A DNA stretch of 64,000 bases from Gemmatimonadaceae bacterium (GTDB taxonomy: Bacteria; Gemmatimonadota; Gemmatimonadetes; Gemmatimonadales; Gemmatimonadaceae). Made by a program: the position numbers and the translations under genes. Shown here piece by piece: positions 1 through 64,000 of the stretch. The DNA lies in assembly GCA_036496605.1 (NCBI GenBank), contig DASXKV010000025.1, positions 1 to 64,000 on the forward strand. Reading direction: 5' to 3'. The notes under the pieces are model-generated. The model was not told the origin of the DNA. It was given only the letters and a program-made list of their open reading frames with translations, and did no database searches. Numbering within the stretch: the first letter of the stretch is position 1; every line of letters starts with the position of its first letter.

Positions 1-17
1 CCCCGATGAAGCTCATT

Positions 18-440
18 CCAATTTTGGGATCTTCCGCGAATTTCGGGATGATCCCTTCAGGAGGGGAAAGTGGCCGCTGAAGCCGCTGACACGGCGCTGA
101 AGCCGCTGACAATCTCCTCTGGATGGCAGCGCACACGCACCAGGTCAGATTGTTTGTCTTTGCTTAAGTGCGCCGATGAGCTCCGATCGGTCATGGAAAC
201 TTCCCAAAACATTTAGAACGCATCGACACCGGTGCGAGGACCTCGCTGCGCAGACGGAACACATCAGCGGTGTCAGCGCGTGTCAGCGGCTTCTGCGGCC
301 CCCACCACTCTGCGCGTCGCGACTCTCCCAGAAATGCCGGAAGAACCCAATTTTGGGATCTTCCGCGAATTTGGGAACGGTTGAGGTCAGCAGGGCCGCT
401 GAAACCGCTGACACTGCGCTGAGACCACTGACTCGCTCCT
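18..440. repeat. Imperfect direct and inverted intergenic repeats
   Basis: The first 700 bases contain no convincing gene; the open frames here lack a ribosome-binding site and family signal. Two imperfect direct copies of about 95-100 bp are visible at 18-118 and 347-440. Each starts with CCAATTTTGGGATCTTCCGC and ends with a run of GCTGAAGCCGCTGACA-type units. Between them, at 264-297, lies an inverted copy of the CCGCTGACAC-rich part. The arrangement allows alternative hairpins. It differs in sequence from the 17-bp element found further right. Nothing else was recognised between 1 and 700. Confidence 0.7.
339..364. other. Strong hairpin inside the repeat region
   Basis: GGAAGAACCCA at 339-349 pairs with TGGGATCTTCC at 354-364 with a single mismatch and a 4-nt loop. 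There is no T-run after it on either strand, so it is not a typical intrinsic terminator. It sits at the junction of the inverted copy and the second direct copy of the repeat. Confidence 0.5.
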
Positions 441-712
441 CAGCACCGACGGCTCCATATCCCCATGGAGCTGCTGATTCTTTGTTCAAAATGCCTCTGG
501 ACGCTTCCAACGACATGGGAAACCTCCGGACGCACTCACAAGTGCAAAAGATGATCAGTTGGGGCGCAAAGCTGCCCCTGCACGCGAAGGCCATCAGCGG
601 TGCGCTAACGGGCTTCGCAGTTTCTGTCCTAGGGCAAAGCACCCTTGGCGAAACGGATCCTTCGCCCCGCGCGTCGACAATCGAGGACTAATTCACGAGA
701 AGGAGGCGGACA

Positions 713-1147
713 ATGCGCTCGCTTTTGGTCGCCGGGCTGATTCTGATCATCGCGCCGCAGGTTCGCGCGCAAGATTCACTTCCTCGGTTCGCGCTCAACG
801 GGCATCGCGCCGGCGAGACAAGCGCTGCCGGAGAACCGTGGACTGAGTGCAGGAAACTGGACGACGTAACGCAAATGTGCGCGAGGGAAGGCGAGGCAAT
901 AGGCAGCATGAAGCTCGACGCCGGCTACCTCTACAGGAACGACCGGCTCTCCATGATTCATATCAAGGCCGATTCCGGGGCGGCATTTGATCCCCTGCTC
1001 GCGACGTTGACCAAGCGCTACGGCGCGCCGCGCGCGCTAAGACGCGGTAAGGGCTTTGACTATGCGCAGTGGCTGTTCAAAGATGGACGCCTGCACCTGA
1101 CACGAACTGGCACACTCGTCATCGCGCAATTCGCGGTGGGAAGATGA
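713..1147 (+). CDS. Hypothetical secreted protein
   Basis: A 144-aa protein that I do not recognise. Residues 1-19 form a signal peptide (hydrophobic LLVAGLILIIAP, then Ala-Gln at the cleavage site). The mature part has two Cys (about 46 and 56) that could form a disulfide, and a C-terminal half of alternating beta-type residues (TLTKRYGAPRAL, YAQWLFKDGRL). An AGGAGG box about 8 nt before the ATG fixes the start. The gene is followed 17 bp after its stop by the first 17-bp repeat element. Export to the periplasm is inferred; function is unknown. Confidence 0.75.
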   Translation: MRSLLVAGLILIIAPQVRAQDSLPRFALNGHRAGETSAAGEPWTECRKLDDVTQMCAREGEAIGSMKLDAGYLYRNDRLSMIHIKADSGAAFDPLLATLTKRYGAPRALRRGKGFDYAQWLFKDGRLHLTRTGTLVIAQFAVGR

Positions 1148-1164
1148 GCAAGAGCGAAATGACC

Positions 1165-1355
1165 AAACGGCGCGAAGTCCCAAACGACGCGAAGTCCCAT
1201 ACTGCGCCAGTTCCCATACGGCGCTGAGTTCCATACAGCGCGAGGTCCCAAACGACGTTTAACGACGTCCGGGACTTCGCGCCGTCTGGGACTTCGCGCC
1301 GTCCGGGACTTCGCGCCGTCCGGGACTCAGCGCCGTTCGGGACCTCGCGCCGTTC
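1165..1355. repeat. 17-bp unit inverted-array element, copy 1
   Basis: Five head-to-tail 17-bp units of the type AAACGGCGCGAAGTCCC (1165-1249) are followed by a 21-nt centre (1250-1270, core AACGACGTTTAACGACGT). Five units in the opposite orientation, GGGACTTCGCGCCGTCC type, follow (1271-1355). Degenerate partial units flank both ends. The two arms are reverse complements, so either DNA strand or an RNA copy can fold into a long hairpin. The unit length is not a multiple of three and no ribosome-binding site is present, so it is non-coding. It lies between two genes of the same direction, starting 17 bp after the first stop codon. Confidence 0.9.
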
Positions 1356-1489
1356 GGGCTCTTCAAATTCAAAATTGACGCCGAGGGGCACTGTTAGTCG
1401 ACATCGATCAGCGTACGCGCCGCCGATCGAACCTTTCGCTAGGCTGAATCGTAGGAACAGTGTCACGAGAACATCGAAATGGAGACGTC

Positions 1490-2398
1490 ATGTTGATTGC
1501 TCGACGAAGCGCGGGTTGCGTCGCCCTCTGCTTGCTCGCCAGTGCCCGCGCGTGGTCGCAGGCGCCGGCACACCAGGAAGGCATGGCGGGAATGGATCAC
1601 GCCGCGATGGGACCGGTCTCAGCGCAGGCGCAGCATCAGATCGCGGAGGTTGCCAAGGCGATGCAGGCCCTCGCCGTCCCGACGGCAGCGGCAACCGCCG
1701 GGTTCAAACCTGTGTTCGGCTGGATCCCTACGATGGGCGTGCACTGGGTCGATGAGAGCCGCATGGTGAAGGACAAGCAAAGCGATCTGGCGGCCCCGAA
1801 TAACCTCATGTTCTCGAAGATCAACGGACGCGATTCGCTGGTCGGCGCGGCATACGCGTATATCACGCCCGTGGCCGACACCGTACGGCCGGCGCTCTTC
1901 GACGGCAAGCCGCCATGGCACCAGCATGAGGATCTGGCGCCGCCGGGCGAAACGCTCGTCATGCTTCATGTCTGGTTCGTGCCATCACCCGACGGCCCAT
2001 TCGCGGGCACCAACCCGAACCTTCCATTTTGGGCTGCTGGTCTCGCGGCGCCCGAGGCGTCGCGGATGCACGACGCGATGTTCAACTCGCTGGTACGGCG
2101 GGCCGGGCTCGGTATCGCGGAGGTGACCGATACCCTTTCGATCTTCCCACGGATGGCGCGTCGCGCCGACATCCAGGTGGCGGTTCAGCCGTATCGCGAC
2201 TCGCTTCGGGCGATCATCCCGGAGCTGCTCGCCGCGCAGCGGGCCAAAGACGTCGCGCGTTGGGACCGCGCCGCCGAGCGGGCGGCCGCGCAATGGGACT
2301 CCGTCTATCAGACGTATCTGGCGCACGCACCCACGCCGCTGGCCAGGCAGCGCATGGAGAAGCGCGTGGCAATGCTGCTCGGCGAGCACACACACTGA
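1490..2398 (+). CDS. Secreted His/Met-rich protein, possibly metal-associated
   Basis: A 302-aa protein when started at the ATG at 1490. That start gives a clean signal peptide (LIARRSAGCVALCLLASARA, cleavage near SQA) with GGAGA upstream; a start 30 nt earlier would bury the signal. Just after cleavage comes a Met/His stretch (MAGMDHAAMG) like the low-complexity heads of copper-associated periplasmic proteins. A central core contains HQHEDLAPPGETLVMLHVWF and PDGPFAGTNPNLPFW. I do not recognise a named domain with certainty. The gene is bracketed on both sides by 17-bp repeat elements, and the convergent neighbours encode LVIVD and DUF305 proteins. A metal-handling role is inference only. Confidence 0.75.
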   Translation: MLIARRSAGCVALCLLASARAWSQAPAHQEGMAGMDHAAMGPVSAQAQHQIAEVAKAMQALAVPTAAATAGFKPVFGWIPTMGVHWVDESRMVKDKQSDLAAPNNLMFSKINGRDSLVGAAYAYITPVADTVRPALFDGKPPWHQHEDLAPPGETLVMLHVWFVPSPDGPFAGTNPNLPFWAAGLAAPEASRMHDAMFNSLVRRAGLGIAEVTDTLSIFPRMARRADIQVAVQPYRDSLRAIIPELLAAQRAKDVARWDRAAERAAAQWDSVYQTYLAHAPTPLARQRMEKRVAMLLGEHTH

Positions 2399-2413
2399 TC
2401 GGGTGAGTCTTTT

Positions 2414-2705
2414 AAAGGCGCGAAATCCCGAACGGCGCGAAGTCCCGAACGGCGCGAAGTCCCGAACGGCGCGAAGTCCCGAACGGCGCGAAGTCCCAAA
2501 CGGCGCGAAGTCCCGAACGGCGCGAAGTCCCGAACGGCGCGAAGTCCCGAACGGCGCGAAGTCCCAAACGACGTTAAACGTCGTTCGGAACTCAGCGCTC
2601 TTCGGAACTCAGCGCTCTTCGGAACTCAGCGCTCTTCGGAACTCAGCGCCGTTTGGGACCTTGCGCAGTATGGGACCTGGCGCCGTTCGGGACTTCGCGC
2701 CGTTA
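2414..2705. repeat. 17-bp unit inverted-array element, copy 2 (largest)
   Basis: Nine left units (the first is 16 nt; then 2430-2565 in exact 17-nt register, most reading GAACGGCGCGAAGTCCC) are followed by a centre at 2566-2586 containing the perfect palindrome AACGACGTTAAACGTCGTT. Seven units in the opposite orientation follow (2587-2705). The right arm holds variants (GGAACTCAGCGCTCTTC repeated three times). The element fills the gap between two convergent genes: it starts 15 bp after one stop codon, and its last base coincides with the stop codon of the other. Open frames across it encode only a translated repeat and are not genes. Confidence 0.92.
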
Positions 2706-4532
2706 CTTCGACTTCGCGGCTAGACGACGGATTTCCGACGCCATCGTCTTCACGCGCGCCGAGTCCTTGGCACCCTTCGCGTCAGCGTCCACCTGCCGCG
2801 CGAGCTTGTTGAGAGACGCGGCCCGCGCCGCGCCGCTCTGCTTCTCCGCTGCATCGAGCGAGCTGGCAATCGCCGACGTCTTGTCGCTCGTTAGGCCGTC
2901 GTTGCGCACGAGCTGGTCGAGGTACGAGCGCACTACTGGGAACGCCGCCGGCCACGCGACCTTCGGCTGACTCTGCGGGTTGTACTCCTTCAGCGTCACC
3001 AGCTTTGCGGCGGCGATCTCGTTCGCCGAGAGCTGCGCGCTTGGCGTCAGCTCATAGACGTCGAACCCTCGGTCGAGCTCCGACGAGTAGATCATCCCGT
3101 TCCAGTAGTACGCGCCCCATGAGCCGCCGATCGTGTAGCGTGAGCGCTCGCTCGCCTTCGACGTGTCGGCCGGCTCGTCGATCGGACCGCGATCGTAGTA
3201 CGCGATCTCGGTCGGGTGGTCGGTGTCCGTGAAGTCCATGACGTCCACGCCACCCTGGTACCAGCCCTGCACGTAGAGGTCGCGTCCCGGCACCGGTATG
3301 ATTCCCCCGTTATGCGAGACGCAGTTCTCCTGCGCGGACTGCGCGGTGGGAAGCTTGAAGTAGGAGCGCTGCGTCAACTTCTTGTTGTCTGCGCTCGCGG
3401 TGACGATCGTGTTGCCGCCCAGCTCCATTATGCTGCCGGCCTGGCACATCGGGCCCGTGCCACCGCCCCACTCGTCGGTCCAGAGGGTCTTCTTACCGTC
3501 GTTGCTGAACCCGGCGGTGTGCCGGCCCTGGAAGTTGTTGGTGTCGGTAATGGCCGACAGCCGCACCGGCTTCTCGGGGTTCGAGATATCGACCATGATG
3601 GCGTAGCTCGAGCACGCCGCGGCAAGCAGGTGCATCGCCGGGTAGGCCGTCACGTCGTGACAGTTGCGCGGGCCCGTGTGCAGCGGGTCAGGGGCGCCGT
3701 TAGGCGCGCCGGCTTGGGCTGCACCCCGCGGTCGGCGGCGGCTGTCCGGCGGAGCGCAGAAGGTGACGCAAGTTGGCGATCCCTCGAGGCCCGTGAAGAT
3801 TCGCGCGCCCGGGATCACCGCGGCCCGCTCTGGGTGGTCGAGCGGCACCTTGATGATGTCGAGTTGGTAGAGCGAGTTCGTTGGGTCGGCGGGGTCCGTG
3901 CCGTTCTTGCACCCGGCTAGCTCCGAGTCCGGCCGCGCGGCCTGCTGCCCCGACACGTAGATGTAGATGATGTTGGGATCCGTCGGGCTCGGGATGACGG
4001 TGTGGGTGTGTGAGCCTTTGCAGGTCTGCACGTTCTTGATCAGCTTGGGCGCGTGCGGGTGGGAGACGTCGTAGATGCGCACGCCCGCCATGTGGTCCTT
4101 CGGGTCCTGCACGCCGCCCTTGGCGCAGTCAGTGCGATTGCCCGCGCCCTCGGCGGAGAGAAACAGCAGGTTGCCAATGATCGACGGGTCGCCTTGCGAC
4201 GTGATGCACTCCACGACCGACGCGACGACCGGCTTGGCCGGATCGCTCACGTCCCACACCGTGAAACCGGCGAAGTTGCCTTGGTACACGAAGTGGCCGT
4301 CGCCGAACGCCAGGTCGGAGTTGATGAACGCCAGGCCGCGCGAGCTGTCGAACTGCGCCGGCTTCGGCGAGAACGACACGAGGCGCATGTTGCTCGCCGC
4401 GACTCCGGCGTCAAACCGGCCCGGCTTGAGATTGCTCCGCGGGTCGGCGGCGCTCGGATAGCTCTGCGCCGACACGAGCGCCGGCACGGCGAGGGTCGCG
4501 ATGAGGCTTATCAGCCTGCTTGCACTGCGCAT
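2703..4532 (-). CDS. LVIVD-repeat secreted protein
   Basis: A 609-aa protein when started at the ATG at 4532, which gives a signal peptide (SRLISLIATLAVPALVSA) and has GGAG about 9 nt upstream; the frame is open further but that stretch is not protein-like. The body carries repeated blade-like segments typical of LVIVD proteins (FTVWDVSDPAKPVVASVVE; VRIYDVSHPHAPKLIKNV; VDISNPEKPVRL; VDVMDFTDTDHPTEIAYYD), which are predicted beta-propellers of unknown substrate. Two Cys-rich spots (VTFCAPPDS, AAACSSYAI) are present. The C-terminal 100 residues are Ala/Lys-rich and helical. It lies about 100 nt downstream of the DUF305 gene on the same strand, so they are probably co-transcribed. The stop codon overlaps the end of the repeat element. 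Confidence 0.88.
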   Translation of the reverse strand: MRSASRLISLIATLAVPALVSAQSYPSAADPRSNLKPGRFDAGVAASNMRLVSFSPKPAQFDSSRGLAFINSDLAFGDGHFVYQGNFAGFTVWDVSDPAKPVVASVVECITSQGDPSIIGNLLFLSAEGAGNRTDCAKGGVQDPKDHMAGVRIYDVSHPHAPKLIKNVQTCKGSHTHTVIPSPTDPNIIYIYVSGQQAARPDSELAGCKNGTDPADPTNSLYQLDIIKVPLDHPERAAVIPGARIFTGLEGSPTCVTFCAPPDSRRRPRGAAQAGAPNGAPDPLHTGPRNCHDVTAYPAMHLLAAACSSYAIMVDISNPEKPVRLSAITDTNNFQGRHTAGFSNDGKKTLWTDEWGGGTGPMCQAGSIMELGGNTIVTASADNKKLTQRSYFKLPTAQSAQENCVSHNGGIIPVPGRDLYVQGWYQGGVDVMDFTDTDHPTEIAYYDRGPIDEPADTSKASERSRYTIGGSWGAYYWNGMIYSSELDRGFDVYELTPSAQLSANEIAAAKLVTLKEYNPQSQPKVAWPAAFPVVRSYLDQLVRNDGLTSDKTSAIASSLDAAEKQSGAARAASLNKLARQVDADAKGAKDSARVKTMASEIRRLAAKSK

Positions 4533-4633
4533 CGGGAGGGACTCCAGTGAGTGGTGATGAATGCGCCGCGCGGGGTTGGGGCCCCGCGCGCTTCCAATAA
4601 AACTGCTCTGCGCAGCAGAGCCGCGTCGGTGCT

Positions 4634-5254
4634 TCACTTCGCCGGGAGTTGCGTGAGCAACCTCTGCATGATGCCGATCTCTGTAGTTTGCGCCGTGACG
4701 ACATCGTTCGCGAACACGTTCACGTCGACGTCCTGTCCAGCGAGTGAGACGTTGAACAGGTCATCCACCATCTTCAGCGCGCCGGCGTGATGCTGGATCA
4801 TGAGGCGGAGGTACGCGCGGTCGAAGTCGACTCCCTTGGCCGCGTCGAGCTCCTTGATCTGCGCCGCCGTCAGCATGCCCGCCATCATCACGTTGTGCCA
4901 CGACGACGTATCCGGTGCGAATTGTTTGTTACGCGAAAGCCAAGCCTGCATGATGTGAATCTCCGGCAGCTGCGATTGATCAATTTTGTTCGAGAGTTTC
5001 AGCACCTGCGGATTGGCGTTGTGCGACTCGGCCATTCGCGACATGACGATCGCCTGAGAGTGGTGCGCGATCATTCCCTGCATGAACTCGACGTCGGCCT
5101 TGGTGTACAGGGCGCCTTTCGGGATCGTGATCTCGTGAGCCATGTCCATGCCGCTCATGGCCGTCGTGCCGCCATTCTGGGACAGCGCGAGCGACGGGCC
5201 GCCGATCAACATGATAAAGAGCACGAGTGCACCGGCGACGCATTTGGTCGTCAC
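4634..5254 (-). CDS. DUF305 family protein
   Basis: A 206-aa protein with a GTG start preceded by AAGGAGG. Residues 1-26 are a signal peptide. After a Met-rich head (AMSGMDMAH) come the two hallmark DUF305 motifs, MIAHHSQAI (61-69) and MIQHHAGAL (152-160), on a predicted ferritin-like four-helix bundle. DUF305 proteins often occur beside copper-resistance genes, but the exact role is unsettled. It is the first gene of a probable two-gene unit with the LVIVD gene. A half-copy of the 17-bp element lies in its upstream region. Confidence 0.9.
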   Translation of the reverse strand: MTTKCVAGALVLFIMLIGGPSLALSQNGGTTAMSGMDMAHEITIPKGALYTKADVEFMQGMIAHHSQAIVMSRMAESHNANPQVLKLSNKIDQSQLPEIHIMQAWLSRNKQFAPDTSSWHNVMMAGMLTAAQIKELDAAKGVDFDRAYLRLMIQHHAGALKMVDDLFNVSLAGQDVDVNVFANDVVTAQTTEIGIMQRLLTQLPAK

Positions 5255-5367
5255 GACGACCTCCTTCAGTCAGTCTGCTCGACGAGAGCGAGTGTGGATG
5301 GGCCCCAAGGAACCGGCGATACGATACGGCGTATCGAGTGAGAGGACTAGATGTGGGGCTATCCTCG

Positions 5368-5430
5368 CGACGGCGCTGAGTTTCAAACGGCGCGAAATCC
5401 GAAACGGCGCGAAGTCCCAAACAGCGGCGC
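5368..5430. repeat. 17-bp unit element, copy 3 (half element)
   Basis: Three consecutive 17-nt units of the left-arm orientation (5368-5384, 5385-5401, 5402-5418; the last is AAACGGCGCGAAGTCCC) and a degraded fourth unit AAACAGCGGCG. Neither the palindromic centre nor the right arm is present. It lies 114 bp upstream of the DUF305 start codon and looks like a remnant or a seed of the full element. Confidence 0.85.
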
Positions 5431-6200
5431 AGCAGGCCGAAAGAACGACACCGAGATCAGCGGCAGAGAAAAGGACGCGAACCCGTGAGCAGGCGATCGC
5501 ATGGAGAGTTGCCGTGGCCTAGGGAGTCCCCAAAACGGTGACCAGCCGACAGCGTGACTGCACGCATCGCGTTCATATCGCCACTTGCATTCGCGAACTG
5601 CGTGTTCGCCAACGCGGACACGGGCTGTCGCCGACCGCGTCATACATGAATGTGCCAGAGCTCTGGAATTATCTGGGGCCTGCGAATCCCCCAGTGCTGG
5701 CGCTGATCGCAAGAGTCAAAGCGCTCGACGTCAGCGTCACTCCTAACACTCCATGCGTTCGCGCAGCGGTACGGATTGGCCTATTTCGAATCCGCTCCGC
5801 GGGACTCCACGGAAGCCAAGATTCCCTGAAGAATCCAGTGCTGCCACCACCTCGCGTTTCGAGGGCCCTGACGCGGGGCGCGGTCATTCTCGGCAAACCG
5901 GCCGGAATCCCGATAGCGACATGGGCGGCGAACCGTTCGCTGGCCTAACGTGGCGTGCGCTTTCATCGCGCCAGTCCAACCATCGAGCCGCCAAGCGCGC
6001 TGAATGCCTCCGCGCGCGCTCTGTCCACTCCGGTGATCAGCGCACCGTCCTCGACTCAGGTCAAAAGTTGGTGATTCAGGGCACGTACGTGCTTGTCGCG
6101 ACGCGGCGCGGATCTTTCTAGATGTTGCGGCGTCTCAGCAAGGTGAAGCCGCCGCTGGGTTGGAGCGGCCGGGTGCACAAACGCCGAGTTGGAGGAGCAA
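5431..6200. other. Gene-free stretch
   Basis: About 770 bases without a convincing gene. Open frames exist on both strands but have no ribosome-binding site, no recognisable domain and low-complexity Arg/Ser-rich translations typical of spurious frames in high-GC DNA. One copy of the GCCTAACG octamer is at 5943. Nothing else was recognised. Confidence 0.6.
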
Positions 6201-6662
6201 ATGCGAAAGTTGATGGTTCTAGCAACAGTCGCGACGATCGCCAGTGTGGGCATGGTTGCAAACGCTGGAGCGCAGGTGTACTACCCGAACACTTCCAACA
6301 CGCCGTCGCGAGTGCAGGGCCGGTCCGGCTATCCTTCGTCGTATCCGGGTTACCCGCAGCAGCAGTACCCGCAGTACCCGACCACCTCGCAACGTCATCA
6401 TGCGAAGAAGCATCACGCGAAGAAGGATCGCGATGGCGACGAGGACGACAATGGTCGCTGGGGCGACAATGGCGGTCAACACGACAATGGTCGTCATAAC
6501 GGCTTCGACCACAGCCGGCACTACGGGTACGGCACGAACAGGAACGGACTGCCATCTCGCGGCAACGAACATGATTCAGGCGCGCGAACGCGCGGCCGTT
6601 CGGGCCAGGATCGCGAGGACAGGCCGAATCGCGATTGGCGGAATCGGGTTGACCGGAACTGA
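6201..6662 (+). CDS. Secreted low-complexity His/Asp/Arg-rich protein
   Basis: A 153-aa protein when started at 6201 (MRKLMVLATVATIASVGMV, signal peptide ending NAGAQ), with GGAGGAG just upstream. The mature protein has a Pro/Tyr/Gln segment (YPGYPQQQYPQYP), a basic His/Lys patch (RHHAKKHHAKKDRDGDEDD) and an Asn/Gly/Arg/Asp tail. It has no Cys and no recognisable fold and is probably intrinsically disordered. A periplasmic or surface location is inferred; no function can be assigned. Confidence 0.7.
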   Translation: MRKLMVLATVATIASVGMVANAGAQVYYPNTSNTPSRVQGRSGYPSSYPGYPQQQYPQYPTTSQRHHAKKHHAKKDRDGDEDDNGRWGDNGGQHDNGRHNGFDHSRHYGYGTNRNGLPSRGNEHDSGARTRGRSGQDREDRPNRDWRNRVDRN

Positions 6663-6677
6663 CGATCAGCACTCGAG

Positions 6678-7418
6678 TCAGGTGCCCGATGGTAGGAGAT
6701 CGACCGATGTGGACGTAACGGGCGCCACGGGCACCTGCCGCGCACTGAAGACGAGGCTCAGGTTGTCCGCCGGACCGTAGATCGTAAGGCCATAGAACGT
6801 TGCTCGGCCGAGATCATCCGTAAGGAGACTGAGCGAACCACCGAGGATGTGAGTAAAGCTGTCGCCGATTGCCGCTACGGCCACGACCACGTTCGCTTGT
6901 GGCACATCGTTCCCGAATCGGTCGACGAGGCGGAGCACCGGTTGAGAGATGAGTGGAGTACCTGATACGGCGACTCTGTCGGGTTCTACCACTATGGAAA
7001 GCGCCGCGACGGCGTCCGGAATCGCTTTCGCGTGAACCGTCGCAACGATTGGGCTAATTGCCTCGCCTCTCGGGACGCTCACGTCGAGTGTCATCAGGTC
7101 GGCGGCCACAGGGGGCATGGTCCACGTCGTCAGAGCTACGCCGCCGTTGTCTGTCGTCGCTTGTGCGGGCTTGACGTTGCCATCACCGGCCATCGGCATA
7201 AATGTCACCGTCACTCCGGGAACAGCCCGATTACTGGCGTCGGTCACTTTCACGACGATCGGTGCGGATAACGCCGTCGCAACTGTCCCCTGCTGCGCGT
7301 CGCCGCTCACGACCACCACGTTCGCGGGAGGACCGGGGGGTTTTGGACTCTGATCGCTGCACCCGACGATGGCAGTTGAGCAAATTAGAACGCTTGTGAC
7401 CGTTCGACGAAAGGACAT
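6678..7418 (-). CDS. Lipoprotein with bacterial Ig-like (Big_1) domain
   Basis: A 246-aa protein when started at 7418 (MSFRRTVTSVLICSTAIVGC; lipobox IVGC gives Cys20). Residues 28-115 resemble an invasin/intimin Big_1 domain (NVVVVSGDAQQGTVATALSA, VTDASNRAVPGVTVTF, ATTDNGGVALTTWTM). A second similar segment (LRLVDRFGNDVPQANVVVAV, LTDDLGRATFYGLTI) follows. It is likely anchored in the outer membrane and acts as a structural or adhesive domain; the partner is unknown. It converges on the upstream secreted-protein gene with only 15 bp between stops. Confidence 0.82.
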   Translation of the reverse strand: MSFRRTVTSVLICSTAIVGCSDQSPKPPGPPANVVVVSGDAQQGTVATALSAPIVVKVTDASNRAVPGVTVTFMPMAGDGNVKPAQATTDNGGVALTTWTMPPVAADLMTLDVSVPRGEAISPIVATVHAKAIPDAVAALSIVVEPDRVAVSGTPLISQPVLRLVDRFGNDVPQANVVVAVAAIGDSFTHILGGSLSLLTDDLGRATFYGLTIYGPADNLSLVFSARQVPVAPVTSTSVDLLPSGT

Positions 7419-7627
7419 TGCACGACTCCCAGTGTCGGAGTTGCGTCGCTCACTCGCCGCGACGGTCTCGGCGCGAAGTCGCTCAGCAGGATGATGTACG
7501 GCCTCAGAAACCAATCCACGTTGTCGTGAATTTGGTTTCCGCGATTGATGCTCTACTCATCTGCCTCCGTTTGGCGTGACGAGTGGGACTCAGCACGCCT
7601 TTCGACGGCTGCTTTCCGATGCGACAA

Positions 7628-9511
7628 TCATGACGTGAGCGACTTGAGTGCGGCAATCGACGGGCAAAAGAAGTATTCGCCGCCCGTCGGTATCACCCAG
7701 TCGATTCCCTTTCCGGAATCATCCTTCGTGTCGAGTTGCGTGCAAATGTCTTTCCCACCCGTGTTACGCAACCGAACGAAGAACCGTCGCACGCGCTTGT
7801 CCTTGTTGGTTTGACCGATAACCGGATCGTGTCCGGTTGGAAGCTTTTTTTGTCCAGGACATGCGTGTCCTTCGGCCGCTTTCTCGCTGAAGTCCGGCTT
7901 GTTCACCCAGATCTTCACGACGAACTCGAACTGACCCACAATTGACGTTTGGTACGAGAGGAAGTGGAGACCGCGTCCACGTGCCCGCGGGTCGCGTTTC
8001 CTTGGATCGTCATCCACCGGCGTCTCCGGCGTCGAAGCAGAGACGTCTCCGAACGGAATCCCTCGTCGCAGAATTCGGTGAGTCTGCGTGTCCACTTCGC
8101 TCGCATCGGTCTGATCGGAGACCGTCAGATCGTTCCTCGGATAGGCCTTTCGAATATGCATATCGAAGGGTCCATGAATGCCAGTTGCATGCTCCGGATC
8201 AACCGTCTTGTCCGAATCGTCCGTGAACGCGTCCGGAAAGGTCTCCTCGCAGTCGAAGCGACCGCGCGCCAACGGAGTCGGGTGGTCGGGCGGCTCGTCG
8301 GGATTGAATTCAAAGTTATTGTTTGCGCAATCGTCATCGCCCATCGGCTGGTTGTCGGCCTCCGGCGTCCGAGTGACGGGCGCGCCGCTGAGCCATCTCC
8401 CGACCAGCTTCGCGCTGAGATGGTTCGGGTGAACGTGGTCAGGCGCATTGCTGAAGGGCGGAGCGCTGAGAAGCTTCGCCTTGTCCTTTAGAAACTTGTG
8501 AAAGGCGAAGACATCTTGACGAAGCCGGCGAATTACGAGAAAGGATCCATCTCTCGTGAGCTCTTCGATGTCCTTGCCTGTTCCGCCGTTGCGGACTTTG
8601 CCCTTGCTATCGTCGAGTGTTTCTGCCCCCGGATCTTGCGCCGGATAGCCGAACACGAATTCGCCAGGCCAGAGAAGGTCTTGACCGGGCTTTCCCTGCG
8701 TCCGTCGGCCCTGGCCATCAACCTTCTCCGGATTCTGTCGCGGTGTGAGCACATCGTGTGGATCGTCGGAGATTCGGCCCCGTACTCCCGGCTGTGAGAC
8801 ACCATCGAGCGTCTTGAACTGTTCGTGCCCTGAAAGTGGAGCCGGAAGGTTCTTGCCGAGCTCCTCGAAGACCAGAGTCGCGCCTTTGATATGTTGCTTC
8901 ACGAACTCGACGCGTGCGCTCATCCTCGGCTCGTCATCGCTCGCAACAATGAAGACGAGATGTACGGGCTTTGGCTTTCCCGCTGCCTCCAGTCCGCCGA
9001 TGACCCAGTTTCTCGCGTTCCCTTCGGCAGCCGCGTCGGCTGGATCGTCGAGCTCTTCCACGGCTCTCAGCGCCAGCCCCTCCTTGAACGCTTCGTCATC
9101 GAACTTCTGAACCAAGGCAGCCGGCACGAGTTTCCGCAAACCTTCAGCGGAGAGTGCGAGGTTTACCCAAGTGGCAACGAGTCCCGTCGGGTCACCGCCA
9201 TTGCTGTGAAATAGCTTGAAGACGCGGTTGAAGCGAAGGACCTCGCGAGTCGTCGAGATGAAACCCCGCGCGAGTAGCGGTTGCAGTGACCGCCTGAAGG
9301 CATTGACCTCGTCGAGGTTGTAAAAGAGGAGCGTTTGAAAATCCTTATTGAAGCCAGCCAGAATGTTGCCTTGGATGTTGTCCACGTTGAGAACTTCTTC
9401 GACGTGACGAGGCTCGGGATCGTTCGCCACGTCGGGAAACGCCGGATCATCCGGGTCGGGGATATCGAAGGGCGGTACGGCGGGAGCTTCGCGTTGAGCT
9501 GGTCCGGGCAT
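7628..9511 (-). CDS. Dyp-type peroxidase
   Basis: A 627-aa haem peroxidase of the dye-decolourising family. Family marks: the GxxDG-type motif (TLDGVSQPGVRG, catalytic Asp236), WPGEFVFGYP, DGSFLVIRRLRQDVFAFHKF, and the proximal haem-ligand region DMHIRKAYPRND with its His near residue 455. LHFLSYQTSI and a C-terminal FFCPS follow. It is longer than the usual 300-500 aa because of a Pro-rich N-terminus (about 40 residues) and charged insertions. No signal peptide or twin-arginine motif is seen, so it is probably cytoplasmic. No encapsulin gene is next to it. ATG start with GAGGA upstream. Confidence 0.92.
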   Translation of the reverse strand: MPGPAQREAPAVPPFDIPDPDDPAFPDVANDPEPRHVEEVLNVDNIQGNILAGFNKDFQTLLFYNLDEVNAFRRSLQPLLARGFISTTREVLRFNRVFKLFHSNGGDPTGLVATWVNLALSAEGLRKLVPAALVQKFDDEAFKEGLALRAVEELDDPADAAAEGNARNWVIGGLEAAGKPKPVHLVFIVASDDEPRMSARVEFVKQHIKGATLVFEELGKNLPAPLSGHEQFKTLDGVSQPGVRGRISDDPHDVLTPRQNPEKVDGQGRRTQGKPGQDLLWPGEFVFGYPAQDPGAETLDDSKGKVRNGGTGKDIEELTRDGSFLVIRRLRQDVFAFHKFLKDKAKLLSAPPFSNAPDHVHPNHLSAKLVGRWLSGAPVTRTPEADNQPMGDDDCANNNFEFNPDEPPDHPTPLARGRFDCEETFPDAFTDDSDKTVDPEHATGIHGPFDMHIRKAYPRNDLTVSDQTDASEVDTQTHRILRRGIPFGDVSASTPETPVDDDPRKRDPRARGRGLHFLSYQTSIVGQFEFVVKIWVNKPDFSEKAAEGHACPGQKKLPTGHDPVIGQTNKDKRVRRFFVRLRNTGGKDICTQLDTKDDSGKGIDWVIPTGGEYFFCPSIAALKSLTS

Positions 9512-9832
9512 GGTTCTGTCCTCGTTAGGTGCCCGTGAGCCGAGCGGTTCGTCGTCGCCCGCTCGAGAAGTGAGTCAAGACTGCCGAGTCGTGTGACCAC
9601 CGCGCTGTGTCGAATCGCACGAACGTGCGTTAGTCGGCGCAGAGCGGCCTGAGGCATCGATCCTTGGCCACGCGATCATTTGCGAGGCGCGGTCTCTAGA
9701 CACGGATGAAGAATGGGAGCATTTCGTGCTCGGTACGTTCGCGCCATGGAGGGTGATCTGATAACAGCCACCTGGTGAGAAGTTATTAATGATCCGGTCA
9801 ACGGGCAGCAGTCCGCCACCACCGCGGCGTCG
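9512..9832. other. Gene-free stretch between divergent genes
   Basis: About 320 bases between the divergently transcribed peroxidase and phosphoglucomutase genes. It must hold promoters for both, but I cannot place a convincing -35/-10 pair. One heptamer CGTTAGG is at 9523. Confidence 0.5.
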
Positions 9833-11494
9833 ATGCTCGAAGAACGGGTGAGCCCGCTCGCCGGCGCGGCTGCGCCCCTCGAGCTCCTCGTGAACGTGCC
9901 GCTGCTCGTGACCGCGTATTACGTCGAGGTCCCCGATCCATCGGTGGCGGGCGAGCGCGTGGCGTTCGGCACGTCGGGGCATCGCGGCTCGTCGACGGCG
10001 CGTACCTTCAACGAGCGGCACATTCTTGTCATCACGCAGGCGATCTGTTCATACCGGCGTGCACGGCACATCGACGGCCCGTTGTTCCTCGGCATCGATA
10101 CGCATGCGCTCTCGGTTCCCGCGTTCACCACCGCACTGGAGGTACTCGCCGCCAATGGCGTAGATGTGATGATCGCGCCGGATGGCCAATACACGCCCAC
10201 GCCAGCCGTGTCGCACGCCATTCTCACCTACAACCTCGGCCGAACGTCAGGTCTGGCCGACGGCATCGTGGTGACGCCATCGCACAACCCGCCTGACGAC
10301 GGCGGCTTCAAGTACAACCCGCCGCACGGCGGACCGGCGGAGCCCGAGGTGACCGCGTGGATCGAAAAGCGCGCGAATGAATTGCTGCGCGCCAGGCGGC
10401 CCACGATCCGGCGCATGCCGTACTCGCGCGCACTCGGCGTGTCGACGACGCACCGGCACGACTACGTCGCGAGCTACGTGAATGATTTGAGCGCTGTGCT
10501 CGATCTGGACGCGATGCGAGACGCGAGAATTCACGTCGGCGTCGATCCGATGGGGGGCGCGGGCGTTCAGTTTTGGCACGCGATCGCCGATCGTTACCGG
10601 CTGAACGTCAGCGTGGTGAGCGACGTCGTCGACCCCACGTTCCGGTTCATGACGGTCGACTGGGACGGGAAGATACGCATGGATCCGTCGTCACCGTACG
10701 CAATGCGCAGGCTGCTCGCGCTCAAGGATCGTTTCGACGTAGCGTGCGCGTGCGATCCGGATCACGACCGTCACGGAATCGTGGTGCCGAGCGCGGGACT
10801 GCTGCCGCCGAATCATTATTTAGCCGCGGCAGTTGAGTATCTTTTCACTCACCGTCCGGCGTGGAAGAGCGACGTGCGCGTGGGAAAGACCGTCGTCACG
10901 AGTGCGATTCTGGATCGTGTCGCCTCGCGGCTCGGACGTCCGTTGTACGACGTGCCCGTCGGCTTCAAGTGGTTCGTAAACGGTCTGCTCGACGGCAGCG
11001 TCGGCTTTGCTGGCGAGGAGAGCGCGGGCGCCTCGTTCCTGCGACGCGATGGCACCGTGTGGACGACCGACAAGGACGGCATTGTCGCGGCGCTCCTCTC
11101 GGCGGAGATGACCGTGCGCACCGGTCGGGATCCGGGTGTGCTGTACCGCGACCTCACCGCCGAATTGGGCGATCCGGCGTACCGCCGCCTCGATATGCCG
11201 GCGACCGCCGGCGAGAAGAACCGACTGGCGCGCCTCGATCCATCGCAGCTCGGCATCACGCAGCTCGCTGGCGAACCGGTGCAGGCCATGCTCACGCGGG
11301 CCGCGGGGAACGGCGCGCCGATTGGTGGGCTCAAGGTGGTCGCGGCGCATGGCTGGTTCGCCGTTCGGCCGTCGGGCACTGAGAACATTCTAAAGATGTA
11401 CGCCGAAAGCTTCCGCGGCGACGAGCACCTCGGCCAGATCATCGAAGAGGCCGAGTCAACGCTGTCCGTGGCGCTCGGGAACACAGGGTCATGA
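9833..11494 (+). CDS. pgm: Phosphoglucomutase (alpha-D-glucose phosphate-specific)
   Basis: A 553-aa enzyme interconverting glucose-1-phosphate and glucose-6-phosphate. All catalytic elements are present: FGTSGHRGS (45-53), phosphoserine loop TPSHNPPDDGG (Ser150), metal site DPDHDRHG (Asp308/310/312), sugar-recognition GEESAG (394-399) and phosphate-binding RPSGTEN (512-518). Overall it aligns with the E. coli Pgm type, which is about 546 aa. The ATG at 9833 fits that length; a GTG at 9848 is also possible because neither has a clear ribosome-binding site. It supplies glucose-1-P for glycogen or envelope glycans, which may connect it with the glucan synthase at the right end. Confidence 0.95.
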   Translation: MLEERVSPLAGAAAPLELLVNVPLLVTAYYVEVPDPSVAGERVAFGTSGHRGSSTARTFNERHILVITQAICSYRRARHIDGPLFLGIDTHALSVPAFTTALEVLAANGVDVMIAPDGQYTPTPAVSHAILTYNLGRTSGLADGIVVTPSHNPPDDGGFKYNPPHGGPAEPEVTAWIEKRANELLRARRPTIRRMPYSRALGVSTTHRHDYVASYVNDLSAVLDLDAMRDARIHVGVDPMGGAGVQFWHAIADRYRLNVSVVSDVVDPTFRFMTVDWDGKIRMDPSSPYAMRRLLALKDRFDVACACDPDHDRHGIVVPSAGLLPPNHYLAAAVEYLFTHRPAWKSDVRVGKTVVTSAILDRVASRLGRPLYDVPVGFKWFVNGLLDGSVGFAGEESAGASFLRRDGTVWTTDKDGIVAALLSAEMTVRTGRDPGVLYRDLTAELGDPAYRRLDMPATAGEKNRLARLDPSQLGITQLAGEPVQAMLTRAAGNGAPIGGLKVVAAHGWFAVRPSGTENILKMYAESFRGDEHLGQIIEEAESTLSVALGNTGS

Positions 11495-11584
11495 ACGCAT
11501 GTAGCGCTCGACAGCCCCTGCTTCCACCCGCCGCACTTGTACCTTATCCTCCCGATGATCCGGCCATTCAAGGAGGAGTGCTAC

Positions 11585-12084
11585 ATGACGGACTTCGACG
11601 AGCGCTTCCGTGCCGACCTTGCACTCGTCGGGCAAGGGCGGAGCGACGCGGACCTCGCAACCCTCCTACACACGCCGCTCTCGAAGTTGCGCCTGTTCAC
11701 GGCGGATCCGCAATCTGCACCGCGGGGTTCTTCGATACGCTGGCCGAGATCTGTCTCCTTCGCCACAACGCGATCGCATTCGCGGACGGCCCGAACTCGT
11801 ACCTGGCTACGAGCGAGTCGACCCATTATCTCGAATCGAGCACGTTGTACGCTGACGAAGCGGCTCGACGGATCGCCGCCGCGTGGGCAGTTATGAGAGA
11901 GTCCGTACCCAAAAGGATGCCTGAGCGAGAGCTGCGGCGGCGCATCAACGCGTGGCTCGCGGGCAATCCCTGCGAATGGAGAAACCCGGCACGAAGTCTC
12001 GAGGAACTCGCTGGTCTTTGCGGAAAGCCGGTCGATCAGGACCTCGAGGATCTCGGCTTCAGCTTCGAGCGTCGCGCGAGCTGA
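11585..12084 (+). pseudogene. Hypothetical protein gene, frameshifted
   Basis: The ATG at 11585 has a strong GGAGGAG box and begins a protein-like sequence (MTDFDERFRADLALVGQGRS ... LSKLRLFTA). Near 11700 the coding signal moves to another frame, which continues GSAICTAGFFDTLAEICLLR to the stop at 12084. Together they would give a protein of about 165 aa that I do not recognise. A one-base indel near 11690-11720 explains the break. No slippery heptamer is seen, so programmed frameshifting is unlikely. Either a decayed gene or a consensus error. Confidence 0.65.
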
Positions 12085-12143
12085 TTTGTGTCCGCCGATG
12101 CTAGGCGATTGATGAAGGTTTGCTAACCAGTCCTCTCGTTCGA

Positions 12144-12191
12144 CCTCGGCGCCGGCACAACCAGCGCGGCGTCGTCGAGGCCGGCCTTTTT
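12144..12191 (+). terminator. Candidate intrinsic terminator
   Basis: A nested hairpin with outer stem CCTCG/CGAGG and inner stem CGCCG/CGGCG is followed by CCGGCC and five T. It lies 60 bp after the stop of the frameshifted gene and 20 bp before the small zinc-ribbon gene. The stem is interrupted, so efficiency is uncertain. Confidence 0.4.
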
Positions 12192-12210
12192 CGGTTGAGG
12201 GATTGCAGAG

Positions 12211-12387
12211 ATGTGGTTCCGTAAGGAGAAGAGCGTCAAAGCGCCGCCGCGTAAATGCAGTCGATGCGGTGAACGAGTCGGCGTCGTTCACTTGAGCCGG
12301 GTTGCGACAAAGGATGTGCCCGGGGACGCGCTCTCGCTTTGTGAAGAGTGCGCGCGCCTGCTTCGCAACGATCCTGAAGACTCATAA
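12211..12387 (+). CDS. Small zinc-ribbon-like protein
   Basis: A 58-aa protein starting MWFRKEKSVK. It has two CxxC knuckles: KCSRCGE (Cys16, Cys19) and LCEECAR (Cys44, Cys47), spaced as in small treble-clef or zinc-ribbon domains. The sequence between them is beta-type (VGVVHLSRVAT), and the C-terminus is acidic (NDPEDS). GAGGG lies about 10 nt before the ATG. It follows the candidate terminator and precedes the S41 protease by 55 bp in the same direction. Zinc binding is inferred from the four Cys; a role in nucleic-acid or protein binding is possible but unproven. Confidence 0.65.
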   Translation: MWFRKEKSVKAPPRKCSRCGERVGVVHLSRVATKDVPGDALSLCEECARLLRNDPEDS

Positions 12388-12442
12388 ACGGACGGAGGGT
12401 TGCGACTGTTGATCTCACTCGAGCAAGAACGTTGACAGGAGC

Positions 12443-14323
12443 ATGAAGACTCCGATGCCGTACAGACGTTATATGAGAGCTCTCCGGGTCGCGACCGCTG
12501 TCGCGGTTGGAACGTTGTCGCCTTGTCTCAGTGACGCACAGACGTTGCACGAAACGCGACCGCTAGCCGCACAAGGACTCGATAATGTCATCGCCTTCAC
12601 GCGCCTAACGGGATACGTTCGCTTTTTCTATCCAGGCGACTCGGTTCTAACGACGAACTGGGACGACTTCGTCATCCGTGGGATGCGTGCGGTCGAATCC
12701 GCTCCCTCGGCGGACAGCTTGGCGGCGACGCTTCGCGTCTTGTATGGCGGTGTGGCGCACGAGCTACAGATCGTCCACGGCGCTCGTACGCCTGCAGCGA
12801 AGGCTCCGTCGTCGCCTAACGGCGATGAGATTGTCTTTTGGCGACACTGCGGCTACGGCGTACTGGGGTCAGCGCGTATGACGATTTACCGAAGCGAACG
12901 TGTGTCGTTGCGAATACGAGACGCCGTGCCAAAGAGTGTCGAGACCGCCGGGTGCGGTAGCCCACGCCCTTTCCCGATACCGGACCCCGCGACACCGTTC
13001 GTCGCGCCACTCGGGAACGATCTGACCGTGATCATGCCGCTCGCGCTCTATCGTCGTGTGGGTCTTCTGAGCTTTGGCAATCTCGACACCTACGCTCCGC
13101 AGCCACCTCAAGAGACCTTCGGCATCAGCGAGCGCGCCACGCGTCTCGCCGATGTCGCTCTCCTCTGGATGGTGCCGCAGCATTTCTACCCATATTTCGA
13201 TATCGCGAAAACGGATTGGCCGGCGGCGCTCCGCGATGCCTTGCAAGAGGCAGCCGTTGCCGCCACCGATACCGCGTTCGACGCAACCCTCGAACGACTC
13301 ATTGCGAAGTTGCACGACGGTCACGGAAACGTGTTCAACTCCGCGCGACCGCTCGCCGGCCCTGACGTACGCCTCGGCTGGATCGAGAATCGGGTCATCG
13401 TCACGGCGGTCGGCAACAGTGCGGCGGTGCACGGTATTCACGTTGGTGATGAGGTCACTCGCGTAGACGGCGTATCGATCACCGACGCACTGCGTGCTCG
13501 GGAGACGCGCGTGTCCGGCGCGACGCCGCAGTGGATTCGAGACGTATCGCTCCGCAGACTGCTCGCTGGCCCTCGAGGCACAACGACGAGAGTCGAGTTT
13601 CGCGATGCGTTCGCGACGACTGCCGGCAGCCGCACGGCCACTTTGCCGCGAGAGGCAGGACCGCTTCCGTCCGAACAGCGGCCTCCGAAAGTCGCCGAAC
13701 TTCGGCCCGGGCTCATGTACGTCGATCTCGATCGCGTGACGGATGCGGACATCGACGCGGCGATGCCGCGGCTCGAGAAGGCCGCCGGGATCATCATCGA
13801 CATGCGCGGCTACCCGCAACACGTGAACACCGCGGCGCTGTTGGCCCAGTTAGCGGATTCGACGATTAGCTCGGCCCAGTTCGAGCTGCCACTCATCGTG
13901 CGGCCGGATCATGAGCAAATGCTCTTTTCCGACGTGGGGTGGCGCCTTCGCCCGCAGTCCCCGCGGCTTCATGCCAAGATCGCCTTCCTGGCGGGACCGG
14001 GGTCGATCAGCTACGCGGAATCAACGCTGGGCGTGGTCGAAGAGAACCACCTCGGCGAGATCGTCGGCGAAACGACCGCGGGCACGAACGGCAATATCGA
14101 TCCGTTCACGCTACCGGGCGGATATCGCGTCGTGTTCACCGGAATGCGCGTCGTGAAGCGTGACGGCACGCCACATCATGGGGTAGGAATCAAGCCGACC
14201 ATTCCGGTGTCTCGAACGATCGCCGGCGTGCGCGCGGGCCACGACGAGGTACTGGAACGTGCCATCCAATATCTCTCCACGCCTGCGCGCATAACGCGAG
14301 GGTCATCACGTGCGACTCACTGA
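12443..14323 (+). CDS. S41 family (C-terminal processing) peptidase
   Basis: A 626-aa exported protein. Residues 1-33 form the signal peptide. A central domain (LERLIAKLHDGHGNVF) is typical of the S41 tri-helical region. A PDZ-like segment follows (GIHVGDEVTRVDGVSITDAL). The protease core contains GIIIDMRGYP and the catalytic serine segment GPGSISYAESTLG near residue 520, then EIVGETTAGTNGN and GVGIKPTIPV. It probably degrades or trims peptides in the periplasm. AGGAG precedes the ATG. The same layout with a divergent N-terminal domain is common in diderm soil bacteria. Confidence 0.88.
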   Translation: MKTPMPYRRYMRALRVATAVAVGTLSPCLSDAQTLHETRPLAAQGLDNVIAFTRLTGYVRFFYPGDSVLTTNWDDFVIRGMRAVESAPSADSLAATLRVLYGGVAHELQIVHGARTPAAKAPSSPNGDEIVFWRHCGYGVLGSARMTIYRSERVSLRIRDAVPKSVETAGCGSPRPFPIPDPATPFVAPLGNDLTVIMPLALYRRVGLLSFGNLDTYAPQPPQETFGISERATRLADVALLWMVPQHFYPYFDIAKTDWPAALRDALQEAAVAATDTAFDATLERLIAKLHDGHGNVFNSARPLAGPDVRLGWIENRVIVTAVGNSAAVHGIHVGDEVTRVDGVSITDALRARETRVSGATPQWIRDVSLRRLLAGPRGTTTRVEFRDAFATTAGSRTATLPREAGPLPSEQRPPKVAELRPGLMYVDLDRVTDADIDAAMPRLEKAAGIIIDMRGYPQHVNTAALLAQLADSTISSAQFELPLIVRPDHEQMLFSDVGWRLRPQSPRLHAKIAFLAGPGSISYAESTLGVVEENHLGEIVGETTAGTNGNIDPFTLPGGYRVVFTGMRVVKRDGTPHHGVGIKPTIPVSRTIAGVRAGHDEVLERAIQYLSTPARITRGSSRATH

Positions 14324-14585
14324 GCCAGCCCTCGCTGGGCTGTGACAAGGGCATACCGGTCGAAGAGCTCCGCACTGAACGGCCGGGTTATGTCGTCCAG
14401 GAGTTGGACTCTTGTGTATCGCTCCGCGATTAGAGTAGTTGGTGGTCACTCTCTCACTCTCTCTGACGTGCGACGATGATCTATCCCGGCGGTATCCGAA
14501 GCGAGGAGACCGATTGCGAACAACGTGGCTTTCCATTTGCCGAGACTGTCGCGCGAGATCTGCGAACCGCGGTGCATGGCGATTC

Positions 14586-15401
14586 TTACGGAGCTCCTCT
14601 CGACTCAGACGTTGCCGTGCTCGCGCGTACACACATCTTCATGAACGCGAGGGAACGATCGAAGCTCGCGGTGTCGGCCGGCTGACGCACGCTCGTCGCC
14701 GGCTCCGGCCGCGTCTCCCACGCCTGATCAATGAGATCGTGCCAACTCGCGTCGAACGTCGCCTTGGCCCATTCGGCTCCGCCGCGCTTCGAGCCTGGGC
14801 GGCCCGCGGTCAGATCATGCAGCATGCGCGCGTAGCTCAGCACGATGTAGCCCTGGTAGAAGCGGTTGCGGTACGGTCCTGGCTCGTTCAGGATTTCCCG
14901 CGCCCACTCATCCATGGTGCGGGCAATTTCCTCTCGTAGCGCGGGGATCGAGATCGGATCGACGAGCTCCGATGCGGGCGGCCCATCGAGTGTGATGCCT
15001 CGCTCGCGCAGCACAGAGCGGACGACGAGCGTGTTGCAGTGGCTCGACCTAACGAGGATGCTGCTGCCGTGGTCGAGGTACCACAGCGGCGCACCGGATC
15101 GCTCGCCACGGCGTAGGATCTCCAGCGGGAAGTACGATCCTTCGAGATGCTTCGCCCATCCGGCCGGCAAGTCGTAGATGTCGCGGTGCACCTTACCGAG
15201 CCTCGCGATCTGTTCGGTCGACAGCTCCTCGAGCACCGCGACGACGAAGTCCGCGTCACTGTGCTGGTCGAAATCACCGACGGCAAACGAGCCTTGCAGG
15301 TACGCGCCGATGAACGAGTCTCTCAGCGCGCGGCGGATGCCGTCGACGAGTTGCTCGAGAACGCCGTTGAGCTCGGGGTAAGGGGTTGGTGACACCGCCA
15401 C
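14586..15401 (-). CDS. Nucleotidyltransferase, DUF4111-like (aminoglycoside adenylyltransferase type)
   Basis: A 271-aa protein with the polymerase-beta-like nucleotidyltransferase signature YLQGSFAVGDFDQHSDADF: Gly-Ser followed after about ten residues by DxD metal ligands, near residues 36-53. The C-terminal helical region (SYARMLHDLTAGRPGSKRGG) resembles the DUF4111 tail of AadA/ANT(9)-type enzymes. Those enzymes adenylate aminoglycosides, but many homologues have unknown substrates, so resistance is not claimed. The GTG start at 15401 has a weak ribosome-binding site. It lies 18 bp downstream of the ADOP permease stop on the same strand. Confidence 0.8.
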   Translation of the reverse strand: MAVSPTPYPELNGVLEQLVDGIRRALRDSFIGAYLQGSFAVGDFDQHSDADFVVAVLEELSTEQIARLGKVHRDIYDLPAGWAKHLEGSYFPLEILRRGERSGAPLWYLDHGSSILVRSSHCNTLVVRSVLRERGITLDGPPASELVDPISIPALREEIARTMDEWAREILNEPGPYRNRFYQGYIVLSYARMLHDLTAGRPGSKRGGAEWAKATFDASWHDLIDQAWETRPEPATSVRQPADTASFDRSLAFMKMCVRASTATSESRGAP

Positions 15402-15419
15402 GTCGCAATCACTCGCGCG

Positions 15420-17909
15420 TTACTCGTAATGCAACGCTTGCACCGGATCGACGCGCGCCGCGCGCAGGGCCGGCAGGCATCCTGCCGCGAGCGCGACGAG
15501 CGCAATGAGCACCGCCGATCCGGTCATAACCAGCGGATCGCTGCCCTTCATTTCGAAGAGGAGCGACGCCGCACCGCGCCCGATACCGTAGGCCGCCGCG
15601 GCGCCGATCACAGCACCAATGAGCGTCATCATCGCCACTTGCCGGAGCACCATGCGGAGGATCGCGCTCGCATCCGCGCCGAGCGCCATACGCACGCCAA
15701 TCTCCTTGGTGCGCTGCACGACCGAATAGGCGAGCACGCCGTAGAGGCCAATCGCGGCGAGCAGCGTCGCAAGGGCGGCGAATGCCGCGGACAACGTGCT
15801 GATCATGCGGTCGAGGTAGACGTTGTCCTTCACCTGCTGCGGCAACGTCTTGAACTCTTCGATCGGCAGGTTCTGGTCGAGCTTCGCGATGACACCCCGG
15901 ATCTCTGGCATGAGCGTCGACGGCGGAAGCGCGCTGCGGACGTAGAAGCTCAGCGACCCGAGGGTGCTGTCCTGTTTGTACGGAAAGTAGAACAGCGGCG
16001 GGATTTGGTCTTTCACACTGTTGTACTTCGCGTCCTTCACCAGCCCAACGATCTGGACGTTGAGGCTGTCCCCCTGGCCCATCAGCTTGCCCACCGCGTC
16101 GCGACCGAGGCCAAACTTCTTCGCAAACGCCTCGTTCACGATCGCCACTTTCGGCGTACCAATGCCGTCGCTGGGCGTGAACTCGCGGCCGGAGAGAAGT
16201 GGAATGCCGAGCAGCGAGAAGTAGCTCGGGCCGATGGCATTGAAGCGTGCGTTCGCGTCGGTATCCGGTGTCTTGTCGAATCCCTGGACCCTGACATCAC
16301 TTCCCCAGCTGTCGCCGGACAGAATGGGCACGAGTGAACCGACGATGCCGCGCACGCCGGCGAGCGCGCCGATCTGGTCCTCGATGTTCGTGAACAGCTG
16401 CGCGTACTGCGCGGGCTTGTAGCCGTTGAGGTCCGGCGACACGCGAAGGGTGATCACGTTCTCGGTGTCGATGCCCAGATCCACGCGACTCACGTTGGCG
16501 AGGCTCTTGATGAACAGCCCCGCAGACACGAGCAACGCCATCGAGAGCGCGATCTGCGTCGTGACGAGCGACGTGCGGAAGCGTGTGGCACCGCGCGTGC
16601 TCGACGCCTTGCCCGAGTTGTCGCGCAGCGCCGTCACGAGGTCGGGGCGCGTGCTGTGCAGGGCGGGGAAGAGACCAAAGAGCACGCCCGTAATCATCGA
16701 CAACAGTCCGGCAAAGATGACGGCGCGGCCGCTGAGCGAGAACACCATCGTCGTCGCGACGTCACCCGGGAGCAGGGCCACGATCCCCTTGAGCGTTGCG
16801 TAAGCGATGCCGAGGCCCGCGATGCCGCCGAGCAGGGCGAGGAGCACGGACTCGGTGAGCAGTTGCGCGAGCAACTGCGTGCGCGTGCCGCCGAGGGAGA
16901 GGCGTACGGCCATCTCGAGCGTGCGGCTCGCCGCGCGCGCGAGGAGCAGATTCGCAATGTTGGCGCAGGCGATGGCGAGCACGACGAGCGTGATACCCAA
17001 AAGAAGGATCAGCGGCGTCTTGGTTTCCTTATGCAGGCCGCTCTGGCCGCGGCGCCCATCGGTGAGCGTGAGGGACTTGGCCTTGAAGCGCGCCAGCGAG
17101 TGCTCGCTGAGGCCCTTTTGTAGAGCGGCTTCAACGTTGTTTATGATGCTATGATACAGGACGTTCTCCTGCGCCTGCGCCTGTTGCATCGAGACGCCCG
17201 GCCCGAGCCGAGCGAACAGATACAGCCAATAGCGCCGGCGATTCTCGAATTGCGCGGAGCCTTTATTCATTGCGTCGGCCATGGTGACCGGCACGTAGAC
17301 GTCGGGCCTGTTGCCTAACGTGGTGCCGTCGAAGCCGTCCGGACCGACGCCGATGATGGTGAGCGTCTGGCCGTTGACGATGATCGGTTTGCCGATCACC
17401 GACGGGTCAGCGCCGAGATGCGTCAGCCAGAATCCGTGGCTGAGCACCGCGATGGTGTTGCCGCCGATGATCCGGTCGTCCGTGGCGTTGAAGAGACGGC
17501 CGAGCGACGGCTTGACGCCGAGCACCGGGAAGTACGACCCGGACACCGCCAGGCCGTTACCGCTGAGCGTCTGCCCCTGAAAGGCGACGTTCGCGCCGAA
17601 GTGCACGTGCGCGGCGACGCCGCTGAACGGGCCGGGCTGGGCCTCGAGGTCACGGAACATCTTGTAGCTGAAGACCTCATCGCAACCACCGGCCAGGCCG
17701 CACGACTGCGAGCCCGGATTCATCGAGTTGCCACCGAAGTCGACCAGGCGCTCAGGGTGTGAGACCGGGAGCGGCGCGAGCAGCATCTGGTTGAACAGCG
17801 AGAAGATCGCCGCGTTCGCGCCGATCCCCAGAGCCAGCGAGAGAATGGCGACCACCGTGACGAACGGCGTCTTGAAGAGCGTCCGGAAGGCCAGTTTGAT
17901 GTTTCGCAT
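15420..17909 (-). CDS. ADOP family ABC transporter permease
   Basis: An 829-aa protein when started at 17909 (MRNIKLAFRTLFKTPFVTVV); the frame extends upstream only as an out-of-frame shadow of the YCII gene. Layout: TM1, a MacB-type periplasmic domain (LVDFGGNSMNPGSQSCGLAG, LGVKPSLGRLFNATDDRIIG), three TM helices of an FtsX domain, a second periplasmic domain, and a second FtsX domain ending RAARVDPVQALHYE. This duplicated layout is the ADOP type found in Acidobacteria and Gemmatimonadota. These permeases usually lack a dedicated ATPase nearby, as here. The substrate is unknown. Confidence 0.9.
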   Translation of the reverse strand: MRNIKLAFRTLFKTPFVTVVAILSLALGIGANAAIFSLFNQMLLAPLPVSHPERLVDFGGNSMNPGSQSCGLAGGCDEVFSYKMFRDLEAQPGPFSGVAAHVHFGANVAFQGQTLSGNGLAVSGSYFPVLGVKPSLGRLFNATDDRIIGGNTIAVLSHGFWLTHLGADPSVIGKPIIVNGQTLTIIGVGPDGFDGTTLGNRPDVYVPVTMADAMNKGSAQFENRRRYWLYLFARLGPGVSMQQAQAQENVLYHSIINNVEAALQKGLSEHSLARFKAKSLTLTDGRRGQSGLHKETKTPLILLLGITLVVLAIACANIANLLLARAASRTLEMAVRLSLGGTRTQLLAQLLTESVLLALLGGIAGLGIAYATLKGIVALLPGDVATTMVFSLSGRAVIFAGLLSMITGVLFGLFPALHSTRPDLVTALRDNSGKASSTRGATRFRTSLVTTQIALSMALLVSAGLFIKSLANVSRVDLGIDTENVITLRVSPDLNGYKPAQYAQLFTNIEDQIGALAGVRGIVGSLVPILSGDSWGSDVRVQGFDKTPDTDANARFNAIGPSYFSLLGIPLLSGREFTPSDGIGTPKVAIVNEAFAKKFGLGRDAVGKLMGQGDSLNVQIVGLVKDAKYNSVKDQIPPLFYFPYKQDSTLGSLSFYVRSALPPSTLMPEIRGVIAKLDQNLPIEEFKTLPQQVKDNVYLDRMISTLSAAFAALATLLAAIGLYGVLAYSVVQRTKEIGVRMALGADASAILRMVLRQVAMMTLIGAVIGAAAAYGIGRGAASLLFEMKGSDPLVMTGSAVLIALVALAAGCLPALRAARVDPVQALHYE

Positions 17910-17944
17910 GATCTCTTGGACGGCCCGGATGGCGATTTGGTTGA

Positions 17945-18361
17945 TTAACGGCTCTCGACGACGCGACTCCCTTCGATCTGCTCCGCCCGCACGTCGTCTT
18001 CCTCCTCGTACATCTGCCGGATCTCGATCTCGCCTTCCCACTTTGGCCAGTGAACGCGGTGCAGCTCCGTGAATTTGCGAGCTTCCTCGAGCGCTTCTGT
18101 TTTGGACGCGAGGTTGAAGATCGAGAACCCGCCGATCACTTCCTTCGACTCGGTAAACGGGCCGTCGGTCGTGATGATCTTCCCGTTCGTGATCCGCAGG
18201 CGCGCGCCCAACGACGTGGGTTTGAGACCGCCGAACGAAACCATCGTGCCGTTCTTGGCCGCTTCCTGGGCCAGCTTGTCGACGGCTTCGAACAGCGCGG
18301 CTGGCGGCGGTCCGGACGCGGCGAGGTTCTCGGAGCCTTTCACGATGAACATGTAGCGCAT
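17945..18361 (-). CDS. YCII-related (DGPF) domain protein
   Basis: A 138-aa protein when started at 18361 (MRYMFIVKGSENLAASG) with GGGAGAG upstream. It has the family hallmark TTDGPFTESKEVIGGFSIF (the DGPF motif), and ends with an acidic tail (MYEEEDDVRAEQIE). YCII-type proteins form dimeric ferredoxin-like folds and are frequently encoded with ECF sigma factors; none is seen here. It is 35 bp upstream of the ADOP permease on the same strand, so the two are probably one operon. Confidence 0.9.
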   Translation of the reverse strand: MRYMFIVKGSENLAASGPPPAALFEAVDKLAQEAAKNGTMVSFGGLKPTSLGARLRITNGKIITTDGPFTESKEVIGGFSIFNLASKTEALEEARKFTELHRVHWPKWEGEIEIRQMYEEEDDVRAEQIEGSRVVESR

Positions 18362-18642
18362 TGGCGGTTCTCTCCCAGACGGTTGAACGTGGTGAAGGTC
18401 GACGGTTTCGTGTCGCCTCCTTACCCTTACGTCGAACGAAGGTGGCTGCAATCGACAAGTTCAACTCGCCGGAATCGAATTACTGGTCCGGCTGCTTGTT
18501 GCGATCGATGTGGCAGGCCGAACGGTAGCGAGGACGTGGATGAAGCGCGCGCACTTTAGATTTGGCAAAGGCTTTGGCTTTTCGATCAGCAACAAGCGCG
18601 GTCAAGCCGCCGAACCTCCGGCCGCGACAACGCGTTGAGTCC

Positions 18643-20655
18643 ATGAGCGACAACGTCAGGAATGAAAAGCCCGCGAGCTCGGGTCGGCCGCCGAATCAAT
18701 CGACGAACCCCTTCGCCGGCGGCGCGGGTAAGCCGAAGAAACAAGCGCCAGTTCCTCCGCGGCGCACATGGCTGACCTTCTTCCTGCTGCTGCTCGCCAA
18801 TTTTCTCCTCGTCCGGCTCTTCTCGCCTGGCGCAGCAACGCCAACGAGAATCCCCTACACGCTCTTCAAGCAGGAAGTCCTCAAGGGGAACGTTCGCGCG
18901 ATCGATAGCCGAGGAGAAAACATCACTGGACAGTTCATCAGTCCAATAACCTATCCGCCGCCGGGCGACACATCGTCGCACACCAAGCCCGCGCGCCTAA
19001 CGACCTTCGCGACGACACTCCCACCGTTTGTGGATCCGGGCCTCGAAGCGCTGTTGATCGCCCACGGTGTACGGATCGACGCCGAGCCAGCAGAGAGCGG
19101 CGGGAATTCCCTAACGACATTACTCTTTGGCTTTGGGCCGGCCCTGCTGCTCATCGGATTCTATGTGTGGCTCTTTCGACGCGCCGCGAAGGCGGGTGGC
19201 GGGATGGGTGGGGCACTGCTTGGCGGTCTCGGGAAGAGCGGGGCGAAGCGCTTCGATCAGCAGCAAGAGGGCCGAGTCACCTTCGAGGATGTCGCCGGAA
19301 TCGACGAAGCAGAAAATGAGCTCGTCGAAATCGTCGACTTCTTGCGCGATCCGCAGAAGTACACGCGACTCGGCGGCACCGCGCCCAAAGGCGTCCTTCT
19401 GATCGGTGCACCTGGCACCGGCAAGACACTGCTCGCGCGAGCAGTCGCCGGCGAGGCGAACGTGCCGTTCTTCTCGATGAGCGGCTCCGAGTTCGTCGAA
19501 ATGATCGTCGGCGTAGGCGCGGCGCGCGTGCGCGATCTCTTCAAGCAAGCTCGCGAGAACGCTCCCGCAATTGTGTTCATCGACGAGCTCGATTCGATTG
19601 GGCGTGCGCGTGGGCGAGCCGTACTCGGTGGATCGAGCGAGCAGGAGCAAACACTCAATCAGATCCTGACCGAGATGGACGGCTTCTCGAGTCGTGAAGG
19701 CATCATCGTGATCGCGGCGACCAATCAGCCTGACATTCTCGACAAGGCGCTACTCAGGCCCGGCCGCTTCGACCGGCGCGTCGTCGTGAACCTTCCGGAC
19801 AAGAGAGGTCGCGCGGCGATTCTCGCGGTGCACACTCGTCGCGTGCCGCTCGCTGCCGATACGAGCCTGGACGGAATCGCCGCCGCGACGCCGGGACTCT
19901 CCGGCGCGGACTTGAGAAATCTCGTAAACGAGGCGGCTTTGCTCGCGGCTCGGCGCGAGCAAAATGAAGTGCATGAGAAGGATTTCATGGACGCTCTCGA
20001 GAAGATCGTTCTCGGGCCTGAGCGTCCCCTCCTGATGAGTCGGCAGGATCGCGAGCGGATCGCGTACCACGAGGGTGGTCACGCCATTCTCGGGCTTGTC
20101 ATTCCCGGAGCGGACCCCGTGCACCGCGTCACGATCGTCCCGCGCGGTGAAGCGCTCGGCGTCACATACCAGCGACCCGACACGGATCGGTACAACTATC
20201 CCGAGTCCTATCTTCGCGGGCGCATCGTCGGGATGCTCGGTGGACGTGCAGCGGAAGAGATCGTGTACAATACGAAGACGACCGGCGCGCAGAACGACAT
20301 CGATCAAGCAACGACGATCGCGCGGAACATGGTCACTCGATGGGGAATGAGCGACCGGTTGGGTCTCGTGCGCCTCGTCGGCCGCGAAAACCCGTACCTG
20401 GCCGGCCTGGATGGCGATGCAGCCGGACGCGGTCCGATCAGCGAGGATACGGCGCGCACGATCGATGCTGAGGTGCTGCGCATCATCGCCGAGAGCCACG
20501 ATGAAGCAAAGCGCTTGCTGACGAAGCACCGCCGCGAGCTCGACGCGCTCGCCGACGCGCTTCTGCAACGGGAGACGCTCGACGAACGGGAGATTCTCGA
20601 GGTGACTGGGCTGCCGCCAGCGCCGGTGCTCGAGAGCTTGCCGACGGAACAGTGA
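18643..20655 (+). CDS. ftsH: ATP-dependent zinc metalloprotease FtsH
   Basis: A 670-aa membrane-anchored AAA+ protease. TM1 is at 43-58, followed by a periplasmic domain and TM2 at 160-178. The AAA module has Walker A GAPGTGKT (255-262), Walker [12 protein letters not shown] and the SRH region [20 protein letters not shown]. The zinc site is HEGGH (476-480; more often HEAGH, still HExxH), with a downstream Asp ligand in [14 protein letters not shown]. It degrades misfolded membrane proteins and regulatory proteins. The ATG at 18643 is chosen because it gives the usual short cytoplasmic head; a TTG 81 nt upstream is in frame. Confidence 0.95.
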
Positions 20656-20689
20656 CCTAGAAGTGCCACCGGGCCGTAAAAGGTGAAGC

Positions 20690-21066
20690 TTATCGCTGCG
20701 GCTTCGGTTTCAAGAGCTCGGCCACCTGTGACTCGAGCTTGGCGAGTCGCGCGGCCACTTCCTCGCGCGGGAGCGCGCCGGTCGCGTATTCGACGATATG
20801 CACGCCCTGCCCACTCCCGGTTTGATGCTGTCAGTATTGAGCTCCATTCCAGTGCTCAGGTTTCTCTCGCCCTGCTGAACGATTCGGCCATCACGAATCG
20901 CCGACACCATTGCCGGGCGGCCGGACAGTGAGAGTTGGCTCACCGAGAGAAAAACGTTAATGGAGCAGTGCTGCTGCGGCGGCTGTCCGATGCTAGCGCT
21001 GATCGGCAGGAGAAGGATCGTGGCGCCGATCGTAATGCTCGACCGGCTGCTGAGGCGAGAACGCAT
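20690..21066 (-). pseudogene. Small secreted protein gene, frameshifted
   Basis: The start at 21066 has GGAGGTGA and a signal peptide (MRSRLSSRSSITIGATILLL). The sequence runs to about residue 78 (LNTDSIKPG) and then loses coding character. A neighbouring frame continues with a clear protein end, GQGVHIVEYATGALP then EEVAARLAKLESQVAELLK, a short amphipathic coiled coil, stopping at 20690. One base restored near 20815 joins both parts into a protein of about 125 aa of unknown function. It is downstream of and convergent with ftsH. Confidence 0.65.
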
Positions 21067-21102
21067 GGTCACCTCCATCGAGTGAGCGAAGTGAGACTGA
21101 TG

Positions 21103-21903
21103 CTACGCGAGAACACCGTGTTTCCAGAGTTGCCACCACATCCACGTACGTACTTGCTCCATTCCCCGCTTCTCCTGCTCGACAGTGACATCCGTGAATC
21201 CGTCGATGAACCCTTCGTCGATGCGCGCGCGCGGACGCATGAAGCTGCGCTGATGGGAGAGAATGGTGACCGGATCGCTGGGAGCCGTTAGGCGGCCATC
21301 GGGTAGCCTTATGCTCGGTGCTGGCTCGCAGGAAATGAATCCGACCTGCTGGCGAACCTGCGCCTCGATACCGGCATCGCCCCAGGGAACGCCGCCCATG
21401 CCGCCATGCGTCGTGTAGAATTCCTGCTTCATGAGCTCGCCCAAGCCATTGATCTTCAGGCCGCAGTTACCGAAAGTCTCACGACTCGACGTGGACTTCA
21501 TCCGGACGGCGTGGTAGGCGTAGCGCACGTTGTCGGGAATGGTCCCTCCCCGCAGATCGACGCTCCGATCGACGGCATCGAAGAGAAACATCGCGTCGAC
21601 CCTTATGTCCGTGCGGGCCAGGAGCATGGCGGCGTCGATGGCGATCGCGCCGCCTCGGCTGTAGCCGGCGAGGAAGACCGTCTTGTCGCCACGCTCGCGT
21701 GCATAGCAGACGTCCTGCACGACGGTTTCGGGCCGGATCAAATTCCCGACGGTATCCGTGCCGGACCAGTCGGGCCCGCGGTAATACATGGCGTTGATGG
21801 CGCCCGGTGCCCGGCGGACGATCTGGTGAAGGAAGCTGTGTTGCATCTTGGCCTGGTAGACGTCGTCCCAGACAGGTCCGGTACCGTCGATCGCTGCAAG
21901 CAT
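21103..21903 (-). CDS. DUF2235/Tle1-like alpha/beta hydrolase
   Basis: A 266-aa protein when started at the ATG at 21903, which has GGGAG upstream; a TTG at 21954 is in frame but lacks one. It starts with IDGTG, followed by YYRGPDWSGTD, then the nucleophile elbow AGYSRGGA (Ser82), the likely catalytic Asp region MFLFDAVDRSVDL and a His-rich segment FYTTHGGMGGVPWGD. This is the layout of DUF2235 lipases, some of which are type VI effectors (Tle1). It has no signal peptide, and no VgrG, PAAR or immunity gene is nearby, so an effector role is not supported here. It is 51 bp downstream of a frameshifted lipoprotein gene. Confidence 0.7.
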   Translation of the reverse strand: MLAAIDGTGPVWDDVYQAKMQHSFLHQIVRRAPGAINAMYYRGPDWSGTDTVGNLIRPETVVQDVCYARERGDKTVFLAGYSRGGAIAIDAAMLLARTDIRVDAMFLFDAVDRSVDLRGGTIPDNVRYAYHAVRMKSTSSRETFGNCGLKINGLGELMKQEFYTTHGGMGGVPWGDAGIEAQVRQQVGFISCEPAPSIRLPDGRLTAPSDPVTILSHQRSFMRPRARIDEGFIDGFTDVTVEQEKRGMEQVRTWMWWQLWKHGVLA

Positions 21904-21954
21904 GGCGTGGTCTCCCGTCGCGCTACTCGTTAGGGTGATGTCGGCCCACAGCAA

Positions 21955-23045
21955 CTACTCGATGGCGGTGATGCTCCAGCGCACATGCGCGGTGCCGAGC
22001 TTCCCGTCGGCGGTGACTCCGGTTCCCACCATCGCCGCTGCGATTGGACTGTAGAGGTGATACCAGCCGGGGAGCGGCTTCGGCACACTATCGGGCGCGA
22101 CTTCCTCGATTGCCCACGCTCCGAACTGGCCGTCTCCGGCAACCGTCAATGGCGTGCTCAGGAGCGCGGTGTCGGGAAGGGCGACGGGCAACAGGTCGAT
22201 CCCTGCCGGAGGGACATAGGCGTTCGTGACGATCTGTCCGCTGCCGATACTCGCGAAAACCGTCGGCGACACCGTGAACTGCAGAGTGCACACGTGGAGG
22301 TCATTGTCGGTTGCCAGTGTCACCCAACCGATTGGGAACTGCGGGTCCTTCACGGCATCGCCATCTCCCTCGATGGCCAGGACATCGTTCTGCGTGATAT
22401 TGATCCACTTCTCGAGCATCGAGATGTGTCCCTTGATCGCATCGGATGCCTGGGATTCGTTCCAGTTGGTGAAGCTGGCGAAGCTCGAATCACCCATGTA
22501 CTGGTCGAACCGCATTGTCGCCGACCCTTGGTGCTCGAGCGAGTAGCCGACCTGGTCGCCGGTCGACGTATCCGCTCCCGAGACGCTATAGCTGTAGGAG
22601 AAGTCGACGCTGACGATCCATCCATGCACACGCGGTTTGAGCGCCGCGCAGCTCGTGAGGCCGCTGTCCGGTAAGGTCGAAACCGGAGAGGCGATCACGA
22701 CGAGCGTCGCCGAATCGCTTCGCACGCCTTGCGCGGTCGCGACGATCTTGGTCGTGCCAACCGAATCGCCGTAGCGCGCGTCGAGTCATCCGGACTCGTT
22801 GGGTCGACCGGGGCGACGCGCGGCTGCGACGATGTCCAAACGAAGCGGACATTCGGCACCGGCCGCCCCGACGCATCCAGCGCAACAGCGTGAAACTCGA
22901 GCTGTTGGCCCACGACGATCGTGTCGTTCGCCGGCTGGACGATCACTCGCGCGACGGTTTGGTGCGGATCGCTGACGCCACTGCACGCGGCGGCGAAAGC
23001 GACCAAGCTTAGTGTGAGCGTTTCGCGAACAGATGGGATGCGCAT
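21955..23045 (-). pseudogene. Ig-like (Big_2-type) lipoprotein gene, frameshifted
   Basis: The N-terminal frame (start 23045, MRIPSVRETLTLSLVAFAAAC, lipobox FAAAC) contains an Ig-like strand pattern (VIVQPANDTIVVGQQLEFHA, VPNVRFVWTSSQP). Near 22790 the pattern moves to another frame, where ARYGDSVGTTKIVATAQGV, SDSATLVVIASP completes the Ig-like domain. The protein then continues about 250 residues to the stop at 21955. A single-base indel would rejoin them into a protein of about 360 aa. The C-terminal 250 residues are not recognised. It is divergent from the BTAD regulator, with 89 bp between starts. Confidence 0.75.
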
Positions 23046-23134
23046 TGCTTGCGGGCCTGGCTTGCGGCACGCTACAATAGCCTCCGCAGATCAGCGGCTG
23101 CTCCGCGTATCATCAGGCGACGGTCAATCGGACT

Positions 23135-25798
23135 ATGTACCGGTTCAGAACCCTTGGCGGCGCGTTGCTCGAGGGCGAAAACGGACCGGTCTCCGGTCGA
23201 TCGAGCCTCCGGCTGCGCCTCGCGCTTCTGGCACTCCTCGCGGCGTCCCGCGATCGGGGTGTGGCGCGCGATAAGCTCCTCGTGTACCTGTGGCCGGAGG
23301 TTAATGCCGATCGAGGGCGACACTCCCTCTCGCAACTGCTCCACGCAATTCGTCGTGAGCTGGGAGCCGATGCGATCACGCTCGGCGTCGACGATCTGCG
23401 TCTCAATCCGTCGCACGTTTGGACGGACGTCGGCGCATTCGAGCAAGCAATCGTCGAGGGCAAGCTGGAAGTCGCGATCAACCTTTATGAAGGTCCGTTC
23501 CTCGACGGCTTCTTCCTTTCGAACGCGCCGGAATTCGAGCGGTGGGTCGAACAAGAACGCGCTCGTCTGGCGGGCGCGTTCACCAGCGCACTCGAAGCCT
23601 CGGCGCATGTCGCATCGCAACGCGGGGATCATCTCGACGCGCTGAAGTTCTGGCGACGACGGCTCGCCACCGATCCCCTGAACGCGGGCGCGACGCTCGG
23701 CGTGATGCGTGCCCTCGCTGCCACCGGCGATCGAGCAGGCGCGATTCAGCAAGCTCGAATCCACACGTCGGTTCTCGAGCGAGAAATGGGGCTGCCCCCC
23801 GATGCGACCGTCACCGGATTCGCTCAGCGGCTCCGCACGGAGAAAAGCCACCGCAGGGCCTCCGGTGAATCAAAGCCTCCTCATTCCGACAATTCACTGC
23901 CTTCGGAGAGCCCACGAGAGCATGTCGCCAACAGTCCGGCCGTGACGCCGGTCCATGTGCCGACGCTGGGACACGGTCGCCGTATTGCCGCGGCCCTCGC
24001 CATCGCGGTCCTCGTGGTCGCAGGTATTTCGCAAACACTCAATGGCGCCTGGAGGTCCACTCGCCGAGCTCCGAGGACGGTGGTAATCGGCGCAGTCAGC
24101 GGAACCGATGGTACGCTGACACTCGCGGTCGGCGAGGCGCTTCGCGCGGAGCTCGAAGCGGCACCGGGTCTTCACGTGGTCGCCGAAGCGCGAGCCCGCG
24201 AAGCACTGGCCTTGATGCGGCGGGCGCCGGAGACGCCAATCGCCGACTCACTTGCTTCACAGGTGGCGGCGCGTCTCGGTGCCCCGTTCGCCGTCACGGC
24301 GACCGCGGAGCCGCTCGGGCCAGGTGCCGAAATCGTCGTGCGCCTCATGGATTCTCGAGACGGAACGACGATCAGCACACTCTCCGCACATCCCGGCACC
24401 GCCGACGAAATCGTTGCGGCGGTCACGCGATTATCGGAGGAATTGCGTGAGCGCGCGCTCGACATTCAAGTGCCGGAGTCGGTCCCGGCGTTGCCTGCCG
24501 TGACGACGGCTTCCATTGCGGGGCTGCGCGACTACGCGCTCGCGCGGCAATCGATTGCTCATGGAGACAATGAACGCGCGCTGTCGTACGCTGAAGCAGC
24601 AGTCATTGAAGACAGCACGTTCGCGCTCGCGCACTATCTTCTTGGCGATCTCCTCTGGTATGGCGATCGCCAACACCACAGCGACGAACATCTCGAGCGG
24701 GCCTTCGCCTTGAGCAGTCGACTTCGGCCGCGAGAGCGTCTCATCGTGCGCGCCCGGTACGAGCAGCTCGTCCGCGACCGGCCCGATAGCGCGTTACAAT
24801 ATTGGCAACTCTTGCGCTCGGCATATCCCGACGAGCCGCGTGCCTACGAAGGGATGGCGTGGGCGTATACCGCATTGGGGCAACCACGCCGTGCCGATGC
24901 CGCGGCAGATACCGCCTTTCATCTCGATTCGACGGTTGGCCCACGCGGCGTACGCGGACACATTGGTGGCTTGATCGCCAGGGGAGACACCGCGGCGGCG
25001 ATCGCATACGCGCGCGCCAGCGGAGTGGGGATGTTGTTCGGCGTTCTATATGGAGTCGCCTTCGCGCACCGCGATTGGAATCGGATCTTGCGACTCTTGG
25101 ACAGCGCACAAACGTACGGGCTGAGCTCCGGACACGCCGGCGCCTTGCGGCAGGTCGCGTTCCTGGCTCTCGGGGATCTGGCGAATGGTGAGAAGGCACT
25201 AAACGACGTCCGTGCCGATCCACACGTGCAGTATTTGCCACGCGCGTTGTTGCTGCAGGCGCGGGCGGAGGCGACGCAAGGCTCAAAGGAACGCGCGGCG
25301 GCATTGTCGAGGGAAGCGCTCGTGTGGCTGCAGCAAGCGGACCTCTCACCACCTGCGTACGCCCGCCTTGCCGAACGCCTCGCGGATGCCGCGGCGCGTG
25401 CGGAGGACCCAGCGACTATCGCCGCGGTGCGCCGTCTCATTGTCGCGAAAGACGCGGGGCTCGGGCTGCGGAGCTACACACTGGCGATTCCAACGATCGA
25501 CGCGTGCGCGGCATTCGCGCGAGGTGACATGCGGACAGCGTTGTCACAGCTCGACCGCACACGTGGATCGATGTTCTACGGGCGCGCAGTATCGATCATG
25601 ATGCAGCTAGAGGCGGATGCGCTCGCGGCTTCAGGAGAGCGACAACGCGCCGACTCCATCTACCGGGTGCTGGCGGATCCGCCGCCGCTGATGGTCGACG
25701 GGGACATCGAGACCCTCGAGATAGTTCGCTACGCCGCTTCGCAAATTCTCGCGGCGGAGCGAACGGGCCGTTTCTCCTCCCCCATTGCCCGGCGCTAG
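23135..25798 (+). CDS. BTAD-TPR transcriptional regulator with internal membrane segment
   Basis: An 887-aa protein. Residues 1-95 form a winged-helix domain of the SARP/BTAD type (MYRFRTLGGALLEGENGPVS, LLVYLWPE, SLSQLLHAIRRELG). The bacterial transcriptional-activation helical domain follows at about 100-235. A hydrophobic segment at 284-299 (IAAALAIAVLVVAGIS) can span the membrane. The outer part starts with a TolB/FlgO-like segment (VVIGAVSGTDGTLTLAVGEA) and continues with tetratricopeptide-like helices to the end. It probably senses a signal outside the cytoplasm and activates transcription while membrane-bound. This inverted layout is frequent in Gemmatimonadota. Confidence 0.85.
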   Translation: MYRFRTLGGALLEGENGPVSGRSSLRLRLALLALLAASRDRGVARDKLLVYLWPEVNADRGRHSLSQLLHAIRRELGADAITLGVDDLRLNPSHVWTDVGAFEQAIVEGKLEVAINLYEGPFLDGFFLSNAPEFERWVEQERARLAGAFTSALEASAHVASQRGDHLDALKFWRRRLATDPLNAGATLGVMRALAATGDRAGAIQQARIHTSVLEREMGLPPDATVTGFAQRLRTEKSHRRASGESKPPHSDNSLPSESPREHVANSPAVTPVHVPTLGHGRRIAAALAIAVLVVAGISQTLNGAWRSTRRAPRTVVIGAVSGTDGTLTLAVGEALRAELEAAPGLHVVAEARAREALALMRRAPETPIADSLASQVAARLGAPFAVTATAEPLGPGAEIVVRLMDSRDGTTISTLSAHPGTADEIVAAVTRLSEELRERALDIQVPESVPALPAVTTASIAGLRDYALARQSIAHGDNERALSYAEAAVIEDSTFALAHYLLGDLLWYGDRQHHSDEHLERAFALSSRLRPRERLIVRARYEQLVRDRPDSALQYWQLLRSAYPDEPRAYEGMAWAYTALGQPRRADAAADTAFHLDSTVGPRGVRGHIGGLIARGDTAAAIAYARASGVGMLFGVLYGVAFAHRDWNRILRLLDSAQTYGLSSGHAGALRQVAFLALGDLANGEKALNDVRADPHVQYLPRALLLQARAEATQGSKERAAALSREALVWLQQADLSPPAYARLAERLADAAARAEDPATIAAVRRLIVAKDAGLGLRSYTLAIPTIDACAAFARGDMRTALSQLDRTRGSMFYGRAVSIMMQLEADALAASGERQRADSIYRVLADPPPLMVDGDIETLEIVRYAASQILAAERTGRFSSPIARR

Positions 25799-25921
25799 AA
25801 GCGCCTTCGATAATTGGCGGACGATCGCGAGATGGTCGCGATGAGCCGATGCCCGACTTGCCTAACGGGATCAATTGCTTGGCCGATTTCAGGGCGCGGA
25901 CGCCCTCGCTATACTAGGGAC

Positions 25922-26401
25922 ATGACGATCAAGAGATTGGACCACGTCAGCGTCGTCGTCGACGACCTTGGAGCCGCCATCGCTTTTTTCACCGCGCTCG
26001 GCATGACGGTCGAAGGCAAGGCGCCAGTCGAGGGCTCGTCGGTGGACCGCCTCAACGGGCTCGAAGATGTCCGCGTCGACATCGTCATGATGCGGACCCC
26101 AGATGGGCACGGCCGGCTCGAGCTGACGAAGTTTCGCAATCCAAAACTGGTCGAGATCGAACCGGCGATCGCACCGCCGAACGCGCTAGGCCTCCGGAGT
26201 GTCATGTTTACAGTCGAAAGCGTCGACGACACTGTCGCTCGTCTCCGCGCCAACGGTGCTGAGCTCGTCGGCGAGGTTGTCCAGTACGAGGACATGTATA
26301 GACTCTGCTACATGCGAGGCCCTGCGGGCATCATCGTCTCGCTGGCCGAGGAGCTCTCCGCTGAAGCGTTGACCGCTTCGGAGCAACCGGTGGCGCCCTA
26401 G
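25922..26401 (+). CDS. VOC family (glyoxalase/bleomycin-resistance-like) protein
   Basis: A 159-aa protein when started at 25922 (MTIKRLDHVSVVVDDLGAAI). Two beta-alpha-beta-beta-beta half-modules are visible: residues 5-70 with the metal-ligand-type His8, and from about 90 (LRSVMFTVESVDDTVARLRA to GPAGIIVSLAEEL, with Glu near the end). The substrate cannot be told from sequence. The frame is open further upstream but the conserved VOC start fixes this ATG. It converges on the histidine kinase with 29 bp between the stops. Confidence 0.88.
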   Translation: MTIKRLDHVSVVVDDLGAAIAFFTALGMTVEGKAPVEGSSVDRLNGLEDVRVDIVMMRTPDGHGRLELTKFRNPKLVEIEPAIAPPNALGLRSVMFTVESVDDTVARLRANGAELVGEVVQYEDMYRLCYMRGPAGIIVSLAEELSAEALTASEQPVAP

Positions 26402-26418
26402 TCGCTCCTTCGACTCGA

Positions 26419-26448
26419 TCCGCCGCGGGTTCAAATCCCGTCGGCGCG
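26419..26448 (+). other. tRNA 3'-end-like fragment
   Basis: GCGGGTTCAAATCCCGT forms a canonical T-arm (5-bp stem with one G-T pair, TTCAAAT loop) followed by CGGCGCG like a 3' acceptor strand. No matching 5' acceptor, D-arm or anticodon arm occurs at the right distance upstream, so this is not a complete tRNA. It overlaps the last codons of the histidine kinase gene. It may be an attachment-site-like remnant or chance. Confidence 0.35.
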
Positions 26449-27744
26449 GCGAGGCTCCTGCGGCGGTGTGTTCGAGAACTTCTCATCTCGGGTGCGCGTG
26501 TGATCGGAAGCTGTAATGGTGTCTGTGCTCCGGCGGCACGGAAGCGAGAATGCGAACAGCGACCCGCCGCCAGCGACAGGCTCCGCCCAAGCTCGGCCAC
26601 CGAGCATGTCAACCGTTTCGCGGACGATGCTCAACCCGAGCCCAGTCCCCTCGACCTCGATCGCCGCGTCTCCACTCAGCGCGCGAAAGAATCGATCGAA
26701 CAACTTGCTGCGGGCTTCGCTCGGTACGCCTATCCCATTGTCCAAGACTTCGACCACGAGCTCAGCGCTGGCTCCGCCGTCGCGCGGCTCGTTTAGTCGC
26801 GCGCTGATTTCGACCAGTCGCTGCGCCTTTTCTGGATCCGAATACTTGATTGCGTTGGATATGTAGTTCGTCAAGCAGAGCTCCACGGCGGCGGCGTTGA
26901 CTTCCACCGCCGGCAAGTTCGGCGATAGCTGAACCGTCACGTCCTTCGAGCGCGCGAGCTGGCGCAGTTGTCGGACGGCCTCCGCCGCTGCCGCCGGCAG
27001 CAGCACGTTCTTCTGTTGTCGCGCGTTTCCATCGAGGCGGGAAAGAGAGATCAGATCTTCGAGCACCAAATGCATCTTCTCGGCGTTCTCACCGATCATC
27101 TCCAGGAACCGATTACGCTGCTCTTCGCTGACCCATGACTCGCGTAGCAGACTGTATGCTCCCTGAATTGCTCCAACGCGATTCTTCAGCTCGTGAGAGA
27201 CAGTGCGGTTGAAGCCTCGAAGCTGCTGCTCTCGCGCGCGCACCTGCACCGTCGTCTTCCGCAGGAAATGCGTGGTCGTGGCCTGCTGGATGATCGCAAC
27301 CGCGTGAAATACGCGATGGGCGCACTGCAGCAGTTCGGATCGCCGGCACGGCTGATCGATTTCATCCACGGCCCTCGCAAGGAAGGCGAAGAGTACGCCG
27401 CCGAGCAGCTCGTACTCCTTGAACAATTGATACGCGTCGAAGCCCTGGACGTACCGCAGTTCGCCGAGCTCCATCGCCTTTGCAACCACCGGCGCGTCGG
27501 CAGCCACTTCCTCCGCCGGATCCTGAACGTAGTCGGCGATTCCATCGATCAAGATGGGAATGTGGTCGAGCAGCTCTTCACCGGGAAAGACGCGATCGCG
27601 CTCGATCGCGACGCGCGCGGCGATGCGTTCGAGCCATCGCGAGGTAAGCTCGGCGCGCGCGGATCGAAGTCGACTCGCCAGAGCGGCAGCGAGTGGACAA
27701 TCAGCGGTGACTCCCCTGCTTTCCTGCGGTTGCACGTTCTCCAC
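26431..27744 (-). CDS. Sensor histidine kinase with RsbRD-like N-terminal domain
   Basis: A 437-aa protein, GTG start. Residues 15-160 resemble the RsbRD N-terminal helical sensor (LASRLRSARAELTSRWLERI). A coiled linker leads to a HisKA domain with phosphoacceptor His184 (FNRTVSHELKNRVGAIQGAY). The HATPase domain has the N box with Asn297 (NYISNAIKYSD), G1 DNGIGVP and G2 GTGLGLSIV. There is no transmembrane segment, so it senses in the cytoplasm. No response regulator is adjacent. The C-terminal 30 residues after FAFSLP are low-complexity and coincide with the tRNA-like fragment, suggesting that the gene end was altered. Confidence 0.9.
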   Translation of the reverse strand: MENVQPQESRGVTADCPLAAALASRLRSARAELTSRWLERIAARVAIERDRVFPGEELLDHIPILIDGIADYVQDPAEEVAADAPVVAKAMELGELRYVQGFDAYQLFKEYELLGGVLFAFLARAVDEIDQPCRRSELLQCAHRVFHAVAIIQQATTTHFLRKTTVQVRAREQQLRGFNRTVSHELKNRVGAIQGAYSLLRESWVSEEQRNRFLEMIGENAEKMHLVLEDLISLSRLDGNARQQKNVLLPAAAAEAVRQLRQLARSKDVTVQLSPNLPAVEVNAAAVELCLTNYISNAIKYSDPEKAQRLVEISARLNEPRDGGASAELVVEVLDNGIGVPSEARSKLFDRFFRALSGDAAIEVEGTGLGLSIVRETVDMLGGRAWAEPVAGGGSLFAFSLPCRRSTDTITASDHTRTRDEKFSNTPPQEPRRADGI

Positions 27745-27886
27745 CTGATCGAGACCTTGAAGATTCGGGCAGGAACTGGGCCGCTAGGACGGGCATTTCG
27801 TGTCATTTCGTTACTCGATGAGGCCGTCGAGGCGAAGCCTTCATCAGCCGACGTCGGGACCGGAAGTCTGACCGCAGCCACCTTTA

Positions 27887-29197
27887 CTAGCCACTCGGAT
27901 TTCCCGCCTTCTCGCTAAGCGGAATGATGAAGCACGTCGCGTCACCATACGAGTCCGTGAACACGGGATACTTCCCCGTGGGGAAGAGGTTGATCCCCGC
28001 CTTGGCGTACCGGCGCAGATCGCCGAGCCGCTGACCTGTGAGATAGAAGTCGCGCGCGCGCTGTGCGCGCAGTTCCGCCATCAGCGGATCACCGCTCAGC
28101 GACACCGACGCCTCGCCGCCCACGGCGCGCCGCTCGTTCACGAAATCCAACGTCGTCTGCACCGGACCGTCCAACTCGGCGATCACGTACCGCGCCTCGA
28201 GGCCCGTCGCCATCCGGACGTCGCTCTCGACGCTGATGCGCGGCGCGCTGCCTGACGACACCCACTCGCTGTACATGTACGGTGTGAGCGGCGTGTAGAT
28301 CGAGCCGCCGGTGAGCCCGAGCTGCGTGGACGCCGGCTGCGGCACGCGGGGATCGTTGAGTCCGAGAAACGGCGGCGCCATCGCGAGCGACGCGCCGGAC
28401 GCGTGCGTCAGACCATTCAGCGCGTTGTTTTCGCGCACCGTGTTGCTCGAGTAGTACGCGAGCTTCTCGTAGCTCGCCGGCACCTGCGACGCGTAGTTGC
28501 GCGCCTTCGCAGCGTCGCCGAGCTTGAGCGCGGCACGCGCGCCGCCGACCTGCGACATGTGAATGATGTCCTGGGCGGCCGCGACGTTGCTGCCCGTGGA
28601 CGCGGCCGTTGCCACGGTGATCGCCTCGTCGAAACGGGACAGCGCGATCTGAAGCAGCTCGTCGGTCGTTTTGGGAGCGCTCAAGTTGACCGGTGCTTCG
28701 CAGAAGCCTTCGGCGAGCAGGGTGTACGCGTACCCACCGTACGCGAGGACGCGGGCAACGTCGAGGCTCGACGACGCTCCGCTCCCGAGCATCGCCTTCA
28801 GGCGATCGGCGGCGTCGTCGGCCGATTGGCGCGCCCGCTGGAGGTACTCGTACACACCCGAGTTGATGGTGTTGAGATCGGTGAAGTCGTGCAGCGAGAA
28901 CTGACGCACGTCCACGTTCGTGTGATCGGTGAACGCCTCGTCGGAGAGCACGGCGGACCACTGCGCGTACTGCCCGTACGCGTACTGGAACTCTCCGATG
29001 GCGCCGTTGGCGATGAGCTGCTGGAGCGCCGGGTCGGCGAGCTGTCCTTCCTGAATGGCCCCAGGGTTCTGAACGTCGAGGATGCCATTGCATGCAGCCG
29101 CTCCGCCGACGAGCAGCGCGGCGACGACGCTCGTCAGGCAGCGGCGTGCACGCAGGAGCGCCGCGGTCGCGTGGGACATATTTGTGTTAGTTGTCAT
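27887..29197 (-). CDS. RagB/SusD-type outer-membrane lipoprotein
   Basis: A 436-aa protein; the start at 29197 overlaps the stop of the upstream SusC gene by one base (TGATG). The signal peptide has a lipobox (VGGAAAC) followed by NGILDVQNPGAI, a typical RagB/SusD start. Helical TPR-like segments follow, and the end carries the conserved FYLTGQRLGDLRRYA and FIIPLSEKAGNPSG. It caps the TonB receptor and delivers ligand, often a glycan or peptide; the substrate is unknown. The frame continues upstream of 29197 but only as a shadow of the SusC gene. Confidence 0.9.
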   Translation of the reverse strand: MTTNTNMSHATAALLRARRCLTSVVAALLVGGAAACNGILDVQNPGAIQEGQLADPALQQLIANGAIGEFQYAYGQYAQWSAVLSDEAFTDHTNVDVRQFSLHDFTDLNTINSGVYEYLQRARQSADDAADRLKAMLGSGASSSLDVARVLAYGGYAYTLLAEGFCEAPVNLSAPKTTDELLQIALSRFDEAITVATAASTGSNVAAAQDIIHMSQVGGARAALKLGDAAKARNYASQVPASYEKLAYYSSNTVRENNALNGLTHASGASLAMAPPFLGLNDPRVPQPASTQLGLTGGSIYTPLTPYMYSEWVSSGSAPRISVESDVRMATGLEARYVIAELDGPVQTTLDFVNERRAVGGEASVSLSGDPLMAELRAQRARDFYLTGQRLGDLRRYAKAGINLFPTGKYPVFTDSYGDATCFIIPLSEKAGNPSG

Positions 29198-32190
29198 CAG
29201 AAGCCCACCGAGAGCGAGAGGGAATAGCGCCGCGTCATCGGCACGGTCCAACTGTCGTTGCGATTGAAGGTCGAGCTGCCGCCGTTGAAGTTGATCTCGG
29301 GGTCGGCGCCGCCGTACTTCGTCCAGATCTTCAGGTTGTGGGCGGCGAGCATCAGCGTCGCGCGATCGGCGACGCGGCCGATGAAGCGCCGCGGCAGATC
29401 GTAACTGAGCGACAGATCGCGAAACTTGATGAAGTCCGCCGGCTGCACGAAGAAGTAATTCTCCGAGGCGAACATGCGCGCGAGCACTTCGTCCGGGTTG
29501 GCGTTGGGGTTGACCGTCTCCCACGACACGCCGGCGCGGTCGCGCCGCCAGTCCTTGACGTTGAACTGATAGTTGCCGCCCTTGTAGTCGAAGAGGCTGT
29601 GCACGCGGAAGTTGCCGAGCACGATGAAGTCGTTCGAGAAGCCCATCTCGCGCGTGGGCACGGATGGTCCGCGATACACGCTCACCGGGTCGAGGATCGG
29701 CTGCCCGCTGGCGTTCTTGACGAGATTGCCGTTCGCGTCGTACTGGACGCGCTGCGCCCAGAACCCGGCGAGCGGAAAGCCCTCTTGGTAGCGCTGCACC
29801 GGAGCGTAATCACCAAAGATGATCGGGTCGCGCTTGTCACCGAACGAGACGAGGCGATTGTGGTTGGTCGCCAGCGTGAGCGAGCTCTCAATCGTTAGGG
29901 ACTGACCTCGGAGCGGCGTCGCTCCCAAGACGATCTCGAGTCCCTTGTTGGAAATGGTGCCAAGGTTTTGCAGTTGCGTTCCGGCGAATCCGGTGGACGG
30001 GGGGACGTCGACCGGAAGCAGCGCGTCATGCGTCGTCTTGTTGTAGTATGTCGCATCGAGCGTCAGCCGCCTATCGAGCAATGCGCTCTCCAATCCGAGC
30101 TCGATCTCCGTGCCGCGCTCCGGCTTGAGATCCGGGTTGCCGACGGAGCCGTAGCGCAGCGCTGATAACGTGCCCGTGGACGTGGTGACGACCGATGTGG
30201 TGTACGATCGAATCGCGTCGAACGGTCCGGGCGCGTTACCGGCCTGCCCCCACGCGAAACGCAATCGCAGCTCGTTCACTGACGGCACGTGGAAGAAGGG
30301 CTCCTCGGAGACGACGTAGGACACCGATGCCTTCGGGTAGAAGACGCGGTGCAGGTCGGAGCCGAACGCGGAGTTGTTGTCGACGCGCAGCGCGCCGGTG
30401 ACGAAGAGGCGATCGCGCCACGCCGCCTGCTCCTGCACGTAGAAGCCGATCGACTTCTGCGTCGTATCCTGCTCGCGGCCGGTAGTCACGGCGGCCGAAG
30501 AGACCGACCGGATGCCCGTCGAGCCGAGGTCCTGGCCGAACGCATCGGTTCGGTGAAATGCGTCCGCGAGGTACTGCACGCCGAACGACGAGTTCGAGAC
30601 GAAGGTCGCCGAGAACGCGTGCGTGACTGTCCCATCGTAGTTCAGCGTGAGGTTCTGGTTGAGTGGTCGTCCCTGGGCGATGAATCCCTTGGTGTTCACG
30701 AGGTCGAAGCTCGCGCGAGCGCTGAATGGATCGAGACCTGCTGGCTGCGGCGGGAAGTACAGCTCCGCCTGTCCGATGTTCATGTCGAGGCCGACGCGCA
30801 CTTTGTTCGTGAGCCAGGAGAACGGCCTATAGTCGCCTGACGACCCGAGAATGAATCGATCGGATTGCGTCTGATTGTCGTACGTGTTGGCGACTTCGGG
30901 GAGGATCGTGAAGTAGTTGAGCCCCGCCGGATAGGGATACTTGCGCCCGGGGATCGCCAGATAGGAGCTGATGATGAGCCCGAAGGCGATGTTGTCGTTG
31001 AGCGGCAGCCGCACGTGGTTGCGGCTGTAGCCGATATTGGTGTTGAAGCTCAGCTTGTTCGACGGCGCGAAGGAGAAGTTGCCGCGCAGCGAGCCGAGGT
31101 TGGCGTAGTTGTTGAGGTTCACGCCTTCTTCCTTGTTCTGTTCGCCCGATAGGAAGAAGGTGAAGCGATCGCCGCCTCCGCTCGCCGATACGCTCATCTT
31201 CGACAGGTCTCCGTTGCGAAGGGCGTTAGGCTCCGACATCACGCGATGGGAGATGATATCACCCACCGCACGACCCGCGAAGCCGGGGTAGTTCGCGGTG
31301 TCGGCGATGCGCGCGGCCGTGGCGACCGCGTAGTTCACCGGCCGCATCGAGGCCTGCCACTCCGAGTAGCCCGACTCGAGATGGGCGTTCCACTGCGTCC
31401 GTCCCGCGCGCCCGCGCTTCGTGATGATCTGAATGACGCCGGACGCCGCTTCGGCGCCATAGAGCGTCGACGCCGCCGGACCCTTGATGACCTCGATCGA
31501 CTCGATGTCGTTCGGGTTGATCGCGTCGAGCGACGAGGTAGTCTGCCCGAAGACCGTATAATTACCCTGATCGCGAGTGGTGACGCGCACGCCGTCCACG
31601 TAGATCGTCGGCGTATTGCCGGCGTACAGCGAGCCAGCGCCGCGCAATCGAAAGTTCGCCGACGTGCCGGCCGAGCCCGAACCGGGAACGAGCGTCAAAC
31701 CGGGCACCTTCGACTGCAGCACCTCGGTGACGTTGCTGACGGTGGATTTGTCCACGACGTCGCTGACGTCCACCGTCGACACGGCATTCCCGATGGCGCG
31801 TCGCCGCGTATCGCCCGCCGTTCCGGTGACGACGACGGCGTCGAGGGCGGTGGCTGCAGGCTCGAGGGCCACCGTAACGTCCGCCGTTCCGCCGGCGGTC
31901 ACGGTAACATTCACGCTGCCCGGTGCGTAGCCGAGACTGCGCGCGCGAATCTCGTGCGTGCCCGCGGGGACACTCGTCAGGCGGAAGCGCCCATCCGTTT
32001 CGACGCTCATGCCAAGTGTGCTGCCGGTGACGGTGATCTGCGCCGTCGCGACGGGCGTACCGGTGTGCGCGTCGGTCACTCGCCCGGTGACGGTCCCGGT
32101 CTGCGCGCCCGTGACGTGGGCAGGCGCCCCCAGTGCCACGGCGAATACGAACGCGGCCAGGGCGCGTCGGTGAGATGTGTCGATGATCAC
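29197..32190 (-). CDS. RagA/SusC-type TonB-dependent outer-membrane receptor
   Basis: A 997-aa protein when started at GTG 32190 (GAGGAG 8 nt upstream), giving a signal peptide (RRALAAFVFAVALGAPAHV). Residues about 30-115 form a carboxypeptidase-D regulatory-like domain (GTVTGRVTDAHTGTPVATAQ). A plug domain follows (VTEVLQSKVPGLTLVPGSGS, IESIEVIKGPAASTLYGAEA), then a 22-strand-type barrel ending TMRRYSLSLSVGF-like with a terminal Phe. It imports a ligand with energy from TonB/ExbBD (not in this window). It is translationally coupled to the SusD gene. Confidence 0.92.
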   Translation of the reverse strand: MIIDTSHRRALAAFVFAVALGAPAHVTGAQTGTVTGRVTDAHTGTPVATAQITVTGSTLGMSVETDGRFRLTSVPAGTHEIRARSLGYAPGSVNVTVTAGGTADVTVALEPAATALDAVVVTGTAGDTRRRAIGNAVSTVDVSDVVDKSTVSNVTEVLQSKVPGLTLVPGSGSAGTSANFRLRGAGSLYAGNTPTIYVDGVRVTTRDQGNYTVFGQTTSSLDAINPNDIESIEVIKGPAASTLYGAEAASGVIQIITKRGRAGRTQWNAHLESGYSEWQASMRPVNYAVATAARIADTANYPGFAGRAVGDIISHRVMSEPNALRNGDLSKMSVSASGGGDRFTFFLSGEQNKEEGVNLNNYANLGSLRGNFSFAPSNKLSFNTNIGYSRNHVRLPLNDNIAFGLIISSYLAIPGRKYPYPAGLNYFTILPEVANTYDNQTQSDRFILGSSGDYRPFSWLTNKVRVGLDMNIGQAELYFPPQPAGLDPFSARASFDLVNTKGFIAQGRPLNQNLTLNYDGTVTHAFSATFVSNSSFGVQYLADAFHRTDAFGQDLGSTGIRSVSSAAVTTGREQDTTQKSIGFYVQEQAAWRDRLFVTGALRVDNNSAFGSDLHRVFYPKASVSYVVSEEPFFHVPSVNELRLRFAWGQAGNAPGPFDAIRSYTTSVVTTSTGTLSALRYGSVGNPDLKPERGTEIELGLESALLDRRLTLDATYYNKTTHDALLPVDVPPSTGFAGTQLQNLGTISNKGLEIVLGATPLRGQSLTIESSLTLATNHNRLVSFGDKRDPIIFGDYAPVQRYQEGFPLAGFWAQRVQYDANGNLVKNASGQPILDPVSVYRGPSVPTREMGFSNDFIVLGNFRVHSLFDYKGGNYQFNVKDWRRDRAGVSWETVNPNANPDEVLARMFASENYFFVQPADFIKFRDLSLSYDLPRRFIGRVADRATLMLAAHNLKIWTKYGGADPEINFNGGSSTFNRNDSWTVPMTRRYSLSLSVGF

Positions 32191-32251
32191 GTCATTCTCC
32201 TCGTGAAAGGGAGGAAGGAGATGTGAAGACAGCGAGTCAGTGAGCGCTCGA

Positions 32252-33094
32252 TCAGTTGCGGCCGAACGACAGATCCACGACAACCGGGCGGTGATCGGAA
32301 GCGGCGGGGACGACTGGAACGAATGCCGTGTCGACCTTGCCGTTAGGCGACACGAGAACGTAGTCGATGCGTTCCGTGGGCGTGTCTGCTGGATAGGTGA
32401 ACCCCGGCCCGGCTGTCGTCAACCAGCTATCGTGGAATCGGCCGAAGAGTGGTTGGAGCTCCTCCGCATCGGGCGATGCGTTCATGTCCCCGAGCAGTAG
32501 CGTCGGCGAGTCGACCGCACCGATGCGCGCGAGCATCTCCGCAACCTGCGTTCGTCGCACCGATGGATCCTTGCGGTAGTCGAGGTGGGTCACGAACACG
32601 CGGACACGCGTACCATGCACATCGATCGTCGCCCCGAGAAGGCCCGGCATGCGCGTGGGCACGGGGTCCTCCGTCTGCGTCGAGAGCCTCGTGAGCGTAT
32701 CGTTTTCCCACGTCACGATCGGGTACCGGCTGAGCAACGCGACGCCGAATTCGCGCTTCGGTGCATCGGCGCTCGCGCCGGGAAGCTCGTAGATGGGCCC
32801 GAAGCGCACTGGCATGCCCAGCGACTGGCCGAGCCGACTTGCCTGATCGACGAAGCCGCTGCGCTCTGCCCAGTGCACGTCCACTTCCTCGAGGCCGACG
32901 ATGTCCGGCGAGAAGGCGCGAATTGTCGCCGCGGTTCGGTCGATGTCACCGTGACCGGCGTGGATGTTGTACGTCATCACGCGGAGCGTCGTGCTCGGGA
33001 CGCTGCGCGCCGTGGATGACGGGATCGCGCGCGGTGCACTCGCGCAGGCGACGAGCGCGATGCATGCGACGAGGAAGCGAAATTGCGTGATCAA
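32252..33094 (-). CDS. Endonuclease/exonuclease/phosphatase family lipoprotein
   Basis: A 280-aa protein with an N-terminal signal and lipobox-like VAC near residue 17. The EEP catalytic set is complete: MTYNIHAGHG (Asn), GLEEVDVHW (Glu), VTHLDYRKD (His), LLGDMNASPD (Asp/Asn) and ASDHRPVVVDL (Asp-His). Members hydrolyse phosphodiesters in nucleic acids, inositol phosphates or sphingomyelin; export argues for an extracellular phosphoester. It is 61 bp upstream of the SusC gene on the same strand, so the protein may process the imported ligand. The start is uncertain (TTG 33094, weak ribosome-binding site). Confidence 0.88.
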   Translation of the reverse strand: MITQFRFLVACIALVACASAPRAIPSSTARSVPSTTLRVMTYNIHAGHGDIDRTAATIRAFSPDIVGLEEVDVHWAERSGFVDQASRLGQSLGMPVRFGPIYELPGASADAPKREFGVALLSRYPIVTWENDTLTRLSTQTEDPVPTRMPGLLGATIDVHGTRVRVFVTHLDYRKDPSVRRTQVAEMLARIGAVDSPTLLLGDMNASPDAEELQPLFGRFHDSWLTTAGPGFTYPADTPTERIDYVLVSPNGKVDTAFVPVVPAASDHRPVVVDLSFGRN

Positions 33095-33349
33095 TGTCGA
33101 TATAGGGCAGTGAGGGAACTCGACGCCTCGATCGGCTCTGATCCGTGCAGTGTACTCTCTGGTTCGGCACGCCGTGAAGGTCTTCGTGTCCAGGCGTCGA
33201 AGCGTGCGAGGACGCGGCTAGCATAACGCTGGACTGCGCCCGGCGCCACCGCCCGGCGCCACGGCCGAAGGACATCCGGCACGCGCCAATGACGCGGGCC
33301 TTCAAGCGACTGAAGAGTGTTTTGAACAGCAGACGCTGAGTATCCTACC

Positions 33350-33556
33350 GTGAATCTCGATGAAGGGGATCGACAGCTCGCGCTGGACATTCTTGGCACT
33401 GATGACTTGGCTCTCATCGAGCAAGCAATCAGCGCGTTCTGCCGCGAGCATATCGGCCAGGGCGTTGCGCGCGATCCTGAGGACGGGCAGCGCGCGCGAG
33501 CGGCATTGCGCGCACCGGTCGCCGACAGCCGCGCATTCGTTAGGCGCACGGTATGA
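33350..33556 (+). CDS. Possible small hypothetical protein
   Basis: A 68-aa open frame starting with GTG. Its sequence (NLDEGDRQLALDILGTDDLA, LIEQAISAFCREHIG) has a protein-like acidic and helical composition, unlike most spurious frames here. No ribosome-binding site is obvious and no family is recognised. The rest of the 33.1-33.58 kb gap holds nothing else that I can support. Confidence 0.3.
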   Translation: MNLDEGDRQLALDILGTDDLALIEQAISAFCREHIGQGVARDPEDGQRARAALRAPVADSRAFVRRTV

Positions 33557-33579
33557 TCAGCATGAGGGCGCAACACGCG

Positions 33580-34602
33580 ATGACGAAGCGTCTGATAGGC
33601 GCACTCGAGATTCTGACTACGTTCGCGGGGCTTGGCGCCTGCGCGCGCGCGCCCGACGCTCGATTGCCCAGTATTCCGACCGCGCTGACTAGCCGCATGA
33701 TACCGATCGGCCCAGGGGTGGCGCTCGAGGTCCTCGACTGGGGCGGTCGCGGTGCCTCGCTAGTCTTCCTTGCCGGCCTCGGAAATACCGCGCACGTCTT
33801 CGACACGTTCGCACCGCAGTTCACGGACCACTTTCATGTCGTCGGCATCACGCGGCGGGGGTTTGGCCGCTCGGCTGGCGCGCCGCCGCCCAACAATCTC
33901 GACACGCTCGTCGCCGACGTCGTGGCGGCGCTCGATTCGCTCGGACTCGAGAAGGTCGTGATCGTCGGGCACTCGATCGCCGGCGAAGAAATGACGCGAT
34001 TCGCCGAGGAATACGGCGCGCGCTGCGCGGGGCTCGTCTACCTCGATGCGGCGTACGACCGCTCCGGGATCGACACACTTGCTTCAAAGCAGCCATCCGC
34101 ATCCGATCCACGGATAAGCGCCGCGGACACGGCCACGTTCGCAAGTATTCGCGCCCTCTACGCGCGCGTGATGGGCGTCGAGGAACCCGAATCCGACATC
34201 AGAGCAACCGAGAGATTCGACGCGGCGGACCGCTACCAGGGCTCCGTGACTCCGAACACCCTCAAGGCACGCGTCGCAAGCGGGAAGCAGGTGGCCCGCT
34301 ATGACCGGATCCACTGTCGCGCTCTGGCAATCTACGCCGTGCCCGACTCGGTGGCCGACGTGGTTCCGTATTACAAGGAGCTCGACGCCGCCGGGCGCGC
34401 TCAGGCCGACTCGCTGCTCGAGTTCGTGCAAGTCGTAGTCGCCGATTCGCGGGCCCGAATCGGGCGGTTGCCGCAGTTTCAGCTCGTCGACGTACATGGC
34501 AGCAATCACTACGTTTTCTTGCAACATCCGCGTGAGGTCGCTGGAGCGATACGGACGTTTCTCGCGACAGAGTTTGCGTCGCCACGGCCTAACGAGCGCT
34601 GA
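33580..34602 (+). CDS. Alpha/beta hydrolase, probable lipoprotein
   Basis: A 340-aa protein when started at 33580 (MTKRLIGALEILTTFAGLGA, lipobox-like GLGAC); an ATG at 33553 is also in frame. The alpha/beta-hydrolase fold is shown by LVFLAGLGNTAHVFDTFAPQ, the oxyanion/strand segment GITRRGFGRSAG and the nucleophile elbow VIVGHSIAGEE. A late VDVHGSNHYVFLQHP provides the catalytic His. The acid is probably in the CRALAIYAVPDS region. Substrate unknown. Confidence 0.85.
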   Translation: MTKRLIGALEILTTFAGLGACARAPDARLPSIPTALTSRMIPIGPGVALEVLDWGGRGASLVFLAGLGNTAHVFDTFAPQFTDHFHVVGITRRGFGRSAGAPPPNNLDTLVADVVAALDSLGLEKVVIVGHSIAGEEMTRFAEEYGARCAGLVYLDAAYDRSGIDTLASKQPSASDPRISAADTATFASIRALYARVMGVEEPESDIRATERFDAADRYQGSVTPNTLKARVASGKQVARYDRIHCRALAIYAVPDSVADVVPYYKELDAAGRAQADSLLEFVQVVVADSRARIGRLPQFQLVDVHGSNHYVFLQHPREVAGAIRTFLATEFASPRPNER

Positions 34603-34822
34603 AGCTACGGCCGATTGAGATACTTCTCCGGGATCGGCGCTCCTGGCCGTTCGCCCGCCCAGTACACCGTCACCACCAGACTGCCCTTTGCTGTCGCCAC
34701 GTAATCCTATGGCGTCTCTGTTGCCACCGGCGATGACCAGGTTCATGGTGGGCGAAACGTCGCCCTCCTCACGACCGAAGTACATTCGTCCCGCTTAGCG
34801 ACCACTTCCAGCTCCGCGACCG

Positions 34823-36715
34823 GTGCCTTCGACCTTCGCTGCCGACGTCCGCTTCGCCCTGCGTACGCTCCGTCACAGTCCGCTCTTCGCCGTCGTCGCT
34901 GTCCTCTGCATCTCGCTCGGCGCCGGCGCCGTCACCACGATCTTCAGCGTCATGAATGCGCTGGTGCTCCAGCCCCTCTCCGGCGCCGTCGACGCGCGGC
35001 AGTTGGTGCGCATCGCGAGCTCTCGGCGCTCGGTGCGTCGTTCACGCAGGAAGGCCGAGAGCCGGCGTGGTTGAACAAGTACACCGACATGCGCCTGTCG
35101 CCTTTGATCGGTTTGCCGCCAGACGCGAGCGGACCGCTTCAGGCATTCCTGAGCGTCTTGCTCGGCGCGGCGTCGCTCGTGCTCATCATCGCCAGCGTCA
35201 ACGTCGCTGCGATGCTCTCGTCGAAGGCCCTCGCCAGGCGACGCGAGATGGCGGTGCGCGCCGCGCTCGGTGCAACGCGCCTGCGACTCGTCAGGCAGCT
35301 GCTGACGGAAATTCTGATTCTCTTCGCGCTCGGCGCTGCGGGTGGCCTTGCGCTGGCCTACCTGGGGACGAGCGCGCTCGAGCGGATGCCGATTCCGGCC
35401 GAGATCACCTTCGCGCCGCACCTTTCCCCTGACGCGCGGGTGTTCGCGTTCGCGCTCGCGATCTCGCTGCTGACGGGCCTGATCGTCGGACTCGTGCCGG
35501 CGCGCCGAGCGACACACACGGACGTCGCCACACAACTCCGCGATGGGGCAGCTGCGGCGAGCGCGCGACGCACTTGGCTCGGCAATGCACTCGTGGTTAG
35601 CCAGCTCTCGGCGTCGCGTGTTGCTCGTCGGCGTGGGACTCTTTCTGCGCGCGCTGCAGCACGCGAGCCGAATGAACCCGGGGTTCGACGCGGCGGGTGT
35701 AGCAACAGCGCAGTTCGACGCTGGATCGTGGGGCTACGACGAGGCGAAGGGTCGGGTGTTCTTCCGCGCGCTGCGCGACCGCGTCGAAGCTCTTCCTGGC
35801 GTCACGGCAGTGTCGTACGCGGCGCTTCTTCCACTCACGCTCCGCAGCAACGTTGACGAGATGGAAGTCGAGGGCGACACGAAGGTTCCGATACACTTTC
35901 TGCAGGTGGACGACCAATACATGGCGGTGCTGCGAATCGCTGTCGTCGCCGGGCGGAATCTTGCTCGCACGGATGACGAGCGCGCGCCGAAAGCGGCCAT
36001 CGTGAACGAATCGTTCGCGCGCCGCTTTGCCGCGGGGCGCAGTGTCCTCGGACGGACGTTCCGTTATCGTGATAAGCTGGTGACGATCGTCGGCGTCACT
36101 CGCGACGCGAAGCTGGAGTCAATTGCCGAAATCATACCACCGCGCGTCTACTTCCCGCTGGCGCAGCAATGGGAGAATCACCGATCGCTCATGGTGCGCA
36201 CGAGCGGTGATCCGCGCGCGCTCGCATCGGCGATCCAGGCGGCGGTCCACGAGCTCGACCCGACCGCGCCTCGTCCGGCCGTGGTTCCGCTGACGCGATC
36301 GATGAGCATCGGTCTCATGCCGCAGCGCATCGCCGCGACGGTGACGGGTGTGCTCGGTGGCGTCGGTCTGATTCTGGCAACCATCGGACTCTACGGCATT
36401 ATCGCATACTCGACGAGCCGGCGCGCGCGCGAAATCGGGATTCGTCTCGCGCTCGGCGCGCGCCGTGCCGACATCCTCACGATGGTCTTGCGCGACGGCG
36501 TACAACTCGTCGCGTTAGGCGTCGGGCTCGGGTTGCTGATCGCGGCGGGCGCGTCGCGCGTTCTCACGAACCTTCTCTTCGGCGTCAGTCCATTCGACGT
36601 GGCCGCGTTCGCGGGCATGTCGGCACTGTTCGTGGCGGTCGCGCTCGTGGCAAGCTGGCTGCCCGCGCGACGAGCCGCGAATTCGAGTCCGATGGTGGTG
36701 ATGCGCGCGGAATAG
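34823..36715 (+). pseudogene. Decayed ADOP family permease
   Basis: Three fragments of one ADOP permease lie in succession. 34823-35040 carries TM1 (FAVVAVLCISLGAGAVTTIF). The frame then changes and most of the first periplasmic domain is missing. 35100-35620 carries the first FtsX domain (LIIASVNVAAMLSSKALARR). Near 35620 the frame shifts again, losing part of LVVSQL-type TM4. 35630-36715 carries the second half, ending RRAANSSPMVVMRAE. An intact family member needs about 800 aa, whereas only about 620 remain. This is an internal deletion plus a frameshift, so it is probably non-functional. Confidence 0.85.
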
Positions 36716-36743
36716 GGAGCAGCGCAGCGCCGATGAAAGAACA

Positions 36744-38354
36744 TCAGCGCGCACCGACCGTGGCGGCTGTCACGGGTGCGGCTTTCCGGAATTCGTCGAC
36801 GTCCGGCGATCGGAGTGCCGCCGGCGTGAGCGACTCGTACAATCGCAGCGATCGCACCGTACCGACCGGATCGACGACGAACTGCACCAGTCCCGCGCCT
36901 TCACGCTTCTCGCGCCACACCACCTTGTACGCGTCGCGCGACCACGGCTCGAGATCGCCGATCCGCGACGGTCCGTACTGCAGCACGATCTTGTCGGCCG
37001 CGACATCGACGTTCACGTCGCCGTACATCTCGTTCGAGTAGCGACCTGCATAACGATCGATCGGCACCGAAGGCGTTGCGTCTTTGGGGCGTGAAGCCTC
37101 CAGCCGCTGCATCGCCTGCGCCTGCGCAGCTTCCTGCTTGCGTGTCTCGGCTAACATAAGTGCACTCCAATCGCGCGGCGGAGCGCCGAGATACATATCT
37201 AGAATACGGTGGCCGATCGCGGCGAACACAGTGTTGTGACCCTCCGTGTTCGTGAGGATCACGAACCCCAGCCGCCGCTCGGGCACCCAGGTCACCTGCG
37301 AGAGCATGCCGTCGATGCCGCCAGTGTGCGACAAGACTTTCACACCGAGCAGATCATACATGCCGACGCCGAGTCCGTAGGCGTGGAAGTGCGTCGATGG
37401 CGAGAGCGTGTCGTCGGGACTGGGGATGATCGTTTGTGGTGATGAGATTTCTCGTAACGTCGCCGGAGCGATGAGCTGCCGGTTGCCAACAGCGCCGCCG
37501 TCGAGCAGGAAGCGCAGCCATTTCGCCATGTCTTCCACGTTGGAGTTGATCGCGCCCGCCGGACCGATGTTGTCGATGTTGCGCCAGGGAATGGACGTGA
37601 GTACTCCCTTATCCAACAGATGTGGTGTTGCGACGTCAGTTTTGCCAGCGAGCTCGCGCACGCTCGTGTTGCTCGCACTCATTCCGAGCGGTTGAAAGAT
37701 CCTTTCCTTGACCAGCTCGTCCCAGCTCCGACCTGCCGCGGCAGCGGTGGCCTCGCCGGCCGCGAGCACCATGATGTTCTGGTACCCGTACTGCGACCGG
37801 AAGCTGCTGTTCGGCTTCAGATAGCGAATGCGTCGCAACACTTCGGCGCGATCGAAGGGCGAGCCATACCAGAGCATGTCGCCGCGTCGTCCGAGGCCGC
37901 TTCGGTGTGAGAGCAGATCGCGGAGCGTAATCTCCCGCGTCACCCAAGGATCGTAAAGTTGAAAGGAGGGCAGGTACGTCGTCGCGGGGGCGTCCCAGCT
38001 CATTTTCTTCGCGTCGACCATCATGCCGGCGAGCGTGGCGGTGAACAACTTCGAGTTCGAGCCGATCGCGAACAGCGTCCGCGCATCGACGCGCTCTGGC
38101 TTGCCCGTCTCGCGCACGCCGAAGCCGCGCTCGTAGACGACGGAATCGTCGTGCACGATCGCAATGGCCAGTCCGGCGATTCCCCAATCGGCGACGGTGT
38201 GCTGGATGTACGCGTCGAGCGCAGTGAGGGATGCCGCGGACGGTGCGCTTGGCGTGGTGACGCGCTGAGCGTACAGCGGCACCGGCGACACGCCGGCACA
38301 TAGCGAAAATGAAAGAACGAACGTTCGAAGGCAACTGCGTGCCACTCTGTGCAT
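36744..38354 (-). CDS. Serine hydrolase (beta-lactamase/CubicO type) with DUF3471-like tail
   Basis: A 536-aa exported protein when started at 38354 (MHRVARSCLRTFVLSFSLCA, AGGAAG upstream). The penicillin-binding-like catalytic set is visible: SxxK in FAIGSNSKLFTA and the YxN-type QYGYQNIMVLAAGE. A third HTGG motif in VLSHTGGIDGML replaces KTG. The C-terminal 100 residues (IDRYAGRYSNEMYGDVNVDV) are the DUF3471/lipocalin-like tail seen in many CubicO peptidases. The substrate is unknown, and beta-lactam resistance is not implied. It is divergent from a paralogue; a 17-bp-unit element lies between them. Confidence 0.9.
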   Translation of the reverse strand: MHRVARSCLRTFVLSFSLCAGVSPVPLYAQRVTTPSAPSAASLTALDAYIQHTVADWGIAGLAIAIVHDDSVVYERGFGVRETGKPERVDARTLFAIGSNSKLFTATLAGMMVDAKKMSWDAPATTYLPSFQLYDPWVTREITLRDLLSHRSGLGRRGDMLWYGSPFDRAEVLRRIRYLKPNSSFRSQYGYQNIMVLAAGEATAAAAGRSWDELVKERIFQPLGMSASNTSVRELAGKTDVATPHLLDKGVLTSIPWRNIDNIGPAGAINSNVEDMAKWLRFLLDGGAVGNRQLIAPATLREISSPQTIIPSPDDTLSPSTHFHAYGLGVGMYDLLGVKVLSHTGGIDGMLSQVTWVPERRLGFVILTNTEGHNTVFAAIGHRILDMYLGAPPRDWSALMLAETRKQEAAQAQAMQRLEASRPKDATPSVPIDRYAGRYSNEMYGDVNVDVAADKIVLQYGPSRIGDLEPWSRDAYKVVWREKREGAGLVQFVVDPVGTVRSLRLYESLTPAALRSPDVDEFRKAAPVTAATVGAR

Positions 38355-38437
38355 GGGCTTCCTTGAAGCAGGGTGTGGACTGGGCTGCACGATTCTCGCG
38401 ACGGTGCAGGCGAGGAGCAAGAGGCCCGAGACGTCTC

Positions 38438-38655
38438 AAAGGGCGCGAAGTTCCAAACGGCGCGAAGTTCCAAACGACGCTGAGTCCCGAACGGCGCTGA
38501 GTCCCAAACGGCGCTGACTTCCATACAGCGCGAGGTCCCAAACGACGTTTAACGACGTCCGGGACTTCGCGCCGTCCGGGACTTCGCGCCGTCCGGGACT
38601 TCGCGCCCTCTGGGACTTCGCGCCGTCCGGGACTTCGCGCAGTTCGGGTCCTCCT
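38438..38655. repeat. 17-bp unit inverted-array element, copy 4
   Basis: Six left units (38438-38539), the 21-nt centre (38540-38560) and five right units (38561-38645), plus a partial unit. The centre and neighbouring units (38519-38576) are identical over about 58 bp to copy 1 (1229-1286), although the outer units differ. It lies between two divergent genes, so unlike copy 2 it cannot act simply as a shared terminator. It would be in the 5' region of both serine hydrolase genes. Confidence 0.9.
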
Positions 38656-38737
38656 TCCCCCACCCCTGCCCACCCATCATCATTGGCGTCGACGACTGTG
38701 GACGCTGACTCAAATTCCTACCCGGACGGACAATTAC

Positions 38738-40222
38738 GTGAGTGCATCTCGATGGTTGACGGCAGCGCTGCTCGTCGCGGCGCAGGCGCCGTTAGGCGCG
38801 CAGGCCAGGCCCGACTGGGCCGCATTCGACAAGTACGTCGCAAAGGCCGCCGCCGAGTGGCGCATCCCGGCGCTCGCGATCGCGGTCGTCAAAGACGATT
38901 CGGTCGTCTTCGCCAAGGGCTACGGCGTGTTGCAGAAGGGAACTTCGCAGCCCGCCAACGAGCACACGCGCTTTGCGATCGGATCGACGACCAAGGCGAT
39001 GACGGCCGCGTCGCTCGCCATGCTCGTCGACGAGGGCAAGCTCAAGTTCGACGACCCCGTCACCAAGTACATCCCCGAGCTCCAGCTGTACGATCCATGG
39101 GTCACGCGCGAGCTCAGGATCCGCGACCTCCTCACACATCGCAGCGGTCTGCCAGGCACCGACTTGTTCTGGGCGACGAGCTGGAAGTACAGCCAGGCGG
39201 ATATCATCCGGCGGCTTCGCTACATCCAACCCACGGCCTCGTTCCGCTCGGAGTGGCAGTATCACAACGTCATGTACGCCCTCGACGGCCTGATCATCGA
39301 GCGCGTCTCGGGCATGCCTTGGGAGCAGTTCGTCAAAACGCGGCTCTTCGCGCCCCTCGGCATGAACGAGACCGAACCGCTGGTCTCGCTGATCATGGGC
39401 AAGCCTAACGTCGCCGTTCCGCACGCGCTCATCAATGATTCCGTGACGGTGGTACCGGTACGGTCCACCGACGGCGTGGCGTCGGCGGGAAGTGTCTGGT
39501 CGAGCGTGTCGGATATGGCCAAGTGGATGCGGTTCGTGATCGACAGCGGCCGCGTCGGCGACAAGCGCTTGATTCAGCAGCGTACTTTCGCCGAGTTGAT
39601 CACGCCGCAGATTCAGGCACCGATGGAAGAGTACCCGGCGCTGCAGCTCGCGAAGCCCGACTTCTTCAGCTATGGGTTTGGATGGTTCATCCAGGACTAT
39701 CGCGGCCAGCAGGTCTGGATGCACACAGGCAGCATCAACGGTCTGTGCGCGATCATCGGCATCGAGCCGAACAAACGGCTCGGCGTCTACGTGCTAGAGA
39801 ACCTCGACCACGCGGAGCTCCGCCACGGTTTGATGTACACCGTGTTCGACCTCTTCGAGAATGGTCCGCGCCGCGACTGGAGCGTCGACCTAAAGCCGAT
39901 CTTCGCGCGCCCGCCGGCGAGGGTGGCGCAGACCGGGCATGCGACATCGCCTCCGTCGCTCCCGCTCGAGCGCTACGCCGGGACGTACGTCGACTCGGCC
40001 TATGGCGACATACACGTCGCCTTCCAGAACGGCGCGCTAGAGGCCGCGGTCGTCACCGATCCCGCCGCGCCGCTGGAGGCGGTGAGCTTCGACGCGTTCC
40101 GCACGAAGCCGAGCGGCAGCGCTCGCCCGACGGTGTTGACGTTCGTTCCCGACGGAAACGGCGGCGTGAGTGGGGTGCGCGTGTTCAACATCCTGTTCGC
40201 TCGCGAGCGCGCACAACGATGA
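38738..40222 (+). CDS. Serine hydrolase (beta-lactamase/CubicO type), paralogue
   Basis: A 494-aa exported protein, GTG start (signal peptide SRWLTAALLVAAQAPLGAQA). SxxK is in FAIGSTTKAMTA, YxN in WQYHNVMYALDG, and the third motif is MHTGSINGL. The C-terminal tail (LERYAGTYVDSAYGDIHVAF) is DUF3471-like. It is clearly homologous along its length to the divergent gene at 36744-38354 (shared DDPVTKYIPELQLYDPWVTR-like block), so the pair arose by duplication and inversion. The CGTTAGGC octamer encodes part of its signal peptide. Substrate unknown. Confidence 0.9.
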   Translation: MSASRWLTAALLVAAQAPLGAQARPDWAAFDKYVAKAAAEWRIPALAIAVVKDDSVVFAKGYGVLQKGTSQPANEHTRFAIGSTTKAMTAASLAMLVDEGKLKFDDPVTKYIPELQLYDPWVTRELRIRDLLTHRSGLPGTDLFWATSWKYSQADIIRRLRYIQPTASFRSEWQYHNVMYALDGLIIERVSGMPWEQFVKTRLFAPLGMNETEPLVSLIMGKPNVAVPHALINDSVTVVPVRSTDGVASAGSVWSSVSDMAKWMRFVIDSGRVGDKRLIQQRTFAELITPQIQAPMEEYPALQLAKPDFFSYGFGWFIQDYRGQQVWMHTGSINGLCAIIGIEPNKRLGVYVLENLDHAELRHGLMYTVFDLFENGPRRDWSVDLKPIFARPPARVAQTGHATSPPSLPLERYAGTYVDSAYGDIHVAFQNGALEAAVVTDPAAPLEAVSFDAFRTKPSGSARPTVLTFVPDGNGGVSGVRVFNILFARERAQR

Positions 40223-40274
40223 CGGCGTTCTGAGGACGCGCGTCTCCTCCCACTCATAAGTTGTAGCTCACCCG

Positions 40275-40308
40275 GGGGCTTGCGGCAAGCCGCGGGTCGT
40301 GTTGTAAA
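40275..40308 (+). promoter_or_regulatory. RAE-like palindrome and promoter of the rifampin phosphotransferase gene
   Basis: GGGGCTTGCGGCAAGCCGC at 40275-40293 contains the perfect inverted repeat GGCTTGC-G-GCAAGCC (40277-40291). It closely resembles the rifamycin-associated element (RAE) described upstream of rifamycin-inactivating genes in actinomycetes. It overlaps a plausible -35 (TTGCGG, 40280-40285), which is followed after 17 nt by a -10-like TGTAAA (40303-40308). The start codon of rph is about 40 nt further on. Recognition rests on my memory of the RAE sequence and on the neighbouring gene. Confidence 0.7.
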
Positions 40309-40349
40309 GTCGCTCCCTTCTAGAATCTTCAGCGGCGGGGGGGAGCGAC

Positions 40350-42953
40350 ATGCGGATGGGCGGCTACGTGTTGGATTTCCGGGACATCGACCAGACGCAG
40401 GTCGCACTCGTTGGCGGCAAGGGTGCGCACCTGGGGGAGCTGTCGCACATCGAAGGCGTCTGCGTGCCGGCTGGCTTTTGCGTGACGACGAACGCCTTCC
40501 AGCGCATCATGGCCGAAGCGCCGTCGGTCGCGCATCGCCTCGACGAGCTCTCGCGCCTGGAGCCGGACGACCGCGACGCCATTCGCGCGCTCAGCCTGGA
40601 AGTTCGCGAGATCGTCGAAGGAGTCGCCGTGCCTAACGATCTGGCGGCGGCGATCACACAGGCGCTCGTTCGACTCGGCGAGCGAGAAGCCTCCGCCGTC
40701 CGATCCAGCGCGACGGCGGAGGATCTACCGACGGCCTCGTTCGCGGGCCAGCAGGACACGTATCTGAACGTCATCGGCGCCGCGGCGATCCTTCGGCACG
40801 TCAGCCGGTGCTGGGCCTCGCTCTTCACCGAGCGCGCCGTGACGTATCGTCTGCGAAACGGCTTCGACCATCGCCAGGTCAGCATGGCCGTGGTCGTGCA
40901 GCGGATGGTTTTCCCGCATGCAGCCGGCATCCTCTTCACCGCCGATCCCGTCACATCGAACCGAAAGGTCGCCTCCGTGGAGGCCAGCTTCGGACTCGGC
41001 GAGGCTCTGGTCTCGGGCCTGGTGAACGCAGACGTCTACAAGGTGCGGGACGGCGAGATCGTCGCCAGGACGGTCGCCACGAAGCAGCTTGCGATCAACG
41101 CATTGCCTAACGGCGGCACGCAGCAGCAGACAATCGAGCCGGAGCGGCAGCAGCAGCCTGCGCTGACTGACGCGCAGGTCGTGCGGCTCGCGCAGTTGGG
41201 CCGGCGGATCGAAGCGCACTTCGGCCGTCCTCAGGACATCGAATGGTGTCTCGTCGATGAGGATTTTCACATCGTTCAGAGCCGGCCGATCACGACGCTG
41301 TTCCCGATCCCCGCAGCGGGCGACCAAGAGAATCACGTCTACGTCTCCGTCGGTCATCAGCAGATGATGACCGACCCGATGAAACCACTCGGCCTCTCCT
41401 TCTGGCAGATGACGACGCCCAAGCCGATGGCCGAAGCCGGCGGGCGGCTGTTCGTCGACGTCACTCAGCTTCTGGCTTCGCCGGCAAGCCGCGCAAGTCT
41501 GCTGGCGGCCCTGGGGAAATCCGATCCGCTGATCGGTGACGCGTTGCAGAGCGTCATCGACCGCGGCGACTTCATTCGGTCGCGGCCTAACGAGGACGCC
41601 CCGTGGGCGCTGCCGGGCGCCGCCGGAGCCAGTTCCGTCGCGACCGATCCCGCCATCGTCACCGAACTGATCGAAGAGAGCCAGGCGTCGATCGCCGCCA
41701 TGGAACGTGACATCCGAACGAAGGCCGGAGCCGCGCTGCTCGACTTCATCCTTGCGGACATTCAGGAGATGAAACGGGTCCAGTTCAATCCGCGGAGCAT
41801 GCCGGTGATCATGGCGGGGATGGAGGCCACGTGGTGGTTGAACGACAAGATGCAGACGTGGCTGGGCGAGAAGAACGCCGCCGACACGCTCACGCAATCC
41901 GTCCCGCACAACGTCACGTCGGAGATGGGGCTCGCGCTCCTCGACGTTGCCGACGTGATCCGCCCGCACCCGGACGTGGTGGCCTTTCTCCGTCACGTCG
42001 ACGATGACAAGTTTCTCAACGAGCTGCCCAGGCTCGCGAGCGGTCGCGAAGCGCGAGACGCCATCCAGGCATGGCTCGACAAGTACGGCATGCGCGGCGT
42101 CGGCGAAATTGATATAACGAGGCCGCGTTGGAGCGAGCGTCCCACCACGCTCCTGCCATTGATCCTCGGCAACATCACCCAGTTCGAGCCGGGCGCCGCC
42201 AAGCGGCGCTTCGAGCAGGGGCTACAGGAGGCGTCGAGAAAGAAACACGACCTGCTCGAACGCCTGCGCGCGTTGCCTAACGGCGACGAGAAGTCCGCAG
42301 AAGCCGAGCGGATGATCGACCGAGTCCGGACCTTCAGCGGCTATCGCGAATATCCGAAATACGGCATGGTCAGCCGCTACTTCGTTTACAAGCAGGCCTT
42401 GTTGAAGGAAGCCGAGCGTCTCGTGCAGGCCGGCGTGCTGGCTGAGAAGGAGGACCTGTTCTATCTCAGGTTCCAGGAGCTCCAGGACGTCGTGCGCACG
42501 AAGCAGGTTGATCATCGGCTCATTCACCAGCGCAAAGACGAGTTCAAGACTTACAAAACACTCACGCCACCCCGTGTGCTGACGTCGGATGGCGAGGCCG
42601 TCGCCGGGTCGTACCGACGCGAGGACATGCCGGCCGGCGCGTTGGTCGGCCTGCCGGTTTCCGCCGGAACCATCGAGGGTCGGGCTCGCGTCATCCTCGA
42701 CATGGCGGAGGCCAGTCTCGAAGCGGGTGACATCCTCGTCACCGCGTACACGGACCCGAGCTGGACGCCTCTGTTCGTCGCGATCGAGGGCCTCGTGACG
42801 GAGGTCGGCGGCTTGATGACGCATGGCGCGGTGATCGCACGGGAGTACGGCTTGCCCGCCGTCGTCGGGGTGGAGCATGCCACTCGGCTGATCCGGGATG
42901 GCCAGCGTATCCGCGTGCATGGAACGGACGGATACGTCGAGATCCTGACCTAG
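40350..42953 (+). CDS. rph: Rifampin phosphotransferase (rifamycin-inactivating)
   Basis: An 867-aa, three-domain enzyme. The ATP-grasp N-terminal domain (about 1-315) shows LVGGKGAHLGELS, VRSSATAEDLPTASFAGQQD and GILFTADPVTSNRK. The central drug-binding domain (about 325-755) contains HQQMMTDPMKPLGLSFWQMT. The C-terminal swivelling His domain has GGLMTHGAVIAREYGLPAVV with His825 as phosphate carrier. Length and His position match the Listeria enzyme as I remember it, and distinguish it from PEP synthase. It phosphorylates the C21 hydroxyl of rifampin using ATP, releasing AMP and phosphate. GGGGAG precedes the ATG. Four in-frame GCCTAACG octamers fall inside it. A RAE-like palindrome lies upstream. 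Confidence 0.95.
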   Translation: MRMGGYVLDFRDIDQTQVALVGGKGAHLGELSHIEGVCVPAGFCVTTNAFQRIMAEAPSVAHRLDELSRLEPDDRDAIRALSLEVREIVEGVAVPNDLAAAITQALVRLGEREASAVRSSATAEDLPTASFAGQQDTYLNVIGAAAILRHVSRCWASLFTERAVTYRLRNGFDHRQVSMAVVVQRMVFPHAAGILFTADPVTSNRKVASVEASFGLGEALVSGLVNADVYKVRDGEIVARTVATKQLAINALPNGGTQQQTIEPERQQQPALTDAQVVRLAQLGRRIEAHFGRPQDIEWCLVDEDFHIVQSRPITTLFPIPAAGDQENHVYVSVGHQQMMTDPMKPLGLSFWQMTTPKPMAEAGGRLFVDVTQLLASPASRASLLAALGKSDPLIGDALQSVIDRGDFIRSRPNEDAPWALPGAAGASSVATDPAIVTELIEESQASIAAMERDIRTKAGAALLDFILADIQEMKRVQFNPRSMPVIMAGMEATWWLNDKMQTWLGEKNAADTLTQSVPHNVTSEMGLALLDVADVIRPHPDVVAFLRHVDDDKFLNELPRLASGREARDAIQAWLDKYGMRGVGEIDITRPRWSERPTTLLPLILGNITQFEPGAAKRRFEQGLQEASRKKHDLLERLRALPNGDEKSAEAERMIDRVRTFSGYREYPKYGMVSRYFVYKQALLKEAERLVQAGVLAEKEDLFYLRFQELQDVVRTKQVDHRLIHQRKDEFKTYKTLTPPRVLTSDGEAVAGSYRREDMPAGALVGLPVSAGTIEGRARVILDMAEASLEAGDILVTAYTDPSWTPLFVAIEGLVTEVGGLMTHGAVIAREYGLPAVVGVEHATRLIRDGQRIRVHGTDGYVEILT

Positions 42954-43119
42954 CGGGCCAGCCTTGCAATGTGCCTGACGAGTCCTGCGTTGCGCGCGCC
43001 TAACGCCGCTGTAACGAAGAGGTTGGTCCGCGCTCACTAGCGATCACGCGTCGTCGATGCTATCGTGGTGCTCTCTCCAGCTGTCGTGCTAGTACACCAA
43101 CACTGAGGCGAGCGACACT

Positions 43120-43143
43120 GACCCCGTCGGAGAGGGCGGGGTC
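43120..43143 (+). other. Leader hairpin before the papain-like gene
   Basis: GACCCCG (43120-43126) and CGGGGTC (43137-43143) form a perfect 7-bp stem with a 10-nt loop, 25 nt before the start codon. The downstream GGGAGG ribosome-binding segment is C/G-rich and could pair alternatively with the stem, so a translational effect is possible. The rest of 42954-43168 shows nothing else. Confidence 0.4.
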
Positions 43144-43168
43144 GCAGCTCCCGCCCGGGGAGGCAGCG

Positions 43169-43747
43169 ATGTCCGAATACTCGACGTACCGTCTGGATTG
43201 TGGGCATGTTCACGTCGTATGCGTTCAATCCAAAACCGACGAGTGCGGGGAGGCATGTGCAGGAATGGTGATCGCCATGTCGAAGGCGCGCTTCGTGGAT
43301 CTCGCGACTCTGCGAGCGACGTCGCAGGCCGTTGGCGGAGCAGAGTACCGCCCCAGTCCGAAGGATGCCGGCGCAAAGGTCACCGATCGGCGACAAGCCG
43401 GTCTCGCGGCCGTGCTGATGGCTGGAAAAGGGTCCGAAGCCGGCACCGGCGCGGCGAATCTCGTGAACATCCTCAAGAATTTCGGGGTCGCGTCGACGCT
43501 CCATCGATCCGGGGCGGCGGTAAAGATCAAGGACGCGGCGGCGTCGGGGAAGCCGGTGATTGCCGGCGTTTCGTGGCCCCAAGGCGGCGGCCACTTCATC
43601 GTCGTTCATGGTACCAGCAACAAGAAGTATTGCATTCTCGACCCCGGCCACGAAGGGGTGGTCAACACGACGCCAGTGGGCAGCATCTCGTACATCACCC
43701 CGTACGGCCTGACGGGCGAGTTCGACGAGGCCATCGTTCTAACCTAG
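43169..43747 (+). CDS. Papain-like/C39-like cysteine peptidase domain protein
   Basis: A 192-aa protein with GGGAGGCAGCG before the ATG. A catalytic Cys is likely in DECGEACAGMVIAM (about residues 25-38), and the His/Asp pair in GGGHFIVVHGTSNKKYCILD (about 145-165). This is the order and spacing of clan CA C39-like or papain-like single-domain proteins. No signal peptide, ABC exporter, bacteriocin leader or lanthipeptide enzyme is nearby, so a maturation role is not supported. It stands alone between rph and the padR operon. The target is unknown. Confidence 0.75.
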   Translation: MSEYSTYRLDCGHVHVVCVQSKTDECGEACAGMVIAMSKARFVDLATLRATSQAVGGAEYRPSPKDAGAKVTDRRQAGLAAVLMAGKGSEAGTGAANLVNILKNFGVASTLHRSGAAVKIKDAAASGKPVIAGVSWPQGGGHFIVVHGTSNKKYCILDPGHEGVVNTTPVGSISYITPYGLTGEFDEAIVLT

Positions 43748-43808
43748 GACGGGTGGCATAACGAGCTGAATGCTGGGTGTCCGGGCACGGTCAACGGCAA
43801 AGTCCGTC

Positions 43809-43848
43809 TTGACAGGAACAGCGATGCAAGACATAGATAGTCTATGTC
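43809..43848 (+). promoter_or_regulatory. Promoter and palindromic operator of padR; probably leaderless
   Basis: A perfect -35 TTGACA (43809-43814) is followed 17 nt later by a CATAGA -10-like hexamer (43832-43837). A perfect 8-bp inverted repeat, GACATAGA-TAG-TCTATGTC, spans 43830-43848, covering the -10 and the padR ATG at 43844. Transcription would start at or near the A of that ATG, and no Shine-Dalgarno is present, so a leaderless mRNA is likely. PadR binding to this palindrome (autoregulation) is inferred from position. Confidence 0.65.
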
Positions 43849-44179
43849 CTCGAGCAAACGCGACCTGCTGCCCGGCACCCTGGACCTGCTGATCCTCAAG
43901 ACCATCAGCGCGTCTCCGATGCACGGGTACGGCATCGCACAGCACATCAAGCGCCTCTCGCGCGATGTGCTCCAGGTGGACGAAGGCTCACTCTATCCGG
44001 CCCTCCAGCGCCTGCGCCAGCGCAGATGGCTCAATGCCGAATGGGGGCAAACGCCTAACAACCAGCGGGCGCGCTACTACACCATTACCGCAAAAGGCCG
44101 CGAGCAGATCGGCGAGCAAGAGGCGGGCTTCGACGAAATCGTCGTGGCCATCCGGCGCGTATTGCGAGGCGCCACGTGA
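43844..44179 (+). CDS. PadR family transcriptional regulator
   Basis: A 111-aa winged-helix repressor. The PadR core is clear: [20 protein letters not shown], then [12 protein letters not shown], the recognition and wing region [20 protein letters not shown], and [12 protein letters not shown]. It is short in the C-terminal dimerisation helix, like other PadR partners of ADOP permeases. Its stop overlaps the GTG start of the permease gene by four bases, so translation is coupled. It probably represses its own operon through the palindrome that covers its start codon; the inducer is unknown. Confidence 0.93.
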
Positions 44180-46887
44180 ATCTGACCGAAGCATGGAACC
44201 GCCTCCGCGACCGTCTGCGTCGCGAGCGGCTCACGTCGGAGCTCGATGAGGAGCTGCGCTTTCACCAGGCCATGCTGGAGCGCGACCAGCCCCCAGGGCT
44301 GGCGAGGCTGGCGTTAGGCAACGCCACGTCTCACAAGGAGCGCGCCCGCGACCTGTGGAGCCTGGGCTGGGTCGACGACGTGCTACAGGATCTTCGCTAC
44401 GCGGCGCGCGGTCTGCGTGCCAGGCCCGGCTTCACCCTCGCGGTCGTGCTCACGCTGGCTCTCGGCATCGGCGCGAACGCCGCGATCTTCTCGATCGTCG
44501 ACCGGCTGCTCTTCCGGCCGCCGCCGATGCTCGCTCATCCGGCGCTGACCAATCGCATCTATGTCGCGCAAAGCGATCGCGGGCGGGAAGGCGTATGGCC
44601 GGGAATGGCGTACGCGCGCTATCTGGATTTCACGCGTTCGACAACGTCCTTCGTGCGAACGGCGGCGTTCACCACGCAGACGCTCGCCGTCGGTGTGGGT
44701 GACGAGGCGCGCGAGATGCCGGTGGCAGCCGTGAGCGCGAGCTTCTTTGGTTTCTTCGACGCCGCACCTGCACTCGGCCGCTATTTCACCGCGCGCGAGG
44801 ATGCAGCACCGACTGGAACGCCCGTCGTCGTTCTCAGCCACGTGCTCTGGGAGGTTCGCTTCGGCGGACGGTCGGACGCACTCGGCGCGTCGTTCCAGAT
44901 CGGTCCGACTATCTATACCGTAATCGGCGTCGCCCCGGCAGGATTCGCGGGTCTCTCGCCGACGCAGCCGGCAGCGGCATACATCCCCATCAGCACGTAC
45001 GCCGCGAGCTCGGGATTCCAGGGCAGCCCGGGCGACGAGTGGTGGCAGACGTACCACTGGAACTTCGCGCAGATGATCGCCGAGCGGAAACCGGGGGTGG
45101 CCGTCGCCGAGGCAAACGCTGATCTGAACAACGCGTACCGGCGCAGCTACGCGGTGCAGCGAGACATCAGCCCGGACATTCCGCCCATCAAGCTTGCGCG
45201 CCCGCGCACGATCGTCGCGTCGGTTCTCGCCGAGCGTGGGCCTAACGAGAGCAAGGTCGGGAAGGTTGCGGCTCTGGTCGCCGCGATGGCGGTCGTCGTC
45301 CTGCTGATCGCCTGCGCGAACGTCGCCAACCTGCTGCTCGCGGGCGCGCTGCGCCGGCGCCGCGAGATCGCGGTTCGTCTTGCGCTCGGCGTGAGCCGCG
45401 CCCGTCTGATCGCGCAGCTACTCACCGAGAGTCTGTTGCTGGGATTGCTCGGCGGCGCGGCGGGGCTGGTCGTGGCGCAATGGGGCGGTGCGTTGCTCCG
45501 CTCGTCCTTCCTGCCTAACGACTCGTCGACGACCGTGATCGGGGATCCGCGTACGCTCATCGTCGCGGGAGCCGCGGCACTGATCGCGGGCCTGCTCACC
45601 GGGCTCGCGCCGGTGTGGCAGAGCCGTCGCGCGGATCTCGCGCACGACCTCAAGGCGGGCGCGCGGGAAGGAACGGGCACGCATCATGGCTCGCGCACGC
45701 GTGCCGTGCTGCTCGTCGTGCAGGGCGCGCTCTCCGTGGTGCTGCTCGTCGGCGCCGGCCTCTTCGTGCGCAGTCTGTGGCACGCGCGCGACCTGCGCCT
45801 CGGCTACGACGTGGATCCCGTGCTCGCCCTAGAGCTCAACATGCGCGGTGTGAAGCTCGACAGCGCGCATGCGGTCGTGCTGCGCCAGCAAGTCCTCGAC
45901 CGGGCGCAGTCTCTGCCCGGCGTCGAGCACGCGGCGCTCCACATCAGCATCCCGTTCTGGAGGACGTTGGACGGACGCAACGGCATCGGCGTGAACCTGC
46001 GCGTCGCCGGGATCGACTCCGTGGACCGCCTCGGTGAGTTCTACCTCGATGCCGTGACCCCCGATTACTTCGCGACGATGGGCACACGCATCCTTCGCGG
46101 CCGCGGCATCGGCAAGCAGGACGTGGCGAATGCACCCGGCGCGATGGTCGTGAGCGAGGCGATGGCGAAGGTGCTCTGGCCAGGCGCGGATCCAATCGGG
46201 CAGTGCGTGCGCATCATAACTTACTCAACAACGGGTAAGGAGGCGCTCTGCACGTACGTCGTGGGCGTTGCCGAGGACATCAAGAACGAGAGTCTGAGCG
46301 ACGACAAGGGCTATTACTATTATCTCGCCTTGGCGCAGTTCCTCCCGCAGCAGGCTGGCGTGTTCGTGCGACTGCACGGCGACGCGGCGGCGCAGGCGGA
46401 AGCAATCCGGCGCAGCCTGCAACCGCTGATGCCCGGCGCCTCGTATGTCACCGTCACTCCGTTGGCTGACGTGATCGGCAGCCAGATGCGCTCGTGGAAG
46501 CTCGGCGCCACGATGTTCGTCGCATTCGGCGCGCTTGCGCTCCTGCTGGCGGCTGTGGGGCTATACAGTGTGATCGCGTACAACGTGGTGCAGCGGACGC
46601 ACGAGTTGGGGGTCCGGATCGCGTTAGGCGGGCAGGTGGGTGACGTGGTCGCACTCGTGGTCGGCCAGGGGCTGCGGCTCGGCGTCGCCGGAATCGTGAT
46701 CGGCGGGATGATCGCATTCTCGGGCGCGCGCTGGCTGAAGCCGCTCCTGTTCCAGGAGTCGGCGCGCGACCCCGCGGTGTATGCGTTCGTTGGCGCCGTG
46801 TTGGTCGCGGTAGCGGTCATGGCGAGCTATGTCCCCGCGCGTCGCGCGGCGAGGGTCGATCCCAATATTGCACTCCGTGCCGAGTGA
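44176..46887 (+). CDS. ADOP family ABC transporter permease
   Basis: A 903-aa protein. The N-terminal 75 residues are a soluble helical ADOP head ([20 protein letters not shown]). Next are TM1 ([20 protein letters not shown]), a MacB-type periplasmic domain, FtsX domain 1 ([20 protein letters not shown]), a second periplasmic domain and FtsX domain 2, ending [15 protein letters not shown]. It starts with GTG overlapping the padR stop. No ATPase gene is adjacent. It probably contributes to export or envelope lipid/peptide handling under PadR control. Several CGTTAGGC/GCCTAACG octamers lie in frame, some forcing TTA leucine codons. Confidence 0.93.
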
Positions 46888-46910
46888 GAAGAGCCAGACT
46901 CCGCGCCGTC

Positions 46911-47760
46911 TCAGGTCATATCCACGTTGATGCGATAGTCCTGGCCTTCCCATCGCTGCTCCTCGGGATAGTACAGCGTGAAGTCCACTGCAGCGCCCGA
47001 CGAGAGCTCGCTCGTGTCGAGATCTGCTATCCATACGCCGAGTGTACCGGCGGCGCGGGCAGTCGTGTCGTGCCAAGTGCTCCACCCGTCACGCGACCAA
47101 TGCACCATCGCGGCACGGGTTGTCTGCACGCGCAGCGTGCGGCCTGCGCGCATGACGCGTGTCTTGTTGGCCGCGGACCAGATGGCATGGCGCGCTGTAA
47201 TTTTCTGCCGGACGTATCGCTCGTAGGGCTGGTCCGGCATGTCGAAGACCACGCCGTCGCGAAGCGAACGCACCAGTTTCACGTATTCAGCGTGCGCCCA
47301 GACGAGTGGCATCGCGCTGCCGCTCGGACGGCCATTGAGAAGCTCCCGCTCCGGCAAGTCGTCGCCGTCCCAGACCTGTTCCGGGAGCATCCCGCCGTCG
47401 CTCGTCTGCGCGCGCATGACGCCGAGCAGATGAACAGCCGCCTCCGGGCGACCACGTGCCAGCTCATAGTGCGCGCGCTCGCCGGCAAGCAGCGGCCAGC
47501 CGCGGCCAACCCCCACGCCGTCGAAGGGTGAACCGTCTTCGTGCTCGCCATAGCCGTCGTTGTTGTAACGGTACCATGTCGGCCCGGTCTTCGTGCGGCG
47601 GCACAGCAATGCGTCGATGACGCGCACCGTGTTGAGTATCCTTGGATCGTTCGCATCGCGAAGGCCGAAACGCACGAGCGCGAGCGCGTCGGGGCTGATC
47701 AGATTCTCGTATCGGATCTGGTCCGAGAGCGCGGTGACATGCTCTAGCCGCGGGCTCGGC
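46911..47760 (-). pseudogene. GH15 glucoamylase/glucodextranase-like gene, C-terminal fragment
   Basis: The frame encodes the C-terminal part of a GH15-type (alpha/alpha)6 catalytic domain: YENLISPDALALVRFGLRDA, WYRYNNDGYGEHEDGSPFDG, GVGRGWPLLAGERAHYELAR, GGMLPEQVWD and SAMPLVWAHAEYVKLVRS. A C-terminal beta domain follows, ending RWEGQDYRINVDMT. The N-terminal half of the catalytic domain is missing. The frame continues to 47966 but that part is unrelated to GH15 and includes a displaced DUF5674 fragment at 47762-47801. Truncated by rearrangement and probably inactive. It converges on the ADOP gene with 23 bp between stops. Confidence 0.75.
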
Positions 47761-47761
47761 C

Positions 47762-47801
47762 GCGATTGTTCGCTGACGGTCGGACGTTGATCATCGAGTC
47801 G
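47762..47801 (-). pseudogene. Displaced fragment of a DUF5674 gene
   Basis: These 40 bases match 48570-48609, the 3' part of the DUF5674 gene, at 37 of 40 positions in the same orientation. In the corresponding frame they read SDSMINVRPSANNRGRA and then a stop, like FDSMINVRPSQNNRSR of the intact gene. The fragment is out of frame with the GH15 remnant it adjoins, and marks a rearrangement junction. The remaining 47802-48153 stretch holds no convincing gene. Confidence 0.7.
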
Positions 47802-48153
47802 GACAACGTTATCCCGGCGCGTGCGGAGGAGGTCCGGGAGGAGCAGTGTGACAGTTCCAGTTCCGTCATTTTGAGATGCTAAACCCGGAATATCGAGTGT
47901 TAAGGCGTCGATTGTGACCGTTGTGTCACCCCGAGTGTTGTCGGGATGTGACTCATCGCAAGCCACCCGGCGAGGCTAAATTGAACGTCCTCGAAACTAT
48001 TGCAGATACACGAAGCTCCGCCACGCAGACGCTGCTGGCGACCCTGCGCAGGAAAGGACCCACATCAGGAACATGACTGAGCCAAGTCGCAATGGGCGCC
48101 TAGAGCGAAAGTCTACGCGTCTTTCACTAATTCGCTAGCAGCGATGAACGCTT

Positions 48154-48498
48154 CTAACTGCGCGCGTAGCGGGCAGCTGTCGCGAAGGCGAGGAAGTATC
48201 TCCGCAGACCGCGCGCTGAGTCAGGCGGAACTTTCTCATCGAAGAAGAGCCGGCAGAACTCTTCGCGTCCGCGGAGAATCTCGCGCCGTCGTGGACCGCG
48301 CCACCGGTCATCCGTCGCGGTGAGGTCGAACAACTCGAGCGCGCGCGCCAAGGCGCCGTCGAAGCGTGCGCGATTGTTCGAGTCGTGCGCGCGAATCGCG
48401 CGCTCGACTTCACTGCCTACGTTCGCCAGCTGTTCCATCAGCGTGAGCGTATGCCAACGTTGCGCCGTTGCGGCGTGAATGGGCGTCGTCTCACTCAT
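48154..48498 (-). CDS. Small helical protein partnered with DUF5674
   Basis: A 114-aa protein (TLTLMEQLANVGSEVERAIR, ALARALELFDLTATDDRW, LRRYFLAFATAARYAR) that is all-helical by composition, with no signal peptide. I recall this sequence type as an uncharacterised family but cannot name it. Its ATG overlaps the stop of the DUF5674 gene by four bases, so the two are translated together and probably act together. A toxin-antitoxin or regulatory pair is one possibility, but nothing in the sequence proves it. Confidence 0.8.
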   Translation of the reverse strand: MSETTPIHAATAQRWHTLTLMEQLANVGSEVERAIRAHDSNNRARFDGALARALELFDLTATDDRWRGPRRREILRGREEFCRLFFDEKVPPDSARGLRRYFLAFATAARYARS

Positions 48499-48854
48499 TG
48501 CACTGACACCAGTGTCTCGACGACGCGACGAATGCCCGCACGCGTGGCCTCGTGTTCGACATCTCGGCTGCGATTGTTCTGTGACGGCCGGACGTTGATC
48601 ATCGAGTCGAATTCGATCCAGTCTGGGCCGGACTCGCTCGGGTACAAGTTGATGCCCCAGAGGTCCGCTTGTCGCGAGCCATCCTCGAGCAGCAGCGCCT
48701 CTTCATCCGCATGCAGCTCGCCGCCCACTGCCATTACACCACGGGAGATGTCGACCACGGCCTTGACCATGTCGCCAAAACGTGCTTGCGCCATCGTAAC
48801 GAGTTCAGTGCGCGTGAGGCGCTCGCGGATGATGCGCATTTCAGATGGACTCAT
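48495..48854 (-). CDS. DUF5674 family protein
   Basis: A 119-aa protein from 48854 (MSPSEMRIIRERLTRTELVT); the internal ATG at 48839 (MRIIRERL) is an equally good family start. Characteristic segments: GDMVKAVVDISRGVMAVGGE, LHADEEALLLEDGSRQADLW, GINLYPSESGPDWIEFDSMI and NVRPSQNNRSRDVE. The conserved acidic and polar residues (HADEEALL, DSMINVRPS) suggest a binding or catalytic surface, but no activity is known to me. It forms a four-base-overlap pair with the downstream helical protein. It is divergent from a DHFR-like gene. Confidence 0.85.
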   Translation of the reverse strand: MSPSEMRIIRERLTRTELVTMAQARFGDMVKAVVDISRGVMAVGGELHADEEALLLEDGSRQADLWGINLYPSESGPDWIEFDSMINVRPSQNNRSRDVEHEATRAGIRRVVETLVSVQ

Positions 48855-49081
48855 GCCCGCATAAACTATCTCCGCGGGAGTGCCGCCGCGCGTGCGACTT
48901 CGAAAAAGCCGGATCTCGCTACTCACGTCTCGCTTCTGGATCTCGCCTTCGACGGCCTTGGGAGCTTTCCGTCGCCTAACGCCGCATCCGATGCGACGCA
49001 GTGTCGATTCTGGAAGTCCTCGTTCGTCGTGTCGATGTGATCCCCTGAACGCAGTCTCCACCCCTCGAAAGGAACATCGCA

Positions 49082-49678
49082 ATGTCGAAGGTTGTCGCAC
49101 TCATGTCCATGTCGCTCGACGGCTACGTCGCCGACCGCAACGATGGCGTGGCCGAAGTGTTCGACTGGTACTTCAGCTCGGGGGACGTCGAATTCAACAC
49201 CGGAGGGTCGGACCCCATGACGTTCAAGGTGTCCGCGCCGAGCGCCGAGCATCTTCGCGGTCTCTGGTCCGAACTTGGGGCCGTGCTCACCGGTCGACGC
49301 ACGTTCGAGGTCGCCGACGGCTGGAACGGAAGTCACGCTTGGGGACCGGCATTCGTACTTACTCACCACATACCCGCCGGATGGCCGCGACCCAACTCGA
49401 CTGTGCACTTCGTGACCGACGGCATCGAAAGCGCCGTGAAGCAAGCCAAAGCCGCTGCCGCCGGGAAGTCCGTTGGAGTCCATGGCGCCGACACCATCCA
49501 GCAGTTGCTGAATGCTGGTCTACTCGATGAACTCTCCATCGACATCGCGGCGGTTCTTCTTGGCTCCGGAGTTCGACTCTTTGAGCACCTCGCCGGCACG
49601 CCAGGCGTCCTTGGCAACCCGACGGTGATCGCGGGCGTCGGCGTTACACACCTGCGCTACCCAGTACGCAAGGCGTAG
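49082..49678 (+). CDS. Dihydrofolate reductase/RibD C-terminal domain protein
   Basis: A 198-aa protein with AAAGGAAC before the ATG. The family pattern is present: MSMSLDGYVADRNDGVAEVF (strand A and the SLDG motif), LGAVLTGRRTFEVADGW (nucleotide-binding helix), AFVLTHHIPAGWP, VGVHGADTIQQLLNAGLLDE (the GG/GA nucleotide loop) and GVRLFEHL. Members reduce pteridine- or pyrimidine-like substrates with NADPH, but the substrate of this subgroup is unknown. A frameshifted relative lies at 54112-54652. Confidence 0.9.
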   Translation: MSKVVALMSMSLDGYVADRNDGVAEVFDWYFSSGDVEFNTGGSDPMTFKVSAPSAEHLRGLWSELGAVLTGRRTFEVADGWNGSHAWGPAFVLTHHIPAGWPRPNSTVHFVTDGIESAVKQAKAAAAGKSVGVHGADTIQQLLNAGLLDELSIDIAAVLLGSGVRLFEHLAGTPGVLGNPTVIAGVGVTHLRYPVRKA

Positions 49679-49857
49679 TAGTCGTACGGCGCGACGGCTT
49701 CCCGAATGGACGCGCAATCCGCGCGGGCAGCAACCCCGTCGACCTCAATTCCGTCTCGGCGGTGCGCCTAACGACGGCAGAGGGGATTTCGAGATCAGTG
49801 CTCAGTCGTCACGATGACGCGGTGTGTGCTCACGAACTCCAACAACTTGGGAACGAC

Positions 49858-50382
49858 TCAGCGTACATAGTACTGATAACAGTCGCTCGTCAGCACAGCC
49901 ACTCCAGCCGTCGTCACGACGCGGAAGTGGATATCGAACGATGTGCCGACCGGATTCGTCACCACGCGAAAGAGGTCCTGCTTCGCTGTGCCGCGGTCGT
50001 CCGTGACAATGTCCTGTGGGGCGTTGCCCTCTCCGAGGGTGAGCCAGCCACTACTGGTACAGTTGCCGTCCACCACGCCGTCCACCGCGCGCTGTAGCTG
50101 GTAGTGCGCGTTCGGCGCGAGGTCGCGCACCCAAACGCCGAGGTCTATACGGGTCGCATCGTCGTTGGCTTGTCGGAACTTCACATGGCCAAATCCGTCG
50201 GCGCCTTCAGCTGGCCGGAGGATAGCCTCGAGATTGAAATTGGGGTTCACGCCATCGAGCTCTGCTGCCGTCGACGTCGCCCGCTCTACCATTGGAGGTC
50301 GTGGCGAGACCACGTCGTTCGAACGCGCACATGCGGCGAAGAAGAGCCATCCAGCGAGTTGACAAACCATATGCCGCTTCAT
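49858..50382 (-). CDS. Hypothetical lipoprotein
   Basis: A 174-aa protein when started at 50382 (MKRHMVCQLAGWLFFAACAR, lipobox FFAAC, GAGG upstream). The mature part has beta-type strands (NFNLEAILRPAEGADGFGHV, RIDLGVWVRDLAPNAHYQLQ) and two Cys (NCTSSGW and SDCYQYY near the end). The layout (charged/polar strand, VRDLAPNAHYQL) resembles small secreted beta-sandwich proteins. I do not recognise the family. Confidence 0.75.
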   Translation of the reverse strand: MKRHMVCQLAGWLFFAACARSNDVVSPRPPMVERATSTAAELDGVNPNFNLEAILRPAEGADGFGHVKFRQANDDATRIDLGVWVRDLAPNAHYQLQRAVDGVVDGNCTSSGWLTLGEGNAPQDIVTDDRGTAKQDLFRVVTNPVGTSFDIHFRVVTTAGVAVLTSDCYQYYVR

Positions 50383-50443
50383 CAATGCCTCGCTCGGTAA
50401 GAGAGGATGGTAGGGTCGGACCGGTGCGACACGAAGCGCCGAA

Positions 50444-50872
50444 TCACCCCGGCGCCGCACGATGGGATAGCGGTTCCGCCTCAGTCGCCCGTGGCGCGAC
50501 CAAGCGTCCCTGCGTCAGCAGTATCGTCGCTTCCCCCGTGGTCATCACATCATGCCGTCGCTGCTCGGTACCGGCATACGGCGACGCGTCTTCCGGTCGC
50601 TGCAGCTTGGGCTCCGGCGGCCAGGTGGCGATTCGGGTGAGCCAGGTCGCCAGAAACGCAGTGGCTACGCCGGTCAGAAGCGTCAGCAGCGGCGCCCGAA
50701 AGCTGAGTGGACCAATCGATCGCAGCAGCACACCGCCGGTGAGCGCACCGAGGCCGCCGGCGAGAAGATCGTAGACGGCGGGACCGCGGGTGAACGCCGT
50801 CAGCACACCAACGATCTTACCCGTCACGAGCCCCAGCAGGAGCAACATCACGAGCCACACGAGCATGTTCAT
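50444..50872 (-). CDS. GlsB/YeaQ/YmgE-like membrane protein
   Basis: A 142-aa protein with GAGGAA before the ATG. Three transmembrane segments: 3-24 (MLVWLVMLLLLGLVTGKIVG), about 35-55 (LLAGGLGALTGGVLLRSIGP) and about 60-80 (LLTLLTGVATAFLATWLTRI), with the GKIVG and GGLGALTGG signatures of transglycosylase-associated/YeaQ proteins. It has an unusual 60-residue soluble C-terminal tail rich in charge and Thr. These proteins are often stress-induced; the function is not known. A cold-shock protein gene is directly upstream. Confidence 0.8.
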   Translation of the reverse strand: MNMLVWLVMLLLLGLVTGKIVGVLTAFTRGPAVYDLLAGGLGALTGGVLLRSIGPLSFRAPLLTLLTGVATAFLATWLTRIATWPPEPKLQRPEDASPYAGTEQRRHDVMTTGEATILLTQGRLVAPRATEAEPLSHRAAPG

Positions 50873-50906
50873 CTCGATTCCTCGTTAGGTTTTATAGTGC
50901 GACCGC

Positions 50907-51137
50907 TCAGAGGCGCCGGACGTTCACGGTGAGGGGCCCACCGAGCCCTTCGAGCACCTCGAACGCAAGGCGAGTCCCTTCTTCGATCAGCCGCAGATCC
51001 TCGGCGCAGATGCTGGACTCGTCGAGCAAGCAATCCGGACCGCCGCCATCGCACGTGACGAAGCCATGACCCTTGGCCAAATCGAACCAGCGAACGGTGC
51101 CCGTTGCGTGCGGCAGTACGGCCGCATTGCTCGGCAT
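50907..51137 (-). CDS. Cold-shock domain protein (Csp type)
   Basis: A 76-aa protein when started at 51137, with GAGGAG upstream. It has the cold-shock domain RNP1-like segment GTVRWFDLAKGHGFVTCDGG (K-G-H-G-F-V instead of K-G-F-G-F-I), then DCLLDESSIC and LAFEVLEGLGGPLTVNVRRL. It is divergent from canonical CspA: the RNP2 VFVH motif is replaced by DCLLDES, so nucleic-acid binding may be altered. Two Cys (near 36 and 44) are unusual for the family. Confidence 0.82.
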   Translation of the reverse strand: MPSNAAVLPHATGTVRWFDLAKGHGFVTCDGGGPDCLLDESSICAEDLRLIEEGTRLAFEVLEGLGGPLTVNVRRL

Positions 51138-51329
51138 GCTACTCCTCGAGTGAGACGCGAGAAAAGAAAAGCCCGACACGCGAGGTGGCAGGCCCATTCG
51201 TATCTCGGCCGCGCGACGAGCGCGCGTATGTCGCATTGAAGTGTAGTGCACTACACGATAATCCGCAATGATGGGTTTAGCATATTATGAATCCGGACAT
51301 GCGCCATGTGAGCGTCACGCGCCGTTCCG

Positions 51330-51908
51330 TTATTCCAGTCCGTTCGCGAGCCCGGACGCGGCCTCGACGTGCCGCCGAATGCTGAAGTTCCTTGGGTCGA
51401 TCACCGCCTGCAGCGCGCACCCGTGGACCAGGCTCACCGCGACGGCGGCGAGTCCATCCGCGCGAGTTCCTGGCCCAAGCGTCTCGCTGACGACGCGAAA
51501 CGCACGTCGATAGCCATCGAGACCGCCGACGACTCTCCTCCGGATCATCGCATCGCGGACTCCGAGCGCCCAGTATTCGAGAAAGAGCCGAAAGTGACGC
51601 GGATCACGCGACAGACGCTTCATCTCCGCACCCAGGAGCGCGCGCATTCGCTCCGCCGGCGACGTTAGGCGTGCGACCCCGGCAGAGATCCGGAGCACCG
51701 TGGTCGCCTCGAGTACTCGGTCGAGCAACGCCTCGACCAGCGCATCGCGACGGCTGAAGTGGAAGAGGACCGTTCCGTGGCTCACGTCAGCGCGCGCGGC
51801 GACCCCGCGCACCGTCAGCGCTTCGATGCCCTGTCGCACCGCAACTTCATACGCGGCGCGCAGGATATCCTTCCGACGGTGCTCTTCTGGCGCCTTCTGA
51901 CCCGGCAT
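51330..51908 (-). CDS. TetR family regulator, downstream of groEL
   Basis: A 192-aa repressor when started at 51908 (MPGQKAPEEHRRKDILRAAY). The N-terminal helix-turn-helix is classic TetR: GIEALTVRGVAARADVSHGT then VLFHFSRRDALVEALLD. The C-terminal ligand and dimer domain (MRALLGAEMKRLSRDPRHF) is BetI/TetR_C_6-like. It begins 40 bp after the groEL stop on the same strand, so it is probably the last gene of the groES-groEL-tetR operon. It is a candidate for binding the two TTGACCA-N2-TGGTCAA sites upstream of groES. Confidence 0.9.
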   Translation of the reverse strand: MPGQKAPEEHRRKDILRAAYEVAVRQGIEALTVRGVAARADVSHGTVLFHFSRRDALVEALLDRVLEATTVLRISAGVARLTSPAERMRALLGAEMKRLSRDPRHFRLFLEYWALGVRDAMIRRRVVGGLDGYRRAFRVVSETLGPGTRADGLAAVAVSLVHGCALQAVIDPRNFSIRRHVEAASGLANGLE

Positions 51909-51948
51909 GAGACTTCTCGTAACTACGTCGCTATGTGTTGCCGCCGCG

Positions 51949-53914
<1,966 letters not shown>

Positions 53915-53962
53915 GCGCGTGCCTCGCGGAGGGAGAAGACGGCGGCAGCGTCACGCCATGTA

Positions 53963-54013
53963 TTGACCAGTTGGTCAAGACCTAAGGATACCACATATTG
54001 ACCACATGGTCAA
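53963..54013 (-). promoter_or_regulatory. groESL promoter with two TetR-type operators
   Basis: Two near-identical palindromes, TTGACCAGTTGGTCAA (53963-53978) and TTGACCACATGGTCAA (53998-54013), are 35 bp apart. Read on the minus strand, the distal one supplies a -35 TTGACC (54013-54008). A 17-bp spacer leads to a -10 TATCCT (53990-53985), and the other palindrome covers about +6 to +21. This is a standard repressor layout. The 7-2-7 symmetry is typical of TetR operators, and a tetR gene ends the operon. No CIRCE (TTAGCACTC-N9-GAGTGCTAA) is present. Confidence 0.75.
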
Positions 54014-54111
54014 CAAGGCGTATGAATCGCGGTCGCGACGCGTATCGGCGAGAGTGTGCATTGGGCCGCCGGTACTTGTCCCGCCGTGAGCGCACTGACG
54101 CACCGGGCACG

Positions 54112-54652
54112 TCATCGCGTGTCCGGCGCTGTTCCGTTGTTCACGACGTATTCACTTTGGACGAGCCCGCTAGCGCAGTGACGCGTGGCAACATGTCTAA
54201 GCAGGACATCACGTGATACTTCGCCAAACAACGGGATTCCCGAGCCGATCAAGACCGGCACCCGAGTGACGATTAATCGCTGGATGAGACCCACCTCGAG
54301 AAATCGCTGAATAGTGATTCCACCGTCAACGTAGATGTGCTGTATCCCCCGCGCGCCAAGCGTGGCAACCACCTGCGCTGGGTGGCCCGTTAGGCGTTCG
54401 ACCACGGCCCCGCGTGGCGGAGGCGGAAGCTCGCGCGTCCTGAGCACGAAGACAGGCTTGTCGTACGGCCACTGCGGAAATGCGGCGATCGCGTCGAAGG
54501 TATTCCATGACCACGGCATCGACGCTGGCCATGAACTCGGTGTACCCGTGCGGCTCTCCGCCGCCCGGCGGAAGAAAATCGAACTCTCCGTTCGACCGCG
54601 CGATGAATCCGTCGAGGCTCGTGCCAACGAACACCGATGCTTTCACTGTCAC
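54112..54652 (-). pseudogene. Dihydrofolate reductase/RibD-like gene, frameshifted
   Basis: The N-terminal frame (GTG 54652) reads VKASVFVGTSLDGFIARSNG and DAVVM, the family start. Near 54510 the similarity moves to another frame: NTFDAIAAFPQWPYDKPVFV, GIQHIYVDGGITIQRFL and VLIGSGIPLFGEV, to the stop at 54112. The segment after VVM should read GRxTFE, so a few bases are missing there. It is a relative of 49082-49678. Decayed or affected by a consensus deletion. Confidence 0.75.
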
Positions 54653-54862
54653 ACGCGCTCGTCGAGCAGGGTGACCGCCGGGTCGGGCGCAACCGCTGGT
54701 GTGGATCGTTCTGGTATAGCTATGCCGTCATCGTCGACACGGTTGCCGGCATTCTCGTCGGCGCCGATGGCGTCGAGGCGCCGTGTCGTTATGCGCCAAT
54801 CGACGACAAGGGGACCAACACGGAGAATCGGCGCTCGGGATCGCATGACCGAACCCTCCGGT

Positions 54863-55180
54863 CTATTCGTTGCGCAGCGATTTGAGCGCGGCGAGGTTCT
54901 TCCGACGGAGCTCCCAGGACTCGCGTTGATCGAGCGACAACGCGCGTCGTGCCACGAGCTCCCGATAGTAGGAGAGCACCCGAGAGCGCACGCTCTCGAG
55001 CGTGTCGCCGCCTAGCGGTTGAAAAGGCGCGAAGCGGTGCGATTCGCCGGATACGGTGAACCACCACCACGCCTGCGCCAGACGCGATCGTCCTTGCTCG
55101 ATCTGGCACGCGAAGATGCGGTCGTCGGCTTCGAATGTGAAGGGTTGGAGGACGGGCTGGCGTTCTGGTGTCTCGCGCAT
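54863..55180 (-). CDS. Hypothetical protein coupled to the pseudo-receiver gene
   Basis: A 105-aa soluble protein starting one base after the stop of the upstream pseudo-receiver gene (TAA-C-ATG), so translation is probably coupled. It has an aromatic beta-type middle (LAQAWWWFTVSGESHRFAPF) and a charged helical C-terminus (RVLSYYRELVARRALSLDQR, ELRRKNLAALKSLRNE). I do not recognise the family. The stretch from 54653 to 54862 on its downstream side shows no gene. Confidence 0.7.
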   Translation of the reverse strand: MRETPERQPVLQPFTFEADDRIFACQIEQGRSRLAQAWWWFTVSGESHRFAPFQPLGGDTLESVRSRVLSYYRELVARRALSLDQRESWELRRKNLAALKSLRNE

Positions 55181-55181
55181 G

Positions 55182-55598
55182 TTATGACACTCGGCGCGGT
55201 CGACCTGCTGCGCGACGCGGAGTCGGCGGCGCTTCCATGAGATGATCGACGACAGAGAGAAAGCGGTCTTCGCCTGAACGGGTGATCACGTAACCGTCAG
55301 CGCCAATGCGTCGTGCCCAGTCGCGGTCTTGCTTCTTTCCGTGCGCGGTGTATGCGAGGAGCTTGGTGCGTCGGAGCGCCGGAGACGTGGCAATGACCCG
55401 CGCCAGACAGCGAGACGTACCAATAGGCACGTACAGCTCCGTCACGACGAGACCGATCTCGGAGCCGTTGACGATGTCCATTGCCGCGGTGGGGTCAGGG
55501 GCTTCGACGACGGTGTATCCTTTGTCCTCGAGTCGTGTGCGGAGATGCGAGGTCGAATCAGTTTGTGACTGAACGAGCAGAATCGAATTCGAATACAT
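55182..55598 (-). CDS. Pseudo-receiver (degenerate response-regulator) protein
   Basis: A 138-aa single-domain protein when started at 55598 (MYSNSILLVQSQTDSTSHLR, GAGGTAG upstream). The fold pattern is that of a CheY-like receiver (ILLVQ, GYTVVEAPDPTAAMDIVN, IGLVVTELYVPIG, KLLAYTAHG, GADGYVITRSGEDRFLSVVD). The catalytic residues are not: the acidic pair after strand 1 is replaced by QSQ, the phospho-acceptor Asp by Glu (VVTEL), and the invariant Lys near the end by Thr. It is therefore unlikely to be phosphorylated. It is coupled to the downstream 105-aa protein. Confidence 0.8.
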   Translation of the reverse strand: MYSNSILLVQSQTDSTSHLRTRLEDKGYTVVEAPDPTAAMDIVNGSEIGLVVTELYVPIGTSRCLARVIATSPALRRTKLLAYTAHGKKQDRDWARRIGADGYVITRSGEDRFLSVVDHLMEAPPTPRRAAGRPRRVS

Positions 55599-55668
55599 GA
55601 CTACCTCGGTTTTGAGAGTTCTCACGTCACGCGAGCAGGCTGCACCCGCGGCCGTCCGGGAAGGAAAC

Positions 55669-55694
55669 AAAAAAGGGCCTGCATTGGCAGGCCC
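55669..55694 (-). terminator. Perfect intrinsic terminator, upstream of the pseudo-receiver gene
   Basis: On the minus strand GGGCCTGC-CAAT-GCAGGCCC is followed by six T: an 8-bp perfect stem, 4-nt loop and U-run. It lies about 70 bp before the pseudo-receiver start codon and reads in the same direction, with no gene between it and the upstream promoter. It is therefore either an attenuator for that operon or the end of a small RNA. Confidence 0.8.
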
Positions 55695-55771
55695 CAGAGT
55701 TGACGGACTTGTCCGCGCGACCAGCGCGTATCGCTTCGGGGAATATAGCATGCGCACGCGCACAATAGCAA
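55675..55771 (-). ncRNA. Candidate short leader transcript or small RNA
   Basis: On the minus strand a TTGCTA -35 (55771-55766) and a TATATT -10 (55747-55742) with an 18-bp spacer predict a start near 55735. Transcription would reach the perfect terminator about 60 nt later. The short transcript also contains a small GGAC/GTCC hairpin. Nothing shows that it is stable or functional. The rest of the 55.6-56.0 kb gap has no gene. Confidence 0.35.
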
Positions 55772-55999
55772 CGCCTCCGCTCACAAGTCAGCCTCCGTGC
55801 ACAGAAATCCGTCGCCTTTTGGCGAGTCGCAGTTAAAGAAATGCTAAACGAGCGGCGCCGACGAACATGGGTTATGTTCAATAACAGCTGGTGAGCGGCT
55901 CGCGCTGCTCCCTTTGGTCTCCACGCGCGCTTTCGTCGCGTCGGATCCCCGAGCCCTTCCGGTCAGCCCGCTCGTGGATTGCAGGCACAAGAGGCTTTC

Positions 56000-56356
56000 A
56001 TGAAATCCCCCAGCGGCGTCGCGCTGCGTAGCGTCGAGGATCTTGCCGACGCGAAACAACTGCGCTCAGTCATCTCGACCATCCTGACGAGCGCACCGAT
56101 CAACGAACACGCCTTGCGCTGCGCCGTCTGGAGTTTCGTCGGCGTCGAGCGGCGCGCCGACACTCCGCCGGCGCTCGTCATCGCGCGACTGACCGCCCTC
56201 ATCGACGACGCCCGCGTCCTCCCGCTCTCAGCACGCGCTTCGTTGACTCGGCGGATGATTCTTTGGTGCGTCGAGGAGTACTTCGGCCATTTGGGCGGTG
56301 ACGCTCTCGCGATGGATGCATCGCGCGGCGAAGCGCGTTCGCCGGCGAGAACCTGA
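56000..56356 (+). CDS. Hypothetical protein
   Basis: A 118-aa protein when started at 56000 (MKSPSGVALRSVEDLADAKQ, AGAGG upstream). Helical and soluble by composition (LRSVISTILTSAPINEHALR, ARLTALIDDARVLPLSARAS, MILWCVEEYFGHLG). No signal peptide and no recognised domain. A second small gene follows 27 bp later in the same direction, so the two probably form an operon. Confidence 0.7.
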   Translation: MKSPSGVALRSVEDLADAKQLRSVISTILTSAPINEHALRCAVWSFVGVERRADTPPALVIARLTALIDDARVLPLSARASLTRRMILWCVEEYFGHLGGDALAMDASRGEARSPART

Positions 56357-56383
56357 CCGACTCACTCGATCGCGAGAGCACCG

Positions 56384-56569
56384 ATGACGACCCGTCCATT
56401 CGATGAGTATCGTGACACGCCGCTGTGGGCCGCCGTCGAGACTACGCTCAATGAGCTCGTGGCTTCGAGCGAAATCGCAGTGAATACCGCGCCGGAGTAC
56501 GTCATCGGATACCTCTGTCGCCAACTCCAGGCGAAAAAGCTGGTCATCGCCTCTAGCGTACAGCGATAA
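56384..56569 (+). CDS. Small hypothetical protein
   Basis: A 61-aa protein (MTTRPFDEYRDTPLWAAVET, then TLNELVASSEIAVNTAPEYV, IGYLCRQLQAKKLV), well structured in composition: a helix, a short loop, then a helix. I remember similar short proteins in other bacteria but cannot name a function. It sits just after the 118-aa hypothetical gene. The following 200 bases to 56771 contain no gene. Confidence 0.65.
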   Translation: MTTRPFDEYRDTPLWAAVETTLNELVASSEIAVNTAPEYVIGYLCRQLQAKKLVIASSVQR

Positions 56570-56771
56570 TTCCAGGCCGCGCAGGCTTGGAGAGCTGTCG
56601 GGTCGCGAATCGCGCGAATGCGGGCTTCGCGCAATTCGCGTCCCAAAATTCTCGGTTCTTCAGGAGGCGACGAATCCGACACGTGCCCTGAAATCCTTTT
56701 GTGCCCCGCCGCCTAACGGATAGCGAGCGCGCACTCTTTGCAAACGGGCCGAGGTGAGCCGCACAACGATT

Positions 56772-57044
56772 TCATTTGCGTTCAACGAGACGACGTTGTT
56801 CGCCCGTCAGCATGCCCATAATTTCGCGCGCCGCCCGATCATCGAGCTGTGAGCGCTCAGCGTCTGTCGGAGCGCGATGCGCACCCTGTAGCATCGTGTA
56901 GAGCGACTGCTGGTACTGATGGTCGATCGCGCGCAGCTGCGCCGTCTGCCCCGGCGTCAAGGCCAGTGACCCGAGCAGCCGCGCTGCCACGCTGAAAGCG
57001 CCCGCGGGGGGCCGCGAGCCTGTGGCTTCCTGGTCAGCTGTCAC
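56772..57044 (-). CDS. Small Spy/CpxP-like helical protein
   Basis: A 90-aa protein from a GTG at 57044 preceded by TGAGG. It carries LALTPGQTAQLRAIDHQYQQ and DRAAREIMGMLTGEQRRLVE, the two LTPxQ/LTxEQ-type helical motifs seen in Spy/CpxP-like periplasmic chaperones and heavy-metal-resistance proteins. No signal peptide is visible with this start; a longer frame upstream is not protein-like. The assignment is therefore by motif resemblance only. It is divergent from the glucan synthase gene. Confidence 0.55.
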   Translation of the reverse strand: MTADQEATGSRPPAGAFSVAARLLGSLALTPGQTAQLRAIDHQYQQSLYTMLQGAHRAPTDAERSQLDDRAAREIMGMLTGEQRRLVERK

Positions 57045-57134
57045 AGCGTTGGTCCTCAAAGCCTGGTCGCTGCGTGAATAGTACGCGGGCGCATGTCGCG
57101 GCGCCCTCGGGGACGCTTCGCTAGGTTGCGCACA

Positions 57135-60100
57135 ATGGCCACCATCGCGTCCCGACCATTCGCACGACTGCGCTCCCGCTGGTTGCAACAGACGACCGAT
57201 CCGGCGGCCGCGCTGCTCCCTGGGCCGATTCGCGGCGAGCTCTTGGGCGCCGAGCAGCTGGCCGAGCGTGTCATTGCCGTCGCGCGCGAGCAGCGCGCTG
57301 CCTCAGTGCAGCGCCGGCGAGCGCTTCTGCTCGCGCGGCTCAACGAGAGTTGGCGCGTTTTGCAAGAGGTGCACGCGCGACTTCTCACCGCCGCTGCCAG
57401 GGAAGTCGAAGTCGGACCGGCCGGTGATTGGCTGCTCGACAACTTCCACGTCGTGCGGGAGCACATCGTGGAAGTCCGCGCGAGTCTTCCGCGTGGCTTC
57501 TACCGCGAGCTTCCGGAATTGGAGAATGGACCGCTCGCGGGCTACCCGCGCGTCTACGAGCTGGCCATCACTCTCATCTCACACACCGAAGCACGCGTCG
57601 ATGAGGAAAATGTCAATCTCGTTTTGACCTCATTTCAGCGCGTGAGTCCGCTGTCGATTGGCGAGCTCTGGGCGATGCCGGCGATGCTGCGGCTCGGGCT
57701 CATCGAGAGTGTGCGCCGCATGTCGCTGCGCACCGTGCAGCGACTGGCGGAGATCGAGGAGGCGGATCAGTGGGCTGCTCGTCTCCAGACGGCCAACGAC
57801 AATGGTAAGCGTGCCCTCGGCGCCGCGCTGAACGCATTCGTCATCTCGCCGCCGACGCTGACGCCGTACTTCGTGTCTCGTCTTCTCCAACGACTTCGCC
57901 AGTCGCGCGGCGATTTCCCGCCTTTGCTCTGGCTCGAGGAGTGGATCGGGGAGGATGGGCCGAGTGCCGAAGAGTCCGACGCCTGGTCGGCACACCGGCA
58001 GTCGATGACGCAGATTGCGATGGCGAACAGCATAACGAGTCTGCGCACCATCGCGCGTGTCGACTGGCGCTCGATCGTCGAGCAACAAAGCGAAATGGAA
58101 GCCGCGCTTCGTCAGGACCCGTCGGGCTTCTACGGCCGGACGACCTTCGCGACACGAGATCGCTATCGACACGTCGTCGAGCGTATCGCCAAGCGAACGA
58201 ATCGCGATGAGGCCTCCGTCGCCGGCCTGGCGATCGAGCGCTCGCGTCGAGCCGAAACGTCGTCCGATGTTCGCGAAGCGCATGTCGGATACTTCCTGGT
58301 CGACGATGGCGTGGCCGAGCTCGAGCGAGCCGTCGGTTATCGACCGACGCCTGGCGAGCGCGCGCAGCGATGGGTCGTGCGACATCCGAGCGCGGTCTTC
58401 GCGGGTGGAATCGTCCTCGCGACCGTCGCTTTGCTCTCGATCGTCTGGCGACTCGCGGCGCCGGCGGCGTTCTCGGCGACCATCGTCGCGCTCGTTGTCG
58501 CGCTCATTCCGGCAACCGACGTCGCGATCAACCTCGTCAATCAGCTCATCACTGCGCTCCTGCCACCACGCGTATTGCCCAAGCTCGCCTTTAGCGAACA
58601 AGAAACTGCCGGTGCTGGCATTCCTCCGGAGTGTCGTACCGCGGTGGTGATCCCAACGTTGTTCGCGAGCGTCGAGATGGTCGAGGAAGCACTGGCCACG
58701 CTCGAGGCACACTTTCTTGCCAACCGTCAAGCCAATCTGCACTTCGCGTTGTTGAGCGACTTCCCCGACTCGCCGACGGAGACACGCACCGACGATAGCG
58801 CGATTGTCGAAGCTGCCGTCGCCGGTGTGCGGGATCTCAATACTCGTTATGCGGCGAGCGCCGGTGCAGAGGATCGCTTCTATCTCTTCCATCGACCACG
58901 GCGTTGGAATGCCCGTGAAGGCGTCTGGATGGGATGGGAGCGCAAACGCGGCAAGCTGGCGGAGTTCAATCAATTCGTGCGGGCCGGGCGCGCCGACGCA
59001 TTTTCGCTCATCGTTGGGGACGTCGACGCGATTCGACAGGTTCGTTATGCAATCACGCTCGATTCGGATACGGTACTTCCACCGGGAACCGCGGCCCTGC
59101 TCGTCGGCACCCTGTCGCATCCGCTCAATCGCGCAAAGTACGATGCGGCGCATGGCCGCGTGGTCAATGGATACGGTATCGTGCAACCCCGGGTGGGGAT
59201 TTCACTGCCGAGCGCGCACCGCTCGCGCTTCGCGGCCATCTTCTCGGGTCATCCGGGCGTCGATCCCTATACGACGGCTGTCTCGGACGTGTATCAGGAT
59301 CTCTTCGGTGAAGGAAGCTTCACGGGGAAGGGGATCTACGAGATCGCCACCTTCGAGACCGCGACGCATGGCCGGTTTCCGGAGAACGCGCTGCTCTCCC
59401 ACGATCTCATCGAAGGCAATTATACGCGCGCGGCGCTCGCCACCGACATCAACGTCTACGATGATTATCCGACCAGCTATCTCACGTTCACGCGTCGCAA
59501 GCACCGCTGGATTCGTGGCGACTGGCAGCTGCTGCGATGGCTGACACGAACAGTGCCTGGTCCCGACGGACCGGAGCGCAACCGACTCTCGTTCCTCTCG
59601 CGCTGGAAGATTCTCGACAATCTCCGTCGCAGCGTCGTCGAGATCGCGCAGCTCGTGTTCCTCGTCGCCGGATGGACGGTGCTCGCGGGCTCTCCGTTTC
59701 GCTGGACGTTACTCGTGCTCGGCGCCGTCGCCGCGCCGTGGGTCGTCTCGCTGTGCCTCGCGGTGCTGCAGCCGCCGTTCGATAAATCATGGCGCGCGTA
59801 TTACCGCACCGTAGGGCTCGACGCGTTGACGAGCGCCCAGCAATACGCCCTGGCGCTCGTCTTTCTCCCGCATCAAGCGTTCGTGTCGGCGGACGCGATC
59901 GCGCGGACGCTCTGGCGGCTGACCGTGAGCAAACGACACCTGCTCGAGTGGCGGAGCTCCTCGGAGACCGAGCGTGAAGCCAGCGGCAGCACCGGCGCAA
60001 CGTGGCGCACGATGTGGCCGGCAGTCGCCTTTGTCGTCGTCATCCTGCTGGTCACGTTAGGCACGCCGTCGCTCGGCGGAATGACTTTGCCCTTCGTGGT

Positions 60101-63100
60101 GCTCTGGGCAGTGGCGCCGGCGATCGCGGTCATACTCAGCAAGCCAGCGGTACCGCGCGTGCCACGGCTCTCGCCTGACGAGCGCGCTCTGGCGATGCGC
60201 TACGCGCGCCTTCACTGGGAGTATTTCGACACGTTCGTTACCGCCGAGACCAACTGGTTGGCGCCGGACAATTTCCAGGAGGATCCGATCCCCGAAACGG
60301 CGATGCGGGTCTCACCGACCAACATCGGCTTGCAGTTTCTCTCGACGATCAGCGCGTGCGACCTCGGTCTCATCACCGTGGAGGACATGGCCGCGCGCCT
60401 GGAACGGGGCTTCCGCACGCTCGAGCGGATGCGCCGATTTCGTGGCCACTTCTATAACTGGTACGATCTCCGCGACCTGCACGTCCTCGAACCGGCGTAC
60501 GTGTCCACGGTCGACAGCGGCAATCTCTGTGGCCACCTGATTGCCGTTAGGCAGGCGTGCATGGAAAAGGCCAACGGTGGTGAGCTGGGCGCGCGGCTCG
60601 ACGCGCTCGCCGAATCGGCGTATCGCTTGGCGATGGAGATGGACTTCCGGTTTCTGTTCGACCGTCGTCGCAAACTCTTCGCGATTGGCTACCAGCAGAG
60701 CACACACACGCTCGACCCGTCCTACTTCGACCTTCTGGCATCGGAGGCGCGCCTCGCGAGCTTCGTGGCGATCGCGAAGGACGACGTTCCGGTCGAGCAC
60801 TGGTTCCATCTCGGCCGCACGCTGACGCGGGCGGCCGGGGAGATCGCGCTCGTGTCGTGGAGCGGCAGCATGTTCGAGTACCTGATGCCGGCACTCGTTA
60901 TGCGCTCGCTTCCGTACACCGTGTTGGGCGAGACGTGCGACAGCGCGGTCAGGCGTCAGATTGCGTATGGGGTGGAACGGGGCGTCCCGTGGGGCGTGAG
61001 TGAGAGTGCGTACAACCTCCGCGATCGGCACCTCATCTATCAATACCACGCGTTCGGCGTGCCCGATCTCGCGCTCAAGCGGGGCTTGGGCCGCGATCTC
61101 GTCGTCGCGCCGTACGCCTCGGCCCTCGCACTGCTCGTCGAGCCGGCGCGGGCGATCTCCAACCTGGTCGTGGAAGAAGATCTCGGTGCGCTCGGCCAGT
61201 ACGGGTTCTACGACGCGATCGACTACACGCGGCCGAACCCCGGTGAACGATTCGCCCTCGTCAGGAATTTCATGGCGCATCACGTCGGCATGTCGCTGGT
61301 CGCGCTCACGAATGTGCTTGACGACGACGTGTGGCAGAAGCGCTTCCATCGGGATCCGCTGGTTCGGGCCGTGGAGCTGTTGCTCTTCGAGCGCGTGCCG
61401 AGGAGAGTCGTTCTCCAGGCGCCGCAGCAGACACGCGTCGACGAGGCGCTCCCGGATCCGGACCTCGAGCGCCCGATCGTGCGCGAGGTCGACGAACTGG
61501 ACTCGCCACAGCCGCACGTCGCGCTGCTTGGCCGTTTGCCGTACACGATCATGGTGAGCCATTGCGGCGGCGGTTACAGCCGGTATGAGGACCTCGCCAT
61601 CACGCGCTGGCGAGCCGATGGCACGCGCGACAACACGGGCCAGTTCTGCTACGTGAAAGACGTTAGGCGCCAGCGCACGTGGTCGGCGGCGCACCAGCCC
61701 GTGTGCGCGCCGGCGGAATTCTACCAGGCGCTCCTCGCCACGGATCGCGTCACCTTCACGCGTCGTGACGACGGCATCGAGACGCGGACCGAGATCGCGA
61801 TCGTGCCGCAGGACTCGGCGGAAGTGCGGCGCGTGACCCTGACGAACGTGGGGACCGAGACGCGCGAGATCGAGCTGACGAGCTATAGCGAGGTCGTGCT
61901 CGCGCCGCCCAACGCCGATCGCGCCCATCCGGCATTCTCGAATCTGTTCGTCGAAACGGAGTGGCACGAGTGGTGTTCGGCCATCACCGCCACGCGACGA
62001 CCACGCTCGGCGCAAGAGCGGCGATTGTGGTGCGCGCACGTCGTGGCGACGGACTCGCCGGCGAACGTACCGGTGACGTGTGAGACGGACCGCGCCCGCT
62101 TTGTTGGGCGTGGACGAACGACCCGCGATCCCTGTGCGCTCGACCGAGATGGGCCACTCTCGGGCACAACCGGCCCCGTCCTCGATCCCGTCTTCGCGCT
62201 GCGAACGAGAGTGGTCATCGAGCCTGGGGAATCGACGTCGGTCTCCTTCACGACGCTGGTCGCGACGACACGTGAGCAAGTATTCACACTCGCGGACCGC
62301 TACCACCATCCCCACGCGGCACAGCGTGCGCTCGACCTCGCGTGGACGGCGACGCAAGTCGAGCTTCGAGAGCTCAACATCACACCGACCGATGCCGCCG
62401 TGTTCCAGGATCTCGCGGGCGCGTTGTTCTACGCGAATCCGGCGGTGCGCGCGTCCAAGGAAGAGCTGCGCGCGAACCACGGCTCGCAGCCTTTGCTCTG
62501 GGCACAGGGCGTGTCGGGCGACTGGCCGATCCTTCTCGCCGCCATCGATTCGAAAGACGGGCTGCCCACTTTGCGCGAGCTCTTCGCCGCGCACCGCTTC
62601 TGGCGCCGCCGCGGGATGACGGTGGACCTTGTCGTGCTGAACGAGCACGGCCAGGGCTATGCACAAGAGCTGAACGACTCGATTACCGCGGCAATGTTCA
62701 CTGCCACGGAATCGGCGCTCGTCGATCGGCCGGGCGGTGTGTTCGTCCGGCGGAGGGACACCATGAGTGGTGCCGACTTTCAGATGCTGCGCACCACGGC
62801 GCGCATCTGTATCCAGTGTGACGGTCGTTCCATCTCGCGAATTCTCGACGCGGCACATGGCAAAGAGGAGGAGGAGGAGTCCCAGCTGCTCGAGCCCGCC
62901 GAGAGTCTGCCTCGACCATCGGGCCGACATACGCCGGCGGCACTGAGCCGCGTGCGGCCGCGAAGCCCTGGCCTTGGCGTGCTACGCATCGAACCCTCGG
63001 GCGAGTCGTTAGGCGATCTGGGGGTGGACTCGCGCGAACGCTCGTTGGGCATTGGAGCCGCGGACCGCAACGGTGCGGTCGGCACACGCGCTCGGGTCAA

Positions 63101-64000
63101 TCGACACGTCGATCGCGTGGCAGCATCCATGTACGAGAACGCCGCGCTTCGCTTCGACAACGGCCTCGGCGCCGTTACGCCAGAAGGCGACTATCTCGTT
63201 CGTGTGCAGGGGGACGCGCTACCGCCCGCGCCGTGGGTGAACTGCATCGCGAACGCGCACGGCGGTTTCCTCGTGAGCGAGCGTGGCGCGAGCTGCACGT
63301 GGGCAGAGAACAGCCAGTTCTATCGCCTAACGCCGTGGCACAACGATCCGGTGAGCGATCCAGCGAGTGATGTCATCTATCTCTACGATCAGGACACCGA
63401 CGACAGCTGGAGCGCGACGCCGGCACCGGTGCGCCGAGACGCGCCGTACGAGGTGCGGCACGGCGTAGGCAAAACGTCATTTGTCCACGACGCCTTCGGT
63501 ATTGCCACTCATCTCACGCTGGGCATCGCCGAGGACGCGGCAATCAAGCTGTCGCTGCTCCGCGTCACGAACCGAAGTGCGAATACCCGCCATATTGCCG
63601 TGACCGCGTTCGTGGAGTGGGTGGCCGGTACTCTTCGTGAACACACACAACATCAGGTTCAGACCTCGTTCCGACCCGACACGGGCGCGATCTACGCGCG
63701 GAACTTCTTCGATCCACAATTTGCCTCGCGCGTCGGGTTCTGCGCGATCAGCGAACCGGTCGCGAGCTATACCGCCGACCGCCGCGAATTCATCGGACGC
63801 AATGGAACGGCGGCCGCTCCGTCGGGTCTTGCGCGACGACTCAGCGGAACGACAGGAGCCGGCATCGATCCATGCGCTGCGTTGCGGTGCGTGCTCACGC
63901 TGCGGCCCGGCGACACGCGTGAGCTGGTGGTAGTGTTGGGGGCTGCCGAAGGCGAAGAGGGCGCCGACCGCGCCGTCGCCGAATACCGCGACGTACGTTG
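57135..64000 (+). CDS. ndvB: Cyclic beta-1,2-glucan synthase-like protein (partial, runs off the window)
   Basis: At least 2,288 residues from the ATG at 57135, with no stop before the window end; the family is about 2,800 aa. Order: N-terminal NdvB region (GDWLLDNFHVVREHIVEVRA, YPRVYELAITLISHTEARVD); membrane helices at about 415-470; a GT84 glycosyltransferase with SDT (about 640, YAITLDSDTVLPPG) and the QxxRW motif QLLRW (about 797); more membrane helices; a glycoamylase-like domain (about 1020-1400, ETNWLAPDNFQ, FMAHHVGMSLVAL); then the start of the GH94-type phosphorylase part. It polymerises glucose from UDP-glucose on itself and cyclises the chain; the product is exported to the periplasm. 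Large antisense frames inside it are shadows. Confidence 0.93.
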   Translation, partial: MATIASRPFARLRSRWLQQTTDPAAALLPGPIRGELLGAEQLAERVIAVAREQRAASVQRRRALLLARLNESWRVLQEVHARLLTAAAREVEVGPAGDWLLDNFHVVREHIVEVRASLPRGFYRELPELENGPLAGYPRVYELAITLISHTEARVDEENVNLVLTSFQRVSPLSIGELWAMPAMLRLGLIESVRRMSLRTVQRLAEIEEADQWAARLQTANDNGKRALGAALNAFVISPPTLTPYFVSRLLQRLRQSRGDFPPLLWLEEWIGEDGPSAEESDAWSAHRQSMTQIAMANSITSLRTIARVDWRSIVEQQSEMEAALRQDPSGFYGRTTFATRDRYRHVVERIAKRTNRDEASVAGLAIERSRRAETSSDVREAHVGYFLVDDGVAELERAVGYRPTPGERAQRWVVRHPSAVFAGGIVLATVALLSIVWRLAAPAAFSATIVALVVALIPATDVAINLVNQLITALLPPRVLPKLAFSEQETAGAGIPPECRTAVVIPTLFASVEMVEEALATLEAHFLANRQANLHFALLSDFPDSPTETRTDDSAIVEAAVAGVRDLNTRYAASAGAEDRFYLFHRPRRWNAREGVWMGWERKRGKLAEFNQFVRAGRADAFSLIVGDVDAIRQVRYAITLDSDTVLPPGTAALLVGTLSHPLNRAKYDAAHGRVVNGYGIVQPRVGISLPSAHRSRFAAIFSGHPGVDPYTTAVSDVYQDLFGEGSFTGKGIYEIATFETATHGRFPENALLSHDLIEGNYTRAALATDINVYDDYPTSYLTFTRRKHRWIRGDWQLLRWLTRTVPGPDGPERNRLSFLSRWKILDNLRRSVVEIAQLVFLVAGWTVLAGSPFRWTLLVLGAVAAPWVVSLCLAVLQPPFDKSWRAYYRTVGLDALTSAQQYALALVFLPHQAFVSADAIARTLWRLTVSKRHLLEWRSSSETEREASGSTGATWRTMWPAVAFVVVILLVTLGTPSLGGMTLPFVVLWAVAPAIAVILSKPAVPRVPRLSPDERALAMRYARLHWEYFDTFVTAETNWLAPDNFQEDPIPETAMRVSPTNIGLQFLSTISACDLGLITVEDMAARLERGFRTLERMRRFRGHFYNWYDLRDLHVLEPAYVSTVDSGNLCGHLIAVRQACMEKANGGELGARLDALAESAYRLAMEMDFRFLFDRRRKLFAIGYQQSTHTLDPSYFDLLASEARLASFVAIAKDDVPVEHWFHLGRTLTRAAGEIALVSWSGSMFEYLMPALVMRSLPYTVLGETCDSAVRRQIAYGVERGVPWGVSESAYNLRDRHLIYQYHAFGVPDLALKRGLGRDLVVAPYASALALLVEPARAISNLVVEEDLGALGQYGFYDAIDYTRPNPGERFALVRNFMAHHVGMSLVALTNVLDDDVWQKRFHRDPLVRAVELLLFERVPRRVVLQAPQQTRVDEALPDPDLERPIVREVDELDSPQPHVALLGRLPYTIMVSHCGGGYSRYEDLAITRWRADGTRDNTGQFCYVKDVRRQRTWSAAHQPVCAPAEFYQALLATDRVTFTRRDDGIETRTEIAIVPQDSAEVRRVTLTNVGTETREIELTSYSEVVLAPPNADRAHPAFSNLFVETEWHEWCSAITATRRPRSAQERRLWCAHVVATDSPANVPVTCETDRARFVGRGRTTRDPCALDRDGPLSGTTGPVLDPVFALRTRVVIEPGESTSVSFTTLVATTREQVFTLADRYHHPHAAQRALDLAWTATQVELRELNITPTDAAVFQDLAGALFYANPAVRASKEELRANHGSQPLLWAQGVSGDWPILLAAIDSKDGLPTLRELFAAHRFWRRRGMTVDLVVLNEHGQGYAQELNDSITAAMFTATESALVDRPGGVFVRRRDTMSGADFQMLRTTARICIQCDGRSISRILDAAHGKEEEEESQLLEPAESLPRPSGRHTPAALSRVRPRSPGLGVLRIEPSGESLGDLGVDSRERSLGIGAADRNGAVGTRARVNRHVDRVAASMYENAALRFDNGLGAVTPEGDYLVRVQGDALPPAPWVNCIANAHGGFLVSERGASCTWAENSQFYRLTPWHNDPVSDPASDVIYLYDQDTDDSWSATPAPVRRDAPYEVRHGVGKTSFVHDAFGIATHLTLGIAEDAAIKLSLLRVTNRSANTRHIAVTAFVEWVAGTLREHTQHQVQTSFRPDTGAIYARNFFDPQFASRVGFCAISEPVASYTADRREFIGRNGTAAAPSGLARRLSGTTGAGIDPCAALRCVLTLRPGDTRELVVVLGAAEGEEGADRAVAEYRDVR

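What the first reader, a model, noticed from the sequence alone, without database searches (positions are those of the whole stretch)
38519..38576. Cores of element copies 1 and 4 are identical over about 58 bp, 37 kb apart
1229-1286 and 38519-38576 match without difference, while the outer units differ between the copies. The core must have been copied recently, or kept identical by gene conversion or selection, while the arms expand and contract by slippage. This points to a mobile or converting core.
Basis: seen in the sequence. Interest (0 to 1): 0.6.

Follow-up and report, generated by a model that had tools for sequence, protein, structure and literature searches.

The report
Mirrored repeats linked to mobile hairpin genes
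The two identical stretches are the middles of short mirrored-repeat elements that can fold into long hairpins; the same kind of mirrored repeats flanks a small four-helix-bundle gene (best known from inserts in ribosomal RNA genes) in most bacteria sampled, so these look like gene-less copies of a widespread, little-described mobile hairpin element.

Summary
The 58-bp identity is real, exact and maximal (1229-1286 = 38519-38576). It is the middle of a ~200-bp element that matches at 90% overall and whose flanks are unrelated. Each element is a mirror-image array of 17-bp units around a palindrome-like core and can fold into a long hairpin (-130 to -198 kcal/mol). In the same genome and two congeners, 17-bp arms of this kind sit around a four-helix-bundle gene (PF05635/TIGR02436, the S23p/IVP of 23S-rRNA intervening sequences). 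That architecture proved general: inverted repeats, mostly short tandem arrays, flank this gene in 57/72 Gemmatimonadaceae loci (random positions 1/400) and 56/80 loci from many phyla (control 0/160). Repeat period follows the protein tree, and gene-less arrays resemble those of gene-bearing copies in the same genome. Sister cyanobacterial plasmids give two-sided empty sites, so gene-bearing elements come and go. The window copies are best read as gene-less, non-autonomous members of a 17-bp lineage. No RAYT was found in the genome, and gene conversion is not needed. How the elements move is not shown: no transposase, no consistent target duplication. I found no paper describing such elements outside rRNA genes, but the library searched is open-access only.

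The parts
1163..1358 (.). Element copy 1: mirrored array of 17-bp units, left arm about 1163-1249, core about 1250-1270, right arm about 1271-1358
   Evidence: hairpin -130.3 kcal/mol, z -12.2
1229..1286 (+). 58 bp identical to 38519-38576 (innermost left unit, core, innermost right unit)
2417..2704 (.). Element copy 2: same architecture with diverged core, in the intergenic space between convergent genes; relatives have a short hairpin at this place
5369..5426 (.). Half element: left-arm type units only; absent next to the same neighbouring gene in sister genome G001
38433..38648 (.). Element copy 4 (the finding): mirrored 17-bp array, left arm about 38433-38539, core about 38540-38560, right arm about 38561-38648, between two divergent paralogous PF00144 genes
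   Evidence: hairpin -142.1 kcal/mol, z -11.1; genes
38519..38576 (+). 58 bp identical to 1229-1286

Best explanation
The window copies are gene-less (non-autonomous) members of a mobile hairpin element family. Its gene-bearing form is one small gene for a four-helix-bundle protein (PF05635, the S23p/IVP of rRNA intervening sequences) held in the loop of a long stem built from inverted short tandem repeats. SHOWN: the anatomy and hairpin potential; 17-bp arms of the same family around IVP genes in this genome and in both congeners (in G002 the left arm is cut by the contig start); coupling between repeat period and IVP lineage; gene-less arrays whose units resemble those of IVP-bearing copies in the same genome; two-sided empty sites for IVP-bearing relatives on cyanobacterial plasmids; arm-length differences in whole units between closely related copies. 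INFERRED: the IVP binds its cognate repeat hairpin (as RNA or single-stranded DNA) and drives or licenses the spread of IVP-bearing and IVP-less hairpins; in transcripts the stem may be cut by RNase III, as reported for rRNA intervening sequences, which would let elements sit in operons at low cost. Copies 1 and 4 then come from one recent copying of a gene-less element, after which outer arm units turned over by slippage.
For: Same 17-bp arms around PF05635 genes. Inverted repeats of score 20 or more flank IVP in 57/72 Gemmatimonadaceae loci vs 1/400 random positions; same-period mirrored arrays 39/72 vs 2/300 random and 9/400 swapped; 56/80 loci from many phyla vs 0/160 control. Period labels change 5 times on the IVP tree vs 13.1 when shuffled, 17-bp set one clade with support 99. 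Gene-less arrays resemble own-genome IVP arrays more than foreign ones in 32/36, p = 9e-7. Occupied/empty pairs and an IVP-less array allele at the same site. Whole-element copying of 1 and 4 with unrelated flanks.
Against: No clean two-sided empty site for any 17-bp copy: in G001 only one flank of copies 2 and 4 is found at each place. No consistent target duplication. No intact mobility enzyme recognised in the element, and the genome has no PF01797 and only a frameshifted reverse transcriptase. About a fifth of IVP loci lack a strong inverted repeat. Gene-less copies could descend by IVP loss rather than move in trans. In one clade (L070, L076, L081, L087) no arrays are seen.
Confidence: 0.66

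Rival explanations
1. Passive hairpins: the arrays grow in place from existing terminator-like hairpins by replication slippage and template switching, similarity between copies comes from gene conversion, and IVP genes merely land in or shelter within such hairpins.
For: At the site of copy 2 the relatives G001 and G017 have ordinary terminator hairpins and G016 another hairpin repeat. Arms do expand independently.
Against: Copy 4 lies between divergent genes, not at a terminator. Repeat period follows IVP lineage and IVP genes are flanked by arrays across many phyla. IVP elements arrive as a block with arrays at or near the ends.
Confidence: 0.18
2. MITE-like or REPIN-like non-autonomous copies moved by an ordinary transposase acting in trans; the IVP gene is passenger cargo of the same element.
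For: Dispersed, inverted-repeat, gene-less copies; one pair with a short flanking repeat GTAAT.
Against: No PF01797 in the genome; no consistent target duplication in the other pairs; termini are variable tandem arrays, not fixed ends. Other transposase families were not searched genome-wide.
Confidence: 0.1
3. One reading: a mobile or gene-converting core with passive arms.
For: 0/58 mismatches in the centre vs 20/138 in the arms between copies 1 and 4.
Against: Arms of copies 1 and 4 still match position by position (left 0.86, right 0.91) and run length P = 0.012 is modest. The core was not found without arms except for one isolated exact 15-mer match. In IVP-bearing relatives the arms enter and leave with the element.
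Confidence: 0.06

Closest known systems
23S rRNA intervening sequence (IVS) with S23p/IVP open reading frame (Leptospira, Coxiella; PMC4990558 and references there)
   Same: A four-helix-bundle gene of the same family in the loop of an inverted-repeat stem; in Coxiella variable tandem heptamers lie next to the ORF (PMC4990558); described there as selfish or parasitic, with a mobile-element origin proposed.
   Different: Window elements are intergenic, carry no ORF, and have stems made wholly of mirrored 17-bp tandem units; related IVP elements are scattered over genomes, up to 14 PF05635 genes in one genome.
REPIN/RAYT systems (PMC3116915 is the REPIN paper; content from own knowledge)
   Same: Short palindromic intergenic repeats, with a gene-bearing relative suspected of driving spread.
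   Different: No Y1 transposase in the genome; variable tandem arrays instead of fixed 20-40 bp palindromes; linked protein is PF05635.
MITEs
   Same: Short, inverted-repeat, gene-less copies alongside a gene-bearing relative in the same genome.
   Different: No transposase parent known and no consistent target-site duplication.
Cyanobacterial short tandemly repeated repetitive sequences (STRRs), known to me from the literature and not tested here as a family
   Same: Heptad tandem arrays like those flanking IVP genes on Nostocales plasmids.
   Different: STRRs as I recall them are described as orphan repeats, not linked to an IVP gene; the 17-bp unit here is longer.

Membership tests
rRNA intervening sequence (IVS) | Located inside a 16S or 23S rRNA gene | tested here: not met
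   No Rfam family reaches its gathering score anywhere in the window; the elements lie between protein-coding genes
rRNA intervening sequence (IVS) | Inverted terminal repeats forming a long stem | tested here: met
rRNA intervening sequence (IVS) | S23p/IVP ORF in the loop (present in only some IVSs) | tested here: not met
   Window copies have a core of about 20 bp and no ORF; met for relatives L085 and L083, and partly seen in L065, where the contig starts inside the left array
rRNA intervening sequence (IVS) | Excised from RNA by RNase III | not testable with these tools
   needs RNA data
REPIN/RAYT | RAYT (Y1 transposase, PF01797) gene in the genome | tested here: not met
   with positive controls in 5 of 14 named genomes
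Mobile element (general) | Presence/absence at orthologous sites with both flanks conserved | tested here: inconclusive
   Met for IVP-bearing relatives on cyanobacterial plasmids; for window copies only one flank could be matched
MITE | Target-site duplication and fixed terminal inverted repeats of a known transposon | tested here: not met
   One short flanking repeat in the relatives examined, ends variable; other transposon families not searched
PF05635/TIGR02436 (IVP) for the gene-bearing 17-bp relatives | Score above curated cut-off | tested here: met
   Pfam, NCBIfam

The most novel reading that the evidence does not exclude
The four-helix-bundle IVP and a cognate repeat hairpin together form a transposase-free class of mobile element spread across most bacterial phyla. 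rRNA intervening sequences are its ribosomal niche, and orphan short-tandem-repeat hairpins such as those in this window are its non-autonomous copies. The IVP itself, or IVP with a host factor, recognises the repeat and drives insertion.
Probability: 0.38. Interest if true: 0.9.

Novelty: new variant of a known kind. Interest (0 to 1): 0.74.

Why it matters
PF05635 'four helix bundle' genes are common in bacterial genomes and have no assigned function. A widespread cis signature (inverted short tandem arrays), coupling of repeat period to protein lineage, resembling gene-less arrays and empty sites would give that family a concrete, testable role as part of a mobile hairpin element. It would also offer an origin for intergenic heptad and 17-bp repeat hairpins that are usually treated as unexplained repeats.

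Tried and rejected
RAYT linkage: none in the genome. Core pattern elsewhere in the genome: GACGTTNAACGNCGT occurs without mismatch only in window copies 1, 2 and 4 plus one isolated place on C50; hits with mismatches run into the hundreds and were not followed up. 17-bp unit outside the genus: isolated single hits only (two in one genome) among the other genomes of a 298-genome phylum sample. Two-sided empty sites for window copies and the C4 copy in G001/G002: not obtained, because both flanks were not found together. Conserved target-site duplication: not found beyond one case. Known RNA families in the window: none. Reverse transcriptase in the genome: two pieces of one frameshifted gene. 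Literature for intergenic IVP elements with mirrored arrays: nothing found in ten searches of an open-access library; subscription papers and preprints were not searchable, so an earlier description cannot be excluded. Mirror-paired units are no more alike than random units of the two arms (0.73-0.78 vs 0.76-0.77), so there is no sign that arms co-evolve unit by unit. Array-flanked genes were compared with random positions, not with other small genes, as control.

Full report
OBSERVATION. 1229-1286 and 38519-38576 are identical over exactly 58 bp, and the identity ends there on both sides. Around it, 196 columns align without a gap at 90%: 12 mismatches in 66 left-arm columns, none in the central 58, 8 in 72 right-arm columns. 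A run this long has P = 0.012 if mismatches were scattered at random. The sequences outside the arrays have no blastn similarity. The identity is therefore the best-kept middle of a whole copied element.

ANATOMY. Each copy is a mirror-image tandem array: 17-bp units in one orientation, a short palindrome-like core (about AACGACGTTTAACGACGTC), then the same unit reverse-complemented. Copy 1 is 1163-1358, copy 2 2417-2704, copy 4 38433-38648, and 5369-5426 is a half element. As RNA, copies 1, 2 and 4 fold into long hairpins of -130, -198 and -142 kcal/mol (z -12, -14, -11). Units can be very alike within one arm (copy 2 left arm 0.95) while the two arms of a copy differ (about 0.76), so arms expand independently. 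A diverged core is shared by copy 2 and by two elements of the sister genome G001, so it marks a lineage of gene-less elements older than the copy 1/copy 4 event.

WHERE IT OCCURS. The window's genome (5.97 Mb, 70 contigs) has such arrays on six contigs. The genus sisters G001 and G002 have them too; across a 298-genome sample of the phylum the unit pattern otherwise occurs as isolated hits. The family is probably Gemmatimonadaceae: genome G018 of the same family carries an IVP at the same coordinates as the 1.1-Mb plasmid of Gemmatirosa kalamazoonensis.

THE KEY LINK. In G001 and G002 17-bp arrays of this family lie around a gene of about 105-120 codons, identified as PF05635/TIGR02436, the S23p/IVP four-helix bundle of rRNA intervening sequences (solved relatives 2GSC and 2RLD). 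The window's own genome has eleven such genes, one of them (C59, L085) inside 17-bp arrays. In G002 the contig starts inside the array left of the gene, and the part that is visible has right-arm orientation, so enclosure is not fully shown there. The three 17-bp IVPs are 69-77% identical to each other and 21-35% to the others aligned.

GENERALITY. In 72 Gemmatimonadaceae IVP loci, mirrored arrays of the same period flank the gene in 39 (threshold 10), against 2/300 random positions and 9/400 swapped flanks. Inverted repeats of score 20 or more flank 57/72, against 1/400. In 80 loci from named genomes of many phyla, inverted repeats of score 16 or more, mostly of 7-bp period or its double, flank 56/80 against 0/160 control positions. 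Period is coupled to protein lineage: 5 changes on the IVP tree against 13.1 when shuffled, with the 17-bp set one clade at support 99 (labels were assigned only to strong arrays, 33 of 73 rows had none, and the tree has few columns).

GENE-LESS COPIES RESEMBLE GENE-BEARING ONES. In 464 kb of the genome, gene-less arrays, many of them mirrored, are common and on contig C4 lie almost only in its first 75 kb. They resemble IVP-flanking arrays of the same genome more than those of other genomes in 32 of 36 cases (Wilcoxon p = 9e-7; some arrays are two arms of one element or overlap, so they are not all independent). All 17-bp arrays have the 17-bp IVP copy as their best match, and the 14-bp array on C4 at 9656 matches a 14-bp IVP copy. 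For several of the window arrays the match is no better than the control, so for the 17-bp family the period is the stronger link.

MOBILITY. Sister plasmids of Nostocales give occupied/empty pairs for IVP elements at several loci: Trichormus and Scytonema occupied vs Aulosira and Nostoc linckia empty at about 97% flank identity; Calothrix brevissima vs Tolypothrix, Aulosira and Nostoc carneum; Nostoc edaphicum nrdB-IVP-nrdA vs Calothrix NIES-4105 nrdB-nrdA; Nostoc C052 vs Nostoc C057 at a tra locus. The tandem arrays lie at or within a few bases of the ends of the inserted DNA. At the tra locus Nostoc ATCC 53789 has an IVP-less allele with heptad-like arrays, so gene-bearing, gene-less and empty states occur at one site. 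Arm lengths differ by whole units between close relatives (14 bp; one heptad between L297 and L302). One pair shows a short flanking repeat (GTAAT); others replace 10-60 bp, which argues against a standard transposase. For window copies I could show absence beside one conserved neighbour in G001 but no two-sided empty site.

MECHANISM. Best supported: a hairpin element whose only protein is the IVP. Shown: anatomy, coupling, resembling gene-less copies, presence/absence of gene-bearing relatives. Inferred: IVP binding to the hairpin, spread in trans of gene-less copies, and RNase III cutting in transcripts, as reported for rRNA intervening sequences (PMC4990558). Whether spread goes through RNA or single-stranded DNA is open. 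The similarity of some IVPs to the retroelement accessory protein Avd (below cut-off) is a lead only, and this genome has just a broken reverse-transcriptase gene.

KNOWN OR NEW. rRNA intervening sequences with S23p are the closest described system; the Coxiella one has variable heptamers beside the ORF (PMC4990558). The window elements fail two of its features (not in rRNA; no ORF), so they are not filed as members. I found no account of the intergenic, mirrored-array, genome-wide form, within an open-access library only. I rate this a new variant of a known kind, with a fair chance that the class as a whole deserves more.

Noticed in passing
L297 1070-1650, L302 720-1290, L300 720-860, L301 720-1060 (Nostoc plasmids): One tra-locus site has an IVP-bearing element (C052, N. 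edaphicum), an empty allele (C057) and an IVP-less array allele (ATCC 53789).
   Followed up: partly
L256 2890-3390 (Nostoc edaphicum plasmid pNe_5): A heptad IVP element sits between the ribonucleotide reductase genes nrdB and nrdA, in opposite orientation to them; Calothrix NIES-4105 lacks it.
   Followed up: partly
G000 contig C4: first 75 kb vs 100-286 kb (L271-L285): Short tandem and mirrored arrays are dense in the first 75 kb of the contig and nearly absent from the rest.
   Followed up: no
L271 about 15061-15318 (G000:C4): A dispersed repeat of up to about 250 bp with many copies at roughly 76-92% identity in sister genomes G001 and G002; identity unknown.
   Followed up: no
L246 3660-3765 (G016), place orthologous to window 2704: A different long hairpin repeat, GTCATTCCGAGCGAAGCGAGGAATCT with its inverse, lies downstream of the same gene where copy 2 lies in the window.
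   Followed up: no
L249 1250-1350 and L250 1275-1360 (G016): One-sided arrays of a related, apparently 15-bp unit (CCCGAACGGCGCCAA) in another genus of the family, without an obvious mirrored arm.
   Followed up: no
window 36744-38420 and 38738-40222: Two paralogous PF00144 (beta-lactamase family) genes with DUF3471 tails diverge from copy 4.
   Followed up: partly
L032 530-810 (G000:C4:13630-13910): This 17-bp element is bordered by a further 14-bp inverted repeat outside the arrays, CGCAAAGTGATACC and GGTATCACTTTGCG.
   Followed up: no
G000:C38:192525-193035 (L298, L299): The only reverse-transcriptase match in the genome is split over two frames.
   Followed up: no
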